Of a stretch of 64,000 nt of DNA, positions 1 to 64,000 are shown one piece after another; positions within the stretch are counted from its first letter, which is position 1; each line of letters opens with the position of its first letter. The notes under the pieces are model-generated. The model did not search any database, was not told the DNA's origin, and saw nothing but the letters and a program-made list of their open reading frames with translations. A program made the position numbers and the translations under genes. The DNA comes from Chthoniobacter flavus (lineage in GTDB: Bacteria; Verrucomicrobiota; Verrucomicrobiia; Chthoniobacterales; Chthoniobacteraceae). Location: contig CAMAUX010000019.1 of the NCBI GenBank assembly GCA_945861435.1, positions 1 through 64,000 on the forward strand. Reading direction: 5' to 3'.

Positions 1-9
1 AACGAGCGG

Positions 10-210
10 ATGGAACAGGTGGCCATGCACACGCGGCTTGAACCCGGGCGGTTCAGCCGCAGCCTTGGGGCGGGAGGCTGGAGCACGCCGGTGCGGGGCA
101 CCTGCAAACACTGGGTATCGCAGGCCTCGGTGCTTGGGGAACACTGCGGACAGTGGGCCCAAGCGGCCGCCGATGCGCGCGGGCCCGAGGCGATCCGGGC
201 CATCATGGGA
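10..210 (+). pseudogene. istA: istA transposase fragment
   Basis: Frame 1 from position 10 encodes residues resembling the C-terminal part of IS21 IstA, including GRFSRSLG, TPVRGTCKHWVSQASVLGEH and a stretch ending in GPEAIRAIMG. In intact IstA this last motif is followed by about 100 more residues. Here the match ends at about position 210 and the istB match begins in another frame within a dozen bases. The catalytic DDE core would lie left of the window if it survives. Confidence 0.6.
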
Positions 211-215
211 GTGCG

Positions 216-563
216 GAGTCGCGCCTGCTCAAGCGCTACCTCAAGCCCGACCTGCTGATCATCGACGACATGGGGCTCAAAGTGCTGCCGGCCAAGAGCG
301 GGGAGATCCTGCTGGAGATCATCATGCGCCGGTACGAGAACCGCTCGACCATGATGACCTCCAACCGGCCGGTGGAGGAGTGGGGCAAGTTGCTGTGCGA
401 TGTGCCCGCTGCCAGCGCCATCCTGGACCGGCTGCTCCACCACGCTGAGATCATTGCAATCAGCGGACGCAGCTACCGGCTCAAGGAGGGAGCTGCCGAG
501 CAAAACCAGCGTCAGGCCACCCAGGCGAAGAAAGACAAGAGTGCAGCGTCGCTGCGCAGGTAG
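216..563 (+). pseudogene. istB: istB helper ATPase, C-terminal fragment
   Basis: This stretch encodes about 115 residues matching the C-terminal half of IstB, the AAA+ helper of IS21 transposition. The Walker B segment LLIIDDMGLK is present, followed by ENRSTMMTSNRPVEEW and LLHHAEIIAISGRSYRL, which are typical of the family. The N-terminal DNA-binding region and the Walker A loop are absent: upstream sequence in this frame does not look like IstB and instead joins an istA fragment. The product is presumed non-functional. Confidence 0.8.
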
Positions 564-700
564 ACCTGGGAACCACGGTTCCCCGAACCCCTCCTCTAGG
601 GGGAACAGCAGCAGCCTGCGGCTGCCGCGCTCCGCCTCCAAAACCCCCGCCCCGTCCTTGCCAAAAGCATCCCACCAAGCCTAAAAAGCCACCGCCCCGG

Positions 701-747
701 GGTGGTACACTTTGAATCGACCGCGGGTGGTACATTTTGAATCGACC
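701..747 (+). repeat. Two direct repeats at the IS21 right end
   Basis: Two copies of a 22-base unit reading GGTGGTACA(C/T)TTTGAATCGA plus CC lie at 701-722 and 726-747, a period of 25 bases. They differ at one position. Multiple tandem transposase-binding repeats just inside the terminus are characteristic of IS21-family elements. Confidence 0.8.
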
Positions 748-801
748 GGTGACACCGTTTCGACGCCCCGCCCCATTGCTGTTTCTAGGTTTATTCAATG
801 A

Positions 802-1890
802 TCACGGACACGCTCTACCATGCCCAATGTTCGAAATTCTGTCTAAATGCGACAGTTGCAGTGGGGTGCCTCGCGTCAAATTGATGGCAGCTTTGGCCGT
901 AAGTACGCTTTCCAGAAAGCGTGAATGCAAGCCGTAGCCGGGGCGTATGCAACGCACATTCTCGGCCGTGAAGGGCTCCCCGGCCGCCACGTCCTTCACA
1001 ACAAATAGCGACTTTCGGAAGACGCGGCTCGCGGACTCCTTTTCGGCCACCGAGTATCGGACCGTTCCGATTGCTTTCTCCGTCACGCGCACGGCGTCGA
1101 CCATTTTGCGGAACTCGCCTGGTTCAAGTGAGAAAGCGCTGTCAGGCCCGCCTTCGGACCGGTCCAGCGTGAAGTGCTTTTCGATGATGCACGCCCCCAT
1201 CGCGACGGCCGCAACCGGTACGGCGACTTCCAGCGTATGATCGGACAAACCAACGGGGACGTTGAATGCGTGGCCCAAGTGCGGAATCGTGCGCAGGTTC
1301 ATCTCCTCTGGGGGCGCGGGATAGCCGCTGTTGCATTTCAATAAAGCGAGCTGCGTGCAGCCAGCAGAATGCGCCGCGGCCACTGCCTCCTCAATCTCCG
1401 CCAATGTCGCCATCCCTGTGGACATAATGAGCGGCTTCCCCGTAGCCGCCACCTTGCGGATCAGCGGCAAGTCCACGATCTCAAAAGACGCGATTTTGTA
1501 GAGCGGTACGTCCATGGCTTCGAGGAAACCCACGGCGCTTGCATCGAATGGCGTGGAGAAAAAATCGAGGCCCAAGATCTGTGCGACTTTCTGCAATTCA
1601 GGCTGCCACTCCCATGGGGTATGGGCTTCCCGATAAAGATCGTGCAACGTCCTGCCATCCCAGAGGGTGCCGCCCCCAACAACGAAGGGTTCCGCACCAC
1701 AATCGATCGTCATCGTGTCAGCGGTATATGTCTGAATCTTTACTGCGTCAGCACCGCTCTCCTGCATCGCGTGAAGAACCCGTACAGCTTTGTCGAAACT
1801 ACCCCCATGGTTGGCAGATAACTCCGCGATGATATAGCATGGAAAACCTGTGCCGATGCTGCGATTTTTCAGTTTGATGATATTAGACAT
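802..1890 (-). CDS. pseI: Pseudaminic acid synthase (NeuB/PseI family)
   Basis: This 362-residue protein is a nonulosonic acid synthase that condenses phosphoenolpyruvate with a 6-deoxy hexosamine in the cytoplasm. The N-terminal NeuB TIM barrel shows IIAELSANHGGS, a KIQTYTADTM segment and EKHFTLDRSEGGPDS near residue 240, which binds metal and substrate. The C-terminal 60 residues form the SAF (antifreeze-like) domain. PseI is preferred over NeuB or LegI because pseB, pseC, pseF and pseG are in the same operon. The start follows the PIG-L gene by two bases. It is the last gene of the operon and ends about 50 bases from the IS21 remnant, so the far C-terminus (about 10 residues) may be altered. 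Confidence 0.9.
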   Translation of the reverse strand: MSNIIKLKNRSIGTGFPCYIIAELSANHGGSFDKAVRVLHAMQESGADAVKIQTYTADTMTIDCGAEPFVVGGGTLWDGRTLHDLYREAHTPWEWQPELQKVAQILGLDFFSTPFDASAVGFLEAMDVPLYKIASFEIVDLPLIRKVAATGKPLIMSTGMATLAEIEEAVAAAHSAGCTQLALLKCNSGYPAPPEEMNLRTIPHLGHAFNVPVGLSDHTLEVAVPVAAVAMGACIIEKHFTLDRSEGGPDSAFSLEPGEFRKMVDAVRVTEKAIGTVRYSVAEKESASRVFRKSLFVVKDVAAGEPFTAENVRCIRPGYGLHSRFLESVLTAKAAINLTRGTPLQLSHLDRISNIGHGRACP

Positions 1891-1892
1891 TT

Positions 1893-2576
1893 TTAGCGAA
1901 TCTCACGTACCAATTCGAACGCTTCCGCAGCTCGCACTCCCACAACAGTACCCCAGCGGTGTGCAATAGCCTCAAGCGCCTCAGGAGAACGAGGGTGCGG
2001 ATAAATGCGGGTTTCTGTCTCGTAAACCTGCATGGCATCGATTTTTTTCGGGAGCGTGGTGGAGATGTCAAAGAAGACAGATGGTGTGAACCCCCGTGCG
2101 AATTTTTGAAAAGACCACTCCGTAGAAGAGGGCACCTCATACGTATAAACGCGCTTCACGCAAACGCCCTGCATCGGCCGGGTAGCGGTAAGGGTGGCGC
2201 GGAATGTGATGGCGTGATCCATGTTCAAATCAGCGCCGTGCTGGGTGAAGACGGTATCCGGTTGAACCCTCCGAATCTCACGTTCGATTTCCTGAGTGAT
2301 CTCAAGCAGAGGCAGGGTATCCAGTTTCTGGTCGGGAAATCCCAAGACCTTCACCTCGCTGACCCCGAGTAGCGCCCCTGCACGGGAGGCGCGCGCGTGA
2401 TGGAGTTGGAGAAGCTTTTGTTCCTCTGTGTCATGAAAATCCGCCCGCGAAGTTAGCCCGTTCGCTAAAATCAAGACAGTAAGACGCGCCCCCTCTGTTG
2501 CGAGGCGGGCCATCGTTCCACCGCACCCTAGCACCTCGTCGTCGGGATGTGCAGCGACCACAAGAATATCCTTCAT
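1893..2576 (-). CDS. PIG-L/LmbE family N-deacetylase
   Basis: This 227-residue protein belongs to the PIG-L family of zinc-dependent deacetylases acting on N-acetyl sugars. The zinc motif AHPDDE is at residues 9-14, and HGADLNMDH supplies the further ligands. It lies between a formyltransferase-like gene and pseI, overlapping the former by four bases (ATGA), so it belongs to the nonulosonate operon. The likely role, by inference, is removal of an acetyl group from a pathway intermediate or the finished sugar so that the free amine can be re-acylated by the neighbouring formyltransferase-like proteins. Standard pseudaminic acid synthesis does not need a deacetylase, so its presence is informative. 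The exact substrate is unknown. Confidence 0.82.
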   Translation of the reverse strand: MKDILVVAAHPDDEVLGCGGTMARLATEGARLTVLILANGLTSRADFHDTEEQKLLQLHHARASRAGALLGVSEVKVLGFPDQKLDTLPLLEITQEIEREIRRVQPDTVFTQHGADLNMDHAITFRATLTATRPMQGVCVKRVYTYEVPSSTEWSFQKFARGFTPSVFFDISTTLPKKIDAMQVYETETRIYPHPRSPEALEAIAHRWGTVVGVRAAEAFELVREIR

Positions 2577-3277
2577 AAGGGTTGGGATGAGGTTTGGGTG
2601 ATCACGACGCGCGCCTCTATGCTTCCGCCTAGCAGCGTCGAATGGGTGAATTCAAAACGAAAGCCCCCATGCTCGATGAACGCGTGAGGGTAACCCTCTG
2701 CATCAAGCATGCGAACGAAGTCGTGCAAATGCGGCAGATCCGAAAGAGTATCCGGAACAACACTTTGTTCTGGTCTGCGGCGTCTGAATAGAACGGCGTC
2801 ACCTCTCTGCGGTTCAGGCGCTATTTCATTCGCGATGATTTTTCTGATCATCCGAGCGGAGACAAGTCCTGCTCGTATGTAAATCTCTTCGGCCCGGCCC
2901 TCCAAGCTCAGAGGTTCCTTGGCGTACATCGGCCCCGCATCCATTTCCCTCACCATCCGCAGTGCAGTCAGCTTCGTTTCCCGATGTCCGCGTTGAATCA
3001 AGTTTTGAAGTGGCGAGCCGCCCCGGCCATAGGGGACATCGGTCATGTGAAAGCACACGCACTCGTATTGCTCCAGCCATTTGTCCGGCACACGCTGTGA
3101 CCAATGAACAAAAAAAATAAATCGGGGCGCTTGTCCGCTGGCCAGAAGCAACTCAAGCGCGGCCGCGTCGGCCGCAAAGTCCCATACCCCTGACTCAGAG
3201 GCGAGTTCCTCGTCAAACATGCATCGATTCCACGGCCGTGAGCCTGCGACGATATATCTAGAAACAGCGGGATTCAT
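2573..3277 (-). CDS. Formyltransferase-like protein (Fmt fold), probable sugar N-formyltransferase
   Basis: This 234-residue protein resembles the catalytic domain of methionyl-tRNA formyltransferase and sugar N-formyltransferases. The motif FHMTDVPYGRGGSP (about residues 97-110) gives the catalytic histidine, and REMDAGPMY gives the catalytic aspartate. The asparagine normally two residues before the histidine is replaced, which is unusual for the family. The HxxDxPxGRGxSP signature also occurs in the C-terminal domain of the adjacent fused PseG. It overlaps the neighbouring genes by four bases on each side. Predicted role: N10-formyl-tetrahydrofolate-dependent formylation of an amino group on the pseudaminic acid precursor. 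Function is inferred from fold motifs and context. Confidence 0.7.
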   Translation of the reverse strand: MNPAVSRYIVAGSRPWNRCMFDEELASESGVWDFAADAAALELLLASGQAPRFIFFVHWSQRVPDKWLEQYECVCFHMTDVPYGRGGSPLQNLIQRGHRETKLTALRMVREMDAGPMYAKEPLSLEGRAEEIYIRAGLVSARMIRKIIANEIAPEPQRGDAVLFRRRRPEQSVVPDTLSDLPHLHDFVRMLDAEGYPHAFIEHGGFRFEFTHSTLLGGSIEARVVITQTSSQPL

Positions 3278-4959
3278 GGCGTCGCTTTCTCGATTCTCAG
3301 CAGGTACCGATGCCCCAAGTGATCAAAGAAAGCCGGATAGCTCGCATTATCCACTGTCCGCAACAGGTTGAACTGCTGCACAAGCGTCTTGCAGGCGTCG
3401 AGTTGACTGTCCGCAGGATGACGGCGTGGAAGATAGGTTCCCGCAAGCGGTTGCTTGTCAGGCGCGGAAGCGATCGCCGGAAACGTGGCAATGAACTGCA
3501 GGCACATCTCCACCACTTTGGCGGCAAGTATGCCACGCCACTCTTGAACCAGTTCGTGGCCTTCAAGATGGATCTCCGAGCGCAGGTAAATATCCCCGCT
3601 GTCTACACGCTCGGCTGCTTCAAGCAGGCATAGAGGAATGCGATTATTGCCGGCAAGGATCGCCCATGTGGCGGGCGACCAACCCCGGCCCTCAGGAAGA
3701 TCACTCTCATGGACAATCAAGGAGTGAAGATACTTCTCAAGGACCTCCTGTGGCACGATGGCCCAATAAGAAAGCAGCAGGAGGAAATCGCCACCCTTCA
3801 TTTGATCAATGGAACTGACCACGTGTACCAGACAATTGGCGGCTTCCAGTGCGGCTTTGAGCGAGGCGAGATGCGGCATGAGCCATCCTTCTGATGCGGT
3901 CGCGATCGTGACGGAATAGCGGCCATCGAGAGCAGCCGCGACTCGTCGGGCCCCTTTGCCATCGACGGGACATGCATTTTTCGGCACCTGCATATTCCAC
4001 AGCCACTCCTCAAGTCGCCCGGCAAGCTCTAGAGCCGTCGCATCTCCAATTCGCCCCAAAGAAAACATAAGGCCCTGTTCTTGTAGAGAATCGGCAATGG
4101 GCTGCTGATTGTCCGCAATGACCAATACGGCCGCGGGTTTCCGCGCCCACAGGACCTCCCAGCACGTCGAGCCGCCAGCCGTGATCACCGCGTCCACCTG
4201 TTCGAGCAAAGAAGCCATGTCGGTCACGCCATCTATGATCTCAAATCGACTCCCGTACTGACCACAAAGCGCCTCGAGCTGGACCCGGTGTGAATTGCTG
4301 ATACCGACCAGTACTGAAACGCGGGGCTGTTGGTCTCGCAACAGTGCAAGGGCCTCGAGTATCAGCGCCGTTGCATTTGGGCCATCTGCGCCGCCCATGC
4401 TGACGAGTACGCGCCTAGCATGCCCATCGCGATCGACCGTTAACCGCGGCGCTCGCCAGAACTCCCGGCGCATCAGGGCAAACCGAGGCCCCAGCCAGAG
4501 ACCCGCATCTGGCGCTATTAGTGAATAGGTGTGTCGCTCACTTAGCGCGTGTAGGTTTTGGTTGAGCAGTGCAGCCGCATGCCAGCGGTCGCTGTAATGG
4601 CAGTCATCCACGCACAGCACCCGGGCGCAGCTGTCCGTGCAAACTAACTGAAAGTCGGACCCAAACGCATACCCGTCCAAGATAATCCATCTGGCGTTAA
4701 GAGCAGTTGCAATGGCAACCGTTCGCTGCGCATCGTCCGTGCTTCCGGACTGGCAGTCAGTCAGTTGCTCTACCCTGAAACCCTCCGCTCCAAGGCGCGC
4801 AATCAAGGCCTCAGGACAGCTTAAAACCACAAACACGACAGCAGCACCCCGGTCCTGCAAAGCCTGGGCAAGTGCTATCATGCGCATGACGTGGCCCAAT
4901 CCAACCAGAGGTCCCGCATCTGCCCGGATGACTACTTGAAAATTAGACCGAGATTTCAT
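3274..4959 (-). CDS. pseG: PseG hydrolase fused to a formyltransferase-like domain
   Basis: This 561-residue protein has two parts. Residues 1 to about 335 resemble PseG, the hydrolase that removes UDP from UDP-2,4-diacetamido-2,4,6-trideoxy-beta-L-altrose; GLGHVMRMIALAQAL near the N-terminus and GGSTCWEVLWARKPA near residue 260 are typical of its GT-B-like fold. Residues about 345-561 form a formyltransferase-like domain with VHESDLPEGRGWSPATW and RVDSGDIY, keeping the histidine and aspartate of the active site but not the usual asparagine. PseG proteins are usually about 270-360 residues, so the extension is a genuine fusion. It overlaps pseF by 17 bases. The fusion suggests that N-acylation is coupled to UDP removal. 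Confidence 0.85.
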   Translation of the reverse strand: MKSRSNFQVVIRADAGPLVGLGHVMRMIALAQALQDRGAAVVFVVLSCPEALIARLGAEGFRVEQLTDCQSGSTDDAQRTVAIATALNARWIILDGYAFGSDFQLVCTDSCARVLCVDDCHYSDRWHAAALLNQNLHALSERHTYSLIAPDAGLWLGPRFALMRREFWRAPRLTVDRDGHARRVLVSMGGADGPNATALILEALALLRDQQPRVSVLVGISNSHRVQLEALCGQYGSRFEIIDGVTDMASLLEQVDAVITAGGSTCWEVLWARKPAAVLVIADNQQPIADSLQEQGLMFSLGRIGDATALELAGRLEEWLWNMQVPKNACPVDGKGARRVAAALDGRYSVTIATASEGWLMPHLASLKAALEAANCLVHVVSSIDQMKGGDFLLLLSYWAIVPQEVLEKYLHSLIVHESDLPEGRGWSPATWAILAGNNRIPLCLLEAAERVDSGDIYLRSEIHLEGHELVQEWRGILAAKVVEMCLQFIATFPAIASAPDKQPLAGTYLPRRHPADSQLDACKTLVQQFNLLRTVDNASYPAFFDHLGHRYLLRIEKATP

Positions 4960-5650
4960 GGCGGATCAATTGGAACAGTTTTTCTGCCCGCTGCCAGTCT
5001 TGATCTGTGTCAATATCGAGGACACGATAATTGGGAAGTACGATGGGATAGGCGCGCGCGCTGAAGAAGCCTTGCCGGGTTTTAAAAGCTTTCTTGGTTC
5101 CCCAATAAAACTGACCAGCATCGTGATAGGCATGTTCAAGATCTTGGGATCGTGTGGTCTCGTGTTCTGGCCAGAACATCTTCAGGGCCCCATCACCTGC
5201 GATCTTGACGCTGCGCATGATGGGAAAAGAAAAGACTGTCACGGAAATGACAAACTCTGCATCCAGCTTGGAAGTTATTTGTCCGAAACCCTCTTTCAGG
5301 TCTGCAACCGTAATAAAGGGAGCCGTCGCATAAATACAGCAAACCGCATCGAAGCTCCAGCCGAGTCCCTCTAGCTCGTCAATGGCATGGCCGATTACAG
5401 GCACGGTTGGAGTGTGGTCGTTCGCAAGATGTTCGGGTCGGCGAAACGGTACCGTTGCACCATAACGCACGGCGGTTTCCGCGATCTCGTCATCATCGGT
5501 ACTCACGACAACGTTAGAAAATAAGCCGGTGCGAAGAGCCGCTTCAATTGACCATGCGATCATCGGCTTGCCGAAGAAGAGCTTCACGTTCTTCCGGGGA
5601 ATCCGCTTGCTGCCCCCCCGGGCCGGGATGATGGCGACCGCACGGCTCAT
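4943..5650 (-). CDS. pseF: CMP-pseudaminic acid cytidylyltransferase
   Basis: This 235-residue enzyme activates the nonulosonic acid with CTP to give the CMP-sugar donor. The nucleotide-binding motif AIIPARGGSKRIPRKN is at residues 6-21, followed by KPMIAWSIEAAL and VVVSTDDDEIAETA, all standard for the NeuA/PseF family. Length fits. The assignment to pseudaminic rather than neuraminic acid rests on the operon context. The start codon overlaps the stop of the preceding unknown gene by four bases. Confidence 0.9.
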   Translation of the reverse strand: MSRAVAIIPARGGSKRIPRKNVKLFFGKPMIAWSIEAALRTGLFSNVVVSTDDDEIAETAVRYGATVPFRRPEHLANDHTPTVPVIGHAIDELEGLGWSFDAVCCIYATAPFITVADLKEGFGQITSKLDAEFVISVTVFSFPIMRSVKIAGDGALKMFWPEHETTRSQDLEHAYHDAGQFYWGTKKAFKTRQGFFSARAYPIVLPNYRVLDIDTDQDWQRAEKLFQLIRHEISV

Positions 5651-6099
5651 TTCCTTCGCAGCAACAGCAGCTCGGAATGGAACCCATCCACGGTGCGGTA
5701 ACCGAAGGGATGAACCCCGCGCTCGACCAACTCATAGCCGGGCAACATCCGGAGATAATCATCACCGAGAATCGCGGTCTCGACTCCGGCGAGGTGACCG
5801 GGCTGCCTCTTCTGCTTGGCCTCGGTTATGTTCCGCAGGACGTCGCAGCAGTCTCCAAGATGCCGGACCTGTGTGAGGTAATTGCGCACCGCTTCGGACT
5901 CCATTTCCTGAGAGGAGATAAAGTTCACAAAGAGATCCACCACTCCACGCAACTGTTCGACCTGCCATGCGCAGAGCACGGAGAGCGGCGTCAGTTCCGA
6001 TATCTGGTTCTCGCTCAGCCCGCGCGTCGCGCCGTATCCAGTCCCGAGGGAGTCGCCCACCGCTTGCCGCCTGTGCAACTCGGAAAGGCATAGACTCAT
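5647..6099 (-). CDS. Unknown protein in the pseudaminic acid operon
   Basis: This is a protein of about 150 residues that I do not recognise. It sits between pseC and pseF. The ATG at 6097-6099 overlaps the pseC stop codon as ATGA, which supports this start over an upstream in-frame ATG at 6108. Its own stop overlaps the pseF start by four bases, so it is clearly translated within the operon. No GNAT acetyltransferase motif is visible, so it is not an obvious PseH. The C-terminus is rich in aliphatic and basic residues (SELLLLRRK), loosely like the last strand of a small SAM methyltransferase, but the glycine-rich motif is missing. No function is assigned. Confidence 0.65.
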   Translation of the reverse strand: MSLCLSELHRRQAVGDSLGTGYGATRGLSENQISELTPLSVLCAWQVEQLRGVVDLFVNFISSQEMESEAVRNYLTQVRHLGDCCDVLRNITEAKQKRQPGHLAGVETAILGDDYLRMLPGYELVERGVHPFGYRTVDGFHSELLLLRRK

Positions 6100-7277
6100 A
6101 ATGAACAAGAGGATTGAGCAAATGCCTTGGCTAGGACGGCCCGAACGCGCTCCACGTCGGCGTCACTCATCCCCGGGAACATCGGCAGCGTAAGGCACTC
6201 TCCGTAGTATCGCTCCGCCTCGGGAAACATCCCCGGCTCGAATCCTAGTCGCCGGTAGTCCGGCTGTAGATGCACAGGAATGTAATGCACATTCACGCCA
6301 ATGCCCGCGGCGCGCAGCGCCTCAAATACCGGACGGCGTACGGCGGAATTCAACCGCACCACATAAAGATGCCATGCGCTCCGGGCACGGGTGTCCCGTG
6401 CGAGGGGCTCCACGGGGAGTCCGCGCAGCGTTTCATCGTAAAGGGCGGCAATCTCGCGCCGCCTCGCCACGAACGCCTCCAACTTCCCCATCTGACTGGT
6501 CCCGAGAGCGGCCTGCAGATCCGTCATCCGGTAATGATAACCCAGTTCGAGTTGCTGATAATACCACGGCCCATCGCTCTCCCCCACCATACGGGCCGGA
6601 TCACGCGTGATGCCATGCGTGCGGAACGTCGCCGCCTTCCACGCCAATTCAGCATCATTAGTGGTGAGCATGCCGCCCTCCCCAGTCGTGACGATCTTCA
6701 CCGGATGGAAGCTGTGGGTCACGATATCCGACCATCGGCAGTTCCCCACACGCCCGCCCAGATAATCGCCGCCCAAGGCATGCGCTGCGTCCTCGACAAT
6801 CCTGAATCCATAACGCCCTGCGAGCGCGTGGATCTCGTCCATCGCACAACTCTGCCCACCGAAGTGAACTGGGATGACCACCTTCGGCAAGGTGCCTGAC
6901 TGCTCGGCGGCTTGCAGTTTGGCCCCGAGAGCCTGAGGGGAAAGGTTGACCGTGCCGGGATCCACATCCACGAAATCCACGGATGCCCCGCAGTAGCGGG
7001 CTGCATTTGCCGACGCTACAAAGGTGATGGGCGAGGTCCACACCCGGTCGCCATGGCCGACCCCCAACACCTTCAACGCGGCATGCAGCGCCGCGGTGCC
7101 GCTCGCCACTGCGACCCCATGGCCTGCACCGCAGAAGGACTTCACAGACCGCTCGAAGCGCTCAACCGCCGGGCCCTGCGTCAGGTAATCCGACCGCAGT
7201 ACGTCGACCACCGCCTCGACATCCGCCTCGTCAATCTGCTGCCGACCGTAAGGCAGGAAGGCTTGGGCTTCGCTCAT
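6096..7277 (-). CDS. pseC: UDP-4-amino-4,6-dideoxy-N-acetyl-altrosamine aminotransferase
   Basis: This 393-residue PLP enzyme of the DegT/DnrJ/EryC1/StrS family makes the C4 amino group of the sugar. Visible motifs are the cofactor-binding VASGTAALHAALKVLG near residue 58, VEDAAHALGG near residue 160 with the conserved aspartate, and HSFHPVKIVTTGEGG with the Schiff-base lysine near residue 195. Length matches PseC. It is second in the operon after pseB and is followed directly by the unknown gene. The amine it creates is the one PseH would normally acetylate; no PseH is visible here. Confidence 0.9.
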   Translation of the reverse strand: MSEAQAFLPYGRQQIDEADVEAVVDVLRSDYLTQGPAVERFERSVKSFCGAGHGVAVASGTAALHAALKVLGVGHGDRVWTSPITFVASANAARYCGASVDFVDVDPGTVNLSPQALGAKLQAAEQSGTLPKVVIPVHFGGQSCAMDEIHALAGRYGFRIVEDAAHALGGDYLGGRVGNCRWSDIVTHSFHPVKIVTTGEGGMLTTNDAELAWKAATFRTHGITRDPARMVGESDGPWYYQQLELGYHYRMTDLQAALGTSQMGKLEAFVARRREIAALYDETLRGLPVEPLARDTRARSAWHLYVVRLNSAVRRPVFEALRAAGIGVNVHYIPVHLQPDYRRLGFEPGMFPEAERYYGECLTLPMFPGMSDADVERVRAVLAKAFAQSSCSL

Positions 7278-7310
7278 GGGATTCGCATCCGGTCGGGTCG
7301 TTCAATCCGC

Positions 7311-8321
7311 TCAGGAAAAACTCGGCACCAGATGCTTCCGTATCAAGTCCCGGATCTGATCCACGCTCAGCCACTGCGAGTTACGTCCGGAGTGATAGGA
7401 GAACCCCTCCGGCACCGGAGCGCCCTTGTGAAAGGCGCAGTACTCCGCGAGCACCTTCACCTGCTCCTGCTGCGGACGCATCGGTACAATGATGTAGTTT
7501 TGCTCCGTCTCGATGGTCTGCGGGGCATCGGTCTCCGTCACCATCTCCTCATGGATTTTCTCCCCCGGCCGAATCCCTACCACCGGCTTCTCGCATTCCG
7601 GCCCGATTGCCTGCGCCACGTCCAGAATGCGATAGCTGGGGATCTTTGGAACGAAGACCTCGCCACCAAGGGAATGCTCGAGCGCGTGGAGCACCATCGC
7701 CACGCCCTCCTCCAGCGTGATGTTGAAGCGCGTCATGCGCGGATCGGTGATTGGCAACCGCCCCGTGGCGCGCTGGTCGAGGAAGAACGGGATCACCGAA
7801 CCACGAGAACCCATTACGTTCCCGTAGCGCACCACGGAGAACCGAATGTCCTGTTTGCCACGGATGTTATTGGCGGCGATGAAGAGCTTGTCTGAGCAGA
7901 GCTTGGTCGCTCCGTACAGGTTGATGGGTGCGGCGGCCTTGTCTGTGGAAAGCGCCACCACGCGTCGCACATCCGACTCGAGACACGCCTCAATGAGGTT
8001 CTCCGCACCCAGCACGTTCGTCTTGATGCACTCAAACGGATTATATTCCGCCGTAGGCACCTGCTTGAGCGCCGCAGCATGCACCACGGTGTCCACCCCC
8101 TCCAGTGCTCGTTTCAACCGGTCCCGGTCCCGCACATCCCCAATGAAATACCGAACCTCAGGACCGTTGAATTGCCGCTGCATCTCGTACTGCTTGAGCT
8201 CGTCACGGCTGAAGATGATGAGTTTCCTCGGCTTGAATCCGCGGAGAACAGTCTCTGCAAACATCTTGCCAAATGAACCGGTTCCGCCGGTCACTAAAAC
8301 TACGCTGTTGTCTAATGTCAT
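7311..8321 (-). CDS. pseB: UDP-N-acetylglucosamine 4,6-dehydratase (inverting)
   Basis: This 336-residue short-chain dehydrogenase/reductase catalyses the first committed step of pseudaminic acid synthesis, the dehydration and C5 inversion of UDP-GlcNAc. The NAD(P)-binding motif VTGGTGSFGKMFAE lies at the N-terminus. HAAALKQVPTAEYNPFE, ALSTDKAAAP and NLYGATKLCSD are typical of PseB/FlaA1 soluble dehydratases. It is the first gene of the eight-gene minus-strand operon, so the promoter should lie in 8322-8475. The region just upstream shows only a weak ribosome binding site. Confidence 0.93.
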   Translation of the reverse strand: MTLDNSVVLVTGGTGSFGKMFAETVLRGFKPRKLIIFSRDELKQYEMQRQFNGPEVRYFIGDVRDRDRLKRALEGVDTVVHAAALKQVPTAEYNPFECIKTNVLGAENLIEACLESDVRRVVALSTDKAAAPINLYGATKLCSDKLFIAANNIRGKQDIRFSVVRYGNVMGSRGSVIPFFLDQRATGRLPITDPRMTRFNITLEEGVAMVLHALEHSLGGEVFVPKIPSYRILDVAQAIGPECEKPVVGIRPGEKIHEEMVTETDAPQTIETEQNYIIVPMRPQQEQVKVLAEYCAFHKGAPVPEGFSYHSGRNSQWLSVDQIRDLIRKHLVPSFS

Positions 8322-8477
8322 CCGGGGCGATCAAAGGCCCAACTTCCATCGAATGCCATCCTTTTCCGCCGCACCGAGCAGCGCCGAATGGGCTCAAATG
8401 AAAGGATCCGTGCGTCGCACCGTATATGTTGCAAAGAGGCCGGGCCCGAGGACGCTTTTCACCCCATGGCGGGCCCC

Positions 8478-8520
8478 AAAACGCAGGCGGCCGCGTCGGT
8501 TGCCCGGCGCGGCCGCTGCG
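8478..8520 (-). terminator. Likely Rho-independent terminator of the large secreted protein gene
   Basis: A perfect 9-base-pair inverted repeat (GCGGCCGCG at 8487-8495 and CGCGGCCGC at 8508-8516) with a 12-base loop is extended by CGCA/TGCG around a single bulge. Read on the minus strand it is followed by TTTT. It lies about 20 bases after the stop of the 8540-12175 gene and before the pse operon, as expected for a terminator separating them. The T run is short. Confidence 0.5.
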
Positions 8521-8539
8521 AGGAGTGGCGGGACTGGAG

Positions 8540-11500
8540 TTAGAGTCCGCTGATGATGAGGTAGTCGAGGCGCGTGGCCGTCTCGGCGCCGGCTCCCTGG
8601 TCAATGGTGAGCCTGCCGTCGGTGACCGTGATCACCTTGGTCATGGAGACGAACTGGGCTGTGGCGAGGCTCTGAGCATTCCAGTAATTCACCCCTTCCA
8701 CATTCACGGTGTAGGCGGATGGGAATCCTCCATCGCCAATGCCGACGGTGACGTTGTAGGTGCCGTTCGGTAACGCGATCTCCCAGACACCACCTGCGTG
8801 GATCTGGACGAGACTTGCGAGCCGCGGGTCGGTGCTGCCGCCGCGGTCACGAGCCTCGTCGGTGTGGTTGACGTTCCACCCGTAGGTGAGGCCGCCGGTC
8901 CGCAGGCCGTAGACATCTCCCCCATCGGCAACGTAACCCGCCGGGGTGACCGTGACCGGCCCCTGGAAGTTGACGCTGGCGTTGAAGGCTGCCGTGCTGG
9001 TGGCGGTGACGGCCGTGGATGCGACGCTCTCCGCAATCGCTGTCACGTTGTAGGAGTAGCGAGTCCCCGCGACTGCTGAGTCATCGACGCAACTATTAGT
9101 CGCCACACCGGCGGCAATGAGGGTGTACGGCCCTGCGGTGTTTGTCGCACGGCGCACATTATAACCCGTCGCGCCGGAGACTGCGTTCCACCGAAGGCTG
9201 ATCCGACCAGCAACCGGCGTGGCTTGGAGCCCCGTGGGTGCGGGAGGAGCGGCTAGGGGGACCCGCGGTGTTGCACCAGTCTGGACGGAGTTCACGCCCT
9301 CACCCGCGGTGTTGCGCGCGCTGACGACGTAGTAATACGTGATGCCGTTGACCACGGCAGCATCGGCATAAGTCAGGGCGGTGACAGCGCTGCTGACAAG
9401 GGTGTACGGGCCGCCGCTGGTGGTGGCACGTTTCACACCGTAGCTTGTGGCTCCGGAGCTGGCAGGCCAGCTGAGCGTGACGCGCGTGTCGCCGGCAGTG
9501 GCGTTGAGCGCGGCAGGGGCGTCGGGCTTGGCCACGGTGACTGGCGCCACGGGGACGGCTGACACCTGCGTAGAGTCCACCCCGACAAGGGACCCATTCC
9601 ATGCCGCTACGACATAGTAATAGGTGGTGCCGTTGGTCACTGGGGTGTCGGTATAATTCACCGTGGTGTTGCTGGTGGTGAGCACGCTGTACGGGCCGCC
9701 ATTGGTGGTGGACCGCTTCACACTGTAAGCGGTGGCACCCACGGGGGCTGTCCATGCGAGGGTGACCCGCGCATCCCCGGCTGTTGCAGCAAGGCCCGAC
9801 GGCGCGCCTGGCGCGGTGGGGACGGCGGCCGGATTGGCGCCGACTTGCACGGAGTTCACGCTCTCCCCAGCCGCATTGGATGCGGTAACGACGTAATAGT
9901 AAGTGGTGCCGTTGGTGAGGCCGCTATCCACCGCGCTAGTTGCCGTGCCGCTCTGGACTGTCGCGTAGGGACCTCCGCTTGTGGTGGAGCGCTTCACGCT
10001 ATAGCTCGTGGCACCTGTGCTGGCGGACCATGCGAGGCTGACTTTTGCATCGCCAGCAGTGGCGGTGACGCCCGAGGGCGCTGCGGGAACAAGCAGGACT
10101 GGAGCGAGCGTGCTGCCTGTCGCGGTGGCATAGGCCGAGCTGCCGGAGTTATTGTAAGCGGAGACCCGGTAGTAATAGGCAGTGGATGCGGCGAGGCTGG
10201 CGTCGCGGAAGCTCACAGTTCCGGCGGGCAAACTCGCGACGAGCGTCGCTCCGGTGAATGCGCTGCTAGTGCTGCGCTCCACCCGGAAGCCCACCTCGTC
10301 GGTGCTGTTATCCCTCCATGCAAGATTCAGCGTGCTGCTCGTGGCTGCACTGATGGTGAGACTGTCCGGAGCGGCCGGCACAGTGCCGGCGGTGGTGGCA
10401 CTGAGGAGCACGTAATTAATGCGCGTGGATTCCTCGGGTGCAGCGCCCTGATTGATCGTGAGTCTGCCATCGCTGACCATCACCGTCTTGGTAAGGCTCG
10501 CAAACTGCGCCGCGGCGAGGCTCTGGTTGGTCCAGTAATTCACGCCCTCCACGTTGAGGGTGTAGCTGGAGGCAAAGCCGCCGTCGCCCACGGATACAGT
10601 CACATTATAAGCACCATTCGGGACCGCGATCTCCCAAGTGCCGCCGCTGTGAATCTGGATGAGGCTCGCGAGGCGCGGATCGGTGCTGCCGCCGCGGTCG
10701 CGGGTCTCGTCTGTGTGGTTGACGTTCCAGCCGTAACTCAGCCCGTTGCCACGATCGGCAAAAAGGTTGCCGGAGTCGGCGAGATATCCAGACGGAACTG
10801 CAGTCGCGGGTGCCTGGAAGTTAATGCTGGCAGAGACCGTGGTTGCCACAGTGAGGGCGACCGGGGCCGAGGTGGCGGAGAGGCCGCTGTTATCGGTGGC
10901 CTTGGCGGTGAGGACGTAATCCCCTGCAGCCGGGCTGTTCCACGCGAGGCTGTAAGGGGCGGTGGTGTCTTCCCCGAGCTTGGTGGCGCCCGCGAAGAAT
11001 TCCACTTTCGCAATGGTCCCGTCGGCATCCGCCGCCGAGGCCGTCAGAGAGACGGAAGCGGGCATTACGAGGCGGGAGTTGTTCGCCGGACTGGTGAATG
11101 ACACGGAGGGGGCCACCGGACCGGTCGGGACGACGGTGGACTTGGCATATTCGACAGCCGAGACCCAGTCCTGGGTGATGCCGCCGGGCGTGTTCCAGTC
11201 GAGCCCTTCGAAGTAGAGCCAGACATACTTGTCGCAGCGGGTCAGCGCATTCGCGAGCGTGGTGCGCATGATATCCGGACTCATCGGCTCGTAGCCAAGA
11301 TTGTAGACGCCGAAGGAGACGCTCACTTTCTGCCCCCATACGGGATCGCGCAGAGCGCTTGGAATGAAGGGGCAGTTGGTGGTGTTGGTCCCAAACGTGG
11401 TCTTGCGGTAGAGGTAGGAGTCTTGGAAATCGCCCGTGCCGCGGAGATTGTAGACCTCGCCGCCATCGATGAAGAGGGAGGCATTCGCGGTGATCGCGTC

Positions 11501-12175
11501 GGTGACGCCGATCATGCCGACCTCGAAGGGCCCCATGAGCTCGAGCTGTCCTGAATTACCGCCGGCAGCCTTGGGTGGTGCACCGGGGAAACTGCTGGCG
11601 GGGCCGAAGTAAGCAAGCACCTGAATCGCGGGAAACTCGGCCTTCATGGCCTGCATCACCTGCGCCCCCACGGCGGCCGCTTGGTTGCTGTATTCCGTCA
11701 GGGTCTTGGTCTTGTAGCTGCAGGTGTCCGGGTAATTCCAGAGAAAGCCTTTGTATTCTTCCGTGTCGAGGACGATGCCGACGAAACCCTTTTCCTTAAG
11801 CACCCGTGCGAGGAGTCGGAAGTTCTGGATGGTGGTGGCCCAGCTGTCGAAGAAGTCCGCCGGACGGTCCACGGGGACGATCGCAAAGTTGTTCTTCATC
11901 CGGGTGAACACGAGGCCGTCCATGGGCGCGAAGTCGGCGGCGATCTGCGTGTAGGTGAGTGCCTGCCCGTTCATGAGGTTCCATCCCGACGGAGTCCGGA
12001 CGACCATGCCATCGAGTGCCTTGAGCGATTCGATGTGGGCGTAGTTGTTTCTGATGTGTTGCGGGGTGGAGTTGTCGTTCGGCTGCTGGGCGTTGATCAG
12101 CAGGGGTGCTGCGCCCGCCTGAAAACAGGCGAGGAAAAGCCCCACGACGAACGTGGCGAGGAGTTTGATGGGCAT
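8540..12175 (-). CDS. Secreted multidomain protein: glycosidase-like N-terminus, Ig-like, FN3 and malectin-like domains
   Basis: This exported protein has about 1211 residues. The ATG at 12173-12175 gives a clean signal peptide (MPIKLLATFVVGLFLACF then AGAA); a GTG 33 bases upstream is possible. Order: a region of about 320 residues resembling a TIM-barrel glycosidase (VGIVLDTEEYKGFLW may hold acidic catalytic residues), an Ig-like domain near 355-445, a malectin-like domain near 445-595, five fibronectin type III repeats, and a second malectin-like domain at the C-terminus. The two malectin-like domains share SYGWNVNHTDE/TYGWNVNHTDE and DRGGSTDPRLASL. No anchor is visible. It probably binds or degrades polysaccharide outside the cell; the catalytic assignment is an inference. 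Confidence 0.75.
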   Translation of the reverse strand: MPIKLLATFVVGLFLACFQAGAAPLLINAQQPNDNSTPQHIRNNYAHIESLKALDGMVVRTPSGWNLMNGQALTYTQIAADFAPMDGLVFTRMKNNFAIVPVDRPADFFDSWATTIQNFRLLARVLKEKGFVGIVLDTEEYKGFLWNYPDTCSYKTKTLTEYSNQAAAVGAQVMQAMKAEFPAIQVLAYFGPASSFPGAPPKAAGGNSGQLELMGPFEVGMIGVTDAITANASLFIDGGEVYNLRGTGDFQDSYLYRKTTFGTNTTNCPFIPSALRDPVWGQKVSVSFGVYNLGYEPMSPDIMRTTLANALTRCDKYVWLYFEGLDWNTPGGITQDWVSAVEYAKSTVVPTGPVAPSVSFTSPANNSRLVMPASVSLTASAADADGTIAKVEFFAGATKLGEDTTAPYSLAWNSPAAGDYVLTAKATDNSGLSATSAPVALTVATTVSASINFQAPATAVPSGYLADSGNLFADRGNGLSYGWNVNHTDETRDRGGSTDPRLASLIQIHSGGTWEIAVPNGAYNVTVSVGDGGFASSYTLNVEGVNYWTNQSLAAAQFASLTKTVMVSDGRLTINQGAAPEESTRINYVLLSATTAGTVPAAPDSLTISAATSSTLNLAWRDNSTDEVGFRVERSTSSAFTGATLVASLPAGTVSFRDASLAASTAYYYRVSAYNNSGSSAYATATGSTLAPVLLVPAAPSGVTATAGDAKVSLAWSASTGATSYSVKRSTTSGGPYATVQSGTATSAVDSGLTNGTTYYYVVTASNAAGESVNSVQVGANPAAVPTAPGAPSGLAATAGDARVTLAWTAPVGATAYSVKRSTTNGGPYSVLTTSNTTVNYTDTPVTNGTTYYYVVAAWNGSLVGVDSTQVSAVPVAPVTVAKPDAPAALNATAGDTRVTLSWPASSGATSYGVKRATTSGGPYTLVSSAVTALTYADAAVVNGITYYYVVSARNTAGEGVNSVQTGATPRVPLAAPPAPTGLQATPVAGRISLRWNAVSGATGYNVRRATNTAGPYTLIAAGVATNSCVDDSAVAGTRYSYNVTAIAESVASTAVTATSTAAFNASVNFQGPVTVTPAGYVADGGDVYGLRTGGLTYGWNVNHTDEARDRGGSTDPRLASLVQIHAGGVWEIALPNGTYNVTVGIGDGGFPSAYTVNVEGVNYWNAQSLATAQFVSMTKVITVTDGRLTIDQGAGAETATRLDYLIISGL

Positions 12176-12354
12176 AGGGCCGGGACCTGACTGCCCCTTC
12201 CGCCGCACCGCAAATGGGATTTTGAGTTTTTCGTATGCATTCGCCTTCGCTGCACAGCCGAAGCGCCTCCGGATAAGCCCCCCAAGTGGTGCGACCGCGA
12301 GCCGGCAAGCACCTGATTGACCTCCCCACGACCCTCCCCTAGCGTTTCCGCCTC

Positions 12355-13881
12355 ATGAAAATCCAGCGCGCCCTGATCTCCGTATCCGACAAAACCGGCC
12401 TTGCCGATTTTGCCCGGGAACTCGTCCGGATGGGGGTGGAAATCGTCTCGACCGGCGGCACCGCCACCCTGCTCCAAAAGGAAGGAATCCCTGTGCGGGA
12501 GATCTCCGATTTCACCGGGTTCCCCGAGATGCTGGATGGGCGGGTGAAGACTCTGCATCCGAAGGTGCACGGCGGGTTGCTGTATGTGCGCGACAATCCG
12601 GAGCATGTGGCGCAGGCGCAGGCGCACGGGATCGCGCCGATCGACCTGGTGGTGGTGAACCTTTATCCCTTTGAGAGGACCATCGCGAAGCCCGAGACCA
12701 CGCTGGAGGAGGCGATCGAGCAGATCGACATTGGCGGCCCGTCCATGCTGCGCAGCGCGGCGAAGAATTACCGTTCGGTGACGGTGGTGGTGGATCCCGC
12801 GGACTACGCGGACGTGTTGGAGAACATGCAGACCAACGAGGGGGCGACGACGCTGAAGCTCCGGGAGCGGCTGGGGATCAAGGTGTTCGTGACGACTTCG
12901 CGGTACGATGGGGCCATCGCTAATTATCTGAACAAGGAGCAGGAAACGACCTGTTCGCTGAACCTCTCCCTGCCTGTCGTGGCGCGCCTGCGTTACGGTG
13001 AAAACCCGCACCAGACGGCGGCGTTGTACGGTCACTTTGACGACCAGTTCCAGAAGCTGCAGGGCAAGGAGCTCTCCTACAACAACATCCTCGACATCAC
13101 CGCAGCCTCGGAGCTGATCGAGGACTTCTCGGATCCGACAGTGGCGATTCTCAAGCACACCAACCCGTGCGGAGTCGCCAGCGACGCGGACCTCCGCGAA
13201 GCGTGGGACAAGGCTTTCGCCACGGACAAGCAGGCGCCCTTTGGCGGGATCATCATCTGCAACCGCCCGATCACGGAAGCGCTGGCGAAGGCGATTTCCG
13301 AGATTTTCAGCGAGGTGATCATCGCGCCGGATTTCGAGCCTGAGGCGCGCGCTGTGCTCCAGAAGAAGAAGAACCTGCGCCTCATGCGCAGACTCGCAGT
13401 GCCGCGCGCGCAGGATGGCTCGCTGATCCGCTCCGTGGCGGGCGGGGTGCTGGTCCAGAGCGTGGACCTCGAACCGGAGATCGATTGGGAGACGCGCGTG
13501 GTTACCGAGCGACGGCCGACGGCGGCGGAGCTGCAGGCGATGCTTTTCGCATGGCGCGTGGTCAAGCATGTGAAGAGCAACGCCATCGTCTACACGGGCA
13601 AGGACCGCACGCTCGGCGTGGGCGCGGGCCAGATGTCGCGGGTGGATGCTTCCCGGATCGCGATCTGGAAGGCAGCCGACGCGGGCCTTTCGCTCAAGGG
13701 CAGCGCAGTGGGCAGCGATGCCTTCTTCCCGTTTCCGGACGGGCTGCTGGCGGCGGCGGATGCGGGGGCGACGTGTGCGATCCAGCCAGGCGGCTCGGTG
13801 AAGGACGCGGAGGTCATCGCCGCAGCGAACGAGCGGAACATGGCGATGATCTGCACGGGCGTGCGCCACTTCAAACATTAG
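12355..13881 (+). CDS. purH: Bifunctional AICAR transformylase / IMP cyclohydrolase
   Basis: This 508-residue protein catalyses the last two steps of IMP synthesis in the cytoplasm. The N-terminal MGS-like cyclohydrolase domain starts [18 protein letters not shown] and includes STGGTATLL and [16 protein letters not shown]. The C-terminal transformylase domain carries [24 protein letters not shown] and [10 protein letters not shown]. The length is normal. It reads away from the large secreted-protein gene across about 180 bases and is followed 27 bases later by pdxJ. Confidence 0.97.
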
Positions 13882-13908
13882 GAACACGAGGCTTCAGAAT
13901 TCAGGGCC

Positions 13909-14655
13909 ATGAGCATGAAGCTTGGAGTCAACATCGACCACGTCGCCACGCTGCGGCAGGCCCGGTACGCCGGGTCGCTGGGCTCACACAACTGCGAGCC
14001 CGATCTGTGCACGGCGGCGGAGGTGTGCGAACAGGCCGGCGCGCACGGGATCACCATCCACCTGCGTGCGGACAGGCGGCACATTCAGGACGCCGACCTC
14101 GCCGCGCTGCGGCCGCGGATCACGACGAAGCTGAACTTGGAGATGGGCAACACGCCGGAGATCCTCGCGATCGCCCTTGCGACGCGGCCTGCGGAGGTGT
14201 GCATCGTCCCGGAGAACCGTGCGGAGATCACCACCGAAGGGGGGCTCGACGCGGCCGGCCAGAGCGAAGCGCTTGCGCCAACCATCGCTCGCCTGCAGGA
14301 GGCTGGGATCCGTGTGAGCCTCTTTATCGAACCCGCTACGGTGCAGGTCGAGGCCGCGCGAAAACTCGGGGCCGATATGGTGGAATTGCACACAGGCGCT
14401 TTTGCGAACGCCTGCGGGGATGAGCAACGCGCTGAGTTGGAACGGCTAATTGCGGCAGCGACACTGGCTCACGGGCTCGGTCTGCAGGTGAATGCCGGGC
14501 ATGGGATCAATTACGAGAACATCGCGCTGCTGCACGCAGTGCCGCATCTTGCGGAGTTGAACATCGGACACTCGATCGTCGCGCGCTCCGTGTTCGTTGG
14601 GATGGCGGCCGCGGTGGCGGAGATGCTGGAGGCGATGCGCCGGGATCCGAGATGA
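13909..14655 (+). CDS. pdxJ: Pyridoxine 5'-phosphate synthase
   Basis: This 248-residue TIM-barrel enzyme condenses 1-deoxyxylulose 5-phosphate with 3-amino-2-oxopropyl phosphate to form pyridoxine 5'-phosphate in the DXP-dependent vitamin B6 pathway. LGVNIDHVATLRQAR at the N-terminus, ITIHLRADRRHI and VNAGHGINYEN are family hallmarks. It overlaps acpS by four bases, an arrangement also common in proteobacteria. Length is normal. Confidence 0.97.
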   Translation: MSMKLGVNIDHVATLRQARYAGSLGSHNCEPDLCTAAEVCEQAGAHGITIHLRADRRHIQDADLAALRPRITTKLNLEMGNTPEILAIALATRPAEVCIVPENRAEITTEGGLDAAGQSEALAPTIARLQEAGIRVSLFIEPATVQVEAARKLGADMVELHTGAFANACGDEQRAELERLIAAATLAHGLGLQVNAGHGINYENIALLHAVPHLAELNIGHSIVARSVFVGMAAAVAEMLEAMRRDPR

Positions 14656-15038
14656 AGATCCTCGGCCTCGGGACCGACATCGTGGAGTGCGCGCGGATCG
14701 AGGCCGCCATCGCGCGCCAGGGCGAGGCATTTGTGAGGCGGGTATTCACGGACGCCGAAGCGCTTTACTGCGCACGAATGAAGAATCCGATGCCGCACTA
14801 CGCGGCACGGTTTGCGGCGAAGGAGGCGGTCTCGAAGGCCTTTGGCACCGGAATTGGGGCCGTGCGGTTGCTGGAGGTGGAGGTGGTGCGGGAGGAAAGC
14901 GGGCGGCCGTTGGTGGCGCTCCATGGGGACACCGCGGCCCTCGCCAAGACCATGGGGATTACCGAGGTGCAGCTCAGCCTCAGCCACACGGAGCAGTATG
15001 CGGTGGCCACAGCCATCGCCGTGGGCCGCGCAGATTAG
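14652..15038 (+). CDS. acpS: Holo-[acyl-carrier-protein] synthase
   Basis: This 128-residue phosphopantetheinyl transferase activates acyl carrier protein. The motif GLGTDIVECARIE at residues 5-17 and RFAAKEAVSKAFGTGIG near residue 54 carry the magnesium and CoA-binding residues. The start overlaps the pdxJ stop as ATGA, implying translational coupling. Confidence 0.95.
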   Translation: MKILGLGTDIVECARIEAAIARQGEAFVRRVFTDAEALYCARMKNPMPHYAARFAAKEAVSKAFGTGIGAVRLLEVEVVREESGRPLVALHGDTAALAKTMGITEVQLSLSHTEQYAVATAIAVGRAD

Positions 15039-15225
15039 AGGGCGAAACCGCGGTTCGCGCGCCCCCACGCACGGCTGGGGGCCCCTCTGGTCGGAAGCCC
15101 CGGAGCAGCGCTGTCCACGCGGCAGGCACGGGCTTTTAGCGGGTCCATGCCAGGGGTTCCGCTCCATGCGCGCCGCGGTTCCCACGCTTGTTTACCCAGC
15201 GCCGCTAGGCTTGTCTGAGTCTCAC

Positions 15226-16326
15226 ATGAAGCGCGGAACATTTCTCTGGCTCCTGCTCGCCCCAAGTTTGTGGGCGGCGACGCCGGAGAACTGCTCGGCT
15301 TTGCTGGAGGGCGTGCGCGAAGGTCACGGAATCCCCGCACTCGCAGCCGCGGTGGTGGACGAGGACGTGACCGTGGCAATCGGCGCGGCAGGTCAGCGCA
15401 ACGCGCTCACTCCGGTGCTGGTGACCATCGATGACCACTGGCAGATCGCTTCCTGCACCAAGTCCATGACCGCGTCTGTGGCCGCGATGCTCGTGGAGGA
15501 GAAGCTGCTGCGCTGGAATTCCACCGTGGGCGAGGTGATCGGCTCCCTCGATGGCCGGCTGGACAGCGACTGGAGCCCGGTCACATTGGAGCAGCTTTTT
15601 CACCATCTCGGCGGGGCCCCGGAACGTCCGCCGTCCGCACTTTGGAAGGCGGCTCTCGCGCAGCATGGCACGGCAGTGGACCAGCGCTGGTCCTTCGTCC
15701 GGGGGCTGCTTTCGCGCAATCCCGCGGTCCCGCCAGGCAGTCGGTGGATCTACTCCGACTCGGGCTACGCGATCGCCGGCGCCATGATGGAGCGGGCCGC
15801 CGGGCGCAGTTGGGAGGAGCTGATGCGCAACAAGCTCTTCAAGCCGCTCGGCATGAGCCATGCAGGCTTTGGCCCATCGTCCTCGCCCAACCAACTCGAC
15901 CAGCCGTGGGGCCACCACCACTCCCAGGCAGGCTACCGTCCGGTCCCGCCCGGACCGGATGCCGACAATCCCCCGGCTATCGCGCCCGCGGCCGCGGTCC
16001 ACTGCAGCATGAGCGATCTCGCCCGCTATGCGGCATGGCATCTGGCCGGCGAACACGGAAAATGCCGGCTCCTGACAGAAGCCTCCTTTCACAAGCTGCA
16101 CACTTCTGCGCCCGGCGAGGACTACGCGATGGGCTGGGCCGTCACGAAGCGGAAATGGGCCGGGGGCACGGCGCTCATGCACAGCGGCGACAATGACACA
16201 TTCTACGCGGAGCTCTGGCTGGGTGTGGGGGAGAACACGGCCTTCATGGCCGCCGCCAATGCCTCGAACCCCGAGGCGCACGCGGCCTGCCACGAAGCGA
16301 TCCGGAAACTCATCAACGCCTACTGA
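15226..16326 (+). CDS. Secreted serine hydrolase, beta-lactamase/PBP-like family
   Basis: This 366-residue protein starts at the ATG at 15226, chosen because it gives a short signal peptide (MKRGTFLWLLLAPSLWA); the reading frame is open further upstream. The family has a nucleophile in SxxK, here S76-C-T-K79, a YSDSGY motif corresponding to YxN, and HSGDND near the C-terminus corresponding to the HxG/KTG motif. Members include D-alanyl-D-alanine carboxypeptidases, esterases and class C beta-lactamases. The precise substrate cannot be read from the sequence. It follows acpS after a gap of about 190 bases and is probably transcribed alone. Confidence 0.85.
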   Translation: MKRGTFLWLLLAPSLWAATPENCSALLEGVREGHGIPALAAAVVDEDVTVAIGAAGQRNALTPVLVTIDDHWQIASCTKSMTASVAAMLVEEKLLRWNSTVGEVIGSLDGRLDSDWSPVTLEQLFHHLGGAPERPPSALWKAALAQHGTAVDQRWSFVRGLLSRNPAVPPGSRWIYSDSGYAIAGAMMERAAGRSWEELMRNKLFKPLGMSHAGFGPSSSPNQLDQPWGHHHSQAGYRPVPPGPDADNPPAIAPAAAVHCSMSDLARYAAWHLAGEHGKCRLLTEASFHKLHTSAPGEDYAMGWAVTKRKWAGGTALMHSGDNDTFYAELWLGVGENTAFMAAANASNPEAHAACHEAIRKLINAY

Positions 16327-16354
16327 CGAGGCGCCGCAGCCAGCGCCATGCGGC

Positions 16355-17023
16355 TCAGACCGTCGTCCGCAAAGGTTCGAAGCCGAGGTCGAAGAGGTTT
16401 GCGGCGTTCTCCACCATGCTGGGAATGGTTCCGAGGAAAGTCTCCCAGTGCTGGCTGTTCTCGTACTTCGTGTCGCACTGGAGCACCATGCAACACGGCG
16501 GTGCACCGGTGCTGTCCAGCGTCACCTTGATCTCCTCCGCCCAGTCGTTGACGCGCACGTAGCCGAGTCCGGCCGCACGGGCGATCAACGGGCTGTAGGA
16601 AAACCGCTGCATGTACGCGTCCCGCTCGTCATCCGATGGGAACCGCCCCAGCACCCCCACTTGCAGGGCTGTGATGCTCTTCGGATCCATCCGCAGGATG
16701 AGGTAGAGCTTGTGGATGAGCTGCAGGATCAGGGTGCGGTCCGTCACCGTCCGGGCGTTGCGGACACCGAATTTCACGCGGTCGGCGGTCCGGACCAGCC
16801 AACCGTTTTCACCGAAGAACTGCGCGTTGAGCTCGTAGTTGTAGAGGTCGTCGGTCCGCCGCAAGCGGATCTGATCCGGGCGGAGGCTGAGACCGTCCGT
16901 CGCATCACACACCTTGGATCCGAACTCCTCGATGGCGGCCTGGGTGAACCCGAGCGGCTTCGGAAAGAGAATCTCCACTGCGACCCCGAGATTTTCGATC
17001 GGGACGATTTCCATGTTTTCCAT
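16355..17023 (-). CDS. Hypothetical protein
   Basis: This protein of about 222 residues is not recognised. The ATG at 17021-17023 is chosen; another ATG lies nine bases downstream, and the frame is open upstream into lpdA. It is soluble-looking, with no signal peptide or membrane segment, and mixes alpha/beta-like stretches with SLRPDQIRLRRTDDLYNYEL and a PPCCMVLQCD segment near residue 175. It follows lpdA by 25 bases on the same strand, so the two may be co-transcribed. It converges with the serine hydrolase gene on the other strand. Confidence 0.65.
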   Translation of the reverse strand: MENMEIVPIENLGVAVEILFPKPLGFTQAAIEEFGSKVCDATDGLSLRPDQIRLRRTDDLYNYELNAQFFGENGWLVRTADRVKFGVRNARTVTDRTLILQLIHKLYLILRMDPKSITALQVGVLGRFPSDDERDAYMQRFSYSPLIARAAGLGYVRVNDWAEEIKVTLDSTGAPPCCMVLQCDTKYENSQHWETFLGTIPSMVENAANLFDLGFEPLRTTV

Positions 17024-17048
17024 CGGCAGGGGTGGTTGGGGGTACTGA

Positions 17049-18434
17049 TTAAATGTGGATGGCCACGCCGTACGCCTGAGCCACCGCCTCATGGACAGCT
17101 TCGCTCAGCGTGGGATGCGCGTGGATGGTGGCTTCGATCTCCTCGTGGGTGGCTTCCAAGGTGATCGCGAGTCCCAGCTCGGCGATCATCTCCGTGGCTT
17201 CCGGCCCGATGATGTGGGCGCCGAGAACCTCGCCGTGCGGCTCGCCGAGGATCAGTTTTACAAAACCTTCCACCTCGCCGACCGCACGCGCCTTGCCGCT
17301 GGCCATGAAGGGGAACTTGCCCACCTTGAACTTGAGCCCCTTCTCCTTGGCGGCGCGTTCGGTGAGGCCAACGCTGGCCACCTGCGGATGGCAGTAGGTG
17401 CAGCCCGGGAAGATGGAAACCTTCTTGGGCTTGTGCGCTGTGAACATCCCTTCGACGGCCTGAACGGCCTCGTAGCTGGCAACATGAGCGAGCCACGGCG
17501 GCCCGATGATGTCGCCCGCCGCATGAATTCCGGGCACGTTGGTCTCGTAACGGTCGTTCGTCTTGAGATAGCCGCGGTCCGTGAGATCGAGCTTCAGCGT
17601 GCCTCCGGGAAGGAGCGGCTGGACGCCGATTGCCACCAGGCAGACCTCCGCCTCGATCACCTGCTCGACACCCTTGGCATCCGCCACGGTGATCTTCACA
17701 CCACCGGGCACCACCTCAGTCTTGGTGGTCTTGGTGGAAGTCAGCAAACGGATGCCCTGCTTGATGAACGCCTTCTCCAGCGTCTGCGAGACCTCGGTGT
17801 CCTCGACAGGCAGGATGTTCGGCATCATTTCCACCACGGTCACCTTTGTGCCGAAGGCATTGTAGAAGTAGGCGAACTCGATGCCGATCGCCCCGGCGCC
17901 GATGACCACAAGGCTCTTGGGCTGCTTCTCGAGCACCATTGCTTCGCGGCTGCTGATCACCGAGGTGCCGTTGAATGGGAAGCCCGGCATCGGCCGCGAG
18001 ACGACCCCGGTGGCGAGGAGCATCTTGGGCGCCGTGTGGATCTCCTCCTTGCCGTCCGCACCCTTCACCTTCACCGTGCCTGCGCGGTCGAGGGTGGCCT
18101 CGCCCCGGATGTAATCGACCTTGTTCTTCTTGAAGAGAAACTCGATGCCCGCGGCGTTCTTGTCGGACACATCACGCGAACGGCTGATGATCTTGCTCCA
18201 GTCGTAGCTGAGATTGTCGAACTGGAAACCGAACTCGGCCGCGCGGTGGGCCATCAGGTGATAAAGCTCCGCGTTGCGCAGCAGGCTCTTGGTCGGAATG
18301 CATCCCCAGTTCAGGCACGTGCCCCCGGCGCGTTCCTTCTCCACGCAAGCCACCTTCTTGCCAAGCTGCGCCGCCTTGATCGCGCCCACGTAACCCGCCG
18401 GACCGCCGCCAACAACAATAAGGTCGTAGTTCAT
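17049..18434 (-). CDS. lpdA: Dihydrolipoyl dehydrogenase
   Basis: This 461-residue flavoprotein reoxidises dihydrolipoyl groups with NAD+ as E3 of 2-oxoacid dehydrogenase complexes. FAD-binding VVGGGPAGYVGAIKAAQLG is at the N-terminus, the redox-active disulfide is GGTCLNWGCIPTKS near residue 40, the NAD site is VIGAGAIGIEFAYF, and the C-terminal HAHPTLSEAVHEA holds the catalytic His-Glu pair. The ATG at 18432-18434 is preferred over far upstream in-frame starts because it follows a GGGGGC ribosome binding site and matches family length. The E1/E2 genes are about 32 kb away (50086-53592); it could also serve the GcvH-like carrier at 58177. Confidence 0.96.
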   Translation of the reverse strand: MNYDLIVVGGGPAGYVGAIKAAQLGKKVACVEKERAGGTCLNWGCIPTKSLLRNAELYHLMAHRAAEFGFQFDNLSYDWSKIISRSRDVSDKNAAGIEFLFKKNKVDYIRGEATLDRAGTVKVKGADGKEEIHTAPKMLLATGVVSRPMPGFPFNGTSVISSREAMVLEKQPKSLVVIGAGAIGIEFAYFYNAFGTKVTVVEMMPNILPVEDTEVSQTLEKAFIKQGIRLLTSTKTTKTEVVPGGVKITVADAKGVEQVIEAEVCLVAIGVQPLLPGGTLKLDLTDRGYLKTNDRYETNVPGIHAAGDIIGPPWLAHVASYEAVQAVEGMFTAHKPKKVSIFPGCTYCHPQVASVGLTERAAKEKGLKFKVGKFPFMASGKARAVGEVEGFVKLILGEPHGEVLGAHIIGPEATEMIAELGLAITLEATHEEIEATIHAHPTLSEAVHEAVAQAYGVAIHI

Positions 18435-18513
18435 AAAAGCCCCCAAGGATGCTGGGGCCCCCGCCGTAGCGTCAAACAAAACGGGCGGCGTTTTTTCCCC
18501 GGCGAAATCCTGT

Positions 18514-20151
18514 TCACCGCCCCGGACCAGCGGCCAGCGCGGTCCCAACAGGAAAGAGGGGCGCAGGAGCGACCGGTGGGGATGCCGCCGCCCGCTCACG
18601 CTGGTAGAGGTGCCCGACGAGAAGGGCCGCGAGCCATGCAACGCTGGCCGGCAGGTGGCTTCCCCCGAAAAGGGACATCCCGGTGAAGATGAGGAGCAGC
18701 ATCCGGCAGCAGCCCGCCAACGCATGCCCCGGATCGTCCCCGGGCAACTCCCTCCGGCACGCGGAGAGGAACCGCTCCAAGGCAACGAGCGCAAGGGCGT
18801 AGAGGCCGAGGCCGACGAGGCCGTGGACGACGAGAAGATCGGTGAGGAGGTTGTGCGTTGCGCCGCGGCGGATGGCTGTGTCCATGCCGTTGTGGAAGGC
18901 GTCCGCGCGCGCGAGCCGTTCGTCGGCCTCGGTCCATGCGAACGTGCCGCGTCCGAACCAGAGCGTACGCCGATCGCTGCGCCATTCACCCAGCGCGCGC
19001 TGGAATACCTCCCAGCGCCACTGGGAGGAACTGTCGATATCGGCGCGTGCGTCGGGTCGGTCTGTGAACACAAGGAGCGCGAGCGAGCGCTGGACGGTCC
19101 ATGGGAGTCGGTTGAGTTGTTCCGGCACGGCGTTGACTGCGGCGGTCAGGAGCGCGAGTGCGGCGACCGTGCAAGCGGCCAGCGCGTAACGACGACGCTG
19201 CAGGCTCGTGAAGACCAGCAGCCCAAAACTCATCAGGATCGTCGCTCTCCCTCCGCTCAACGCAGCCCCCGCGAGGCTCAACGCAACTACCGCTCGGAAA
19301 AGCAGCGTGGTTCCCCGCGCATGCCGCCGGATCCATTCCGAACCAAGAAACCCCATGCCCAGAACGAGACCCAGCAGGGGCACATGCCGGAGCGCGTAGG
19401 AATTCGGCGCAGCTTCCAGCACCGGGATCAAGAAGCTGACGGGAACGCCGCTATCGTTCAGCAAAAGGCCGGATCCGCCCGAAAACTCATAAAGGCGTGC
19501 GGCGATGTTGAAGAGGAGGGCGCCCAGAAGCACCACTCCAAGAACGGAGGGGAAGGTGCGCCGGGCCAGAACCGTGCGAGGGAACTGCAGTAGGACCCAG
19601 AGGGTTGTAAAAGCGGCCCCTGCGGCGGCAACCGATCGGGCGAAATGTTTCGGCGAGTACTCGGCGGCATGGAACGGCGAGAGGTGGTTGAAGGCGAAGT
19701 GTCCGAGCAGGTACAGCAGGTAACCGAGCAGCGCTGCTTTCAACGCCCGGTACGCGCCCCGTCGGCAGATCGCCGGCACCGCAGAAGGGGCTTTGCGCCA
19801 GGAGACGAGCAGGGCGACTCCTCCGCAGAACGCCATCGCAGTCTCCGTGGAGGAAACCTTGAAGCCAAAGCCCAGCAACCACAGGTCGAACATGCAGATG
19901 GCAAACCCAATGGCCCAAGTCCATCGCAGGCCGAAGAGCAGGTAAACGACTCCTCCGATTGCAAAGGCCGCGAGCTTCAGCCTGCCGAAATCGCCCGTAC
20001 CGATGAGACTCGCGAGAAAGACGGCAAGCGCCACCCACGCCACGACCACCAAGACGACCATCAGCGAGGCGGGGGTCCGCGAGGGCGCGGGCGCGGAGTT
20101 CTCCTTTCTGGCAGCACCACCGTGCATCGAATCGGGATTCGTGGTGCTCAC
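18514..20151 (-). CDS. O-antigen ligase/polymerase-like membrane protein
   Basis: This 545-residue protein has about ten to twelve hydrophobic segments and a long periplasmic loop near residues 340-430 that includes WRWEVFQRALGEW and GRGTFAWTEAD, as in O-antigen ligase (WaaL) and polymerase (Wzy) proteins. A GTG start at 20149-20151 overlaps the stop of the upstream glycosyltransferase as GTGA, supporting coupling. It probably joins or polymerises lipid-linked glycans on the periplasmic face. Ligase and polymerase cannot be told apart from sequence alone. Confidence 0.75.
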   Translation of the reverse strand: MSTTNPDSMHGGAARKENSAPAPSRTPASLMVVLVVVAWVALAVFLASLIGTGDFGRLKLAAFAIGGVVYLLFGLRWTWAIGFAICMFDLWLLGFGFKVSSTETAMAFCGGVALLVSWRKAPSAVPAICRRGAYRALKAALLGYLLYLLGHFAFNHLSPFHAAEYSPKHFARSVAAAGAAFTTLWVLLQFPRTVLARRTFPSVLGVVLLGALLFNIAARLYEFSGGSGLLLNDSGVPVSFLIPVLEAAPNSYALRHVPLLGLVLGMGFLGSEWIRRHARGTTLLFRAVVALSLAGAALSGGRATILMSFGLLVFTSLQRRRYALAACTVAALALLTAAVNAVPEQLNRLPWTVQRSLALLVFTDRPDARADIDSSSQWRWEVFQRALGEWRSDRRTLWFGRGTFAWTEADERLARADAFHNGMDTAIRRGATHNLLTDLLVVHGLVGLGLYALALVALERFLSACRRELPGDDPGHALAGCCRMLLLIFTGMSLFGGSHLPASVAWLAALLVGHLYQRERAAASPPVAPAPLFPVGTALAAGPGR

Positions 20152-21047
20152 GGTGCGGCCTTCCTCCAGCGGCCCGTTGGCCGCTCAACCCGCTGCGCGA
20201 CCCGCTTTCCGGGGCTCCCGAGGGTGTAAAGGGAGAAGCTGAACGGGGGCTGACGGTAGCAACCCGCCCACATCCTGCGCAGCCGGTGCGCCAGCATCCA
20301 CAGCGGTCGGCCGAGGCGCAGGATTCCGGACGCCTGCCTGCTCAACCGTGCGCGTTCCGCAACCGCCTCGGGCTGCCCGGAGAGATTGGCGCCCGTGTCG
20401 GTAAAGACCGAGGTGAACTGAGGCAGCCGGCCGATGCGAGCTCCCGAGGCCAGCACGCGGAGCATCCACTCCGCATCGCCGACGACCCGCCACCGCGGAT
20501 CGAATCGGAGGGCGCGATTTTCCAAAAGGCTCCGACGGAAGAACGTGGCGCAGCTGAGCAAGCCGAGATGACAGACGGCGGTGTGCGCCCGGGTGGGCGG
20601 CAGCATTTTTCGGTGAAACCGGTAGCGTCCCCCGTGGTCCACCACCACGGCGTCCGCGACAATCATGTCGAGTTCGGGTCGCGCCGCGAAGAGGGTCTGC
20701 ACAGAGGCAAGCGCGCCCGGCAGCAGCTGCTCATCCGCATTGAGCCAGCAGAGGATTGCACCCCGGGCACGCTCGAAGCCGCGGTTGAGGGCGTCGTACA
20801 TACCGTCGTCGGCCGTTGAGCGGACATCAGCCCGGGTGTGCTCCCGAAGCCATTCCACCGTGCCATCGTCCGACCCTCCATCCTCGATCAGATGCTCGCA
20901 GGTGACGCCCTCCTGATCGCCGACCGATGCCGCGCAAAGCCTGATCCATGGCTGGCCGCGGAGGCACGGGGTGACGACCGAGCACTGGGGGGGGCCGTCC
21001 GGTACATGGGACGCCCGGAACGGGATGCGTGAATGGGGCACTGTCAT
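20148..21047 (-). CDS. Glycosyltransferase family 2
   Basis: This protein of about 299 residues has a GT-A fold: SVVTPCL near the N-terminus, HLIEDGGSDDGTVEW with the nucleotide-binding aspartate, and LCWLNADEQLLPGAL with the metal-binding DxD equivalent (NAD). The ATG at 21045-21047 is chosen; the frame stays open about 100 bases upstream with sequence unlike the family. It probably adds one sugar during assembly of a surface glycan. It is coupled to the ligase/polymerase gene by a four-base overlap and is divergent from the gene at 21181, with about 130 bases between them for promoters. Confidence 0.85.
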   Translation of the reverse strand: MTVPHSRIPFRASHVPDGPPQCSVVTPCLRGQPWIRLCAASVGDQEGVTCEHLIEDGGSDDGTVEWLREHTRADVRSTADDGMYDALNRGFERARGAILCWLNADEQLLPGALASVQTLFAARPELDMIVADAVVVDHGGRYRFHRKMLPPTRAHTAVCHLGLLSCATFFRRSLLENRALRFDPRWRVVGDAEWMLRVLASGARIGRLPQFTSVFTDTGANLSGQPEAVAERARLSRQASGILRLGRPLWMLAHRLRRMWAGCYRQPPFSFSLYTLGSPGKRVAQRVERPTGRWRKAAP

Positions 21048-21180
21048 CGGCACGAGCCTGCGAGGAGCCCACCCTAGCACGCGAGGGGGGGCGATCAAGC
21101 GGCCCGGCCCGGGGGGGCCTGAGAAGAGCTTGCCGACGACACCCTGCAAAAGGAGACTAGGGGTCCACCCTTAGCAGCCC

Positions 21181-22968
21181 ATGGTTTCCGACACATCCGC
21201 CACCCCTTCCCGTGGACCGCTCGCGGTTCCGGTGGCGTTTTTCGTGTGTAACCGCGTGGAACACACCATGCGGGTGCTTGGGAAAATCCGCCAGGTGCGT
21301 CCGCTGCATCTGCTGCTGGTGGCCGATGGCCCGAAGCCAGACGACCCGGCGGACTTCGAAGCCTGCAAGGCCGTGCGTCATCTTCTGCAGGAGATGATCG
21401 ACTGGCCATGCGAGGTGCAGATCGACTTTGCCGAGGCGAGCCTCGGCAAGGCACGCCGGATGGCGAGCGGGCTGAACTGGGTTTTCACCCAGGTGACCTC
21501 GGCCATCATCCTCGAGGATGACGCGCTTCCGAGCGAATCGTTCTTCTTCTTCTGCGAGGAGATGCTCGAGCGTTACCGCGATCAGGAGCAGGTCCTGGCG
21601 GTGGGCGGCAGCCACCGGAGACATTCCATGCCATCCGGAGATGCGAGCTACTTCTTCTCGCATTCCATCCCCGCAACGGGATGGGCCACGTGGCGCCGCG
21701 CATGGAAACATTACGACTTCTCCCTCGCCGCATGGCCACAGCTGCGCGCGGAAGGGTTGCTGACGCGGGTGTTTCCGGATGCCGCCGTCCGCGTCTTCTG
21801 GGAGGAGCAGATCGATCAGGTGTTCCGAGGCGAATCGGAGCGGTGGGATTGTCAGTGGTGCGTGGCATGCTGGAACCTCAGCGGGCTCTCGATCCTGCCG
21901 GCTCGCAACCTTGTGGGCACACTCCTCGGTCACGAAAACAGCGAGCCAAGCTTCACGGAACTCGTCCTCCCGGGTCTGCCGGCGGAGGAGCTTGCGTTCC
22001 CGCTCGTGCATCCCAAGACGATCACTCGCGATGATGCCGGCGATGCCGAACTCGAGCAGGCACTGCTCTCTGTGGAGCCGCCCCCCGGCCCTCTCGAGCG
22101 ACTGCTGGAAAGGCTCAGCGAGTGGAGGAAGGCGCCGCCCGATAGCCGCCGATTCCGGCTGGGCCTCAATCTGCGACTTTTTACGATCGGTGCGGAATGG
22201 CGCGACAAGGTGTGGCTTCTCAAACCCAGCATCCGTTACCATCTCGCCAAGATCGGCTTCGACCTGCCGTGGACCGCGCAGGCGCGGGCAGTCGAACTCG
22301 ACCTCGAAGGCGGCGGCGTCCGGATCCAGTGCCGCGATGAATTGTGCGACTCGCTGACGCTTGCGGAGGTTTTTGGGGAGGACCAGTACGCGTGGACTGC
22401 CGCCATGGGTCCGCTGGACCACGTTCTCGACCTCGGTGCCGGCATCGGTGCCTTCACCCTCTACATTCACCACCTCCACCCTGCGGCCGCTTGCACCTGC
22501 ATCGAGCCGGACCCGCGTAATCTCGAGCTCCTCCGGCTCAATCTCGAGCCGCACCCCGCCGACACGGTGGTTCCCGCAGCAGTCACGGGCGATGGCAACT
22601 CGCCAATGGTGTCCCTCTACATTTCCCCAAGCCGCTCCAGCCACAGCATCGTCCCCCAGAGCCACGAGACCCGCCAAGTCCCAGTGGCTGCGCGCAGTCT
22701 TTCCAGCGTGCTCAGCGCCTTCACGGACCACGCAGTGGATCTGGTCAAAATCGACATCGAGGGCGCGGAAGCCGTGGTGCTCGCAGGCACCCAGCCCCAC
22801 CTGCTCTGCAAGGTCCGCAATTTTCTCATCGCTTACCGCTCGCCTGAGGTCCGGGCGGAACTGCGGCGCATCTTCCGGTGGGACTTTGAAGTGCAAATGG
22901 AACGCACCCTGCCGGGTCGCGGCGGCCTCGTGCACTTCCGCCGCAGCAAACGCTCCGAGCCTGCCTGA
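21181..22968 (+). CDS. Glycosyltransferase-like domain fused to an FkbM methyltransferase
   Basis: This 595-residue protein has two domains. Residues 15 to about 300 look like a GT-A glycosyltransferase: PVAFFVCNRVEHTMRVL, LLLVADGPK, AIILEDDALPSESFF with an acidic metal-binding motif, and PATGWATWRRAW. Residues about 410-590 form a FkbM-type SAM methyltransferase with VLDLGAGIGAFTLYIH and VDLVKIDIEGAEAVVL. It probably adds and O-methylates a sugar of a surface glycan. It is the only plus-strand gene in this glycan locus and ends 10 bases before the convergent GT9 gene. Confidence 0.8.
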   Translation: MVSDTSATPSRGPLAVPVAFFVCNRVEHTMRVLGKIRQVRPLHLLLVADGPKPDDPADFEACKAVRHLLQEMIDWPCEVQIDFAEASLGKARRMASGLNWVFTQVTSAIILEDDALPSESFFFFCEEMLERYRDQEQVLAVGGSHRRHSMPSGDASYFFSHSIPATGWATWRRAWKHYDFSLAAWPQLRAEGLLTRVFPDAAVRVFWEEQIDQVFRGESERWDCQWCVACWNLSGLSILPARNLVGTLLGHENSEPSFTELVLPGLPAEELAFPLVHPKTITRDDAGDAELEQALLSVEPPPGPLERLLERLSEWRKAPPDSRRFRLGLNLRLFTIGAEWRDKVWLLKPSIRYHLAKIGFDLPWTAQARAVELDLEGGGVRIQCRDELCDSLTLAEVFGEDQYAWTAAMGPLDHVLDLGAGIGAFTLYIHHLHPAAACTCIEPDPRNLELLRLNLEPHPADTVVPAAVTGDGNSPMVSLYISPSRSSHSIVPQSHETRQVPVAARSLSSVLSAFTDHAVDLVKIDIEGAEAVVLAGTQPHLLCKVRNFLIAYRSPEVRAELRRIFRWDFEVQMERTLPGRGGLVHFRRSKRSEPA

Positions 22969-22978
22969 GATCCGCGGC

Positions 22979-24124
22979 TCACTCTGAGCCGCAACGCACT
23001 GCCAGCGCCCGATGGATCCCATCGGCAACGATCTCCGGCGGGATTTCCGTGATGCAGCGAGGCGTCTCAAACGGACACCGCCAGTTGCACCCGGCGCATT
23101 CCACAGACCGCGTGAGCCACACCTGCCGCGCGGAACGCGACCATGGTGCGAACTGTCCTGGATGCCCGCCTCCCAGCACCGCCACCATGGGCCGATCCAG
23201 TGCCGCCGCAATATGCGCCGAAGCGCTGTCCGCCGTGAGCACCATGCGCGCACGACGGATCATCTGCACCATCTCCGCAAACCCCCGCGCACTCAGGATC
23301 TCGACCAGAAGGCCCTCCATGTGGAGCGACCCTGCGATGTCGCGCAGCGCCCCTCGTTGGACCGGAAGTCCGCACAAGAACACCCGACGCACGCCCGACG
23401 CATGGAGCGCAGCGATACCGGCACGCACGAGCGGCGACGGCATATTCCGGAGACTCTCTGACCCGTGGCCCGCGAGGGGCGCAACCAACGCAAATGCATC
23501 GCCGTCAGCACGCGCGGTGCCGCACACACCGACGGCGGCGAGAACAGGCAGCACCGAGCCCATCGGAATCGACCGGCCCATCACCTGCTCCGCGAGGTCG
23601 CGGTGGCGCATCAACTCGCCACAGAACTGCATGCCATGGTCTCCCGCTGGGATATCGCGGGACAGTGGGCTGGAAAGTCCGTCCCCCGGGAGGGCCAGCA
23701 GACAGGACGTTCGGATGAAACGCAGCGCGAGTTCATCTCGGATCCTCCGTTGGTGCCGTAGACAGACCACGCGGTCGGCGAAAATCCCCCGCAGACATGC
23801 CCACTGACGCAGCACCGCAAGCAGCGTCGCGAGAGATCCACACCGCCCCGGATCGGGAAGCACCACGCGCCGCAGTCCGGGAAATTCCACCGCCGCAATC
23901 CCTGCGCCCGAGGGATGGCAGACGAGGAGCGCCTCGTGTTCCGGCACCTCCGCAAGGAGCAGGCGGATGGTGGAAACCGCGAGAATGAAGTCCCCCATCC
24001 GATCGCATTTCACGATGCAAAGGCGCACTCGCATATGCGGCCGCCGCGTGCAAAGCAGCCCCAGCATCCATCCGAGAAACCGAACAGCAAAGCCACGCAG
24101 TCCGTCAGCAGAAGCTTTGCTCAT
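22979..24124 (-). CDS. Glycosyltransferase family 9 (heptosyltransferase-like)
   Basis: This protein of about 381 residues resembles ADP-heptose:LPS heptosyltransferases. CIVKCDRMGDFILAVSTIRL near the start and a C-terminal donor-binding region with LTADSASAHIAAAL are typical. A cysteine-rich segment, VECAGCNWRCPFETPRC, near the C-terminus is also seen in some members. The ATG at 24122-24124 overlaps the upstream FkbM gene as ATGA, which decides the start. It is the last gene of the run from tolB or from the flippase gene. Confidence 0.82.
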   Translation of the reverse strand: MSKASADGLRGFAVRFLGWMLGLLCTRRPHMRVRLCIVKCDRMGDFILAVSTIRLLLAEVPEHEALLVCHPSGAGIAAVEFPGLRRVVLPDPGRCGSLATLLAVLRQWACLRGIFADRVVCLRHQRRIRDELALRFIRTSCLLALPGDGLSSPLSRDIPAGDHGMQFCGELMRHRDLAEQVMGRSIPMGSVLPVLAAVGVCGTARADGDAFALVAPLAGHGSESLRNMPSPLVRAGIAALHASGVRRVFLCGLPVQRGALRDIAGSLHMEGLLVEILSARGFAEMVQMIRRARMVLTADSASAHIAAALDRPMVAVLGGGHPGQFAPWSRSARQVWLTRSVECAGCNWRCPFETPRCITEIPPEIVADGIHRALAVRCGSE

Positions 24125-25065
24125 ACGGCGGAGGGAGGGCTGCGGAGAACCGCCTGTTCCCGGGCGAAAAATTCCTGCGCATGGGAAGCCATGACCGAGG
24201 GGAAGACGGTGAGATCCAAGTAGAATGAGGGGTTGCCGTGGCTCCATGCGCCGAACATTTCCCGCAGATTGTCCTTCGCGATCTGCAAAGATGCTCGGAG
24301 AGGACCCGTATGGTCATACGCTAGCGCGGGGCCGTACCCAAGGTCTTGAAGGAACGGCATCAGAGCCCACGGATCGGATCCAGCACCGGCCAGAAGGGTC
24401 GGATCGAACTCAAAGTGCAAGACCGGCGAGGCGCGTCGGAGCAGGGTTTCCGCCCCACGCAGCACTTCGAAGTCAAAGCCGTCAGTATCGGTTTTCAAAA
24501 GCTGCGCATGCTGAAACGCAGGATGCCCCTCAAGCACCGAGTCCAGAGTGACCGTCTCTCCGGACGGGCCGCTTGGGTTTTGGCGGAAGCGGCTGGAACC
24601 CGAAACGCGCTCAAGGCAGCCATGCAGGGTTCGGGACTCGGCGGCGAGGAGTGCTCGGACGCGGGACACTCTGGGAAGATCCGCCGTGTTTTGCTCCAGC
24701 AGACGAAAGTACAGGGGATCGGCTTCGGCACAGAGGATGGGACAGTCCACCGCGTTGCGGATAAGAAGGGCCGAGTCGCCAATGTTGGCGCCGATATCGA
24801 TGGCGCAAAAGTCTGCACGGGATTCCGCAAGAAACGCCGCGATACGCGCCACTGCCGTCGAGTACAGGGGATGGTTCTGCCAGATAAATGGAAGGTCGTG
24901 GCCCAGCGGGATTGCGCAGGGGAACCTGCCGATCTGCCAAGCCATGCGTGGATTCCATGCGCGGGAAATCAGGGACCGCATGCGCCACACAAGACTCCGC
25001 AGGGGCTTGGGCATCCGTCCCGGGCTGGTGAGGGATAAAAGCCTGTGGATGGAGGGAGCGCCCAT
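24121..25065 (-). CDS. FkbM family methyltransferase
   Basis: This 314-residue protein contains the FkbM SAM-binding region: DFCAIDIGANIGDSALLIRN around residue 87, the acidic ILCAEADPLYF, and LLKTDTDGFDFEVLRGA, the hallmark of FkbM proteins. It probably O-methylates a sugar of the glycan built by this locus. It starts at the base next to the flippase stop and overlaps the GT9 gene. Confidence 0.85.
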   Translation of the reverse strand: MGAPSIHRLLSLTSPGRMPKPLRSLVWRMRSLISRAWNPRMAWQIGRFPCAIPLGHDLPFIWQNHPLYSTAVARIAAFLAESRADFCAIDIGANIGDSALLIRNAVDCPILCAEADPLYFRLLEQNTADLPRVSRVRALLAAESRTLHGCLERVSGSSRFRQNPSGPSGETVTLDSVLEGHPAFQHAQLLKTDTDGFDFEVLRGAETLLRRASPVLHFEFDPTLLAGAGSDPWALMPFLQDLGYGPALAYDHTGPLRASLQIAKDNLREMFGAWSHGNPSFYLDLTVFPSVMASHAQEFFAREQAVLRSPPSAV

Positions 25066-26439
25066 TCAGCTTTTGGGAATCGGGTTTGCGGACTTCACGC
25101 CACCGTCTGATCCCATGCGGCGCAGGGCGCGGGCGGCCTCCAGATAAGTGAGCGGCAAGGCAACGGGCACATAGGTGGCGAGGAGCGCCGCCGGCACGCC
25201 CGCCGCGCCCCAGCGTGCAACGAACGTCGGGATCAATGCGACCCCAAGGATTGCGCACACAACCCCGTAGGTAGCCTGCCCGGTGAGTCTGCCCAAGGCA
25301 TTCAAGAGCATGGCCGTGGGAGCGCCGAGAATGGTCGCGAACGTCCACGCAGCCATCCACCACAGCAGGGCTGCCGATGGGGCCGCCCCCGGGTCGTGGG
25401 TCCACAATTGCACGGCCTTCCCGCCCGCAATGCCGAAGAGCAGGCAGGGCAGGAGAAACGCGGCGCTGTAAAAAATGGAGATACGGAACGTGGCCCGCAC
25501 CCACGCATAGTCGCCTGCGCCGGCTGCCTCCGCATAGGCCGGCCATGCGGGCAGCACGAGCATCGCGTGCAATTGGCTGACGGACGCGCCCAAGCGCTGC
25601 GCAAGGTTGAAGGGCGTGACTGCGAGTGGCCCCAGCAGGGCGGAGAGCATCACCGCCGGCGCTGCACCAAGGAGGGCAGCTCCCGCTTGGGGCGGCATAA
25701 AAAGAACGCTTTCCCGAAGAAGCGCCGGCGCACGCGTCCAGGCCCGCGCATCCGGCCAGCGCAAGCCCCAGCCCAGACGTCGCAGCATCCAAGCCAGAAG
25801 CACTCCGTTCATCAGCAGGCCCGGCAACAACGAGAGCGCCAGAAATTCCGGAAGAGCAAGGTGCAGGACCATCCCAAGCGCAGCAGCGCCCACGGAGCAG
25901 AGGCCCGTGAACGCGATGGCAACCCATGAAAGCCAGCCCTGCTGCAATGCGACCGCGAGCCGGTGCCCGGCACTGAGGGGAAGGGAGACGCAGAAGGCCG
26001 CGAGCACCACCACAAGGCAGCGCCCGGAAGCCGCGCACACCGCAGGATCCCGGACATGAAAGAAGGTGGCGGCATCGACATGTGGAAGCATCAGCAGGCC
26101 CGCGCCAAGCAGCACCAGCGCAACCAGCGTGAGCATCGCAAAAGCGCATCGAACGATGTCCTGCGCGGCAACCCCATCGCCTCTGCCGTGGGCCGCAGAG
26201 ACTTGGTTCTGCATTCCATGACTGAGCCCCAGATCAAGGAACTGCAGAAGGGCAGCAGTTCCGGAGAGAGTCATCCAGAAGCCAAACGCTTCTGCGCCAA
26301 GATAACGGAGCGCGAGCGCCACCTGGGCGAGCATGCACGCAAGTCCCACCGCGCGCGCTGCGGCCGCAGCAGAAGCTGAGCGGGCAAGGAGCCGCCACCG
26401 ACGCACGCCCTGCTGGTCCGTGGGGGCGCGTTCAAACAT
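25066..26439 (-). CDS. Polysaccharide flippase (Wzx/MATE-like)
   Basis: This membrane protein of about 457 residues has roughly twelve to fourteen hydrophobic segments. The N-terminal ALALRYLGAEAFGFWMTLSG and LDLGLSHGMQNQVSAA are typical of the oligosaccharide flippase/MVF superfamily that moves lipid-linked oligosaccharides across the inner membrane. The ATG at 26437-26439 follows AAGGGAT at ribosome-binding distance. It starts 47 bases after pal, so read-through from tolB-pal is possible. Confidence 0.82.
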   Translation of the reverse strand: MFERAPTDQQGVRRWRLLARSASAAAAARAVGLACMLAQVALALRYLGAEAFGFWMTLSGTAALLQFLDLGLSHGMQNQVSAAHGRGDGVAAQDIVRCAFAMLTLVALVLLGAGLLMLPHVDAATFFHVRDPAVCAASGRCLVVVLAAFCVSLPLSAGHRLAVALQQGWLSWVAIAFTGLCSVGAAALGMVLHLALPEFLALSLLPGLLMNGVLLAWMLRRLGWGLRWPDARAWTRAPALLRESVLFMPPQAGAALLGAAPAVMLSALLGPLAVTPFNLAQRLGASVSQLHAMLVLPAWPAYAEAAGAGDYAWVRATFRISIFYSAAFLLPCLLFGIAGGKAVQLWTHDPGAAPSAALLWWMAAWTFATILGAPTAMLLNALGRLTGQATYGVVCAILGVALIPTFVARWGAAGVPAALLATYVPVALPLTYLEAARALRRMGSDGGVKSANPIPKS

Positions 26440-26486
26440 GCGGCGGGATCCCTTGCGGAGTGGCGCTCCCGCCAGGGACGTGGCGC

Positions 26487-26996
26487 TTAGCGGGTCACAC
26501 CGAACTCGGCGCGCCGATTTTTGTCCCACGCGCCTTCGTTGGATGCAGAATCCACGGGCATCTCCGCGCCGAAGCTGACGGTCTGCAGCTTGCTCGCGTC
26601 GCCACCCGCCCGAATGACGGCTTCGCGCACTGCTTGGGCACGCTTCTCACCAAGGCCGCGGTTATACTCGGGTGTGCCGCGCTCATCGGTGAAGCCTGCG
26701 ACGATGACACTGGTGCCGCCACGCAGAAACTGAGCCACCTGCTGCACCTTGGGCTGCTCCGTCGGAGCCACCGTATAGCTATCGAAACCGAAATGGATCG
26801 GGGCAAACTTGTTGCGGTCCACGTTGCTGCTCATAAAAGACACGCCTTCCTCGCGGTCTGGCAACGGGCTCCCTGAGATAAGGTCGCTGTCTGCGCCGCC
26901 AGCGGACGTCTTCTTCTTCCGCGCTGAGCTGCAGCCAGTGGACGCAAATGCGAGCGCAATCAGGAGGCCGAAGGTGAACAGGAAACGGATTTTCAT
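26487..26996 (-). CDS. pal: Peptidoglycan-associated lipoprotein (Pal/OmpA family)
   Basis: This is a lipoprotein of about 169 residues. The signal peptide ends in FASTGC, a lipobox, so the mature cysteine is lipidated and the protein is anchored in the outer membrane. The C-terminal OmpA-like domain has IHFGFDSYTV, VAGFTDERGTPEYNRGLGEK and KNRRAEF, which bind peptidoglycan. The ATG at 26994-26996 is chosen because it gives the lipoprotein signal. It lies 37 bases after tolB, a conserved order. Confidence 0.93.
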   Translation of the reverse strand: MKIRFLFTFGLLIALAFASTGCSSARKKKTSAGGADSDLISGSPLPDREEGVSFMSSNVDRNKFAPIHFGFDSYTVAPTEQPKVQQVAQFLRGGTSVIVAGFTDERGTPEYNRGLGEKRAQAVREAVIRAGGDASKLQTVSFGAEMPVDSASNEGAWDKNRRAEFGVTR

Positions 26997-27033
26997 AAGT
27001 TGGATGGGTGGGAGAAACACGTTGGCGGGGTGG

Positions 27034-28173
27034 TCAGCGCGACCACGTCGGCTCGGTGACAGATCCGAGCCCGGAAATCAGAGTTGTCCTCTGGCCGGAC
27101 TGTGCGTCCAGCAAAATCAACGCCCCGGCTTGGGCGAAGACCAGATGGCGGGAGTTGGCACCCCACGACGGGCTCTGGCCCTCCGCAACGATGCGCGTCT
27201 GGCCCGTCGCTAGCTCGAGCACCGCCACGGCGAATGCGCCGCCCTGCCGCACGTTGAACGCCACCTTCTTGCCGTCGGGCGACCAGTCGGGTTCCGTGTT
27301 GTAGCCATGCCCCGTCGCGATCAGCCGTCCGGTGCCGCCGATGGCGGGAATGCGATAGAGCTGGGGAGTGCCACGGTCATCGTTGACATAAATGATCTCG
27401 TCTCCGTCTGGCGACCACGTGGGAGCGGACTCCACGCCACGCGTATGCGTGAGCCGACGGGGGTTGCCACCGTTCGCCGATGTCACGTAGAGCTCCGGAT
27501 TCCCATCCTTGCTCAGGGTCACCGCAAGCCGGCTCCCGTTGGGAGAATACGACGCACCCGTGTTGGTGCCGGGGAACTTGATGATGCGGCTGCGCGATCC
27601 GCTCGAGAGATCGACCTGATAGACGTCCGCATAGCCGCTCTTGTAGCCGGTGTACACCAGCGCGCGGCCGTCCGGGCGGAGATGCGGCCCCACGCTGATG
27701 CTGTTGTCCCGCGTGAGCTGCACGAGGCCCGCCCCGTCCGAATCCACGGTGTAGATCTCCTTGCTGCCGGTCTTGTTTGCCACAAACGCGATCTTTCCCC
27801 CAGCGATGCCGGGTGCCCCGGTGAGGGTCTGGATGATGTCGTCGGCCAAGAGGTGAGCCTGCTGACGCGGTGTCCCGTTCTTGGTGGTGTTCAGCACCAC
27901 ATTGCCTCCGCGGTCGGCGACTTTCCCCGCCAGGGAAGGACCGGTGCTGACTGCACGCACCACATAGGCCGCGCTGTCGGCTGGCACGAACTTGAAGTAA
28001 CCCGACATGGTCAGGTCGTTCTGCAGTGTCTTGGCCACCTCTCCCGACACGCCTTCGAGCGCGATGGTGAGCCTGTCACTTTTCGAAATCGTGATCGTCG
28101 GCGCCTCCACCGCACGCGCCGTCGGCAGAGCAAACGCAAACAAAACCGGGAGCAAAACAAGGAGTCGCTTCAT
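27034..28173 (-). CDS. tolB: Tol-Pal system beta-propeller protein TolB
   Basis: This periplasmic protein of about 379 residues starts at the ATG at 28171-28173, which gives the signal peptide MKRLLVLLPVLFAFALPTARA. An N-terminal alpha/beta domain is followed by a six-bladed beta-propeller with repeated PDG motifs such as HLRPDGRALVYTG, YSPNGSRLAVTLSKDGN, WSPDGDEIIYVND and WSPDGKKVAFNVRQGG. It binds Pal and helps keep the outer membrane attached to the wall during division. The 184 bases upstream to the moxR gene hold no gene and probably contain a promoter. Confidence 0.94.
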   Translation of the reverse strand: MKRLLVLLPVLFAFALPTARAVEAPTITISKSDRLTIALEGVSGEVAKTLQNDLTMSGYFKFVPADSAAYVVRAVSTGPSLAGKVADRGGNVVLNTTKNGTPRQQAHLLADDIIQTLTGAPGIAGGKIAFVANKTGSKEIYTVDSDGAGLVQLTRDNSISVGPHLRPDGRALVYTGYKSGYADVYQVDLSSGSRSRIIKFPGTNTGASYSPNGSRLAVTLSKDGNPELYVTSANGGNPRRLTHTRGVESAPTWSPDGDEIIYVNDDRGTPQLYRIPAIGGTGRLIATGHGYNTEPDWSPDGKKVAFNVRQGGAFAVAVLELATGQTRIVAEGQSPSWGANSRHLVFAQAGALILLDAQSGQRTTLISGLGSVTEPTWSR

Positions 28174-28357
28174 TGGGGCGTGGAGTCTAACAGACCTCCG
28201 GGGCTTTCCAAGCCGCCAGTGCAGGCCCGCACCCCGAAAATCCCTCCCAACACCCGCCCCGATCACACAGCAGCGGAACCTTGCAAGCCCCCGGAGCCGA
28301 GCGATGGCCACCAACGGCGGGGTTCTTCGGAAACCCCCGAGGCTGCGGAGCTGCCGG

Positions 28358-29335
28358 TCAGCGGGCAAGCGCCTCAGCGATAATCCGGTCGGTCGTGACG
28401 CCCTCCGCCTCTCCCTCGAAGTTCAGGATGATGCGGTGCCGGAGCGCGGCGGTTGCGGCCTTGTCGATGTCGGCTTGGGCGACATGGAACCGGCCGTCTA
28501 GCAAAGCATAGATCTTCGCCGCGAGGATCAGCGCCTGAGCACCGCGAGGGCTTCCCCCGTAGCGAACGAAACGCTTGGCGAGCGGCACAGCGGCCTCCGT
28601 GTCGGGGTGCGTCGCGAGGAGCAACTGCACGGCCCGCTGCTGGACCTCGCGGGCCACCGGCACCTGCCGCACCACCTCGCGCAGGAGTCGCATTTCCGCA
28701 GGATCCTGGAGCACACGGCTGATCTGGGGCTGTTCCGATGTCGTGGTGCGGTCGAGGATCGTGTGGAGGTCGGAGGCGGACGGGAACTCCACCTTGAGCT
28801 TGAAGAAGAAGCGGTCCAGCTGCGCCTCGGGAAGCGGGTAGGTGCCTTCCATCTCGAGGGGGTTCTGCGTGGCGAGCACGAGGAAAGGCTCGCCGAGCGG
28901 ATGCGCCGTGCCACCGACAGTGACATGCCGCTCCTGCATCGCCTCCAGCAGCGCGCTCTGCGTCTTCGGCGTGGCGCGGTTGATTTCGTCCGCGAGCACG
29001 ATGTTGGCAAACACCGGCCCCCGCTGGAACCGGAAGGACTTCCGGCCCGTCTCGTCCTCAACGATGAGGTTCGTGCCGATGATGTCAGCCGGCATCAGGT
29101 CCGGCGTGAATTGAATCCGCGCGAAGCTCAAGTTCACGGCATCGGCGAGGGTCCGGACGAGCATGGTCTTACCGAGGCCGGGGACGCCCTCGAGCAGAAC
29201 GTGGCCACCCGCAAAAAACGCCACCAGCACGCTCTCCAGCAACGTGCCCTGACCGACCATCATCTTCTCGAGTTCGGTGTGGATGCGGCGGAATCCGTCG
29301 CGAAACTGAGTGGCGTGGACTTTGGGATCGTTCAT
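28358..29335 (-). CDS. MoxR family AAA+ ATPase
   Basis: This 325-residue ATPase shows Walker A EGVPGLGKT near residue 54, Walker B NIVLADEINRA with the sensor stretch LATQNPLEMEGTYPLPEAQL, and the C-terminal lid domain. MoxR proteins act as chaperone-like activators of metalloproteins or envelope complexes, usually with von Willebrand-factor or DUF58 proteins, none of which is nearby here. It is 50 bases downstream of a coiled-coil membrane protein gene on the same strand, its likely partner. Confidence 0.9.
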   Translation of the reverse strand: MNDPKVHATQFRDGFRRIHTELEKMMVGQGTLLESVLVAFFAGGHVLLEGVPGLGKTMLVRTLADAVNLSFARIQFTPDLMPADIIGTNLIVEDETGRKSFRFQRGPVFANIVLADEINRATPKTQSALLEAMQERHVTVGGTAHPLGEPFLVLATQNPLEMEGTYPLPEAQLDRFFFKLKVEFPSASDLHTILDRTTTSEQPQISRVLQDPAEMRLLREVVRQVPVAREVQQRAVQLLLATHPDTEAAVPLAKRFVRYGGSPRGAQALILAAKIYALLDGRFHVAQADIDKAATAALRHRIILNFEGEAEGVTTDRIIAEALAR

Positions 29336-29385
29336 GGTTTCTGGGAAAACGGGGTCAGACGGTGGATCGCTTGCGGGCGGAGCCC

Positions 29386-30960
29386 TTACCGGGGCGGGCG
29401 AATGGCTTCAAAATAACGCTGGATGAAAAACCGCGAACCGAGCGGCACAGCCTCCTGCAGGACCGCTTCGCGCGCCTCTGGTGCGAGCGCGTCGTAGAGC
29501 TCGCGATAACGGCGCTGCGCCTTGGACTGATCCCCGGCGGCCGGCGCGTAGACGGAAAGCGACTCGCCTTCTCCAAGGCGCCCCTTGAGCGCGATATCCG
29601 CCCCCTTTTCCCCCTCGCCTTCCGGCCGCTCGCCAAAGGGAGTGGGGGTTGTGCCGGTGTCGCGTTCGCTGCCGGGCTGGCCGGTGGGACGGCCCGCGTC
29701 GCCCTGCGGGCCCTGCCCCTGTCCGGGCCGCTTGCCAAAGTCCTCCATCGCCACCGAGCCCCCGCCAGAAGGGTCTCCGGGTTTCTGCTGCGGAGATTGA
29801 GACGGTTGGCCGTACTTGAGGCTTTGCAGCGCCGCGAGCATCTCCTGCAGCGTTGCCTGCCGACCCGGCCGGCCTTGCGCTTTGGCCCCCTGCCCAGTCT
29901 GGCCGTTCATCTGTTGCAGCATCTGGGCGAGTTTTTGCATGGCCCCCTTTCCTCCGTCCTTCCGCAGCTCATCCATCATTTGCTCGAGCGCCTGCGAATG
30001 CTGACGCTGCTCCGCGAGGTGCTGCAGAGCCTCTTGAAGACGTTTTTCCGCCTCAGCCGCGGAAGGTGCGTCCTTCTTTGAAGCCTGTTCCAGAGCCTGT
30101 GCCGCGTCGCCGAGCCGCCCCTGCTCCAGCGCTTCGGCGGCCTCCTTGGTCGCAGGCTCCTTCGCGAGTTGCTGGGCCAGCGCCTTCAATTCCTCGGGCG
30201 ATGCCGCAGAAGGCGTCTTCTGCAAGTCCTGCAGAACTTGTTCGAGACGCGAGAGCGCCCGCAGCGCGGCTTTGGCACCCTCCTCCCGGTCAGTGGCTTC
30301 AGCGCGGAGATCGCTGGCGGCCTGCCGGAGCTTCTCCGCAAGCGCCTTCAGCGCGGGGTCCTCCTGCTGCCCAGCCTTCTCACGGGCTTCCTCCGCGAGG
30401 CGTTCGAGCCGATCCGCGGTGGGGGCGACTTCCGCCTGCCCCGCCTCTTTCGCCGCACCCCTCCGCTCAGCCTCAGCCCCCGCATCCCACTGCAACAACG
30501 CCAGACTCAGCAAAGGCGCAATCATCCACAGGGCTTCGCGCGGGAGCCGCACCGGAAACCAGCGCACAGCATCCATGCTTTCGGCGAACGCCGCACATTC
30601 CCCAAGCGCAGCCGCAGCGAACGGTCCCCTCTCGCTTGTCCGGCCGATGGACAGGCCTGTGACAAATCGATCCCGGGAATCGGCCCGCCGATCCAACTCG
30701 GCAGCGGCCGCACCGAGAGCTGGGCGCCGCAAAAGGGCGAGGCACACCGCCGCGAACGCCGCCGCGCCGAATGCGATTCCGGCGTCGCGTAGATCCCACG
30801 GCAGCTCGCCGTGGAGAAAACGCCGCGCCGCACCCCATGCGAGCAAACCACCTGCGCCCAGCAGCGCGAGCCGTACCCAAACATTCAAAAATGCCTGCCA
30901 CACCAGACGCCGACGCGCCACGCGAATCTGCCTCAGGAAAGGTTCAATCGGAGAGCTCAT
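29386..30960 (-). CDS. Membrane protein with long coiled coil, MoxR-associated
   Basis: This protein of about 524 residues has hydrophobic segments near residues 25-45, 60-80 and 140-165. A long Ala/Glu/Lys/Gln-rich region (about 180-370) follows and is strongly predicted to be coiled coil, then a Gly/Gln/Pro-rich linker (about 370-450). The C-terminus has RRYRELYDALAPEAREAVLQ. The layout resembles DUF4175-like proteins found beside MoxR ATPases in bacteria with similar envelopes; that comparison is from memory. The ATG at 30958-30960 is chosen. Function is unknown; it may be the membrane substrate or scaffold of the MoxR ATPase. Confidence 0.7.
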   Translation of the reverse strand: MSSPIEPFLRQIRVARRRLVWQAFLNVWVRLALLGAGGLLAWGAARRFLHGELPWDLRDAGIAFGAAAFAAVCLALLRRPALGAAAAELDRRADSRDRFVTGLSIGRTSERGPFAAAALGECAAFAESMDAVRWFPVRLPREALWMIAPLLSLALLQWDAGAEAERRGAAKEAGQAEVAPTADRLERLAEEAREKAGQQEDPALKALAEKLRQAASDLRAEATDREEGAKAALRALSRLEQVLQDLQKTPSAASPEELKALAQQLAKEPATKEAAEALEQGRLGDAAQALEQASKKDAPSAAEAEKRLQEALQHLAEQRQHSQALEQMMDELRKDGGKGAMQKLAQMLQQMNGQTGQGAKAQGRPGRQATLQEMLAALQSLKYGQPSQSPQQKPGDPSGGGSVAMEDFGKRPGQGQGPQGDAGRPTGQPGSERDTGTTPTPFGERPEGEGEKGADIALKGRLGEGESLSVYAPAAGDQSKAQRRYRELYDALAPEAREAVLQEAVPLGSRFFIQRYFEAIRPPR

Positions 30961-31069
30961 GCAGCGCGCAACCCACGTCACTCTATCTCCTGCCGGGTCA
31001 CAGGCAATGCTTTGGGCCCCGCATTCACAGCCCCGCCCGGACGGTCACGGAAACGCCCGACAGGAAAGG

Positions 31070-31086
31070 CCCCCCTGACAGGGGGG
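31070..31086. other. G/C hairpin in a divergent intergenic region
   Basis: CCCCCCT at 31070-31076 and AGGGGGG at 31080-31086 form a perfect 7-base-pair stem around a three-base loop. It lies in the 259-base region between two divergent genes, so it cannot be the terminator of either. It could affect the 5' untranslated region of one transcript. Confidence 0.4.
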
Positions 31087-31219
31087 GTTGCCGCGGAATG
31101 GCATCCGCGATAAGAGTGGCTTTTTAGGACCCTGAGGGTACTCGACGGCTCGGGGTCCCCCTCCGCACACCGAGCCGCTGTTCCGTTTCCCTGCAGAAAA
31201 CTCTCCCTTCCTTTCACGC

Positions 31220-32143
31220 ATGAAAATATCCCGCCACCCCCTGCGCGCGACGTTGCGCGCCGCACTCGCACTGAGCACCCTTATCCTCGCATTCTTGGGT
31301 CTGGGGCAGGTTACGGCGGCGGGGGCAGGGCCGGATGAAGGGGCGCAACTCGCAAACCAAGTGCGGGACGTGTTCAGCGCCAAGTGTCTGGACTGTCATG
31401 GCCCCGAGCTCAAACGCCCCAAGGGCAAATTCGGCTACGTGCTCGACCTCGGCCGGATGGCCGCCGACCCCAAGTTGGTCGTGCCTGGTAAACCAGAGGA
31501 ATCAGAGATCTATCGCCTCATCCGCGACGACGAGATGCCGGGAGACGACGCCAAGGTTCCCCCGCTGACCCCCGCCGAAAAGGAATCCGTTCGCCGCTGG
31601 ATCGCTGTCGGCGCACCGGCGGGTGCAAGCCCGGCGGTCGTGCAGATTTCCACGCGGCCAGATCGGCGGGCGGAGGCTGCCCCGCAACTCCCGTTCTGGA
31701 AAATGCTGCTGCGTTGGTTTGGTCGGTTCCACCCGGCTTCCACCCACATCCCGGTGGGTCTTCTTCTGGCGGCCGTGGTGGCGGAGATGTTGGTGTGGCT
31801 CTCGAAGCGTCCGTCGTGGATGGCCACGGTGAAATTCCTCGTGATCCTCGGCGCGCTGGGTGCCGTCAATACTGCCATCTTGGGCTGGTTCAATGCTGCC
31901 TTCTCCAGCTATGGCACCGGCTCCACCGCAGACATCCTCCTCTGGCATCGCTGGGTCGGAACCGTCACCGCCCTCTGGGCTCTGGTCTGCAGCGGGCTGC
32001 TCCTCACCAGCAACTGCGAGGAGGGCTCCGCTGAACGCACTCGGTTCCGCGCAGCCTTGTTCATCGGAGCCCTTCTCGTATCCGCCAGCGGCTTCCTCGG
32101 AAGCGCCCTCAACTACGGGCTCGATCATTACCGCTGGAATTGA
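31220..32143 (+). CDS. Planctomycete-type cytochrome c domain fused to a four-helix membrane module
   Basis: This 307-residue protein has a signal peptide ending near residue 33. A cytochrome c domain follows with heme motif CLDCH near residue 57, GPELKRPKGKFGY, VPGKPEESEIYRLI and DDEMPGDD, the pattern of PSCyt1/C domains of Planctomycetes and Verrucomicrobia. The second half (about residues 155-300) has four membrane helices and resembles DUF2231, with conserved histidines in RFHPASTHIPVGLL. It is probably a membrane-anchored electron carrier. The partner is unknown; trmB follows 45 bases downstream. Confidence 0.85.
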   Translation: MKISRHPLRATLRAALALSTLILAFLGLGQVTAAGAGPDEGAQLANQVRDVFSAKCLDCHGPELKRPKGKFGYVLDLGRMAADPKLVVPGKPEESEIYRLIRDDEMPGDDAKVPPLTPAEKESVRRWIAVGAPAGASPAVVQISTRPDRRAEAAPQLPFWKMLLRWFGRFHPASTHIPVGLLLAAVVAEMLVWLSKRPSWMATVKFLVILGALGAVNTAILGWFNAAFSSYGTGSTADILLWHRWVGTVTALWALVCSGLLLTSNCEEGSAERTRFRAALFIGALLVSASGFLGSALNYGLDHYRWN

Positions 32144-32188
32144 GCGGGCTTGCGCCCGGGGCGGTTCCCGCGCATCGAAGGGGGCGAC

Positions 32189-32824
32189 ATGACCTCCCAC
32201 CCCGAGTCCATCCTGCAGGGCGACCCTCTATCGGCAGCCGCTGAACAGGTTCACTTCGTCCCGAAGGACTTTTTCCAGCGCATCACGCCAGCCAGCCTTT
32301 TCCCCAAGGATCAACCCCTTGAGGTCGACCTCGGCTGCGGCGAGGGAGCATTCCTCACCGCCATGGCCGCGCGCCATCCGGAACGCAATTTTCTGGGCGT
32401 GGAACGGCTCGTCGGCCGTGTCCGCAATGTGTGCCGCATCGCAGCGCACCAGCGCCTCACCAATGTCCGCGTGATCCGCGTGGAGAACTCCTATCTCGTC
32501 GAACACCTTCTTCCCCCGGGCTCGGTAAACACCGCGTGGGTCCTCTTCCCGGACCCGTGGCCCAAGCGCTACCATCATCGCCGTCGGCTCGTTCAGGAAC
32601 CGTTCCTCCGTCAGGTCTTCCAGATGCTGGCACCAGGCGGCGAGCTTTGCGTGAAGACCGACGACCAGCCCTACTTCCTCTGGATGGAAAATGCTTTCTC
32701 CCAGGTCCCGGAGTTCCAGCGCGTCGAGTGGCTGCCGGATCCCAACGAAGCCATCACAAACTTCGAGCGCCGCTTTCTTAACCAAGGCCTCCCGATCTAC
32801 CGCGCTCGGTTGCGAAAGCCCTGA
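32189..32824 (+). CDS. trmB: tRNA (guanine-N7-)-methyltransferase
   Basis: This protein of about 211 residues methylates G46 in the tRNA variable loop. The SAM motif VDLGCGEGAFLTAMAARHP lies near residue 46, and VLFPDPWPKRYHHRRRLVQ near residue 120 is the TrmB signature. The ATG at 32189-32191 is chosen because AAGGGGG lies just upstream. Its 3' end overlaps that of comEC on the other strand by 28 bases. Confidence 0.94.
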   Translation: MTSHPESILQGDPLSAAAEQVHFVPKDFFQRITPASLFPKDQPLEVDLGCGEGAFLTAMAARHPERNFLGVERLVGRVRNVCRIAAHQRLTNVRVIRVENSYLVEHLLPPGSVNTAWVLFPDPWPKRYHHRRRLVQEPFLRQVFQMLAPGGELCVKTDDQPYFLWMENAFSQVPEFQRVEWLPDPNEAITNFERRFLNQGLPIYRARLRKP

Positions 32825-35103
32825 TCACCCAGCTGGGCATCCACTTCCCACCCATCCTCGGCGAGCCGGACACCGACCGCTCCGGCGTCCTCCTGCAAAA
32901 ACACCGCAACTCCGCGCGCCCGCAGTTCCTCGGCCAGCCGCGCATCAGCCGCTGCGCCGATTCCAAATCCTCGCCTTCCGATGACGACGGCCTTTGCGCG
33001 AACACGCGTGAGAAACGCGGCATCGTCCCCTGCATCGGAGCGGTGATGTCCCTTGGCAACGACATCCACCTGAAGTCCGGGCTCGTTCTCCGCCAGCCAA
33101 CGCTCGGTGAGGAAACCGCTGTCGGACATGAGAAGAATCCGGACACCCTTGGCCTCAAGTACCAGCACGAGAGCGCGATCATCCGCCATCGCATGCTGAA
33201 AGCCCGCAGGCGGATACAACACCCGCAGGAACGCGCCCGCCCCCAAGTCCACAACGTCCCCACGGACCATCTCCCGCACCTGCCAGGCGCGTCCATGCGC
33301 TGCCGCCCTCCATGCACGGCCCGCAGGCGAACGATCCGGCACACCGCCTCCGAACACCTGTTCCGGCGGCCAGTCGCCAAACAGCGTGGGCGCCGCGCCG
33401 ACATGCTCGCCATCGCCATGCGTCAGAAGCAGTCCCCGGATCTTGTTCACCCCGCGTGCCCGGAGGTAAGGGGCGACCACGTGCTGGTAGCGAGCCGGAT
33501 TCCCACAATCCACCAACCAGTCGCGTCCGGCGATGCGAACATGGACGGCCCCGCCGGAACCGACGTCCAGCACCGTCACCTCGGCGGCCCGTGTGCGCCA
33601 TGGACCGGAAGGGTCGACATAGAAATGGCCTCCTGGGATTTCCGCGCACGCATGAACGACTGCGAGGAGCATCTTTGCGAGGGCCCATGCGGTACTGTTG
33701 AGCCAGAGGCCCGCAACGGGCAGCCAGACTCCGAGGGTCAGCGATGCGAGGCCCACTGCGAGCAGGCCGAAGCCCAGTGGCACCACGAGGATGTTCGCCA
33801 TCAAACCGGCGGGCGCCACAAGGTGGAAGTACCCCATGCTGAAGGGTAGCGACCCACACCATCCCGCGGCGGCCGCAGCCAGGGCGCCGGCAACCGCGCG
33901 CCATCCCGCAGCCCGGGCGCATTGCACCGCGGTCCAGAGGGAGCGGGGCAGAAACGGATCGGGCAGCCCCCAAGGTAGAATCCAGCGCTGGAGAGGGCTG
34001 CACAGCGTCATCAATGCGAGGACCAAGGCATAAGAGAACTGAAACCCCGGCGCAAAAAGCTGGTTGGTGTCTGCTGCGAGGAGCAGGACGGCGGATCCCG
34101 CGAGGTTGTTGGCGACGAGCGACGGCCTGTCAAAGAGGAGGCCGAGTAGGACAACCGCAGCCATGAGCGTGGCGCGCAGACAACTGGCACTCAATCCGGT
34201 CAGCAAAGCGTAGGCCGCCAGTGTGCCGATGGTGAGTACGGCAGCCGCTGCACGCGGCACACGCAGCAATCGCAACACGTGAGCGCAAAGCACCGCCAGC
34301 ATCAAAACTTGCAGGCCGCTCACCGCAAAGAGATGCAGCGTGCCCGTCGTCTGAAACCAACCAAGGATCTCGTCGCCCGGGCTGCCCCCAAGCCCGAGCA
34401 CCATGTTCTCCAACACCGCTGCGGCCTCGGGGGCATCCTCAAGGTCCCGCTGAAGCCGGATGCGCGCCCATGCTCGTGCCTCGATTGCACGCGCCCAAAG
34501 CCACCCGCCTTCCCCATGGCTTTTCACAACGCAATCGCCAGCGAACCGGCTGCGCAACTCGCAGAACACTCCGTGCCTTTGAAGATGCCCGGCCAGATCG
34601 AACTCCCCGGGATTGCGGACCGGATCCAGTGCGCGCAGCTCTCCGCGCAATTCCACCCGGTCTCCATACCGCGGTGCGGGGCCGCTCCAGCACACGGCGA
34701 CCTGCACGCCGGTCCATGGCGCGGCTTGGTGCTCCAGTTGGAGCCGATCCGCCCGCACTTGGAGACGCACCACCGATCGGCCGGGGCGGGGTTCGACCGG
34801 TTCCGTGCAAACCACCCCGCTCAGGCGTGCAGGCCATGGAGCATCACCGAGCTCGCGCATCAATGCGCGTCCCGGTGCCCACTGATGACGCAGCCCGTGG
34901 AGGAGTGCAAACGTGAGGAGTATAGCGGCGAGACACTCCCCGGTCCGGCGCCGCAGCAGGGCCGCGGCGAGCGCCACGGCCCAGACCGTGAAGAGAACCG
35001 GAAGGGGCGCGCGGATGCATTCGGCGACACCGATGCCGGCGACCGCCGCGAGCGCCACACCGACAAGCGGCTGCCGCGGCTGTAATCGCCCCCATGCTCC
35101 CAT
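32797..35103 (-). CDS. comEC: DNA internalisation-related competence protein ComEC/Rec2
   Basis: This protein of about 768 residues has the ComEC architecture: N-terminal helices and an OB-like extracellular region (about 100-170), a competence domain with many helices including GTLHLFAVSGLQVLML near residue 245, and a C-terminal metallo-beta-lactamase domain starting VTVLDVGSGGAVHVR with LLLTHGDGEHVGAAP. The latter departs slightly from the usual HxDxDHxGG. ComEC forms the inner-membrane channel for incoming single-stranded DNA. The ATG at 35101-35103 is used; an upstream TTG is possible. Confidence 0.9.
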   Translation of the reverse strand: MGAWGRLQPRQPLVGVALAAVAGIGVAECIRAPLPVLFTVWAVALAAALLRRRTGECLAAILLTFALLHGLRHQWAPGRALMRELGDAPWPARLSGVVCTEPVEPRPGRSVVRLQVRADRLQLEHQAAPWTGVQVAVCWSGPAPRYGDRVELRGELRALDPVRNPGEFDLAGHLQRHGVFCELRSRFAGDCVVKSHGEGGWLWARAIEARAWARIRLQRDLEDAPEAAAVLENMVLGLGGSPGDEILGWFQTTGTLHLFAVSGLQVLMLAVLCAHVLRLLRVPRAAAAVLTIGTLAAYALLTGLSASCLRATLMAAVVLLGLLFDRPSLVANNLAGSAVLLLAADTNQLFAPGFQFSYALVLALMTLCSPLQRWILPWGLPDPFLPRSLWTAVQCARAAGWRAVAGALAAAAAGWCGSLPFSMGYFHLVAPAGLMANILVVPLGFGLLAVGLASLTLGVWLPVAGLWLNSTAWALAKMLLAVVHACAEIPGGHFYVDPSGPWRTRAAEVTVLDVGSGGAVHVRIAGRDWLVDCGNPARYQHVVAPYLRARGVNKIRGLLLTHGDGEHVGAAPTLFGDWPPEQVFGGGVPDRSPAGRAWRAAAHGRAWQVREMVRGDVVDLGAGAFLRVLYPPAGFQHAMADDRALVLVLEAKGVRILLMSDSGFLTERWLAENEPGLQVDVVAKGHHRSDAGDDAAFLTRVRAKAVVIGRRGFGIGAAADARLAEELRARGVAVFLQEDAGAVGVRLAEDGWEVDAQLGDQGFRNRAR

Positions 35104-35231
35104 CGCGTGTCGCAAACAAACGCCGTCCGTCGCAATCGCGCCAATGGAAACAGAAGTCCCGAGTCGCTCTTCGGGTGTCTCCGCGCAGGAGCACGCCGTT
35201 GTCCTGCCCAGCGTGGAACCGTTGGAAATCC

Positions 35232-37859
35232 TTACGGTGTGCGCCGCTGCAAGTATTCAGGATACCTGCTTTGAAGGCGGTTGAGCACCTTGCGCGCCTC
35301 GTCGTCGCGCCCGAGAGCTTTGTAGGTTTCCACCGCTTTTTCGAGAGCGAGCGGCGTGAGCTGTTCGTCGTCGATCACCAGCGCCACACTCTCGTAAACC
35401 TTGCAAGCCTCCGCGAGACGGCCGCGCTGACACTCGACGTCCCCCACCAAAATGCGCGCTCTGGCGTTGAGTCGGCCATCGGGCTGCAGGGCGAACACTT
35501 TCTCCGGAATCTCCCATGCACGATCGAGATCCTTCATCCCAAGAAGGGCCTCCCCAAGGCTGAGCAGGGCGGTGGCGCTTGGCGCCGGCTCCTTGGTGAA
35601 CTGGAGGTATTTCTCCAACGGCGCCACGGCACCGGCGTAATCGCCAATCTGAATCCTGCTGCGTCCAAGGTTCAGGAAATCGTGCGGTTTTGCATCCGCG
35701 CGCTGACTGAGCATGGCGAGATATTTGGCAGCGTCGCGAAAGCCGGAGGCTCGTTTTTCCGGAGTCGTCTCCTTCATGGCAGCCTCGTAGTAGCCCTGCC
35801 CGAGCCACTCCAGCACATCATAAGGCGCGGGCCGCTTGTCGCCACCGTTCTCGTACATCTCGATCTCGCGGCCCAGAGCTTCTCGTTGCTCAAGATGATA
35901 ACAAGCGAGAAGGATTCGAAGGCTCGCGCGCTCGAAGTATTGCTCCGGATCGAGCGTTCGCGCTGCAGAGAGCGGCTCGCGAGCGCCCTTGTAGTCCTTG
36001 TTATCGAACGCAACCCACCCGACCCAGTAATTGGCCTCAGCCGCTGCGGGGCTGTTGGGGTACTCTTTGAGGAGTTTGCCGAAGGATTCGGCCATTCCCC
36101 TGTTATCCTTGAGCTGTCCCTGTAGCCGGGCCTCCTGGTGGAGTGCGAACTCGCGTTCGGATGCCTTGGGATAGCGCTTGATCACTTCATCAAAGTCGCG
36201 AAGCGCGGCGCCCAGCTCCCCTTTGCGCATCTTCGCCACAGCGCGTTGAGTGAACGCTCCGGCCATACCGTCCTCCTGAGGGAAGGAATCGATGAACGCT
36301 GTGTAAGCCTGAATCGCCCCAGCGTAATTCTGCGTCTGCGTCGCACACCACCCGAGCTTCAACAGCGCTTGTGCGCGCCAGCTTCGATTCAGATTCACCG
36401 ACTTTGCCACCTCGCCGTACAGGGGCTCCGCCTCCGCAAACTTCTGTTGCTTGTAGAGGGTCTCCGCCTTCATCAGGAGGACTTGGTCCCGCTTGAGACC
36501 GCCCTGCCGTTCCGCGAGATAGGCGTCAATCTGCTGGAGAATGTCCGGGGCGTTTGACGCATATAAAACAACCAACCGTTCATACGCTGCTTCACGGCCA
36601 ATCGCGGAATCCGGGAGCTCGCGGGCCACCCGATCAAAGAGCGCCACCGCTTCGTCCGGCCTTCCGAGTTCCCTCAAGGCGAGTGCCCGCAGCTTGAGGA
36701 CCTGGACACGAGTTTCGGCCCCGGTGATCTGGTCGGCATCAGCGGTCGCGGCAACCACAGCCTCGTACTTCTGCTGCTGGAACAGAAGGTCCGCGAGCCC
36801 GCTCTGGGCGACTTCTTTCCACGGTCCTAGTTCTGGAAGCTTCAGCGCTCGGTTCAGGGCCTCCTCCGCCTCGGGAAGATGCCGCTGCTCAAGCTCCCAC
36901 AGCCCGAGACGCACCGTGGCCTCCGCCTTGACTTCGGAATTTGCGGATTCCTTGCTGAGAGACTGCACGTGGCCGACGGCATCGCTGACCTTCGCCGCAT
37001 CGTGCAACAGAAGAGCCAGAGCCATTTTGCCGGGCTCGTAATACGGGTTGTCTTTGCCGGACTGCACCAGCTCCTCATAGGCACGGCGGGCTTCACCCTT
37101 CTGGCTCATCGCCTCCAGACTGCGCGCCCGGAAAAACTTCGCCACGTTGGCGAGCTGAGGATCTCGCAAGTGCGCAGCGGCTTTTTGAAAAAGCGGAAGT
37201 GCGAGAGCGTAATTTTTTTCCTGATAGAACTGCTCCGCCAATCTGTAAGCAGCCGGCCCCACGAGTTCGCCTGTCGCGACCTCACTCAACAGCCGCTCGT
37301 ACGCACTCTTGGCCGCGTTAACAGCGCCAACTCCACGATAGCTTTCGCCAAGTCGGTAGAGCACCAGCTGCCGATCTTCCGATTTGGGATACAGGCGGAG
37401 ATGCTTTTCGTACTCCGTCGACGCGCTGCCGAAGTCCTTCCGCGTATAGTAGGCATCGGCAAGGATGCGCTGCGCTTGATCCGGGCGCATGGCTCCGGAG
37501 GGCGCAAGCCGAATATCTCCGGCAGGATCCTGCATCTCCACCGATCCCGCAGGGACCGCGGGTTTCTCGACCACCGTTGGCTGGCCATCTCCCGCCGGCA
37601 CTGGTACCGGCGGAACCGGTTCCTGAGACGGAGCCGCCGGATTTTCTTCGGACTTTTTCCCGCCACCGCCCACAGGGAGGGCCTTGCGGACCTTGGTTCC
37701 CTGCTTGATTGGAGGAGCGTTTCTTTGGATGGGCTCGGCCCGCCGGATGGGCACTGGCTCATCAGACAAGAACGGCTTGAGCGGCGGGGGCGGATCCTGC
37801 GCCTTCGATGCAGGCAGCGACGCGAACGCGACAGCCAGTACGAGCCAGGGAAGTTTCAT
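35232..37859 (-). CDS. Large periplasmic TPR-repeat protein linked to ExbB/ExbD
   Basis: This protein of about 875 residues starts MKLPWLVLAVAFASLPASKA, a signal peptide, followed by a proline-rich region (to about 125). The remainder is helical tetratricopeptide-like repeats, for example RILADAYYTRKDFGSASTEY, LVLYRLGESYRGVGAVNAAK and LLKLGWCATQTQNYAGAI. The start overlaps the exbD stop as ATGA. Periplasmic TPR proteins such as CpoB/YbgF accompany Tol-Pal; this one is far larger. It probably organises partners at the wall in concert with the ExbB/ExbD motor. No catalytic motif is seen. Confidence 0.8.
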   Translation of the reverse strand: MKLPWLVLAVAFASLPASKAQDPPPPLKPFLSDEPVPIRRAEPIQRNAPPIKQGTKVRKALPVGGGGKKSEENPAAPSQEPVPPVPVPAGDGQPTVVEKPAVPAGSVEMQDPAGDIRLAPSGAMRPDQAQRILADAYYTRKDFGSASTEYEKHLRLYPKSEDRQLVLYRLGESYRGVGAVNAAKSAYERLLSEVATGELVGPAAYRLAEQFYQEKNYALALPLFQKAAAHLRDPQLANVAKFFRARSLEAMSQKGEARRAYEELVQSGKDNPYYEPGKMALALLLHDAAKVSDAVGHVQSLSKESANSEVKAEATVRLGLWELEQRHLPEAEEALNRALKLPELGPWKEVAQSGLADLLFQQQKYEAVVAATADADQITGAETRVQVLKLRALALRELGRPDEAVALFDRVARELPDSAIGREAAYERLVVLYASNAPDILQQIDAYLAERQGGLKRDQVLLMKAETLYKQQKFAEAEPLYGEVAKSVNLNRSWRAQALLKLGWCATQTQNYAGAIQAYTAFIDSFPQEDGMAGAFTQRAVAKMRKGELGAALRDFDEVIKRYPKASEREFALHQEARLQGQLKDNRGMAESFGKLLKEYPNSPAAAEANYWVGWVAFDNKDYKGAREPLSAARTLDPEQYFERASLRILLACYHLEQREALGREIEMYENGGDKRPAPYDVLEWLGQGYYEAAMKETTPEKRASGFRDAAKYLAMLSQRADAKPHDFLNLGRSRIQIGDYAGAVAPLEKYLQFTKEPAPSATALLSLGEALLGMKDLDRAWEIPEKVFALQPDGRLNARARILVGDVECQRGRLAEACKVYESVALVIDDEQLTPLALEKAVETYKALGRDDEARKVLNRLQSRYPEYLQRRTP

Positions 37860-38269
37860 TCCACGTGTCCTGTGGCGAAAGCCACATTCCAGATCTTGGC
37901 GTCCCGGCATAGATCGAGGATGCGCACGATGTCCTCGTACTTGGCCTTTTGATCCCCTCGCAGAATGATGGCGTAGTCGGGATAAATCTCCGCAAGTTGC
38001 TGGAGGCGGCTGCGCAGTTCATCCGCTGTGATGGGTTTCAAATTCCAGATCACAGTCCCATCCGAGCGCACATTGAGCACCGTCTGGTTCATGGTGGCGG
38101 GATTCTCTTTACCGTTCTGAGCCGCCGGGACTTTGACGTCGATATCGAGTTCCTTCTTCGCAAAATTCCAAGTGACGATGAAGAAGCACATCAGCACCAG
38201 AAGGATGTCCACCATGGGCGCGATTTGGAATCCGATGACGTGCGGGGCTTCGCGACGGCGGAATTTCAT
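37856..38269 (-). CDS. exbD: Biopolymer transport protein ExbD/TolR
   Basis: This 137-residue protein has a short cytoplasmic start and one membrane helix, IAPMVDILLVLMCFFIVTW, that carries the conserved aspartate used for proton flow. The remainder is periplasmic and includes ELRSRLQQLAEIYPD and AIILRGDQKAKYEDIVRIL. With ExbB it forms a proton-driven motor energising an outer-membrane process. ExbD and TolR cannot be separated safely, but it lies with an ExbB/TolQ gene and away from tolB-pal. Confidence 0.92.
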   Translation of the reverse strand: MKFRRREAPHVIGFQIAPMVDILLVLMCFFIVTWNFAKKELDIDVKVPAAQNGKENPATMNQTVLNVRSDGTVIWNLKPITADELRSRLQQLAEIYPDYAIILRGDQKAKYEDIVRILDLCRDAKIWNVAFATGHVE

Positions 38270-38311
38270 TGCGATGGATTAATAACTGCGAATCGAGGAT
38301 GCGCCGATGGC

Positions 38312-39220
38312 TTAGAACGTGTCGTCCGTCCCAGTCCGGGCTGCCTCACGTCGTTTATTATAGTTGATGCCGATCAACGCGACGATGTGGGCGGAAGCAA
38401 CTTCCAGATCTGAAATCATCCGCTGCACGCGGTTGCGGAAAACCGCGTAAAAGGACATGGCGATAATCCCGATAACCAGACCGGATGCCGTGGCCACCAA
38501 GGCTTCAGATACTCCACCAGCCAGGAGAAGATCACGGGAACCCGATCCAGCCTGTGTGCTTCCAAGGACGCCGAAGGAGTGGATAATCCCCACCACCGTG
38601 CCGAGCAGGCCGACCATGGGTGCGAGCATTCCGATATCAGCGAGGTACACAGGCTTGTGCTGCAACGCCGCCGCCTGGCTTTGACCCTCCGTTTCTGCAA
38701 TCTCGCGGATGGTTTCCAATGTGGCGTTGGGGTTCTTCGTCGCAAAATCCAGAGTCCTCTGAACCACCCGGGCGATGGCCTCTCCATGCCTGTTCGAAAT
38801 CGCCAGCAAACCCAGATAATCCCGTTTCTTGAGCAAAACATCGGCCGTGTTCATGTAATGCACGCTCAAGATTGCGCCGCGGCGGAGTGTGAAAAGATAA
38901 ACGAGCACCAGCATGCCGGTGAGAACGGAGAGAACGGCCAGCGGAATCATGACCCAACCCCCAGACTCGATGAGCGTCCAAAGCTTCACGGGATCCATCG
39001 CCGCTTCATGGCTGTCCTTAGCCGCAGCGGGTTGCCGCACCACAAGCCTGTCCCCCTGCATTACCGCAGCGGGCTGCCCTTTCTGACCAGCCCCTGATGC
39101 CGGCGCACCAGCGGTCCGTTCCACTGCGCGCCCGGCTGCGGGGGATGCCGGAGCCGTCTGCTGACCGTAGAGCACGGAGGCATGGAAGAGTGCAGCTAGA
39201 AGAAGGGCGGCTGGTTTCAT
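38312..39220 (-). CDS. exbB: MotA/TolQ/ExbB proton channel protein with N-terminal extension
   Basis: This 302-residue protein has a signal peptide (MKPAALLLAALFHASVLYG), an extra periplasmic region to about residue 80, then three membrane segments near 85-110, 195-220 and 235-260. PMVGLLGTVVGIIHSF and EALVATASGLVIGIIAM are hallmarks of the MotA/TolQ/ExbB family. The N-terminal extension is longer than in E. coli TolQ or ExbB and is the form often seen outside proteobacteria. It precedes exbD by 42 bases. Confidence 0.93.
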   Translation of the reverse strand: MKPAALLLAALFHASVLYGQQTAPASPAAGRAVERTAGAPASGAGQKGQPAAVMQGDRLVVRQPAAAKDSHEAAMDPVKLWTLIESGGWVMIPLAVLSVLTGMLVLVYLFTLRRGAILSVHYMNTADVLLKKRDYLGLLAISNRHGEAIARVVQRTLDFATKNPNATLETIREIAETEGQSQAAALQHKPVYLADIGMLAPMVGLLGTVVGIIHSFGVLGSTQAGSGSRDLLLAGGVSEALVATASGLVIGIIAMSFYAVFRNRVQRMISDLEVASAHIVALIGINYNKRREAARTGTDDTF

Positions 39221-39352
39221 GAATCAGGCCGGATATAGTAGCCACGCCCTTCGTAGATGCAACCCCGACCTCCCACGGCTCACCCTCACCTCCAACAGTC
39301 TGCGCCGACCCATTCCACACGACCTCCGCTGCTCTTTTTCCTCTGACGGAAT

Positions 39353-40942
39353 ATGACGAATCCCATCGCTCGAGAGAAGGCAGACTTCCGGCACAAGCTG
39401 ACAGAAGTGCCGCACAGGCCGGGCGTCTATCTCATGCGGGACCGCATCGGCCGGGTGATCTATGTTGGGAAAGCCCGCGACCTTCGCCGTCGTGTGGGCC
39501 AGTACTTCATGCCGTCGCGGAAAATGACGGCTGACCCTAAAACGCTGGCGCTGCTGGAAAGCATCTGGGACTTCGAATGGCACACGGTCCAGAGCGAGCC
39601 CGAAGCCCTTCTTCTCGAGGGTCGGCTCATCAAGGAATTCCGCCCCAAGTACAACGTCAGCTTCCGCGACGACAAACATTTCCTCCTGGTCAAAGTCGAT
39701 CTCCGCGACGACTGGCCCCGGTTCCGGCTGACTCGGATCAAGGCTGACGATGGTGCCCGTTACTTCGGCCCATTTGCCAACGCGGGCGCTCTCCGGCAGA
39801 CCCTCACTTTCCTGAGGAAAAAGTTCGGGGTGCTCACATTTGGCCGCGGCAATCCCACGGAACGCGAATTGAAGTCTTCCACGTATCAAGTGCCGCAAAA
39901 GCTGAGCGATCTTACGGCCGCAGGTTACCGGCTTCGTGTGGACGCTGCCTGTGAAACGCTCGCTGGTCAGTCCAAGGAAGCACTTCAGACTTTGGAGGCG
40001 GAAATGCACAAAGCCGCGGCGGAGATGCAGTTCGAGCGCGCTGCTCAACTCCGCGACATCCTCCGCGACATCCGGCAGACAACCCGCCCCATGCACCGGT
40101 ACACGCGGTCATCCATCGGCCGTGTCGGTGCGGGGATCGATCCCGCCGCGGATATCAAGACGCTCGCCGAAGCTCTGCAACTTGGCCGGCCAGTGCATCG
40201 AATGGAGTGTTTTGACATCTCCAACATCAGCTCCACGCACATCGTTGCGAGCATGGTGTGCTTCATCAACGGCAAGCCAGCCAACCACTTTTATCGGCGC
40301 TATCGGATCCGGACTGTGCAGGGGCAGAACGACTTTGCCAGCATGGCGGAGGTCGTTCGTCGGCGCTACAGCCAACTCCTGCGCGAGTCGCGGTCTCCAG
40401 GGTCTCGCTCTACTCCTAAAAATGCCGCCTCGACCACTGTCGACTATTCGTCGGAATACGCACAGGAAACACCCCGCGAAAACCTCGTTCGGACACGGCC
40501 TCAGACGTTCCCGGATCTCATCGTTGTCGATGGGGGCAAGGGGCAACTCGGCGCCGCGTGCGCCGAACTTCAACGTCTCGGGCTTCACGACACGCCTATC
40601 ATCGGCCTCGCCAAGGAGTTCGAGGAGATCCACAGGCCCGGTCTCTCCGACCCTCTGCGGTTGCCGCATGACAATGGTGGCCTTAGGCTTCTCCAGCGCA
40701 TTCGCGATGAGGCCCATCGTTTCGCCAACGGCTACCATCAGCTCCTGATGAAGCGCCGGATTGCCGAAAGCATTTTGGACGACTGCTCCGGGGTTTCTGC
40801 CCAGCGCAAAGCAGTGTTACTCAGAACCTTTGGGAGTGTGGCACGCCTGCGGTGCGCTTCCGCTGAGGAAATTGGAAGAACGGAGGGCATTGGCATGGCG
40901 TTGGCGGAACGGATTGCGCAGTTCCTTGCGGCGCGGTCCTGA
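39353..40942 (+). CDS. uvrC: Excinuclease ABC subunit C lacking the usual cysteine cluster
   Basis: This 529-residue protein makes the two incisions in nucleotide excision repair. The N-terminal GIY-YIG nuclease has GVYLMRDRIGRVIYVGKARD and the catalytic glutamate in EALLLEGRLIKEFRPKYNV. A UvrB-binding UVR motif follows (EAEMHKAAAEMQFERAAQLR). The C-terminal RNase H-like nuclease has MECFDISNISS, LIVVDGGKGQLGAA and RDEAHRFA, supplying the acidic residues and histidine, and HhH motifs end the protein. It is shorter than the typical 600 residues. The region near 155-200, which in most UvrC holds four cysteines, has only one. Confidence 0.94.
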   Translation: MTNPIAREKADFRHKLTEVPHRPGVYLMRDRIGRVIYVGKARDLRRRVGQYFMPSRKMTADPKTLALLESIWDFEWHTVQSEPEALLLEGRLIKEFRPKYNVSFRDDKHFLLVKVDLRDDWPRFRLTRIKADDGARYFGPFANAGALRQTLTFLRKKFGVLTFGRGNPTERELKSSTYQVPQKLSDLTAAGYRLRVDAACETLAGQSKEALQTLEAEMHKAAAEMQFERAAQLRDILRDIRQTTRPMHRYTRSSIGRVGAGIDPAADIKTLAEALQLGRPVHRMECFDISNISSTHIVASMVCFINGKPANHFYRRYRIRTVQGQNDFASMAEVVRRRYSQLLRESRSPGSRSTPKNAASTTVDYSSEYAQETPRENLVRTRPQTFPDLIVVDGGKGQLGAACAELQRLGLHDTPIIGLAKEFEEIHRPGLSDPLRLPHDNGGLRLLQRIRDEAHRFANGYHQLLMKRRIAESILDDCSGVSAQRKAVLLRTFGSVARLRCASAEEIGRTEGIGMALAERIAQFLAARS

Positions 40943-41145
40943 GGCTGCCGTCAGGCAGTTGTTCACAAGCCTTCTGATAAGGAATGAATTTTTAACGAAT
41001 CCCTCTCTTCATCTTATCCGTGTGAATAACCGGGTCAGAAGTGAGTTCCACGCTGCAGGGAAGGCCGTTCCATGGGTGCGATTTCTTGCCAATAACCGGA
41101 GCCGAACATGTGGACCCCGACCAATGACTCAGGGAACGACCCGGG

Positions 41146-41880
41146 TTACCGGGGGTTCTTCACAGTTGTTGGCAGGTTCTTCAGAAAGTTTTCGGGGGCC
41201 GTTTTCCAGAGTTCCTTTTGCAACGCATCCTGGGCTGCTGCGACCTCCGCCTCCTTCTTGCTGCGGCCTTCGCCGCGACCCAGTTCGATGTCGGACCATA
41301 CGATGGATGAAACAAAGTGTTTCTGGTGTTCCGGTCCCGACTGGGTGAGGAGGGGATACACTGGGCTCACCGGGGATATGGCTTGGAGAAGCTCCTGAAG
41401 ACGGCCCTTGGGATTGGCGTCGGCAGGGTTGAGATCAAGGTCTTCAAGGAGGTCTCGCGCTTCCGTCAGAACGATCCTGCGAACCGTTACGAAGTCGGAA
41501 TCGAGATAGATGGCACCGATCAGCGCTTCGTAGGCATCGGCCAGAGAAGAGGCGCGTGTACGACCTCCGGTGTTTTCCTCACCGCGGCCCATCATGAGGT
41601 AGCGGCCGAGGTCGATGGTGGCGGCAAGGCCGCGCAAACCCTCCCGTGAGACAAGTAGCGCGCGCATCTTTGTCAGATCTCCTTCGGGAGCACTTGGGAA
41701 ATGATCGAAAAGGTACTCGGTGAAAATCAGTTGCAACACCGCATCGCCCAAGAATTCGAGGCGCTGGTTGTCGAAGTGATGGCGTTGGGTTTCGTAGCCT
41801 ATGCTCGGGTGCGTCAGGGCTTCCGCCAACAACAGTGCGTTGCGGAATTTGTACCTGATGCGTTCTTCGAGCGGATTCAT
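41146..41880 (-). CDS. rnc: Ribonuclease III
   Basis: This protein of about 244 residues is the double-stranded RNA endonuclease that processes rRNA and mRNA. NQRLEFLGDAVLQLIFTEYL near residue 38 holds the catalytic glutamate and aspartate of the signature, and ADAYEALIGAIYLDSDF holds the second pair. The C-terminal dsRNA-binding domain has LGRGEGRSKKEAEVAAAQDA. The ATG at 41878-41880 is chosen because the family starts just before the first helix; the frame is open further upstream. It converges with uvrC. Confidence 0.95.
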   Translation of the reverse strand: MNPLEERIRYKFRNALLLAEALTHPSIGYETQRHHFDNQRLEFLGDAVLQLIFTEYLFDHFPSAPEGDLTKMRALLVSREGLRGLAATIDLGRYLMMGRGEENTGGRTRASSLADAYEALIGAIYLDSDFVTVRRIVLTEARDLLEDLDLNPADANPKGRLQELLQAISPVSPVYPLLTQSGPEHQKHFVSSIVWSDIELGRGEGRSKKEAEVAAAQDALQKELWKTAPENFLKNLPTTVKNPR

Positions 41881-42058
41881 GGGCCGGCGGCAGCTTGCAC
41901 TCTCCTCACAGGCGTTGCCAAGCGATAGCGCCGATTGACGGCGCTCCAATGCATCCCCAGAGTCCGGTGCCCCCTGCCCGCTACCACGTGATGCCGCAAC
42001 CCAACGTTCCCTTTCCGATCCGCGGATATGCGATCAAGCACAGCCATCTCAGAGGACT

Positions 42059-43078
42059 ATGGGTGACAGGATGAACCGACCGCCGTTGGGCGCTGTGGTA
42101 CGGCTCATCTTGGCCACGGCCGCATGGGGCCTCAGCTTCCCAACCGCCAAGGCTGTGATGCTTACGCAGGCTGCCCTGCTCCCGGACCGCACAGACTGGT
42201 TCCATGCGGCCCTGATCCTGACCAACAGGATGGTGTTCGCGGTGATTCTGATGGGAGCGCTTTTCTGGCGGAATCTTTGGCGGCTCCGTCGCAGGGAGGT
42301 ATGGCAGGGCATCGAGCTCGGTCTCTTCGGCGGGTTCGGGATGCTGCTCCAAACCCATGCCCAGACGGTAATCCCAGCGAGCACCTCGGCTTTTTTCACC
42401 CAGTTCACCTGCATTTTCGTCCCTCTGGCGGTCGCATGGAAGGGGCGTTGCAAGCCTATCCTGCGGGTGATGATCGCCAGCCTCCTTGTGCTCGCCGGAT
42501 GTGCGGTTCTGAGCGGGTTTCAGGCCGATGGCATCGGCTTCCGTCCCGGGGAATGGGAAACGATTCTCGCAGCGGTGTTGTTCACCGGCCAGATCCTCGC
42601 ACTCGAGAGGCCTTGTTATCAAAACAACGACATGCGAAGCGCCGCCACGGTGATGTTCTTGGTCAAGGCGCTGATCCTTGTCCCGGCTGTGTGCTGGGGC
42701 GTTCATGCATCGCAAGGGACGGCGCCGACGGTGGCCGACTGGACCGCGCTGGCATCCATTTATGCGAATGCACCGCTGTTGTTGATGACTGGCATTCTCA
42801 CCGTTTTTTCGACGGTTTACAGTTACGCGACGATGACACGCTGGCAGCCGCTAGTGTCGTCCACACAAGCAGGTCTCATCTATGCGACGGAACCCCTTTT
42901 CGCGACGCTTTGGGCGCTGGTCCTGCCCGGCTGGTTCGCCCGACTCGCCGGTATCCACTATCCGAATGAACAGCTCACGTCGTCCTTCTTTCTAGGCGCG
43001 CTGCTGATCGTCTGCGCCAATGGAATGCTGCTGTTACCGGGCAGGGCAAGAACACCGGTTCCCGCGGATGGGTTGTAG
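42059..43078 (+). CDS. DMT-superfamily (EamA) transporter
   Basis: This 339-residue inner-membrane protein has about ten hydrophobic segments arranged as two EamA repeats. The first has LILATAAWGLSFPTAKAVML and TSAFFTQFTCIFVPLAVAWK; the second has PLVSSTQAGLIYATEPLFAT. EamA transporters export small metabolites such as amino acids; the substrate is not readable from sequence. The start could instead be an ATG 12 bases downstream. It is divergent from rnc. Confidence 0.85.
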   Translation: MGDRMNRPPLGAVVRLILATAAWGLSFPTAKAVMLTQAALLPDRTDWFHAALILTNRMVFAVILMGALFWRNLWRLRRREVWQGIELGLFGGFGMLLQTHAQTVIPASTSAFFTQFTCIFVPLAVAWKGRCKPILRVMIASLLVLAGCAVLSGFQADGIGFRPGEWETILAAVLFTGQILALERPCYQNNDMRSAATVMFLVKALILVPAVCWGVHASQGTAPTVADWTALASIYANAPLLLMTGILTVFSTVYSYATMTRWQPLVSSTQAGLIYATEPLFATLWALVLPGWFARLAGIHYPNEQLTSSFFLGALLIVCANGMLLLPGRARTPVPADGL

Positions 43079-43180
43079 CGATGGCAATCCCCAGAAGATC
43101 TGTTACGGGCAGGCATCTGACGCCACAAGGAGGCCACAAGGAGATGGGAGCGAGGCAAGCGGAACGCGCCGTGGCATCCA

Positions 43181-43255
43181 TGGTGCGCGATGCAGGGTTC
43201 GAACCTGCGACTTCTTGCGTGTGAAGCAAGCGCTCTACCACTGAGCTAATCGCGC
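43181..43255 (-). tRNA. tRNA-Val (anticodon CAC)
   Basis: Read on the minus strand from 43255, the acceptor arm GCGCGAT pairs with ATCGCGC. The D arm contains AGCTCAGTGGTAGAGC. The anticodon stem CTTGC/GCAAG encloses the loop TTCACAC with anticodon CAC, and the T arm contains GGTTCGAACC. The discriminator is A and the terminal CCA is encoded at 43181-43183. The codon read is GUG. Confidence 0.97.
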
Positions 43256-43379
43256 GAAAGGCCCTCCCGTATAACCGAGCGTCGGACGATTACCACCAAA
43301 AACTCCGCGGAATACCGGGGGAAAATGTCGCCGCCACTCAAGGCTTGGCCCTGTTCCGCAGCAATGCTTAATGAGGCCT

Positions 43380-44039
43380 ATGGACAAGCGTCTTTTCTCG
43401 ATGCGGACCAAGGGGTTCACCCTCGTCGAACTCATGGTCGTGATGGTCATCATCGCCGTGCTGGCCGCCCTTGTCATGGGGGGCTTTTCCAAAAGCAAGG
43501 AAACCACCAATGCCATGAAGTGCGCGGCGAACCTGAAACAGATCGGCGTGGCGATGGCCGGCTACTGCGCCGATCACGATGGCCGGCTTCCCGGGCCGCT
43601 TCTGGAAGAGCAGCGCAACACCCCAGCCGCCCTTGCCGGAGCGAAATCTCTGGGAGGAATGCTGAAGGACTATCTTGGCATCCAGACCATGGGAGCCAAA
43701 ACCAACACTGGGACTTTCACCTGCCCCTCATGGGAGCAATATGACAGGAGTGGCTCCACCGCGGTGTTCCTCGTGAACGTCAGCGCCAGACTTTCCGAAC
43801 TCAACAACCAGCTCCCGTGGGGCGATGACTCCACGCCGCCCGCGCGACTCGCGGCCCTTTCCGATTGGCGGGCGGATCTCGCGGATGGACCCATTTCCTC
43901 AACGCGCGTCTGGGCCCTGCGCGACGCTGCGCGCGAGGGCGCATCCAAAAAGGAACCCTCGCCGCACGGAGACTTCTACAACGCACTGTTCTTCGATTTC
44001 CATGTCGGGCAACTGAATCTGAAACTGCAGCCGAAGTAG
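43380..44039 (+). CDS. Type II secretion-like prepilin (pseudopilin) protein
   Basis: This protein of about 219 residues starts MDKRLFSMRTKG followed by FTLVELMVVMVIIAVLAALV, a prepilin cleavage site after the glycine and the hydrophobic helix of type IV pilins and pseudopilins. The rest is a globular domain with LKQIGVAMAGYCADHDGRLP and ends with FFDFHVGQL, as in DUF1559-like proteins abundant in Verrucomicrobia and Planctomycetes. The ATG at 43380 is preferred because GAGG lies five bases upstream. It is probably exported and assembled or displayed by a type II/IV system. Confidence 0.85.
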   Translation: MDKRLFSMRTKGFTLVELMVVMVIIAVLAALVMGGFSKSKETTNAMKCAANLKQIGVAMAGYCADHDGRLPGPLLEEQRNTPAALAGAKSLGGMLKDYLGIQTMGAKTNTGTFTCPSWEQYDRSGSTAVFLVNVSARLSELNNQLPWGDDSTPPARLAALSDWRADLADGPISSTRVWALRDAAREGASKKEPSPHGDFYNALFFDFHVGQLNLKLQPK

Positions 44040-44059
44040 TTCCGGCGCAGTGCTCGGGA

Positions 44060-44716
44060 CTACCTTGCCTGTGCGCAGGCAAGCCACTGGATCAGTGCCT
44101 CAATGAGTTCCGACGGCCCGGCGTGATGCACCGCTGGGCCTTCGCGAGTGCACCAGCCAAAGCCTTCCCCGTAGGCGCGTCCGTTGACCACGCAGGCATC
44201 CGTATGGTTGTCCTCCATTTGGCAAAGACCTTTGGCCATGGCCGACGCGCGGTCGCCGTTCAGTTCGTACTTCCAGCCGACGATCCGTGCGGCGGGAAAA
44301 AGTGCGCGGAGTCCGGAGATCACCTTGCGCGCGGGTTCCAGGCGCAGCGTCCACCCTCCCGCGCGGCTGGACAGTTTGGGGAGGCCAGTATCGGCGCTGT
44401 CGCTGTCGCCGGAGATCGAGGCGATGCGGAAGTCGCACAGCGCAGCGACATGAAAGAAAGCGCCGATCGACTCGCGCGCCTCGATGGCTTCGAGCTGGGC
44501 TTGAAGCTCATCGTTGGTGCCAAAGTGGGCGAGGTGGCCGAGCTCCAGCGGGTCTGCACACGTGGCTGCCTGCCCTTTCAGGCACAGAACGTCGTGTCCG
44601 GCCGCGGAGAGCGCATTGGCGAGGCGGATCCCGAGGGTGCCTGTGGAAAAATTCGTGAGCCGGCGCACCTGGTCGACGGGTTCGTAACTGGGGCCGCAGG
44701 TCACAACGACGCGCAT
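44060..44716 (-). CDS. coaB: Stand-alone phosphopantothenate-cysteine ligase (CoaB)
   Basis: This 218-residue protein corresponds to the CoaB half of the bifunctional CoaBC. VVVTCGPSYEPVDQVRRLTN and FSTGTLGIRLANAL near the N-terminus form the nucleotide-binding region, with AFFHVAALCDFR and LRLEPARKVISGLR further on. The flavin-binding CoaC decarboxylase half is not fused here and is not elsewhere in the window. The enzyme would use CTP or ATP to join phosphopantothenate to cysteine in coenzyme A synthesis. The call rests on motif memory. Confidence 0.8.
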   Translation of the reverse strand: MRVVVTCGPSYEPVDQVRRLTNFSTGTLGIRLANALSAAGHDVLCLKGQAATCADPLELGHLAHFGTNDELQAQLEAIEARESIGAFFHVAALCDFRIASISGDSDSADTGLPKLSSRAGGWTLRLEPARKVISGLRALFPAARIVGWKYELNGDRASAMAKGLCQMEDNHTDACVVNGRAYGEGFGWCTREGPAVHHAGPSELIEALIQWLACAQAR

Positions 44717-44769
44717 GGAGTTCTTTTACACGCTTGCGCGGAGCATGGCACGCCGCATCATGGGGTGCT

Positions 44770-44982
44770 ATGGACCGCCCCACCGCCATCGCGCACATGC
44801 GCCAAGTCTGCAACCAGCTTTCCACCGGCGTGACCAGTCTCCATCCCATGGTGCCCGCGTTGGAGGACAAGCCCACGCAGGACGAGCTTTTCAAGACGCT
44901 TTTCAACCTCACCCGTGAGGTGGAAGCGGTGAAGAAGCTGCTGCTCAAGCTCGAGCGCCGCGACGATTCCTCCCTGCTCTGA
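44770..44982 (+). CDS. Small hypothetical protein
   Basis: This is a protein of about 70 residues with helical character, MDRPTAIAHMR at the start and a C-terminal stretch FNLTREVEAVKKLLLKLERR that could form an amphipathic helix or short coiled coil. The ATG at 44770 lies just after GGGGTG. It is divergent from coaB and 49 bases before the PH-domain gene, with which it may be co-transcribed. No function is recognised. Confidence 0.6.
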   Translation: MDRPTAIAHMRQVCNQLSTGVTSLHPMVPALEDKPTQDELFKTLFNLTREVEAVKKLLLKLERRDDSSLL

Positions 44983-45031
44983 GGTCGGCACACCGGCCCC
45001 GCGTTGATTCCCCAAACCCTCTTCCCGCGCC

Positions 45032-45439
45032 ATGTCTGAAGTCGTCGTCTGGACCGGTCGCTCATCGCAGCTCAAGAACTTCTGGCTGTTTGTCTCGTGC
45101 ATCCTGATCCTTCCCATCCCGTGGGCTTTCTGGGCATGGCTGCGGGTGCGCTGCCATGTGTACAAGCTCACAGACGAGCGGTTGGAGGTGACCCGCGGCG
45201 TGTTCGGACGCACCACGGAAACCCTCGAGCTCTACCGCGTGCGCGACCAGCGCAGCTGCCAGAGTTTTATCCAGCGGATGTGTGGCCTCGAAAATGTGGA
45301 GCTCGTCACGATGGACAGTTCCACCCCCATGGTGACGATCGACTGCATTCCGAGCGCGGTCCGACTACGCGACCTAATCCGCAACCACGTCGAACAGTGC
45401 AGGGTGCGGCGCGGCGTGCGGACGGTGGACGTGGAGTAG
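45032..45439 (+). CDS. Membrane protein with bacterial PH domain (bPH_2)
   Basis: This 135-residue protein has a hydrophobic N-terminal segment (FWLFVSCILILPIPWAFWAW) followed by CHVYKLTDERLEVTRGVFGR, TETLELYRVRDQRSCQSFIQ and ELVTMDSS. These match the bPH_2/DUF304 family found in small bacterial membrane proteins. The role is unknown. Confidence 0.8.
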   Translation: MSEVVVWTGRSSQLKNFWLFVSCILILPIPWAFWAWLRVRCHVYKLTDERLEVTRGVFGRTTETLELYRVRDQRSCQSFIQRMCGLENVELVTMDSSTPMVTIDCIPSAVRLRDLIRNHVEQCRVRRGVRTVDVE

Positions 45440-45536
45440 CGTAACGGTATCTACGCAGTGCAGGCGGATCCATCGCGGCACGCGCTCACCCACTATTGGC
45501 TTGCCCGCTCCGGGACCCGTCGCGAGGGTTTCCGCC

Positions 45537-47369
45537 ATGATGCCGCACTTCGCGAATCCCGATTCCGCAGGAGCCTCCGACTCGATCCCCGCGCGCGCAG
45601 AACTCAGGGTCGAGGACACGTGGGATCTCGCTGCACTCTATCCAAGCCCCGCCGATTGGGACGCAGCGCTGCTGGCGCTGAAGGACTCGTACCCAGCCAT
45701 CACGCGGTTCAAGGGCCGGGTCGGTGAATCCGCGGCGACCTTGTGCGAGTGCCTTGAATTGGACAAGGAGCTGAGCCTCCAAATCGAACGCCTCGGACAT
45801 TACGCGAGTCTGCGCACCAGCGAGGACAGCTCGGATTCCGCGAACCTGAGCCGCGAGGCGCAGTTCGACAATCTCATGACACGCGTCAGCGAGGCATGGT
45901 CGTTCATCAGCCCGGAAATCATGTCGATCACCGACGCCACGTTCTCCCGGTTTCTCGAGGACCCTCAGCTTGCGCCATGGCGTGCGAGTCTCATCAAGAC
46001 TCGGCGCTTCAAACCGCACACGCTCTCCGTGCAAGAGGAGCGGTTGCTCGCGCTCGGGGCCAGCGCGTTGAGCGGCCACTCGGACACCTTCTCACAGCTC
46101 ACCAACGTCGACATGAAGTTCGGCAAACTCGCCGACGATCAGGGCCGCGAACGCGAACTCAGCCAGAGCAGCTTCTCCTCCTTCCTCGTCCAGCGCGATC
46201 CGCAGGTCCGCAAGCGTGCATTCCATCAGTTCTACGCAGAGTTTGCAGACCACAAGTTCACCCTCGCGGCGAGCCTTGCCAATTCGGTGAAGGCGGACGT
46301 CTTCCGCGCCCGGGCCCGGAATTACGCGAGTGCGCGCGAGGCCGCGTTGTTCTCCGACGATGTGCCGGCGTCGGTCTACGACAACCTCATCTCTACCGTG
46401 CGGAGCCGGCTCGCGCCCTTGCATCGGTATTACGCGTTGCGGAAGCGCGTGCTGAAGCTCGACGAGATCCACCAGTACGACACCTATGTCCCCATCGTCG
46501 CCAAAGCCGAGACGCGCGTGGGTTTCGACGAGGCGGCAGAGATGATTCTCGGCGCCCTGCAGCCGCTCGGGGACGAGTACTGCAGCGTCCTCCGCGAAGG
46601 TCTGCTGCGCCAGCGTTGGTGCGATCGGTTCGAGAGCAGGGGCAAGCGCAGCGGTGCCTTCAGCTCCTCCTCCTACGGCAACCCGCCCTTCATCCTCATG
46701 AATTACAAGGAGGACGTGTTTGCCGATATCTACACCCTCGCACACGAGGCCGGGCATTCGATGCACACTTGGTACGCTCAGCAGAACCAGAGCTTCCAAG
46801 ACTACCACTACCCCATCTTCCTCGCCGAGGTCGCCTCCACCTTCAACGAGGAGCTGCTCACCCATGCACTGCTCGAGCAGACCAGCGATCGGTCCCTGCG
46901 CGCTTACATCCTCAATCGTCAGATCGACGACATCCGCGGCACGGTCTACCGCCAGACCATGTTCGCTGAGTTCGAGAAAATCGTGCACGCGATGGAGGAG
47001 GCTGGGGAACCCGTCACTCTCGAGACGGTGACGCAGGCTTACCGCGGTCTGCTCAAAGCTTACTTCGGTCCGGATTTCCATCTCGATCCCGAGCTCGACC
47101 TCGAGTGTCTCCGCATCCCGCACTTCTACAGCGCCTTTTACGTATACAAATACGCCACCGGCCTGAGCGCGGCAGTCAGCCTTTCGCAGCAGGTTCTGCA
47201 AGCCGGTGACGCAGCGCGCTACCTCGGATTCCTGCGCAGTGGCGGATCGCAGATGCCCCTGCCGACGCTCGCCGCGGCCGGTGTCGACATGTCCATGCCC
47301 GCACCGATCGAAGAGACGCTTGCGCTCTTCTCCCGTCGCGTGGAAGAACTGGAAGCGCTTCTCTCTTAA
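45537..47369 (+). CDS. pepF: Oligoendopeptidase F (M3 family metallopeptidase)
   Basis: This zinc peptidase of about 610 residues has the catalytic motif HEAGHSMH near residue 403, followed by the third ligand region FLAEVASTFNEELLTHALLE. The N-terminal helical domain starts DTWDLAALYPSPADWD. PepF cleaves short peptides inside the cell. The ATG at 45537 is chosen, downstream of GAGGG; a TTG at 45501 is possible. A small TPR protein gene follows 20 bases later. Confidence 0.93.
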   Translation: MMPHFANPDSAGASDSIPARAELRVEDTWDLAALYPSPADWDAALLALKDSYPAITRFKGRVGESAATLCECLELDKELSLQIERLGHYASLRTSEDSSDSANLSREAQFDNLMTRVSEAWSFISPEIMSITDATFSRFLEDPQLAPWRASLIKTRRFKPHTLSVQEERLLALGASALSGHSDTFSQLTNVDMKFGKLADDQGRERELSQSSFSSFLVQRDPQVRKRAFHQFYAEFADHKFTLAASLANSVKADVFRARARNYASAREAALFSDDVPASVYDNLISTVRSRLAPLHRYYALRKRVLKLDEIHQYDTYVPIVAKAETRVGFDEAAEMILGALQPLGDEYCSVLREGLLRQRWCDRFESRGKRSGAFSSSSYGNPPFILMNYKEDVFADIYTLAHEAGHSMHTWYAQQNQSFQDYHYPIFLAEVASTFNEELLTHALLEQTSDRSLRAYILNRQIDDIRGTVYRQTMFAEFEKIVHAMEEAGEPVTLETVTQAYRGLLKAYFGPDFHLDPELDLECLRIPHFYSAFYVYKYATGLSAAVSLSQQVLQAGDAARYLGFLRSGGSQMPLPTLAAAGVDMSMPAPIEETLALFSRRVEELEALLS

Positions 47370-47389
47370 TTCCCCACCCCACCCACCCC

Positions 47390-47854
47390 ATGGCCACGTT
47401 GGAAAAAGTCCTGCTCGCCGCTCAAGGCTACTCCGAACTTGGCATGCACGACGATGCACTCGCGGAGCTCGACAGCCTGCCTGAGGAGGAGCAGCACGAA
47501 TACACGGTCGTAGAAGCCCGCACGCAGGTGCATATCGGCGCAAAGAAGTGGGAGCCGGCCCTCGCAACCGCTGTCGTTCTGTGCAAGGAGGATCCTGTGC
47601 GGCCCACGGGTTTCATCCATGCGGCGTTCTGCCTGCATGAACTCGGTCGCACGGAAGAGGCGCGCAACCTTTTGCTCGAAGGCCCCTCAACACTGCACCG
47701 CGAGCCGACGTTTCATTACAACATGGCCTGCTACGAGTGCAGACTCGGCCAGCTCGACGTCGCACGCGCGCATCTGGAGAAAAGCTTCCAGCTCGACAAA
47801 CACTTCCGGCAGCTCGCCAAGAGCGACCCCGATCTCGTGGCCCTTCGCCCGTGA
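47390..47854 (+). CDS. TPR-repeat protein
   Basis: This 154-residue helical protein appears to consist of tetratricopeptide-like repeats, for example VLLAAQGYSELGMHDDALAE, FCLHELGRTEEARNLLLEG and YNMACYECRLGQLDVARAHL. No signal peptide is evident. Its stop overlaps the GTG start of the next gene, so the pair is likely coupled, perhaps as part of an operon with pepF. Confidence 0.75.
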   Translation: MATLEKVLLAAQGYSELGMHDDALAELDSLPEEEQHEYTVVEARTQVHIGAKKWEPALATAVVLCKEDPVRPTGFIHAAFCLHELGRTEEARNLLLEGPSTLHREPTFHYNMACYECRLGQLDVARAHLEKSFQLDKHFRQLAKSDPDLVALRP

Positions 47855-49008
47855 CCGCGCGCGCGATGGATCTCGAGCAGTTCCGGCAGCGCTTCACAGA
47901 AAACTTCTCGGAGTTCGGCGAGCTCGGCGCCTCGGTCTCCGTGTGGCAGCATGGCGTGGAAATCCTCAGCCTTGCTGGCGGGTTCCGCGATCAGGAGAAC
48001 ACCGTGGGATGGACCTCGGAGACACCCGTCCTCTTTTGGTCTGCTACCAAAGGTCTGGCAGCTGCAACCGTCCTGCACGTTCTCCAAAACGAGGGCCTCG
48101 CCATCGGACATCGCGTGTCGCACCTGTGGCCGGAGTTCGCGGCTGCAGGTAAGCGCGACGTCACAATCGGGCAGCTCCTTTCCCATCAAGCGGGCCTTTG
48201 CGCGCTCTCGGGCGCGGTGCCGGTGAATGATCACGAGGCGGTGAGTTCCGCGCTCGCCGCGCAGGAGCCCCATTGGAAACCGGGCACCGCCCATGGTTAT
48301 CATCCGCGCACCTTCGGCTTCCTGGCGGACGAGGTGGTGCGGCGCGTGACGGGGTTAACGCTGGGAAGCTACTTTCGACAGACGTTTGCAGAGCCGCTCG
48401 GGCTTGCGCTCTGGATCGGGATCGATCCGGATCTCGCGGATCATGTCGCACCCGTTTTTGCGGCGAAGACGGGGCTGCCGAAGGGTGACCCGTTCTACAC
48501 AGCATTTCTTACGAGCGATTCACTCACGGCGCGCTCCTTCGCCTCGCCGCGGGGGCTGCACAGCGCGAGCGCTCTCAACACCACCGAGGCCCGCACGGCT
48601 TCCTATCCCGGCTTCGGTGGCATCGGGACTGCCCGGGCGCTCGCTCAATTCTACGCGATGCTCGCCGATGGCGGACGCCTTGGATCCCGCACGTTCTTCA
48701 GTTCCGCGACACTCGCTCTCATGGAATCCACACTCGCAACGGGCGCAGACCGCGTGTTGCTGATGGATACTGCTTTCTCAGCAGGGTTCATGCGGGATCC
48801 GCTCGGGCCCGATGGACGCAAGCTGCGCTGTACGTTCGGCCCCTCGCTGCGGGCCTTTGGACATCCCGGCGCCGGCGGCAGCCTTGGCTTCGCGGACCCG
48901 GAGAGAGGCCTCGCGTTCGCATATGTGATGAATCAGATGCAGCCTGGCGTTCTTCCGAACCCGCGCTCGCTCCGGCTGATCGATTCGCTCTACGCGGCCT
49001 GTGGCTGA
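47851..49008 (+). CDS. Beta-lactamase-fold esterase (class C-like)
   Basis: This protein of about 385 residues belongs to the serine beta-lactamase/EstB-like family. FWSATKGLAAATVLHVL holds the SxxK nucleophile (S64, K67), HGYHPRTFGFLADEVV stands in for the YxN region, and GHPGAGGSLGF is the HxG region. There is no signal peptide, so it is likely cytoplasmic, unlike the related protein at 15226. The GTG at 47851 overlaps the preceding stop as GTGA; an ATG at 47866 is the alternative. The substrate is unknown, most likely an ester. Confidence 0.85.
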   Translation: MTARAMDLEQFRQRFTENFSEFGELGASVSVWQHGVEILSLAGGFRDQENTVGWTSETPVLFWSATKGLAAATVLHVLQNEGLAIGHRVSHLWPEFAAAGKRDVTIGQLLSHQAGLCALSGAVPVNDHEAVSSALAAQEPHWKPGTAHGYHPRTFGFLADEVVRRVTGLTLGSYFRQTFAEPLGLALWIGIDPDLADHVAPVFAAKTGLPKGDPFYTAFLTSDSLTARSFASPRGLHSASALNTTEARTASYPGFGGIGTARALAQFYAMLADGGRLGSRTFFSSATLALMESTLATGADRVLLMDTAFSAGFMRDPLGPDGRKLRCTFGPSLRAFGHPGAGGSLGFADPERGLAFAYVMNQMQPGVLPNPRSLRLIDSLYAACG

Positions 49009-49104
49009 GGGCATCAGCTCGTCGGGGCGCAGGCGTGGGTTGGCTTTTGGGGTGCTTCGTGGTGTCGCCGTGGGCTAGGTTTGAAGGATCCCAGTACTCC
49101 TTCT

Positions 49105-49524
49105 ATGCGCGCTCACACAGCATCCTTCACCGTGACAACCCGTGGCAAGGGGACCTATGAGGTGACAGACGAGGTGGCCCGGATTGTCCGCGAAAGCGGC
49201 GTGCGCACTGGCACGGCGACCGTTTTCATCCAGCACACCAGTGCGAGTCTCGTGATTTACGAGAACGCTGACCGATCTGCACGGACGGATCTGCACGAGT
49301 TCTTTGAGCGATTGGTGCCCGAGGAATCCGACTACTTCGTGCACACGGAGGAGGGCCCGGACGACATGCCTAGTCATCTGCGGATGGTGCTTACCCGTAC
49401 CAGCGAAGTGATCCCGGTCGCCGAGGGACGGATGCAGCTTGGCACGTGGCAGGGGATCTTTCTTTTCGAGCATCGGCGTGCATCGCATGTCCGGAGGCTC
49501 GTGGTCGCTGTGCTCGGCGCGTGA
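49105..49524 (+). CDS. YjbQ family protein (secondary thiamine-phosphate synthase-like)
   Basis: This protein of about 139 residues matches the conserved UPF0047/YjbQ family: FIQHTSASLVIYENADRSA and EEGPDDMPSHL are its metal-binding motifs, and GRMQLGTWQGIFLFEH is the C-terminal signature. Some members show weak thiamine-phosphate synthase activity; the physiological role is unsettled. The ATG at 49105 is used. It is probably transcribed on its own. Confidence 0.9.
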   Translation: MRAHTASFTVTTRGKGTYEVTDEVARIVRESGVRTGTATVFIQHTSASLVIYENADRSARTDLHEFFERLVPEESDYFVHTEEGPDDMPSHLRMVLTRTSEVIPVAEGRMQLGTWQGIFLFEHRRASHVRRLVVAVLGA

Positions 49525-49622
49525 ACCGCGCAAGGGCGGAGATTCCCAGCGGCCGTTCTGGCGGACGGCGTTGAGGGTTTGAATAAAACGGCGGCGAACC
49601 CGTCAGAGGAGATCAGAAGCCT

Positions 49623-49934
49623 ATGAAACAACTCCTCCCTCTGCTCCTTCTCGGAGCCATCGTCGGTATCACATCGGATGCGCGTGCAGATCACTGGCAC
49701 CATGGCGACTGCGGTTTGCCGCGGTACACACCGGGCCGCGCATATTCCGGCGGTGGCGTGGTGTACGAGGTGCGGAATTACGATGGGAGTTTTACTCGGG
49801 AATACAGGTCTCGCAGCGCGCGGCCGGTGTTCTACGGCGCCCCGGTCCGGGGTTGCCAAGGCGAAGATTTCTGCAGGCCCGCAGCGCGGGTTTATGTGAG
49901 GAAGCCGTCTTGGTCGATTTCCTTCGGATTCTGA
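49623..49934 (+). CDS. Small secreted hypothetical protein
   Basis: This 103-residue protein has a signal peptide (MKQLLPLLLLGAIVGITSDA) and a mature part rich in Gly, Tyr, Arg and Ser with four cysteines, ending in SWSISFGF. AGAGGAGA lies about 10 bases upstream of the start. The terminal aromatic residue recalls outer-membrane-associated proteins, but no family is recognised. It is alone between YjbQ and the convergent pdh operon. Confidence 0.7.
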   Translation: MKQLLPLLLLGAIVGITSDARADHWHHGDCGLPRYTPGRAYSGGGVVYEVRNYDGSFTREYRSRSARPVFYGAPVRGCQGEDFCRPAARVYVRKPSWSISFGF

Positions 49935-50085
49935 CGGGTCGACCAAGGAGCGCGGCGATCCCAAGGCAGAGGCGCTGCAAACGCGGCGTCAAGTGCCCGT
50001 GCCAATGACGGGAATGCCGATGCGGTGTCCGCTGGCCGATGAAACCAGCGGTTTCCCGTCGCGGCGTGCCTGAGGTAGGCAGGAC

Positions 50086-51351
50086 CTACATCAACATCAA
50101 CGCGGGTTGCTCGATGAGGCGGCGAAGTTCGGAGAGATATTCGGCACCCACCGCGCCGTCGACCACGCGGTGGTCAGCGCTTACGCCCACGCTCATCCGC
50201 TGGCCCGCGACGATCTGATCGTTCGCGCCGACCACCGGTTTCTTGACGATCGCACCCACGCTGACGATGAGCGCCTGCGGCGGGTTCACGATGGCGGAGA
50301 AGCTGTCGATCCCGTAGCTGCCGAGGTTCGAGACGGTGATCGTGCCACCCTGGTATTCCTCGGGTTTCAACTTTTTGCCGCGCGCCCGTGTCGCCAGATC
50401 CTTCACCGCGGCGCTGATGTCGCGCAGGGATTTTTTCTGAGCTTCGCGGATCACGGGAGTGACAAGGCCGTCATCCACTGCTACGGCGACGCTGAGGTTC
50501 ACGTTGCGGTATTGGATGATGGAGTCGCCGGCAAAACTGGCGTTCACAGCAGGAACTTTCACCGCAGCGGCGATCACGGCCTTGAGGACAAAATCATTCA
50601 CGGTGAGCTTCACGCCGCCGGACTTGTCAGCGGCCGCGTTGACTTCCGCGCGTAGCTTCATCAGCGGGCCGGCGTCCACTTCCACATTTAGGTAGAAGTG
50701 CGGGATGGTGGTCTTGCTCGCGAGCAAGCGCTCCGCGATGACACGGCGCATGCCGCTCAACGGAATAGTCTGGTCGCCTTCCCCTGCCGGTGTCGGCGGG
50801 ATTGCTGTTGCGGAAGCCGCCGCCGGAGCGGTCGGCTTTGAGGCTGCCGCCGCGCCCTTTCCAGAAAGCACATCAGCCGCAGTGATTCGCCCGCCCGGGC
50901 CGCTTCCCTGCAGGCTTTGCAGGTCGACGTTTTTCTCCGCTGCGAGTTTGCGTGCGAAGGGCGAAACCTTGATGCGCTCACCGGCGGCGCGCTGAACCGC
51001 CGGCGCTTTTGCAGAGGCGGTGGTGGGTGCAACGGCAGGCGACGAGGCTGCGGGAGAGGCCGTGGTTGCGGCTGGTTTTGCTTGAAGGGTGCCGGGTTCC
51101 GGGGGCTTTTCGCCTTTCTGAAGAAGGAGCGCGATCTGGCTGCCGATCGCGGCTTTCGATCCTGCCTTCACGAAGATCTGGTGAAGGATCCCGGAGTCAA
51201 ACGCCTCCATTTCCATCGTCGCCTTGTCGGTCTCGACCTCAGCGATCACATCGCCCACCGCGATGGTGTCGCCCTCGTTCTTGCGCCACTTGACGAGGGT
51301 TCCCTCAGTCATGGTGTCGCTCAGCTTCGGCATTTCAATGTAAGTGGCCAT
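50086..51351 (-). CDS. pdhC: Pyruvate dehydrogenase E2, dihydrolipoyl acetyltransferase
   Basis: This 421-residue protein has one lipoyl domain (lipoyl lysine K43 in EVETDKATMEME), an Ala/Pro/Thr linker, a peripheral subunit-binding domain (VSPFARKLAAEKNVDLQSL, GSGPGGRITAADV) and a catalytic acetyltransferase domain ending DHRVVDGAVGAEYL, with the active-site HxxxDG. It transfers the acetyl group to CoA. It is third in the E1 alpha-E1 beta-E2 operon. The closest E3 gene is lpdA at 17049. Confidence 0.95.
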   Translation of the reverse strand: MATYIEMPKLSDTMTEGTLVKWRKNEGDTIAVGDVIAEVETDKATMEMEAFDSGILHQIFVKAGSKAAIGSQIALLLQKGEKPPEPGTLQAKPAATTASPAASSPAVAPTTASAKAPAVQRAAGERIKVSPFARKLAAEKNVDLQSLQGSGPGGRITAADVLSGKGAAAASKPTAPAAASATAIPPTPAGEGDQTIPLSGMRRVIAERLLASKTTIPHFYLNVEVDAGPLMKLRAEVNAAADKSGGVKLTVNDFVLKAVIAAAVKVPAVNASFAGDSIIQYRNVNLSVAVAVDDGLVTPVIREAQKKSLRDISAAVKDLATRARGKKLKPEEYQGGTITVSNLGSYGIDSFSAIVNPPQALIVSVGAIVKKPVVGANDQIVAGQRMSVGVSADHRVVDGAVGAEYLSELRRLIEQPALMLM

Positions 51352-51465
51352 GGGACTTCGATTCGGTGACGTTGAAAAACGGGGTGGGACGCGGAGGTTT
51401 ATCGGATCCCGATGCGGAGGAAAACAAATTCTCCGGCGGGAACCGGGTTCCGAGGCGGGATGGCG

Positions 51466-52440
51466 TCAGAACAAGCTCAACACCTTGGCAACGACGTCCG
51501 TGGGCCGCGGCAGTTGCTTGACCTCCACCTTCGGGCTGTAGATGGCGGGTGCATCGATCGCGCTGATCCGCAGCACCGGGGCGTCCAGATCATCGAATGC
51601 CTTTTCCATCAGCAGGGAGGAGATCTGGGCGTCGACACCGCAGAAGGGTTTGTTCTCCTCGATGAGAACTGCGCGGTGCGTTTTGCGGACCGTGCGCAGG
51701 ATCGCTTCCTCGTCCAGGGGACGGATGGAGCGCAGGTCGAGAACCTCCGCGCTGATGTCGTGTTCCGCAGCGAGCAACTCCGCGGCCTTGAGGGCGGTGA
51801 GCGCGGCGCGCCCGTGGGCGATCAGGCTCACATCGGTGCCTTCACGCTTCAGGTCTGCGACGCCGAGCGGGATGACGTATTCCTCTTCAGGCACCTCCCA
51901 TTTCTCGCCGTAGAGCAGGGTGTTTTCCATGAACATCACGGGATCGTTGTCGCGGATCGCGCTCTTGAGCAGGCCCTTCGCGTCATAGGCCGTTGCGGGG
52001 CAGACGACTTTGAGGCCCGGGATGTTCGCGAGCATATTTTCCGGGGTGTGGCTGTGGGTGGCGCCCACGTTGGTCCCACCGTTGGCGGGGCCGCGGATCA
52101 CGATCGGGCAGTTGATGAGGCCGCCGCTCATGTAACGGACGAAGCCGGCGTTGTTCACGATTTGATCCCAGGCCACGGTGGCGAAGCTCCAGAACATGAG
52201 TTCCATCACCGGACGCAGCCCAAGCATCGAGGCGCCGATGCCCATGCCGATGAACGCTGCCTCGCTGATCGGCGTGTCGCACACCCGCTTGTCGCCGAAT
52301 TTCTTCCAGAGACCTTCGGTGACCTTGTAGGCGCCGTCGTATTCCGCGACTTCCTCGCCCAAAATCACCACGTTCTCGTCGCGCTGGATTTCTTCTGCCA
52401 ATGCGTGGCGCAGCGCCTCACGGTAAGTAATCAGTGCCAT
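51466..52440 (-). CDS. pdhB: Pyruvate dehydrogenase E1 component, beta subunit
   Basis: This 324-residue subunit of the thiamine-diphosphate-dependent E1 starts with ITYREALRHALAEEIQRDEN and has VVILGEEVAEYDGAYKVTEG, DTPISEAAFIGMGIGA and GATHSHTPENMLANIPGL, which form the cofactor and E2-binding regions. The length is usual. It lies 81 bases after pdhA and 114 bases before pdhC on the same strand. Confidence 0.95.
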   Translation of the reverse strand: MALITYREALRHALAEEIQRDENVVILGEEVAEYDGAYKVTEGLWKKFGDKRVCDTPISEAAFIGMGIGASMLGLRPVMELMFWSFATVAWDQIVNNAGFVRYMSGGLINCPIVIRGPANGGTNVGATHSHTPENMLANIPGLKVVCPATAYDAKGLLKSAIRDNDPVMFMENTLLYGEKWEVPEEEYVIPLGVADLKREGTDVSLIAHGRAALTALKAAELLAAEHDISAEVLDLRSIRPLDEEAILRTVRKTHRAVLIEENKPFCGVDAQISSLLMEKAFDDLDAPVLRISAIDAPAIYSPKVEVKQLPRPTDVVAKVLSLF

Positions 52441-52521
52441 AAAATTCTCAGGTGTCCGTTGATTAAAGGGTCGATGAACCCGCGCGCGCCTCCCGTCCGG
52501 AGCCGGCAGGGCTCGTGGGGG

Positions 52522-53592
52522 TTAGTTGAAGAAGTGGCGGCCGGTCCTGCCCGCCGTGGTCTGGCGGTCCACCTCGAAGTACACATCCTCGGTGATGCTT
52601 TCATCGCTCGGGATTGGGCTCTCTTCCGCGAATTGGACGCTCTCGTTCGCCTCAGTGCGGGACGCTTGGTCGAGTTCCTCGTACTTTTCCTCGGTCAACA
52701 CGCCTTCCGTGAGCAGGCGGGCTTTCCAGAGGCGGATCGGGTCGTGATCCTGCTTGTAGCGTTCGATCTCCTCCTCGCTGCGGTAGATCTTGTGTTTCGC
52801 GTCGGCCACCGAGTGCCCGTAGTAGCGGTATGTCTCGATCTCCAGCACGGTGGGACGGGATTGGCCGTGGGCGCGGTCGAGGGCCACCTGTGCCTTTGCC
52901 CGCACCTCGTAAAGGTCCTCGCCGTTGCAGGTGTCCCAGTCGATGGCGAAGCCTGCGGCGCGTTCCGCGAGGCACGTCCGGAAGGCGCTGGAACGCTCAA
53001 GGCTCGTGCCCATCGAGTATTGGTTGTTTTCGATGATATACACCACGGGCAGATCCCAGAGGGACGCGAGGTTGAGGGATTCGTAAAAACATCCCTGATT
53101 CACCGCTCCGTCGCCCATGAAGCAGAGCGCGGCACCCTTGAGTCCCTTGTACTTCAGGCCGTAGGCCAGTCCGAGGCCGAGGGGCGTCTGCCCACCTACA
53201 ATGCCATGGCCGCCCCAGTAATTCTTGTCCGGTGCGAAGAAGTGCATCGAGCCGCCCTTGCCCTTGGAGCAGCCGGTGACCTTACCGAATAGCTCGGCCA
53301 TGCATTCGTTCATGGACATGCCGACCGCCAGCGCATGACCGTGGTCGCGGTATGCAGTAATGACGTGGTCGTGCGATCCCATCAAAGAGACCGTGCCCAC
53401 CGCCACGCTTTCCTGGCCGATGTAAAGATGGAGGAAGCCGCCCATCTTGCCGGCGGAGTACTGCTTGAGGGCAGCTTGTTCGAAGTGACGAATCCGCAGC
53501 ATCTCCCGCAGGAACCGGAGTTTGTCCTCAGGGCGCAGGGATTGGTTGATGGGTGAGGATGCGAAGTCGGGGGCGGTTACGGTTTGTTCCAT
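52522..53592 (-). CDS. pdhA: Pyruvate dehydrogenase E1 component, alpha subunit
   Basis: This 356-residue subunit binds thiamine diphosphate. GKMGGFLHLYIGQESVAVG, the GDGAVNQGCFYESLNLASLW motif (GDG...NQG) and DGHGAL-like GHALAVGMSM elements are as expected for E1 alpha. The C-terminal half has RYYGHSVADAKHKIYRSEEE with the phosphorylation-loop region. It is first in the operon; the promoter should be in 53593-53931. Confidence 0.95.
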   Translation of the reverse strand: MEQTVTAPDFASSPINQSLRPEDKLRFLREMLRIRHFEQAALKQYSAGKMGGFLHLYIGQESVAVGTVSLMGSHDHVITAYRDHGHALAVGMSMNECMAELFGKVTGCSKGKGGSMHFFAPDKNYWGGHGIVGGQTPLGLGLAYGLKYKGLKGAALCFMGDGAVNQGCFYESLNLASLWDLPVVYIIENNQYSMGTSLERSSAFRTCLAERAAGFAIDWDTCNGEDLYEVRAKAQVALDRAHGQSRPTVLEIETYRYYGHSVADAKHKIYRSEEEIERYKQDHDPIRLWKARLLTEGVLTEEKYEELDQASRTEANESVQFAEESPIPSDESITEDVYFEVDRQTTAGRTGRHFFN

Positions 53593-53931
53593 AAGGCGAC
53601 GGACTCTCCTCTAAACGGCTGCCGGATTCTGTGCAACCACCAAGCTTGACGGAAAGGGTTGCCTTAGAGGCTGGGTTGGTTGGCTTTCGGAGGCTGGGCT
53701 GGGTCGGGAGGCGCTGGTGGGATGCCGTCTGAGAAATCAAGCAGAAACGGGCTCGAAAGGCCGGGCCATCCCGAAAAAAGCGAGGAAATAGCTCAGGGAA
53801 AGTGACTTACAAAAGATGGACACGGCAGGTTGGGCTCGATTAGGCTTCTGGGCTCGTTTTTCGCTCTCGCCATGATGTTTAGCCCTGCAATTTCTGCCTC
53901 CTGCTGCCGCTTGCGGTGTTCCACGTAGAAC
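53593..53931. promoter_or_regulatory. Divergent intergenic region between pdhA and mnmG
   Basis: This stretch of 339 bases has no convincing gene. It separates pdhA (minus strand) and mnmG (plus strand) and so should hold both promoters; I cannot pick -35 and -10 elements with confidence. Its right end contains a parS-like palindrome at 53917-53932. GGAGGCTGGGCTGGG-like G-rich stretches lie in the left half. Confidence 0.6.
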
Positions 53932-53932
53932 A
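53917..53932. promoter_or_regulatory. parS-like palindrome at the mnmG start
   Basis: TGTTCCACGTAGAACA matches the pseudomonad-type parS palindrome TGTTCCACGTGGAACA at 15 of 16 positions and ends on the first base of the mnmG start codon. ParB binds such sites to segregate newly replicated origins. Because gidA/mnmG lies near parAB and oriC in many bacteria, a genuine site here is plausible. Confidence 0.5.
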
Positions 53933-55791
53933 TGTTCACGTTTCCCAAAGAATTCGATGTCGTGGTCGTCGGGGTCGGACACGCCGGTATTGAAGCGGCC
54001 GCCGCTGCCGCCCGGCTCGGCGCTAAAGCCCTTGCTCTCACGCAGAACCTAGACTCGGTGGGGCAGATGTCCTGCAACCCGGCCATCGGGGGTCAGGCCA
54101 AGGGCCAGATTGTCCGGGAGATCGATGCGCTTGGCGGACTCATGGGGCTCAACACGGATGCCACCAGCATCCAGTTCCGCATGCTCAACGCTCGGAAGGG
54201 GCCCAGTGTGCGATCCCCGAGGGCGCAGTGCGATAAGAAGGCTTACCAATTCCGGGCCAAGGCGGAGTTGGAGCGTCAGCCGAATCTCGATATCAAGCAG
54301 GGGAACGTCACTAAGATCCTCGTGGGGCCGGATGGCGTGGAGGGAGTCGAGACGAATCTTGGTCTCCGGGTGAGAGCGCGTTCGGTGGTCATTACGACAG
54401 GGACCTTCATGCGGGGTCTCCTGCATGTAGGGCTCAATAATCAGGCGGGAGGCAGGATGGGCGATGCGTTTTCCACCCTGAGTGACAGTCTTCGGGAGCT
54501 GGGATTCGAGGTGGGAAGGTTCAAGACGGGTACTCCGTGCCGACTGCACGGACGGACCATCGATTTTTCCCGTTGTACGCCGCAATACGGGGACGAGCCT
54601 GCGCAGCCGTTCAGTTTCGTGCCGGAGCGCTTGGAGCGGCGGAAGGACGACATTTTTTCCCTGAACCATTGGGATGGAGCCTCCGGCAAGTTCCACGTGG
54701 AACAGCTCCCGTGCTGGATCACTCATACCACCACCAGCACGCACGATCATATTCGCTCCAACCTCGATAAGTCCCCTCTCTATGCGGGCCGCATCCAAGG
54801 AGTGGGCCCCCGGTACTGCCCGTCCATTGAGGACAAGGTGGTCCGGTTTGCGGAAAAGGAGTCGCATCAGGTCTTTCTTGAGCCCGAGGGCCGCCACACC
54901 GAGGAGTATTACGTCAACGGTGTTTCCACCAGCCTCCCGATGGAGGTCCAATATGACTTCATCCGCTCGATCCCGGGCCTCGAGTCGGTGGAGATCATGC
55001 GCCCCGGTTACGCGGTCGAGTACGACTACTGCCCTCCGACCCAGCTCCATCCCACCCTCGAGACGCAGCGGGTCCCGGGTTTGTATTTCGCAGGACAAAT
55101 CAACGGCACTTCCGGATACGAGGAGGCTGCTGCTCAGGGGCTCGTCGCTGGAGCCAATGCCGCGCTCAAGGTTCTCGGGCGCCCCGCCTTCACACTCACC
55201 CGGGCGGACGCCTACATTGGGGTGTTGATCGATGATCTGGTCACAAAGGGCACTCTGGAGCCCTACCGGATGTTCACTTCCCGGGCTGAGCACCGTCTGG
55301 TGCTCCGACATGACAATGCCGATGTCCGTCTGACGCCGCTTGCTCATGCGCATGGTTTGGTCGATGCCGGGCGCCACAATAAGGTGCAGGAAAAGCTCCG
55401 CCATATCGCCGCCCTCCATGCGCACGCCGCCTCCACTCCTTATGAGGGCGCGAGGTTGGCTCAGTGGCTCAAGCGCCCGGAGAACTCCCCTGCCCTGCTC
55501 CCGGCCGAACTTCGCCTCGGCTTCGCGGACGACCTTTGGGACACGATCGAAACGGAGCTCAAGTACGCCGGGTATATTCAGCGGCAGAACACCGCCATCG
55601 ACCGGCTTCACCGGACTGAAGACAACCGTCTCCCAGCGGATCTCGACTATCACCTCGTCCCGAGCCTTCGAGCAGAGACCAGGCAGAAACTGACCCAGAT
55701 CCGACCCACCACTCTCGGTCAGGCCAGCCGAATCAGCGGCATCACCCCCGCCGATATTGCGCTTCTCAGTATCTACCTCCGGCGGTTTTAA
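53932..55791 (+). CDS. mnmG: tRNA uridine 5-carboxymethylaminomethyl modification enzyme MnmG (GidA)
   Basis: This 619-residue FAD protein works with MnmE to modify U34 in the anticodon wobble position of tRNAs. FAD-binding [20 protein letters not shown] is at the N-terminus; [50 protein letters not shown] and the C-terminal [19 protein letters not shown] are MnmG hallmarks. The start is fixed by the family N-terminus. It is divergent from pdhA, and no rsmG, parA or parB is adjacent. Confidence 0.96.
54689..54704. promoter_or_regulatory. Second parS-like palindrome inside mnmG
   Basis: AGTTCCACGTGGAACA contains a perfect 14-base palindrome (GTTCCACGTGGAAC at 54690-54703) identical to the core of the parS consensus; only the first base of the 16-mer differs. 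It lies within the coding sequence for KFHVEQL of MnmG, about 770 bases from the first site. Confidence 0.5.
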
Positions 55792-56975
55792 GCGGCGCCA
55801 GGTCTTGTCTGCCCGTCTCCGTCATTGACGGTTGCGATACCCGGAGCAGCGCCCCCCTCCAAACCCACGCTTAGCCCCTAGTCCCCTAGCCCCCCCATTC
55901 TCCATCGGCCGTGCCAAAGGAGGCGCCGGGTCCCAATACCCATTCGCACCGAGGATCGGGATATCGGCCCCCAACATAACCCGATGGATGCAGCCCGCCG
56001 CACCGCCACAAATGCGCGCTCATCGCCAAGGTGGTAGCCCTCCCAGGCAGCCGAGATTGAGCTGTGAACCTCGCTGGCCTTGGTTGAGCGCCTGGAGCCG
56101 CCGCATCGCCGCCGTCCCAGCCCCGATGCGCGTCGTCTTCAGCCAAGGCGTCGGCAGCCGCCGGATGGGCCTCCCATCCGTCTCGGACGATCCCGCTCAA
56201 ACCCACTAGCGCCCAAATATCCGCGACGCCAAAGCCTGAAGAGCTCCGGATGGAAGGCGACTCTGAGGTTCAGCGCAGGCGGGTTGCGTCCGTTGACCAG
56301 GACCTGGACCAGCCCATTGGACGCTGCTGTGGAGGGGGCAATGCCCTCGGATGGGCCGGTGGCGTCGCATACGGCAACGCCGTGGCTGCTCCTAACTCCC
56401 CACGTGTCGGTCTCTTCAAGTCCGCACCTCCACGCGGCCTGCCCTCCAGTGCCGGATGAATGGCGGAGTAGACCGGTCTGGCCACGCACGGCTCTCCTTT
56501 TCCAGAGACTGGTGCTTGCAACTTCTGGAGGGTCGTTGCCCGCAAGGACCATCACGGTGGCATGCGCGCCGAGCACCCCGTTGGCGGCACCGGCCCCGTC
56601 AGTATAGGAAAATCTGTTCGGTCATCGTGCTAGAGTGCACCGCATCCACCGGGGCGTTCTCGCGGTGCCCCATCCGCCATTCCCTCTCGCGCTCCTACCC
56701 GTACTCGCGGCATGTTGCGGCCCACCGATGCAGGGGAAACGAATAGGAGTACGAAGCGCCCGACGGGGAGTACGAGTAAGGCGCAGGAACCACGAGGAAT
56801 TCATGGACACCTGCGTAGGTCGATCGTGCACCCTCGAACTAGAACACAGGCGACCCATCCCCCCTCCCTGCCCCGTCTCTCGCAAGAAACGAACGCAGCA
56901 CGCGCTCCGGCCGGTACACCCTCAACGACAAAAGGCATGGCCGGCTCCCCCTCCCCAACCTCACGGACGCCGGAT
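55792..56975. other. Non-coding or decayed stretch of about 1.2 kb
   Basis: No open reading frame here has motifs, a ribosome binding site or codon use I would trust. Short frames on both strands are interrupted by stops. On the minus strand, a frame at about 56139-56576 looks slightly like part of a decayed protein (LGAHATVMVLAGNDPPE, VQVLVNGRNPPALNLR), but no family is recognised. The base composition stays GC-rich. I see no tandem repeat, IS or RNA gene. Confidence 0.5.
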
Positions 56976-58076
56976 CTAGGGCCGCAATTGACGCCACGCC
57001 TCCCGAACTGCCTCTGCGAGAGCGTCCCAATCCCGACCCCCAGTCTCCCAGCCGGAACTGAAGCGCAGCACGCGCCCCGCCTTCCCCTCGGGAACCCCTA
57101 GCGCCCGAACCACATGGGATGCAGCTTCCTTCCCGCTTGCGCAGGCAGAACCCGTGGAGGCAGCGATCCCGAGTCGGTCCAGCTTCACCACCCAACGCTG
57201 GCGGCAGTCGATCTCAGGCATCACCGCAGCCGCAGTATTCCAGAGCCTGTCAGCCCCTTTTCCCAGAATCTCCACGCCGGGAAGTCCTTCCAAAAGCATG
57301 TCTTCGAACCGGTCCCGCTCAGTCCCCTGCCCTCCCCGACCCTCCCTGTCGACCAGCGCCGCCATCATTGCCAGAATCCCGGCCACATTCTCCGTCCCGG
57401 CTCGCTGCTCATCCTCCTGAGGTCCCCCGACCAAAAGCGGGCGGACAGGTTTGACCGCCTTTAGGAACCCAACGCCTTGCGGGCCGCCGAACTTGTGGGC
57501 GCATCCGGACACGAATTCGATGGCCCCCAGCCCTTGGGCCGGCAACTTGCCGAACCATTGGGCGGCGTCGCAAAATACCGGGACTCCGTGGTCGTGACAC
57601 AGCGCATGGACAGCCCTCCAAGGCTGGAGGACACCGGTCTCGTTGTTGGCGGCCATGACCCCCACAAAAGCGGGCATTTTGCTCCGTAACCCCTCCGCAA
57701 GCCAGTCCAACTCAACGACACCTTGGGCGCTGACCGGAATCAGCCGATACCGCCCGGGGAAATAGCGGCGCACCGCTGCCAGCACACAGGGATGCTCGAT
57801 GGACGAAACCCAAGCCTCGCCATCACTCGAGCCCGCCAAATGGGCAATGATGGTGTTGTTGGCTTCGGTGGCGCCTGACACGAAAACGATCTCCCGGGCC
57901 TCACACCCCATCCGCAGCGCCAACGCACGCCGCGCCTCCTGAATCGCCACCTCGGCCCGGGCTCCCACGCGGTGAGGACTTGAGGGGTTTCCCGGAAACT
58001 CCACCTGCGCCCGCAGCCACGCCTCCCGGGCGGCTTCGCAAAGGGGCGAACTGGCATTGTGATCGAAGTACCGCAT
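56976..58076 (-). CDS. Cysteine desulfurase (NifS/IscS-like)
   Basis: This 366-residue PLP enzyme takes sulfur from cysteine as a persulfide for Fe-S clusters or other sulfur cofactors. YFDHNASSPLCEAAREAW is at the start, GATEANNTIIAHLA near residue 70, the PLP lysine is in SGCAHKFGGPQGVGF near residue 195, and the catalytic cysteine loop is STGSACASGKE near residue 315. Length fits NifS/IscS. It is divergent from the GcvH-like operon across 100 bases and may share its regulation. Confidence 0.93.
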   Translation of the reverse strand: MRYFDHNASSPLCEAAREAWLRAQVEFPGNPSSPHRVGARAEVAIQEARRALALRMGCEAREIVFVSGATEANNTIIAHLAGSSDGEAWVSSIEHPCVLAAVRRYFPGRYRLIPVSAQGVVELDWLAEGLRSKMPAFVGVMAANNETGVLQPWRAVHALCHDHGVPVFCDAAQWFGKLPAQGLGAIEFVSGCAHKFGGPQGVGFLKAVKPVRPLLVGGPQEDEQRAGTENVAGILAMMAALVDREGRGGQGTERDRFEDMLLEGLPGVEILGKGADRLWNTAAAVMPEIDCRQRWVVKLDRLGIAASTGSACASGKEAASHVVRALGVPEGKAGRVLRFSSGWETGGRDWDALAEAVREAWRQLRP

Positions 58077-58176
58077 GAGGAGGGACCCACCGATGCCTGA
58101 ATCCGGGCCCGGATGAAAGAAAACAGCGTGCGGGCTGGCCGGGAACCCTTCTGGCGGATAGAACGGAGATCCACCC

Positions 58177-58635
58177 GTGTCAAAAACGTCGTTTTATAAA
58201 CGCTCAACGTTCGTAACCCATCTGCCGGAGGACTGCCTCTACAGTCCCTCCCACTTCTGGCTCGCCCAAACCGTGCCCGGATTCTGGCGCATCGGGTTCA
58301 CGAAGTTTGCCACCCGCATGCTCGGCGAGATTGTGGATCATCAGTGGGAAAAGCAGCCGGGTGCGGCGGTGCGCAGCGGTGAGATCATCGGATCTATCGA
58401 GGGATTCAAGGCCATCTCGGACATCTACTGCGTGGCGGACGGCGCGTTTGTGGAGGGCAATGCCGCGTTGCGCGACGCGATCTCGCTGGTCGGCGAGAAG
58501 CCTTACGATGAAGGCTGGCTCTACCTTGTCGAGGGGCAGCCGGATTCCAAATGCACGGATCTTGCCGGATATCGCCGGCTCCTTGATGCGACAATCGACC
58601 GGATGCTGGAGAAGCAACAACACGATTCCGAATGA
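58177..58635 (+). CDS. GcvH-like lipoyl carrier protein
   Basis: This 152-residue protein belongs to the GcvH family. The lipoyl-attachment segment is IIGSIEGFKAISDIYC with lysine K78, followed by GNAALRDAISLVGEKPYDEG. The GTG start at 58177 is preceded by GGAG at the right distance. No gcvT or gcvP is in the window. GcvH homologues called LbpA carry sulfur intermediates in sHdr systems, and this one sits with Fe-S and GTPase genes, so a redox or sulfur-carrier role is more likely than glycine cleavage. Residues 15-37 with CLYSPSHFWLAQ differ from standard GcvH. Its stop overlaps the next gene as ATGA. Confidence 0.85.
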   Translation: MSKTSFYKRSTFVTHLPEDCLYSPSHFWLAQTVPGFWRIGFTKFATRMLGEIVDHQWEKQPGAAVRSGEIIGSIEGFKAISDIYCVADGAFVEGNAALRDAISLVGEKPYDEGWLYLVEGQPDSKCTDLAGYRRLLDATIDRMLEKQQHDSE

Positions 58636-59768
58636 ATACCGAGACGAGCGAACGGGCTGCGAAAGCCCGATACATCATGATTGGCGGCTTCCTTGGCGCG
58701 GGGAAGACGACCGCTGTGGCGGCGCTGGCACAGAGCCTGCACGCGCGCGGATTGCGTGTGGGTCTGATCACCAACGATCAAGGCAGCGAGTTGGTGGACA
58801 CTGCGATGCTCCGCGCACAAGGATTCTCCACGGAGGAGATCCCAGGCGGCTGCTTTTGCTGCCGGTTTAATTCGCTCGTGGATGCCGCGGCGAGACTCAC
58901 GGACACGACCTCGCCGGACGTCTTCATTGCGGAGCCCGTGGGCAGCTGCACGGATCTGGTGGCGACTGTCACGTATCCGCTGCGCAGGATCTACGGCGAC
59001 CGCTTCACCATCGCGCCGCTCTCGGTGCTCGTGGATCCCGTGCGTGCGGAGCGGGTGCTCGGGCTCAGCTCGGGCGGGAAGTTCTCCGAGAAGGTGCTAT
59101 ACATTTATCGCAAGCAGCTTGAGGAGGCCGATCTGATTGTGATCTCCAAGTGCGAAACGCTGGAGCCCGCGCGGCTCGATGCGCTGGAAACCGAGCTCCA
59201 GAGCCAGTTCCCAGCCGCTCGCGTACTGCGCGTTTCGGTCCGTGCGGGGCAGGGGACGGACGCATGGTTCCACGAAATGACCACGGCGGAGCAGGGGAGC
59301 CGTGCTGCGCTGGGGATCGACTATGAGATCTACGCGGAGGGCGAGGCGCTCCTTGGCTGGCTCAATGCGACGCTCCAGATCCGCTCCGATGCAGCCTTCG
59401 ATTCCAGCGTGCTCCTGAAGACGTTTGCCGCAGATGTCCAATCCCGGCTCGCGCCCGCCGAGATCGCGCATTTGAAGATGACGCTGAGTCCGGACGGCGG
59501 CCTCGGCGACATCGCGGTGGTGAATCTCGTGCGCAGCGACTTTGTGCCGGAGCTCTCGCTGGTCCTTGATGAGCCTGTGCCCGGAGGTCAGCTCATCGTG
59601 AACCTGCGCGCTGAGGCCGCACCCGCAGAACTGCGAGCCGCGGTGGAGGCGGCCGCCGAAGCCCTTCCCCACAAGATCCCCGGGCTGCGTGCGACGATCG
59701 AGCACCTTGAGCATTTCCGGCCCGGCAAGCCTGAGCCGACCCATCGCGACACCATCCCCGCGTTCTAG
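58632..59768 (+). CDS. COG0523/CobW-like G3E GTPase with CxCC metal motif
   Basis: This 378-residue G3E GTPase has Walker A GGFLGAGKTT (residues 18-27) and the metal-binding GGCFCC at residues 72-77, the hallmark of COG0523 metallochaperones. The usual NKxD specificity motif appears to be replaced by SKCE, which is odd. Family members insert zinc, cobalt, nickel or iron into target proteins. It is coupled to the GcvH-like gene by a four-base overlap. The likely role is metal or cofactor delivery to a product of this operon. Confidence 0.85.
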   Translation: MNTETSERAAKARYIMIGGFLGAGKTTAVAALAQSLHARGLRVGLITNDQGSELVDTAMLRAQGFSTEEIPGGCFCCRFNSLVDAAARLTDTTSPDVFIAEPVGSCTDLVATVTYPLRRIYGDRFTIAPLSVLVDPVRAERVLGLSSGGKFSEKVLYIYRKQLEEADLIVISKCETLEPARLDALETELQSQFPAARVLRVSVRAGQGTDAWFHEMTTAEQGSRAALGIDYEIYAEGEALLGWLNATLQIRSDAAFDSSVLLKTFAADVQSRLAPAEIAHLKMTLSPDGGLGDIAVVNLVRSDFVPELSLVLDEPVPGGQLIVNLRAEAAPAELRAAVEAAAEALPHKIPGLRATIEHLEHFRPGKPEPTHRDTIPAF

Positions 59769-59776
59769 AATCCGTC

Positions 59777-60172
59777 ATGAGCGAGACCGCCCCCCATCCC
59801 CGCCTGCTCTACTGCCACTGCCAATACGCGCAGGTGGTTCCGAAGGAAGTGAAGGCAGCAGTGCTAGAGCAGCTCTGCCAGTCCGGCACGGCATTCGAAG
59901 CGGTCGCTGACCTCTGCGAGATGGCGGCGCGGCGCGATCCAGCACTGAAGCGGCTTGCTGGCACTGGAGCGGTTAAGATCGCCGCCTGTTTTCCGCGTGC
60001 TGTGAAGGGACTCTTTCACCAAGCCGACGCCGACCTCGACCCGCAGTCCACGGAGGTTTTGAACATGCGCACCCTCGCGGCGGGGGAGGTCTGTGCGCGC
60101 CTGTTCGCGACGGACCTCGCCGCCAACGTCCCCACCAAAGCCAGCACGAAACCCGAGAACCCCGCCCCCTGA
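59777..60172 (+). CDS. Small cysteine-motif protein resembling the HdrA N-terminal cluster domain
   Basis: This 131-residue protein has cysteines C13 and C15 (YCHCQYA), C47 (DLCEMAAR) and C71 (KIAACFPRAVKGLF). The order CxC, then C, then AACxPR, resembles the N-terminal [4Fe-4S]-binding domain of heterodisulfide reductase subunit HdrA (CxCG, C, AACSPR). This is a pattern comparison, not a search result. It would be a single-domain Fe-S protein acting with the ferredoxin encoded next. A C-terminal tail of about 45 residues looks disordered. It starts nine bases after the GTPase stop. Confidence 0.6.
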   Translation: MSETAPHPRLLYCHCQYAQVVPKEVKAAVLEQLCQSGTAFEAVADLCEMAARRDPALKRLAGTGAVKIAACFPRAVKGLFHQADADLDPQSTEVLNMRTLAAGEVCARLFATDLAANVPTKASTKPENPAP

Positions 60173-60176
60173 ATCC

Positions 60177-61010
60177 ATGGCCCTCCGCGACTCCAGCGCC
60201 CTGCGCGTCATCGTTTATGAAGGACCCGGCAGCGATCCGCTGCCGGAGCGCCTTGCCACCATCACGGCCCTTCTTGAGCGAGGGCACGCCGTCACGCGCA
60301 CCGGTGGCGACCGGCCCGTTGCGCCCGCGGATGCAGCGCCCACGCTGGTTCTCGGGCGGTTCGCGCAAGCACCGGAGTTCTCCGGGACCACGGCCGAATG
60401 GCGTGTGCGCGACATCACCACGCTGAATTCGGCGCAGATTGCGGACGTGGTGGAGAGCACGCGTGCAGAACTCGGCGCGGCGAGGCACGGCGAATGGAAG
60501 CCGTGGTTTCCTGTCATCGATTACGATCGCTGCACCAACTGCATGCAGTGCCTGAGCTTCTGTCTGTTTGGCGTTTACGGCGTCGATGGGGAGCGGCAGA
60601 TCCAGGTGCAGAATCAGGACAACTGTAAGACCAACTGCCCGGCGTGTTCGCGCGTCTGTCCCGAGGCGGCGATCATGTTCCCGAAGTACAAAGCCGGCCC
60701 GATCAACGGCGACATCGTCAGCGACGCCGATCTTCAAAAGGAGAAGATGAAGGTGGACATCTCTGCGCTCCTCGGAGGAGACGTGTATTCGATGCTCCGT
60801 CTCCGTTCCGACAAGGCCAGGAGCCGCTTCAGCAAGGAGCGGGACTCGGACAAGGCCCTCACCGAACGGCAGAAGTGCCTCGTGAAGCTCGCCGAATCCG
60901 GGGACATCCCGCCCGAGGTTCTCATGTCCCTGCCCAGCCCCGAGGAGATCGCACGCCGCGCCGAGGAAGCTGCAGCCAAGGCCCGCGCAGCGCTGGAACC
61001 CCTCGGGTGA
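60177..61010 (+). CDS. Two-cluster 4Fe-4S ferredoxin-like protein
   Basis: This protein of about 277 residues has an N-terminal domain (about 1-110) without a recognised motif. Two [4Fe-4S] motifs follow, RCTNCMQCLSFCLFGVYGVD near residues 119-130 and NCKTNCPACSRVCPEAAIMF near 150-161. The C-terminal region (about 170-277) is helical with LTERQKCLVKLAESGDIPPE and a Lys/Ala-rich tail. The ATG at 60177 is four bases after the preceding stop. It is a likely electron carrier for the GcvH-like/HdrA-like pair. Confidence 0.85.
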   Translation: MALRDSSALRVIVYEGPGSDPLPERLATITALLERGHAVTRTGGDRPVAPADAAPTLVLGRFAQAPEFSGTTAEWRVRDITTLNSAQIADVVESTRAELGAARHGEWKPWFPVIDYDRCTNCMQCLSFCLFGVYGVDGERQIQVQNQDNCKTNCPACSRVCPEAAIMFPKYKAGPINGDIVSDADLQKEKMKVDISALLGGDVYSMLRLRSDKARSRFSKERDSDKALTERQKCLVKLAESGDIPPEVLMSLPSPEEIARRAEEAAAKARAALEPLG

Positions 61011-61038
61011 AATCCGCGCCCGTGCCTCGCGTCCACCA

Positions 61039-62448
61039 ATGAACACGTTTTTCCAAAGCCTTCGTCGCATCATTCACCCGGCTCTCCTGCTCGCGCTGGC
61101 CTTCGTGGTGGCTTCGTCTGCGTGGGCCGCCGAGCCGCTTCCACCCAAGGACCGCACGGTGATCCTCATCAGCCTCGACGGATTTCCGGCATGGCTGTGG
61201 AACGACCCCACGCTTCCCATTCCCAACCTCCGTCGTCTGGCAGGGGAGGGGGCTCAGGCGGAGGCGATGACGGTTTCCAACCCGTCGGTCACATGGATCA
61301 ACCACACCACACTGGTGACCGGCGTGAATCCTTCCAAGCACGGTGTTCTCTTCAACGGCCGCCTTGTGCGGCAGGGGCCGGATCAGCCGCCGCAGATCGA
61401 ACAGTGGGCCGACAAGGCGGACCTCGTCCGTGTCCCCACACTCTATGATCTCGCCTTCAACGCCGGCCTCAAGACCGCGCAGGTGGACTGGGTCGCGATC
61501 CTGAACTCAGGCACGATCACGGACGAGTTCCTCGAGGTGCCGCGGGTGAACGGCCGGATCGAGCGGGAGTTGATTGGGGCGGGAAAGCTCACTGCGGCGG
61601 ATCTTGCGGTCTTCAACAAGGGCAGGCAACCGGTGTGGCGCGATCAGGCTTGGACGGACGCCGCGGTGCATATTCTCAGGACGCGGAAGCCGAACCTGCT
61701 GCTGGTGCATCTGTTGAACCTCGACAGCACGAACCACACCTACGGCCCCGGCACGAGCGCGAGCCACACCGCCTACGCATACGCGGATCGTTGTGTGGCA
61801 GATCTCCTTGCGACGATCAACGAAGCCGGATTCAGGGACAAGGCCACCGTGGTCATCACCACCGACCATGGGTTTAAGAAAGTGGACAAACACATTTTCC
61901 CGAACGTCGCCCTGCGCAAGGCGGGCCTGGTGACTGTGGAGGCAGGCAAGGTGGCGCGTTGTGATGCGTATATCATGCCGCAGGGCGGTCTCGCGTTTGC
62001 CTACGTCACCGACCCTTCGCGCCGCGCCGAACTCCTGCCGCGCTTGCGCGCAGTCTGTGAAAAAATCGAGGGCGTGGACCGCGTGCTCGACGGCAGCAGG
62101 GGACCTGAGCTTGGGATGCCGACGCCGGATCAAAACCAAGGCATGGGCGACCTCATCCTCTACGCAAAAGCCGGCTACGCCTTCCAAGCTGGTGCGATCG
62201 CGGAACTCGAGACTGCGGAGGCAAAAGGCTACCTCGGTTCGCACGGCTATCCCTCCACCGACCCTGAACTGGACGGCATCTTCCTCGCGTGGGGTTATGG
62301 AATCCGACCCGGTGTGAGGATTCCGCGAGTTGCCAATCTGGATGTAGCGCCGACGCTGGCGGAACTTCTGGGCGTCACCCTTCCACCTACCGATGGGCGT
62401 GTGCTCACGGAAATTCTCGAACCCAACCTGCGCCCTGCCCGGCGCTGA
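61039..62448 (+). CDS. Secreted alkaline-phosphatase-superfamily (phosphodiesterase/nucleotide pyrophosphatase) enzyme
   Basis: This 469-residue protein has a signal peptide ending near residue 31 (SSAWAA). ILISLDGFPAWLW holds a metal-binding aspartate, NPSVTWINHTTLVTG the nucleophilic threonine, NLDSTNHTYG and TTDHGFKKVDKH further metal ligands, and LGSHGYPSTDPELDG the last histidine; these are the type I phosphodiesterase/nucleotide pyrophosphatase pattern. It would act in the periplasm or outside. It starts 28 bases after the ferredoxin gene, though its substrate need not be linked to the redox genes. Confidence 0.85.
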   Translation: MNTFFQSLRRIIHPALLLALAFVVASSAWAAEPLPPKDRTVILISLDGFPAWLWNDPTLPIPNLRRLAGEGAQAEAMTVSNPSVTWINHTTLVTGVNPSKHGVLFNGRLVRQGPDQPPQIEQWADKADLVRVPTLYDLAFNAGLKTAQVDWVAILNSGTITDEFLEVPRVNGRIERELIGAGKLTAADLAVFNKGRQPVWRDQAWTDAAVHILRTRKPNLLLVHLLNLDSTNHTYGPGTSASHTAYAYADRCVADLLATINEAGFRDKATVVITTDHGFKKVDKHIFPNVALRKAGLVTVEAGKVARCDAYIMPQGGLAFAYVTDPSRRAELLPRLRAVCEKIEGVDRVLDGSRGPELGMPTPDQNQGMGDLILYAKAGYAFQAGAIAELETAEAKGYLGSHGYPSTDPELDGIFLAWGYGIRPGVRIPRVANLDVAPTLAELLGVTLPPTDGRVLTEILEPNLRPARR

Positions 62449-62455
62449 CACCACC

Positions 62456-63700
62456 ATGTTTCCCCAACTCGCCCTCCGCATTCTGGAAAGCACGGATCCC
62501 CGTCTGCTTGGTAAGTTTCTGTGGAACTTCGGCGTGAAGGGCCTCTTCTCCGTCGAGCGATTCAAGGCGCGGATCAAGCGCGGTGAGTACTTCCCGCCGT
62601 TTCTTTACCTCTCGATCTTGAACAGCTGCAACCTCCGCTGTCAGGGCTGCTGGGTGGATGTGGAGGCGGAGCGCACGCAGATCGATCTGGAGACCCTGAA
62701 CCGTACGATCAACGAGGCGAAGGCGCACGGGAACGCGTTCTTTGGCATTCTTGGCGGCGAGCCGTTCATGCATCCGGAATTGCTCGACCTGCTGGCAGCA
62801 CACCCGGACTGCTACTTTCAGGTTTTCACCAACGGCCAGTTCATCACGCCGAAAGTGGCCAAGGCGCTGCGGTCTATTGGCAACGCCACTCCGCTCATTT
62901 CCATCGAGGGGCGAGAGATCACCAGCGACGAGCGCCGCGGCAAGAAGGAGGTCTACGCGCGCACGCTGCGCGGCCTGCGGGCGTGCCTTGAAGAGAAGAT
63001 CCTCACCGGGGTGGCGACAAGCGTCTGCCAGACGAACATCGACGAACTCTGTACGGAGGAATGGCTGCGCGAGCTCATCGATTTTGGCGCCCATTACGCC
63101 TGGTTCCACACCTACCGGCCCGTCGGCCCCAAGATGAACCCGGGCCTCGCGCTGCGCCCGGACCAGCTTGTGCGGGTGCGCCGCTTTGTGGTGGAGATGC
63201 GCGCCAAGCTCCCGATCGCATTGATCGATGCTTATTACGACGGAAAGGGACAGGCACTCTGTCCCATGTCCACCGGCATCAGCCACCACGTCAGCCCGCG
63301 CGGCGACATCGAGCCCTGTCCCATCATCCAGTTCGCCACGGAAAACATCCGCGACCCGCGTGGCATTTACGCGACCATGCGCGACAGCGCCTTCCTGCGC
63401 GATTTCCGTGAGCTCAGCGCGCACCACACCCGCGGCTGTGTGGTTCTCGAGCGGCCGGATCTGGTCAAAGGTCTCGTTCAGAAACATGGGGCGCGGGATA
63501 CCACCGCCCGTGGCACCGCGATGGCGGAGCTGGACGCTATGCAGCCCCGCTTTTCGCAGTGGCTTCCTGGCGAGGAGATCCCCGAGAAGCACTGGATGTA
63601 CCGCTGGGCAAAGAAGTATTGGTTCAACGACTTCCACGCCTACGACTCCGTCGCCCACGACGCTGAGGCGCGCGCCCGCGATCTTCAGCGCGCCCTCTGA
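62456..63700 (+). CDS. Radical SAM protein (SPASM-like)
   Basis: This protein of about 414 residues has the radical SAM motif NSCNLRCQGCWVDVEAE near residue 58, GILGGEPFMHPELLDLL and VFTNGQFITP. C-terminal cysteines lie in GDIEPCPIIQFA and HTRGCVVLERPD. It starts seven bases after the phosphatase stop. SPASM-type proteins modify peptides or activate enzymes; others make cofactors. Its target here is unknown. The N-terminal region of about 50 residues precedes the barrel. Confidence 0.85.
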   Translation: MFPQLALRILESTDPRLLGKFLWNFGVKGLFSVERFKARIKRGEYFPPFLYLSILNSCNLRCQGCWVDVEAERTQIDLETLNRTINEAKAHGNAFFGILGGEPFMHPELLDLLAAHPDCYFQVFTNGQFITPKVAKALRSIGNATPLISIEGREITSDERRGKKEVYARTLRGLRACLEEKILTGVATSVCQTNIDELCTEEWLRELIDFGAHYAWFHTYRPVGPKMNPGLALRPDQLVRVRRFVVEMRAKLPIALIDAYYDGKGQALCPMSTGISHHVSPRGDIEPCPIIQFATENIRDPRGIYATMRDSAFLRDFRELSAHHTRGCVVLERPDLVKGLVQKHGARDTTARGTAMAELDAMQPRFSQWLPGEEIPEKHWMYRWAKKYWFNDFHAYDSVAHDAEARARDLQRAL

Positions 63701-63859
63701 CGGGAACGCGGGTGTGGTTCAGGAACCCTACCAATAGGCGGGGGTGCAGCCTGATTGCATCCGGTCTCATCGGTGGTCATCAACAGCGCGCCCCTTCATC
63801 CGCGTTCCCTGGCTGTGCCACTGCGGCACCGCATTCGACTGATTGAGGGAGGCCCCAAC

Positions 63860-64000
63860 ATGAGTCACCATCCGGAAAACCCGCGGCCCCGCTCCCCTCG
63901 GGACTTCTCGGAAACACCTCCCGAGGCCCGTTCAAAGGCAAGCACGCGCGCTTTGGCTGTAGTCGTGGCGCCTTCTTGCGCTGAGGCTGCTGAGACCGCA
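63860..64000 (+). CDS. Probable start of a further gene, cut by the window end
   Basis: An ATG at 63860-63862 is preceded at eight bases by GAGGGAGG, one of the strongest ribosome binding sites in the window. The frame is open for all 47 codons to the edge. The encoded N-terminus is polar and proline-rich (MSHHPENPRPRSPRDFSETP) and then turns alanine-rich; no family can be named. The 159 bases between the radical SAM gene and this start show nothing else. Confidence 0.5.
   Translation, partial: MSHHPENPRPRSPRDFSETPPEARSKASTRALAVVVAPSCAEAAETA

Follow-up and report, generated by a model that had tools for sequence, protein, structure and literature searches.

An operon in the 64,000-nucleotide stretch of Verrucomicrobiota DNA analyzed here (the window; G000:C19:1-64000) belongs to a real, widely conserved and undescribed gene system. 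On balance it is probably one half of a two-locus, squalene-independent Fe-S/radical-SAM isoprenoid pathway that would end in a cyclic terpenoid; we infer the product and the chemistry from conserved genes and motifs. Close relatives of the window genome are named Chthoniobacter or Chthoniobacteraceae. A search of open-licence full text found no published pathway with this gene set, and an earlier sequence-only reading of this DNA likewise knew of none. The fusion of DUF116 with a polyprenyl synthase, taken alone, was noted in 2015; its operon partners, their co-occurrence and the link to a cyclase come from the present analysis.

On the reverse strand, a gene at 56976..58076 encodes a NifS/IscS-type cysteine desulfurase (366 aa, catalytic GSAC; PF00266, 4e-37). 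Transcribed divergently from it, on the forward strand, are genes encoding a GcvH-like lipoyl-carrier protein (58177..58635; 152 aa, K78 in EGFKA; PF01597, 72 bits), a COG0523 (CobW/HypB/UreG) GTPase with CFCC (58632..59768; PF02492, 83 bits), a small cysteine protein termed C4 (59777..60172; YCHC...DLC...IAACFPRA...NMR) that matched no Pfam or NCBIfam family, a 2[4Fe-4S] ferredoxin with an extra N-terminal domain (Fd; 60177..61010; Fer4 families, alignments A1 and A8), a secreted type I phosphodiesterase/nucleotide pyrophosphatase (61039..62448; PF01663, 148 bits), and a radical SAM enzyme (rSAM; 62456..63700; PF04055, alignment A7) with CNLRCQGC and SPASM-like extra cysteines C269, C288 and C328, which is the final operon gene in the window. 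All genes and gaps were rechecked. Intergenic spacing was -4 to 28 bp, the GcvH-like and COG0523 genes overlapped by 4 bp, and the starts of the GcvH-like and desulfurase genes lay 100 bp apart, so that the gene content, order, tight gaps and divergent desulfurase noted previously were all confirmed. Homologues backed the GTG start of the GcvH-like gene, and comparison with homologues placed the rSAM start at 62456, not 62393; the ferredoxin start is 60177. A promoter scan revealed no sigma-70 sites. C4 had been called a four-cysteine protein. This stands for distant relatives, which keep four (CxC, DLC, ACxPR), but not for near ones, in which five are conserved. Several loci of Chthoniobacteraceae (L036-L039, L060-L062, L064) have the tRNA-modification gene mnmG (window 53932-55791) beside the operon, whose chromosomal position is therefore conserved in the family.

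Of 97 relatives searched with the window ferredoxin, 32 have it. Named genomes, when scanned, gave 446 genome-contig loci encoding a ferredoxin relative, and plasmid records gave none. The best 80 of the 446 loci were labeled mostly Verrucomicrobiota; we read the few other labels among these 80 as misassigned metagenome bins. Within ~8 kb of the ferredoxin in these best 80 named loci, many of them on incomplete contigs, C4 was found in 73, rSAM in 54, COG0523 in 46, the GcvH-like gene in 45 and the desulfurase in 33. The co-occurrence proposed for the first genes of the operon thus holds, and the conserved neighborhood of the ferredoxin is far beyond chance. The phosphodiesterase, near the ferredoxin in only 2 of the 80 loci, is accessory. 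Flanking genes were called with a home-made caller and confirmed by six-frame profile searches. The recurrent order in relatives was divergent desulfurase, GcvH-like, COG0523, C4, ferredoxin, rSAM, DUF116-synthase, toroid protein and cyclase.

The last three genes of this order are absent from the window. By flank gene calls and Pfam matches, the first is DUF116 plus polyprenyl synthetase, the second a prenyltransferase-like protein with an alpha/alpha toroid (TOR), and the third a class II cyclase of the squalene-hopene type. They are grouped on another contig of the window genome, C18, as DUF116-polyprenyl synthase (L140:7038-8738), TOR (L140:8797-9693) and cyclase (L140:10195-11997). Between TOR and the cyclase lies an ORF that is DCC/DUF393-like by eye (L140:9752-10165; MKAHLVLYDDQCPLC).

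For a survey of the phylum, 338 genomes were drawn evenly from Verrucomicrobiota. The ferredoxin model matched 57 of them, and all 57 also had the DUF116-synthase and the cyclase, each of which was present in 59 genomes (beyond the 57, the synthase in G305 and G383, the cyclase in G231 and G339). A naive hypergeometric calculation gave 7e-63 for this co-occurrence, a value that ignores shared ancestry and is inflated by common descent. Distant families had a single tight co-directional operon, C4Fd-rSAM-DUF116PS-TOR-SHC (L176-L180, L182, L187-L189), and in 17 loci from such families C4 and the ferredoxin formed one fused ORF. Distance correlations were 0.73-0.89 among core proteins and 0.29-0.60 with the GcvH-like protein. 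As judged from these genome sequences, a core of C4-ferredoxin, a predicted radical SAM/SPASM-like enzyme, a predicted DUF116-polyprenyl diphosphate synthase, a toroid protein and a putative class II cyclase has been inherited together across the phylum. The GcvH-like protein, the COG0523 GTPase and the desulfurase are dispensable lineage additions.

Other genes recurred around some of these loci. A BamB/PQQ-type beta-propeller gene was near the core in many distant loci, directly upstream of C4-Fd or downstream of the cyclase (L177:8922-10115, L180:9145-10317, L181:9277-10455, L186:9542-10753, L184:7295-8551, L187:14401-15858, L189:14209-15696); it is possibly a partner of the core operon or else a common neighbor. 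A second type of locus with C4 and ferredoxin was seen in Verrucomicrobiota MAGs (L070:2897-10200, L075:2404-13600, L087, L092, L094), with rSAM in some. It encodes large cytochrome proteins of planctomycete type (DUF1585-1595, PSCyt) as well as a DUF1552/HXXSHH protein between C4 and the ferredoxin.

The synthase domain had both Asp-rich DDxxD motifs conserved and no FARM insertion. At position -5 from the first Asp-rich motif (AS..DDIED), 56 of 62 synthase sequences had Ala. Product chain length in prenyl synthases follows the residue at -5, a pattern drawn from known enzymes. The solved GGPP and FPP synthases that were aligned had Tyr or Phe at this position; Ala was found in 3oyr, a structure whose deposited name is trans-isoprenyl diphosphate synthase. 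The Ala, under these established rules, therefore predicts a long-chain product, which would be an all-trans polyprenyl diphosphate of at least C30. For one synthase domain (L117:10152-11945), the best NCBIfam match was the family 2 encapsulin cargo polyprenyl transferase, at 138 bits vs a cut-off of 450. The cyclase had PF13243/PF13249 domains and a profile match to squalene-hopene cyclase (6e-38). Its DADD(T/S) acid motif was present in 34/34 sequences, and the Trp and TAH histidine known from squalene-hopene cyclase were conserved. For one genus, recoding of TGA codons in the cyclase gene was considered and rejected; they are ordinary stops that the profile alignment had run past. Besides CxxxCxxC, the radical SAM enzyme had three more invariant cysteines, located in its SPASM-like C-terminus (alignment A7). 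The predicted active sites of synthase, cyclase and rSAM all have intact motifs.

A squalene/phytoene synthase family gene was not found in 46 of the 57 core genomes. Squalene from known enzymes is therefore unlikely as a general substrate; in the other 11, the window genome included, such genes are present and squalene could be the substrate. The system resembles the hopanoid pathway (HpnCDE, squalene-hopene cyclase, HpnH) in having an isoprenoid chain, a class II cyclase of the SHC family and a radical SAM enzyme. It differs from that pathway in the rarity of squalene synthase genes; moreover, rSAM and the cyclase scored far below the HpnH and hopene-cyclase cut-offs (36 bits vs 225 for rSAM; 95 bits vs the squalene-hopene cyclase equivalog cut-off of 431 for the cyclase), and the DUF116-synthase fusion, C4-Fd and the toroid protein are features of this system. 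In the sporulene/sesquarterpene pathway of Bacillus, heptaprenyl-PP is used by tetraprenyl-beta-curcumene synthase and an SHC-like cyclase. That pathway likewise cyclizes a long-chain prenyl substrate with an SHC-family enzyme independently of squalene; however, it is not known to have Fe-S or radical SAM parts, and no tetraprenyl-beta-curcumene synthase was seen here.

DUF116 (PF01976/COG1852) was predicted in a 2015 study to bind metal and to have a flavodoxin-like fold, and a role in electron transfer was proposed; the study also pointed out a protein of Pirellula staleyi (Psta_0175) in which the domain is fused to polyprenyl synthetase (PMC5898192). In our alignment DUF116 had seven invariant cysteines, and a fold search gave nothing significant, with weak B12-binding/receiver-like matches only. 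The AF2 model of C4 was alpha/beta with a pLDDT of 90 and had no significant PDB match. Because neither model had a confident PDB match, the chemistry that we assign to C4 and DUF116 is a guess. In the squalene-independent pathway that we propose, the synthase would make the long-chain diphosphate, and C4-ferredoxin would pass electrons of low potential to rSAM, to the Fe-S domain DUF116 or to both, which would alter the prenyl chain. The cyclase would then protonate the chain at DADD and so fold it into a polycyclic terpenoid, squalene synthase not being needed, and the toroid protein may hold or transfer a prenyl or terpenyl group. Among the lineage additions, the lipoyl carrier probably serves as a thiol/acyl carrier, the COG0523 GTPase as a metal inserter and the desulfurase as a source of sulfur for Fe-S clusters.

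The same genes could instead make a redox cofactor that is prenylated, either quinone-like or of another kind, with the polyprenyl chain placed on a head group built by rSAM and the Fe-S proteins and its tail modified by the toroid protein and the cyclase. The long-chain type of the synthase, the dedicated ferredoxin and radical SAM enzyme, and the electron-transfer role proposed for DUF116, together with its known synthetase fusion, are consistent with this. However, the operons showed no recurring gene for an aromatic prenyltransferase or for ring formation, and a class II cyclase that acts by protonation would fit poorly with a quinone tail; we consider a cofactor product rather unlikely, though the foremost of the alternatives. 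A bolder variant of the terpenoid reading, which we regard as unlikely, is that rSAM, C4-ferredoxin and DUF116 replace squalene synthase. Through reductive radical chemistry they would link, or else rebuild, two long prenyl chains into a squalene-like hydrocarbon, which the cyclase would convert to a new family of polycyclic membrane lipids, with the lipoylated GcvH-like protein as a thiol/electron carrier in some lineages.

K78 of the GcvH-like protein was invariant in alignment A5, and the lysine motif EGFKA was found in 53 of 56 homologues, supporting the sequence-only reading in its view of a lipoyl-type carrier in an uncharacterized conserved operon. CFCC was present in 54 of 56 homologues of the COG0523 protein, which has a G3E GTPase domain with CxCC. 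The desulfurase scored 234 bits against TIGR03402, below the equivalog cut-off, and is likely the sulfur supply for the Fe-S proteins; it also weakly matched the family 2A encapsulin cargo model. The GcvH-like carrier is not the glycine-cleavage H protein, a possibility that had been raised as one that would tell against a dedicated system: a separate gcvT-gcvH pair on contig C35 (L211) serves glycine cleavage. The two proteins share a fold family and the lipoyl-lysine motif; however, the genome's own GcvH adjoins gcvT and is 33% identical to the carrier, which has EGFKA, not ESVKA, and scored 73 bits vs the gcvH equivalog cut-off of 116. No lipoyl synthase LipA exceeded the TIGR00510 cut-off in the 96%-complete window genome (best 20 bits; L213), despite the presence of gcvH and gcvT.

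The desulfurase, GcvH-like protein and COG0523 GTPase might also be an unrelated group for metallocofactor or lipoate maintenance, lying beside the terpenoid core by chance. Their absence from most core genomes or loci fits such an origin. However, the GcvH-like gene was found in 11 of the 338 genomes and these were all core-positive (11/11), and in four families it was a neighbor of the core or of the core's rSAM, with differing orders: GcvH-like->rSAM (L171), GcvH-like->COG0523->NifS->rSAM->C4->Fd->DUF116PS->TOR (L173), and, within a compact core operon, rSAM->GcvH-like->COG0523->C4Fd->DUF116PS->TOR->SHC (L175). In L117 and L103 the order was desulfurase<-GcvH-like->COG0523->C4->Fd. Since it adjoins the core in several orders and occurs only in core-positive genomes, the GcvH-like protein is part of the system and is not needed for the core. 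Chance proximity of the three genes is improbable.

The operon had been tentatively interpreted from its sequence as a reduced module for sulfur or redox chemistry resembling sHdr. In such a module the desulfurase would supply sulfur, to be carried on the lipoylated GcvH-like protein and handled by C4 and the ferredoxin. The two systems are alike in having a GcvH-like lipoyl carrier with a conserved lipoyl lysine (here K78) next to a radical SAM enzyme and Fe-S proteins, and the tight order here, with a cysteine desulfurase, speaks for the sHdr-like reading. By eye, C4 also looks like the HdrA N-terminus (CHC...C...ACxPR...N.R). HHalign of C4 against HdrA, represented by only two near-identical sequences, gave a score of 16 in the right motif register, with ~5 of 60 shuffles scoring equal or higher. 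We do not claim an HdrA origin of C4, because this score lies within the shuffled controls and no HdrA was among the 50 PDB matches listed for the C4 model. LbpA typically has two conserved cysteines, near the N- and C-terminus, with the exception of some archaeal LbpAs (PMC6067878). In the GcvH-like family (alignment A5), none of the columns that are invariant or nearly so is a cysteine, HdrA had no match in the window genome at E 1e-60, and the window operon contains no hdrA/B/C-like genes. The partners here are isoprenoid enzymes, which an sHdr-like module leaves unexplained, and most core genomes or loci lack the GcvH-like protein and the desulfurase. Because the defining features of LbpA and Hdr were tested and not found, the sHdr-like interpretation is disfavored and we hold it very unlikely. 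Peptide or protein modification, with the SPASM-like rSAM maturing a peptide that the toroid protein prenylates, is likewise highly doubtful: the closest solved relatives of rSAM include the peptide maturase SkfB (profile match 5e-20) and TOR weakly resembles protein farnesyltransferase beta (0.006), but none of the operon ORFs of at least 50 aa stood out as a small, conserved precursor, TOR reads LDxEY in place of DxCY, the zinc motif of farnesyltransferase, no farnesyltransferase-type alpha subunit was seen, and the class II cyclase would be left unexplained.

The locus is present in a cultured strain, Chthoniobacter flavus Ellin428 (L060), whose lipids are therefore directly testable. If the squalene-independent terpenoid pathway is correct, soil and freshwater Verrucomicrobiota would make cyclic isoprenoid lipids by a route so far undescribed, which uses Fe-S/radical chemistry and does not require squalene synthase. 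This would give DUF116 a testable role, would suggest that a lipoyl carrier has a further use beyond the classical complexes, and would bear on lipid biomarkers that are read as hopanoids or sterols.
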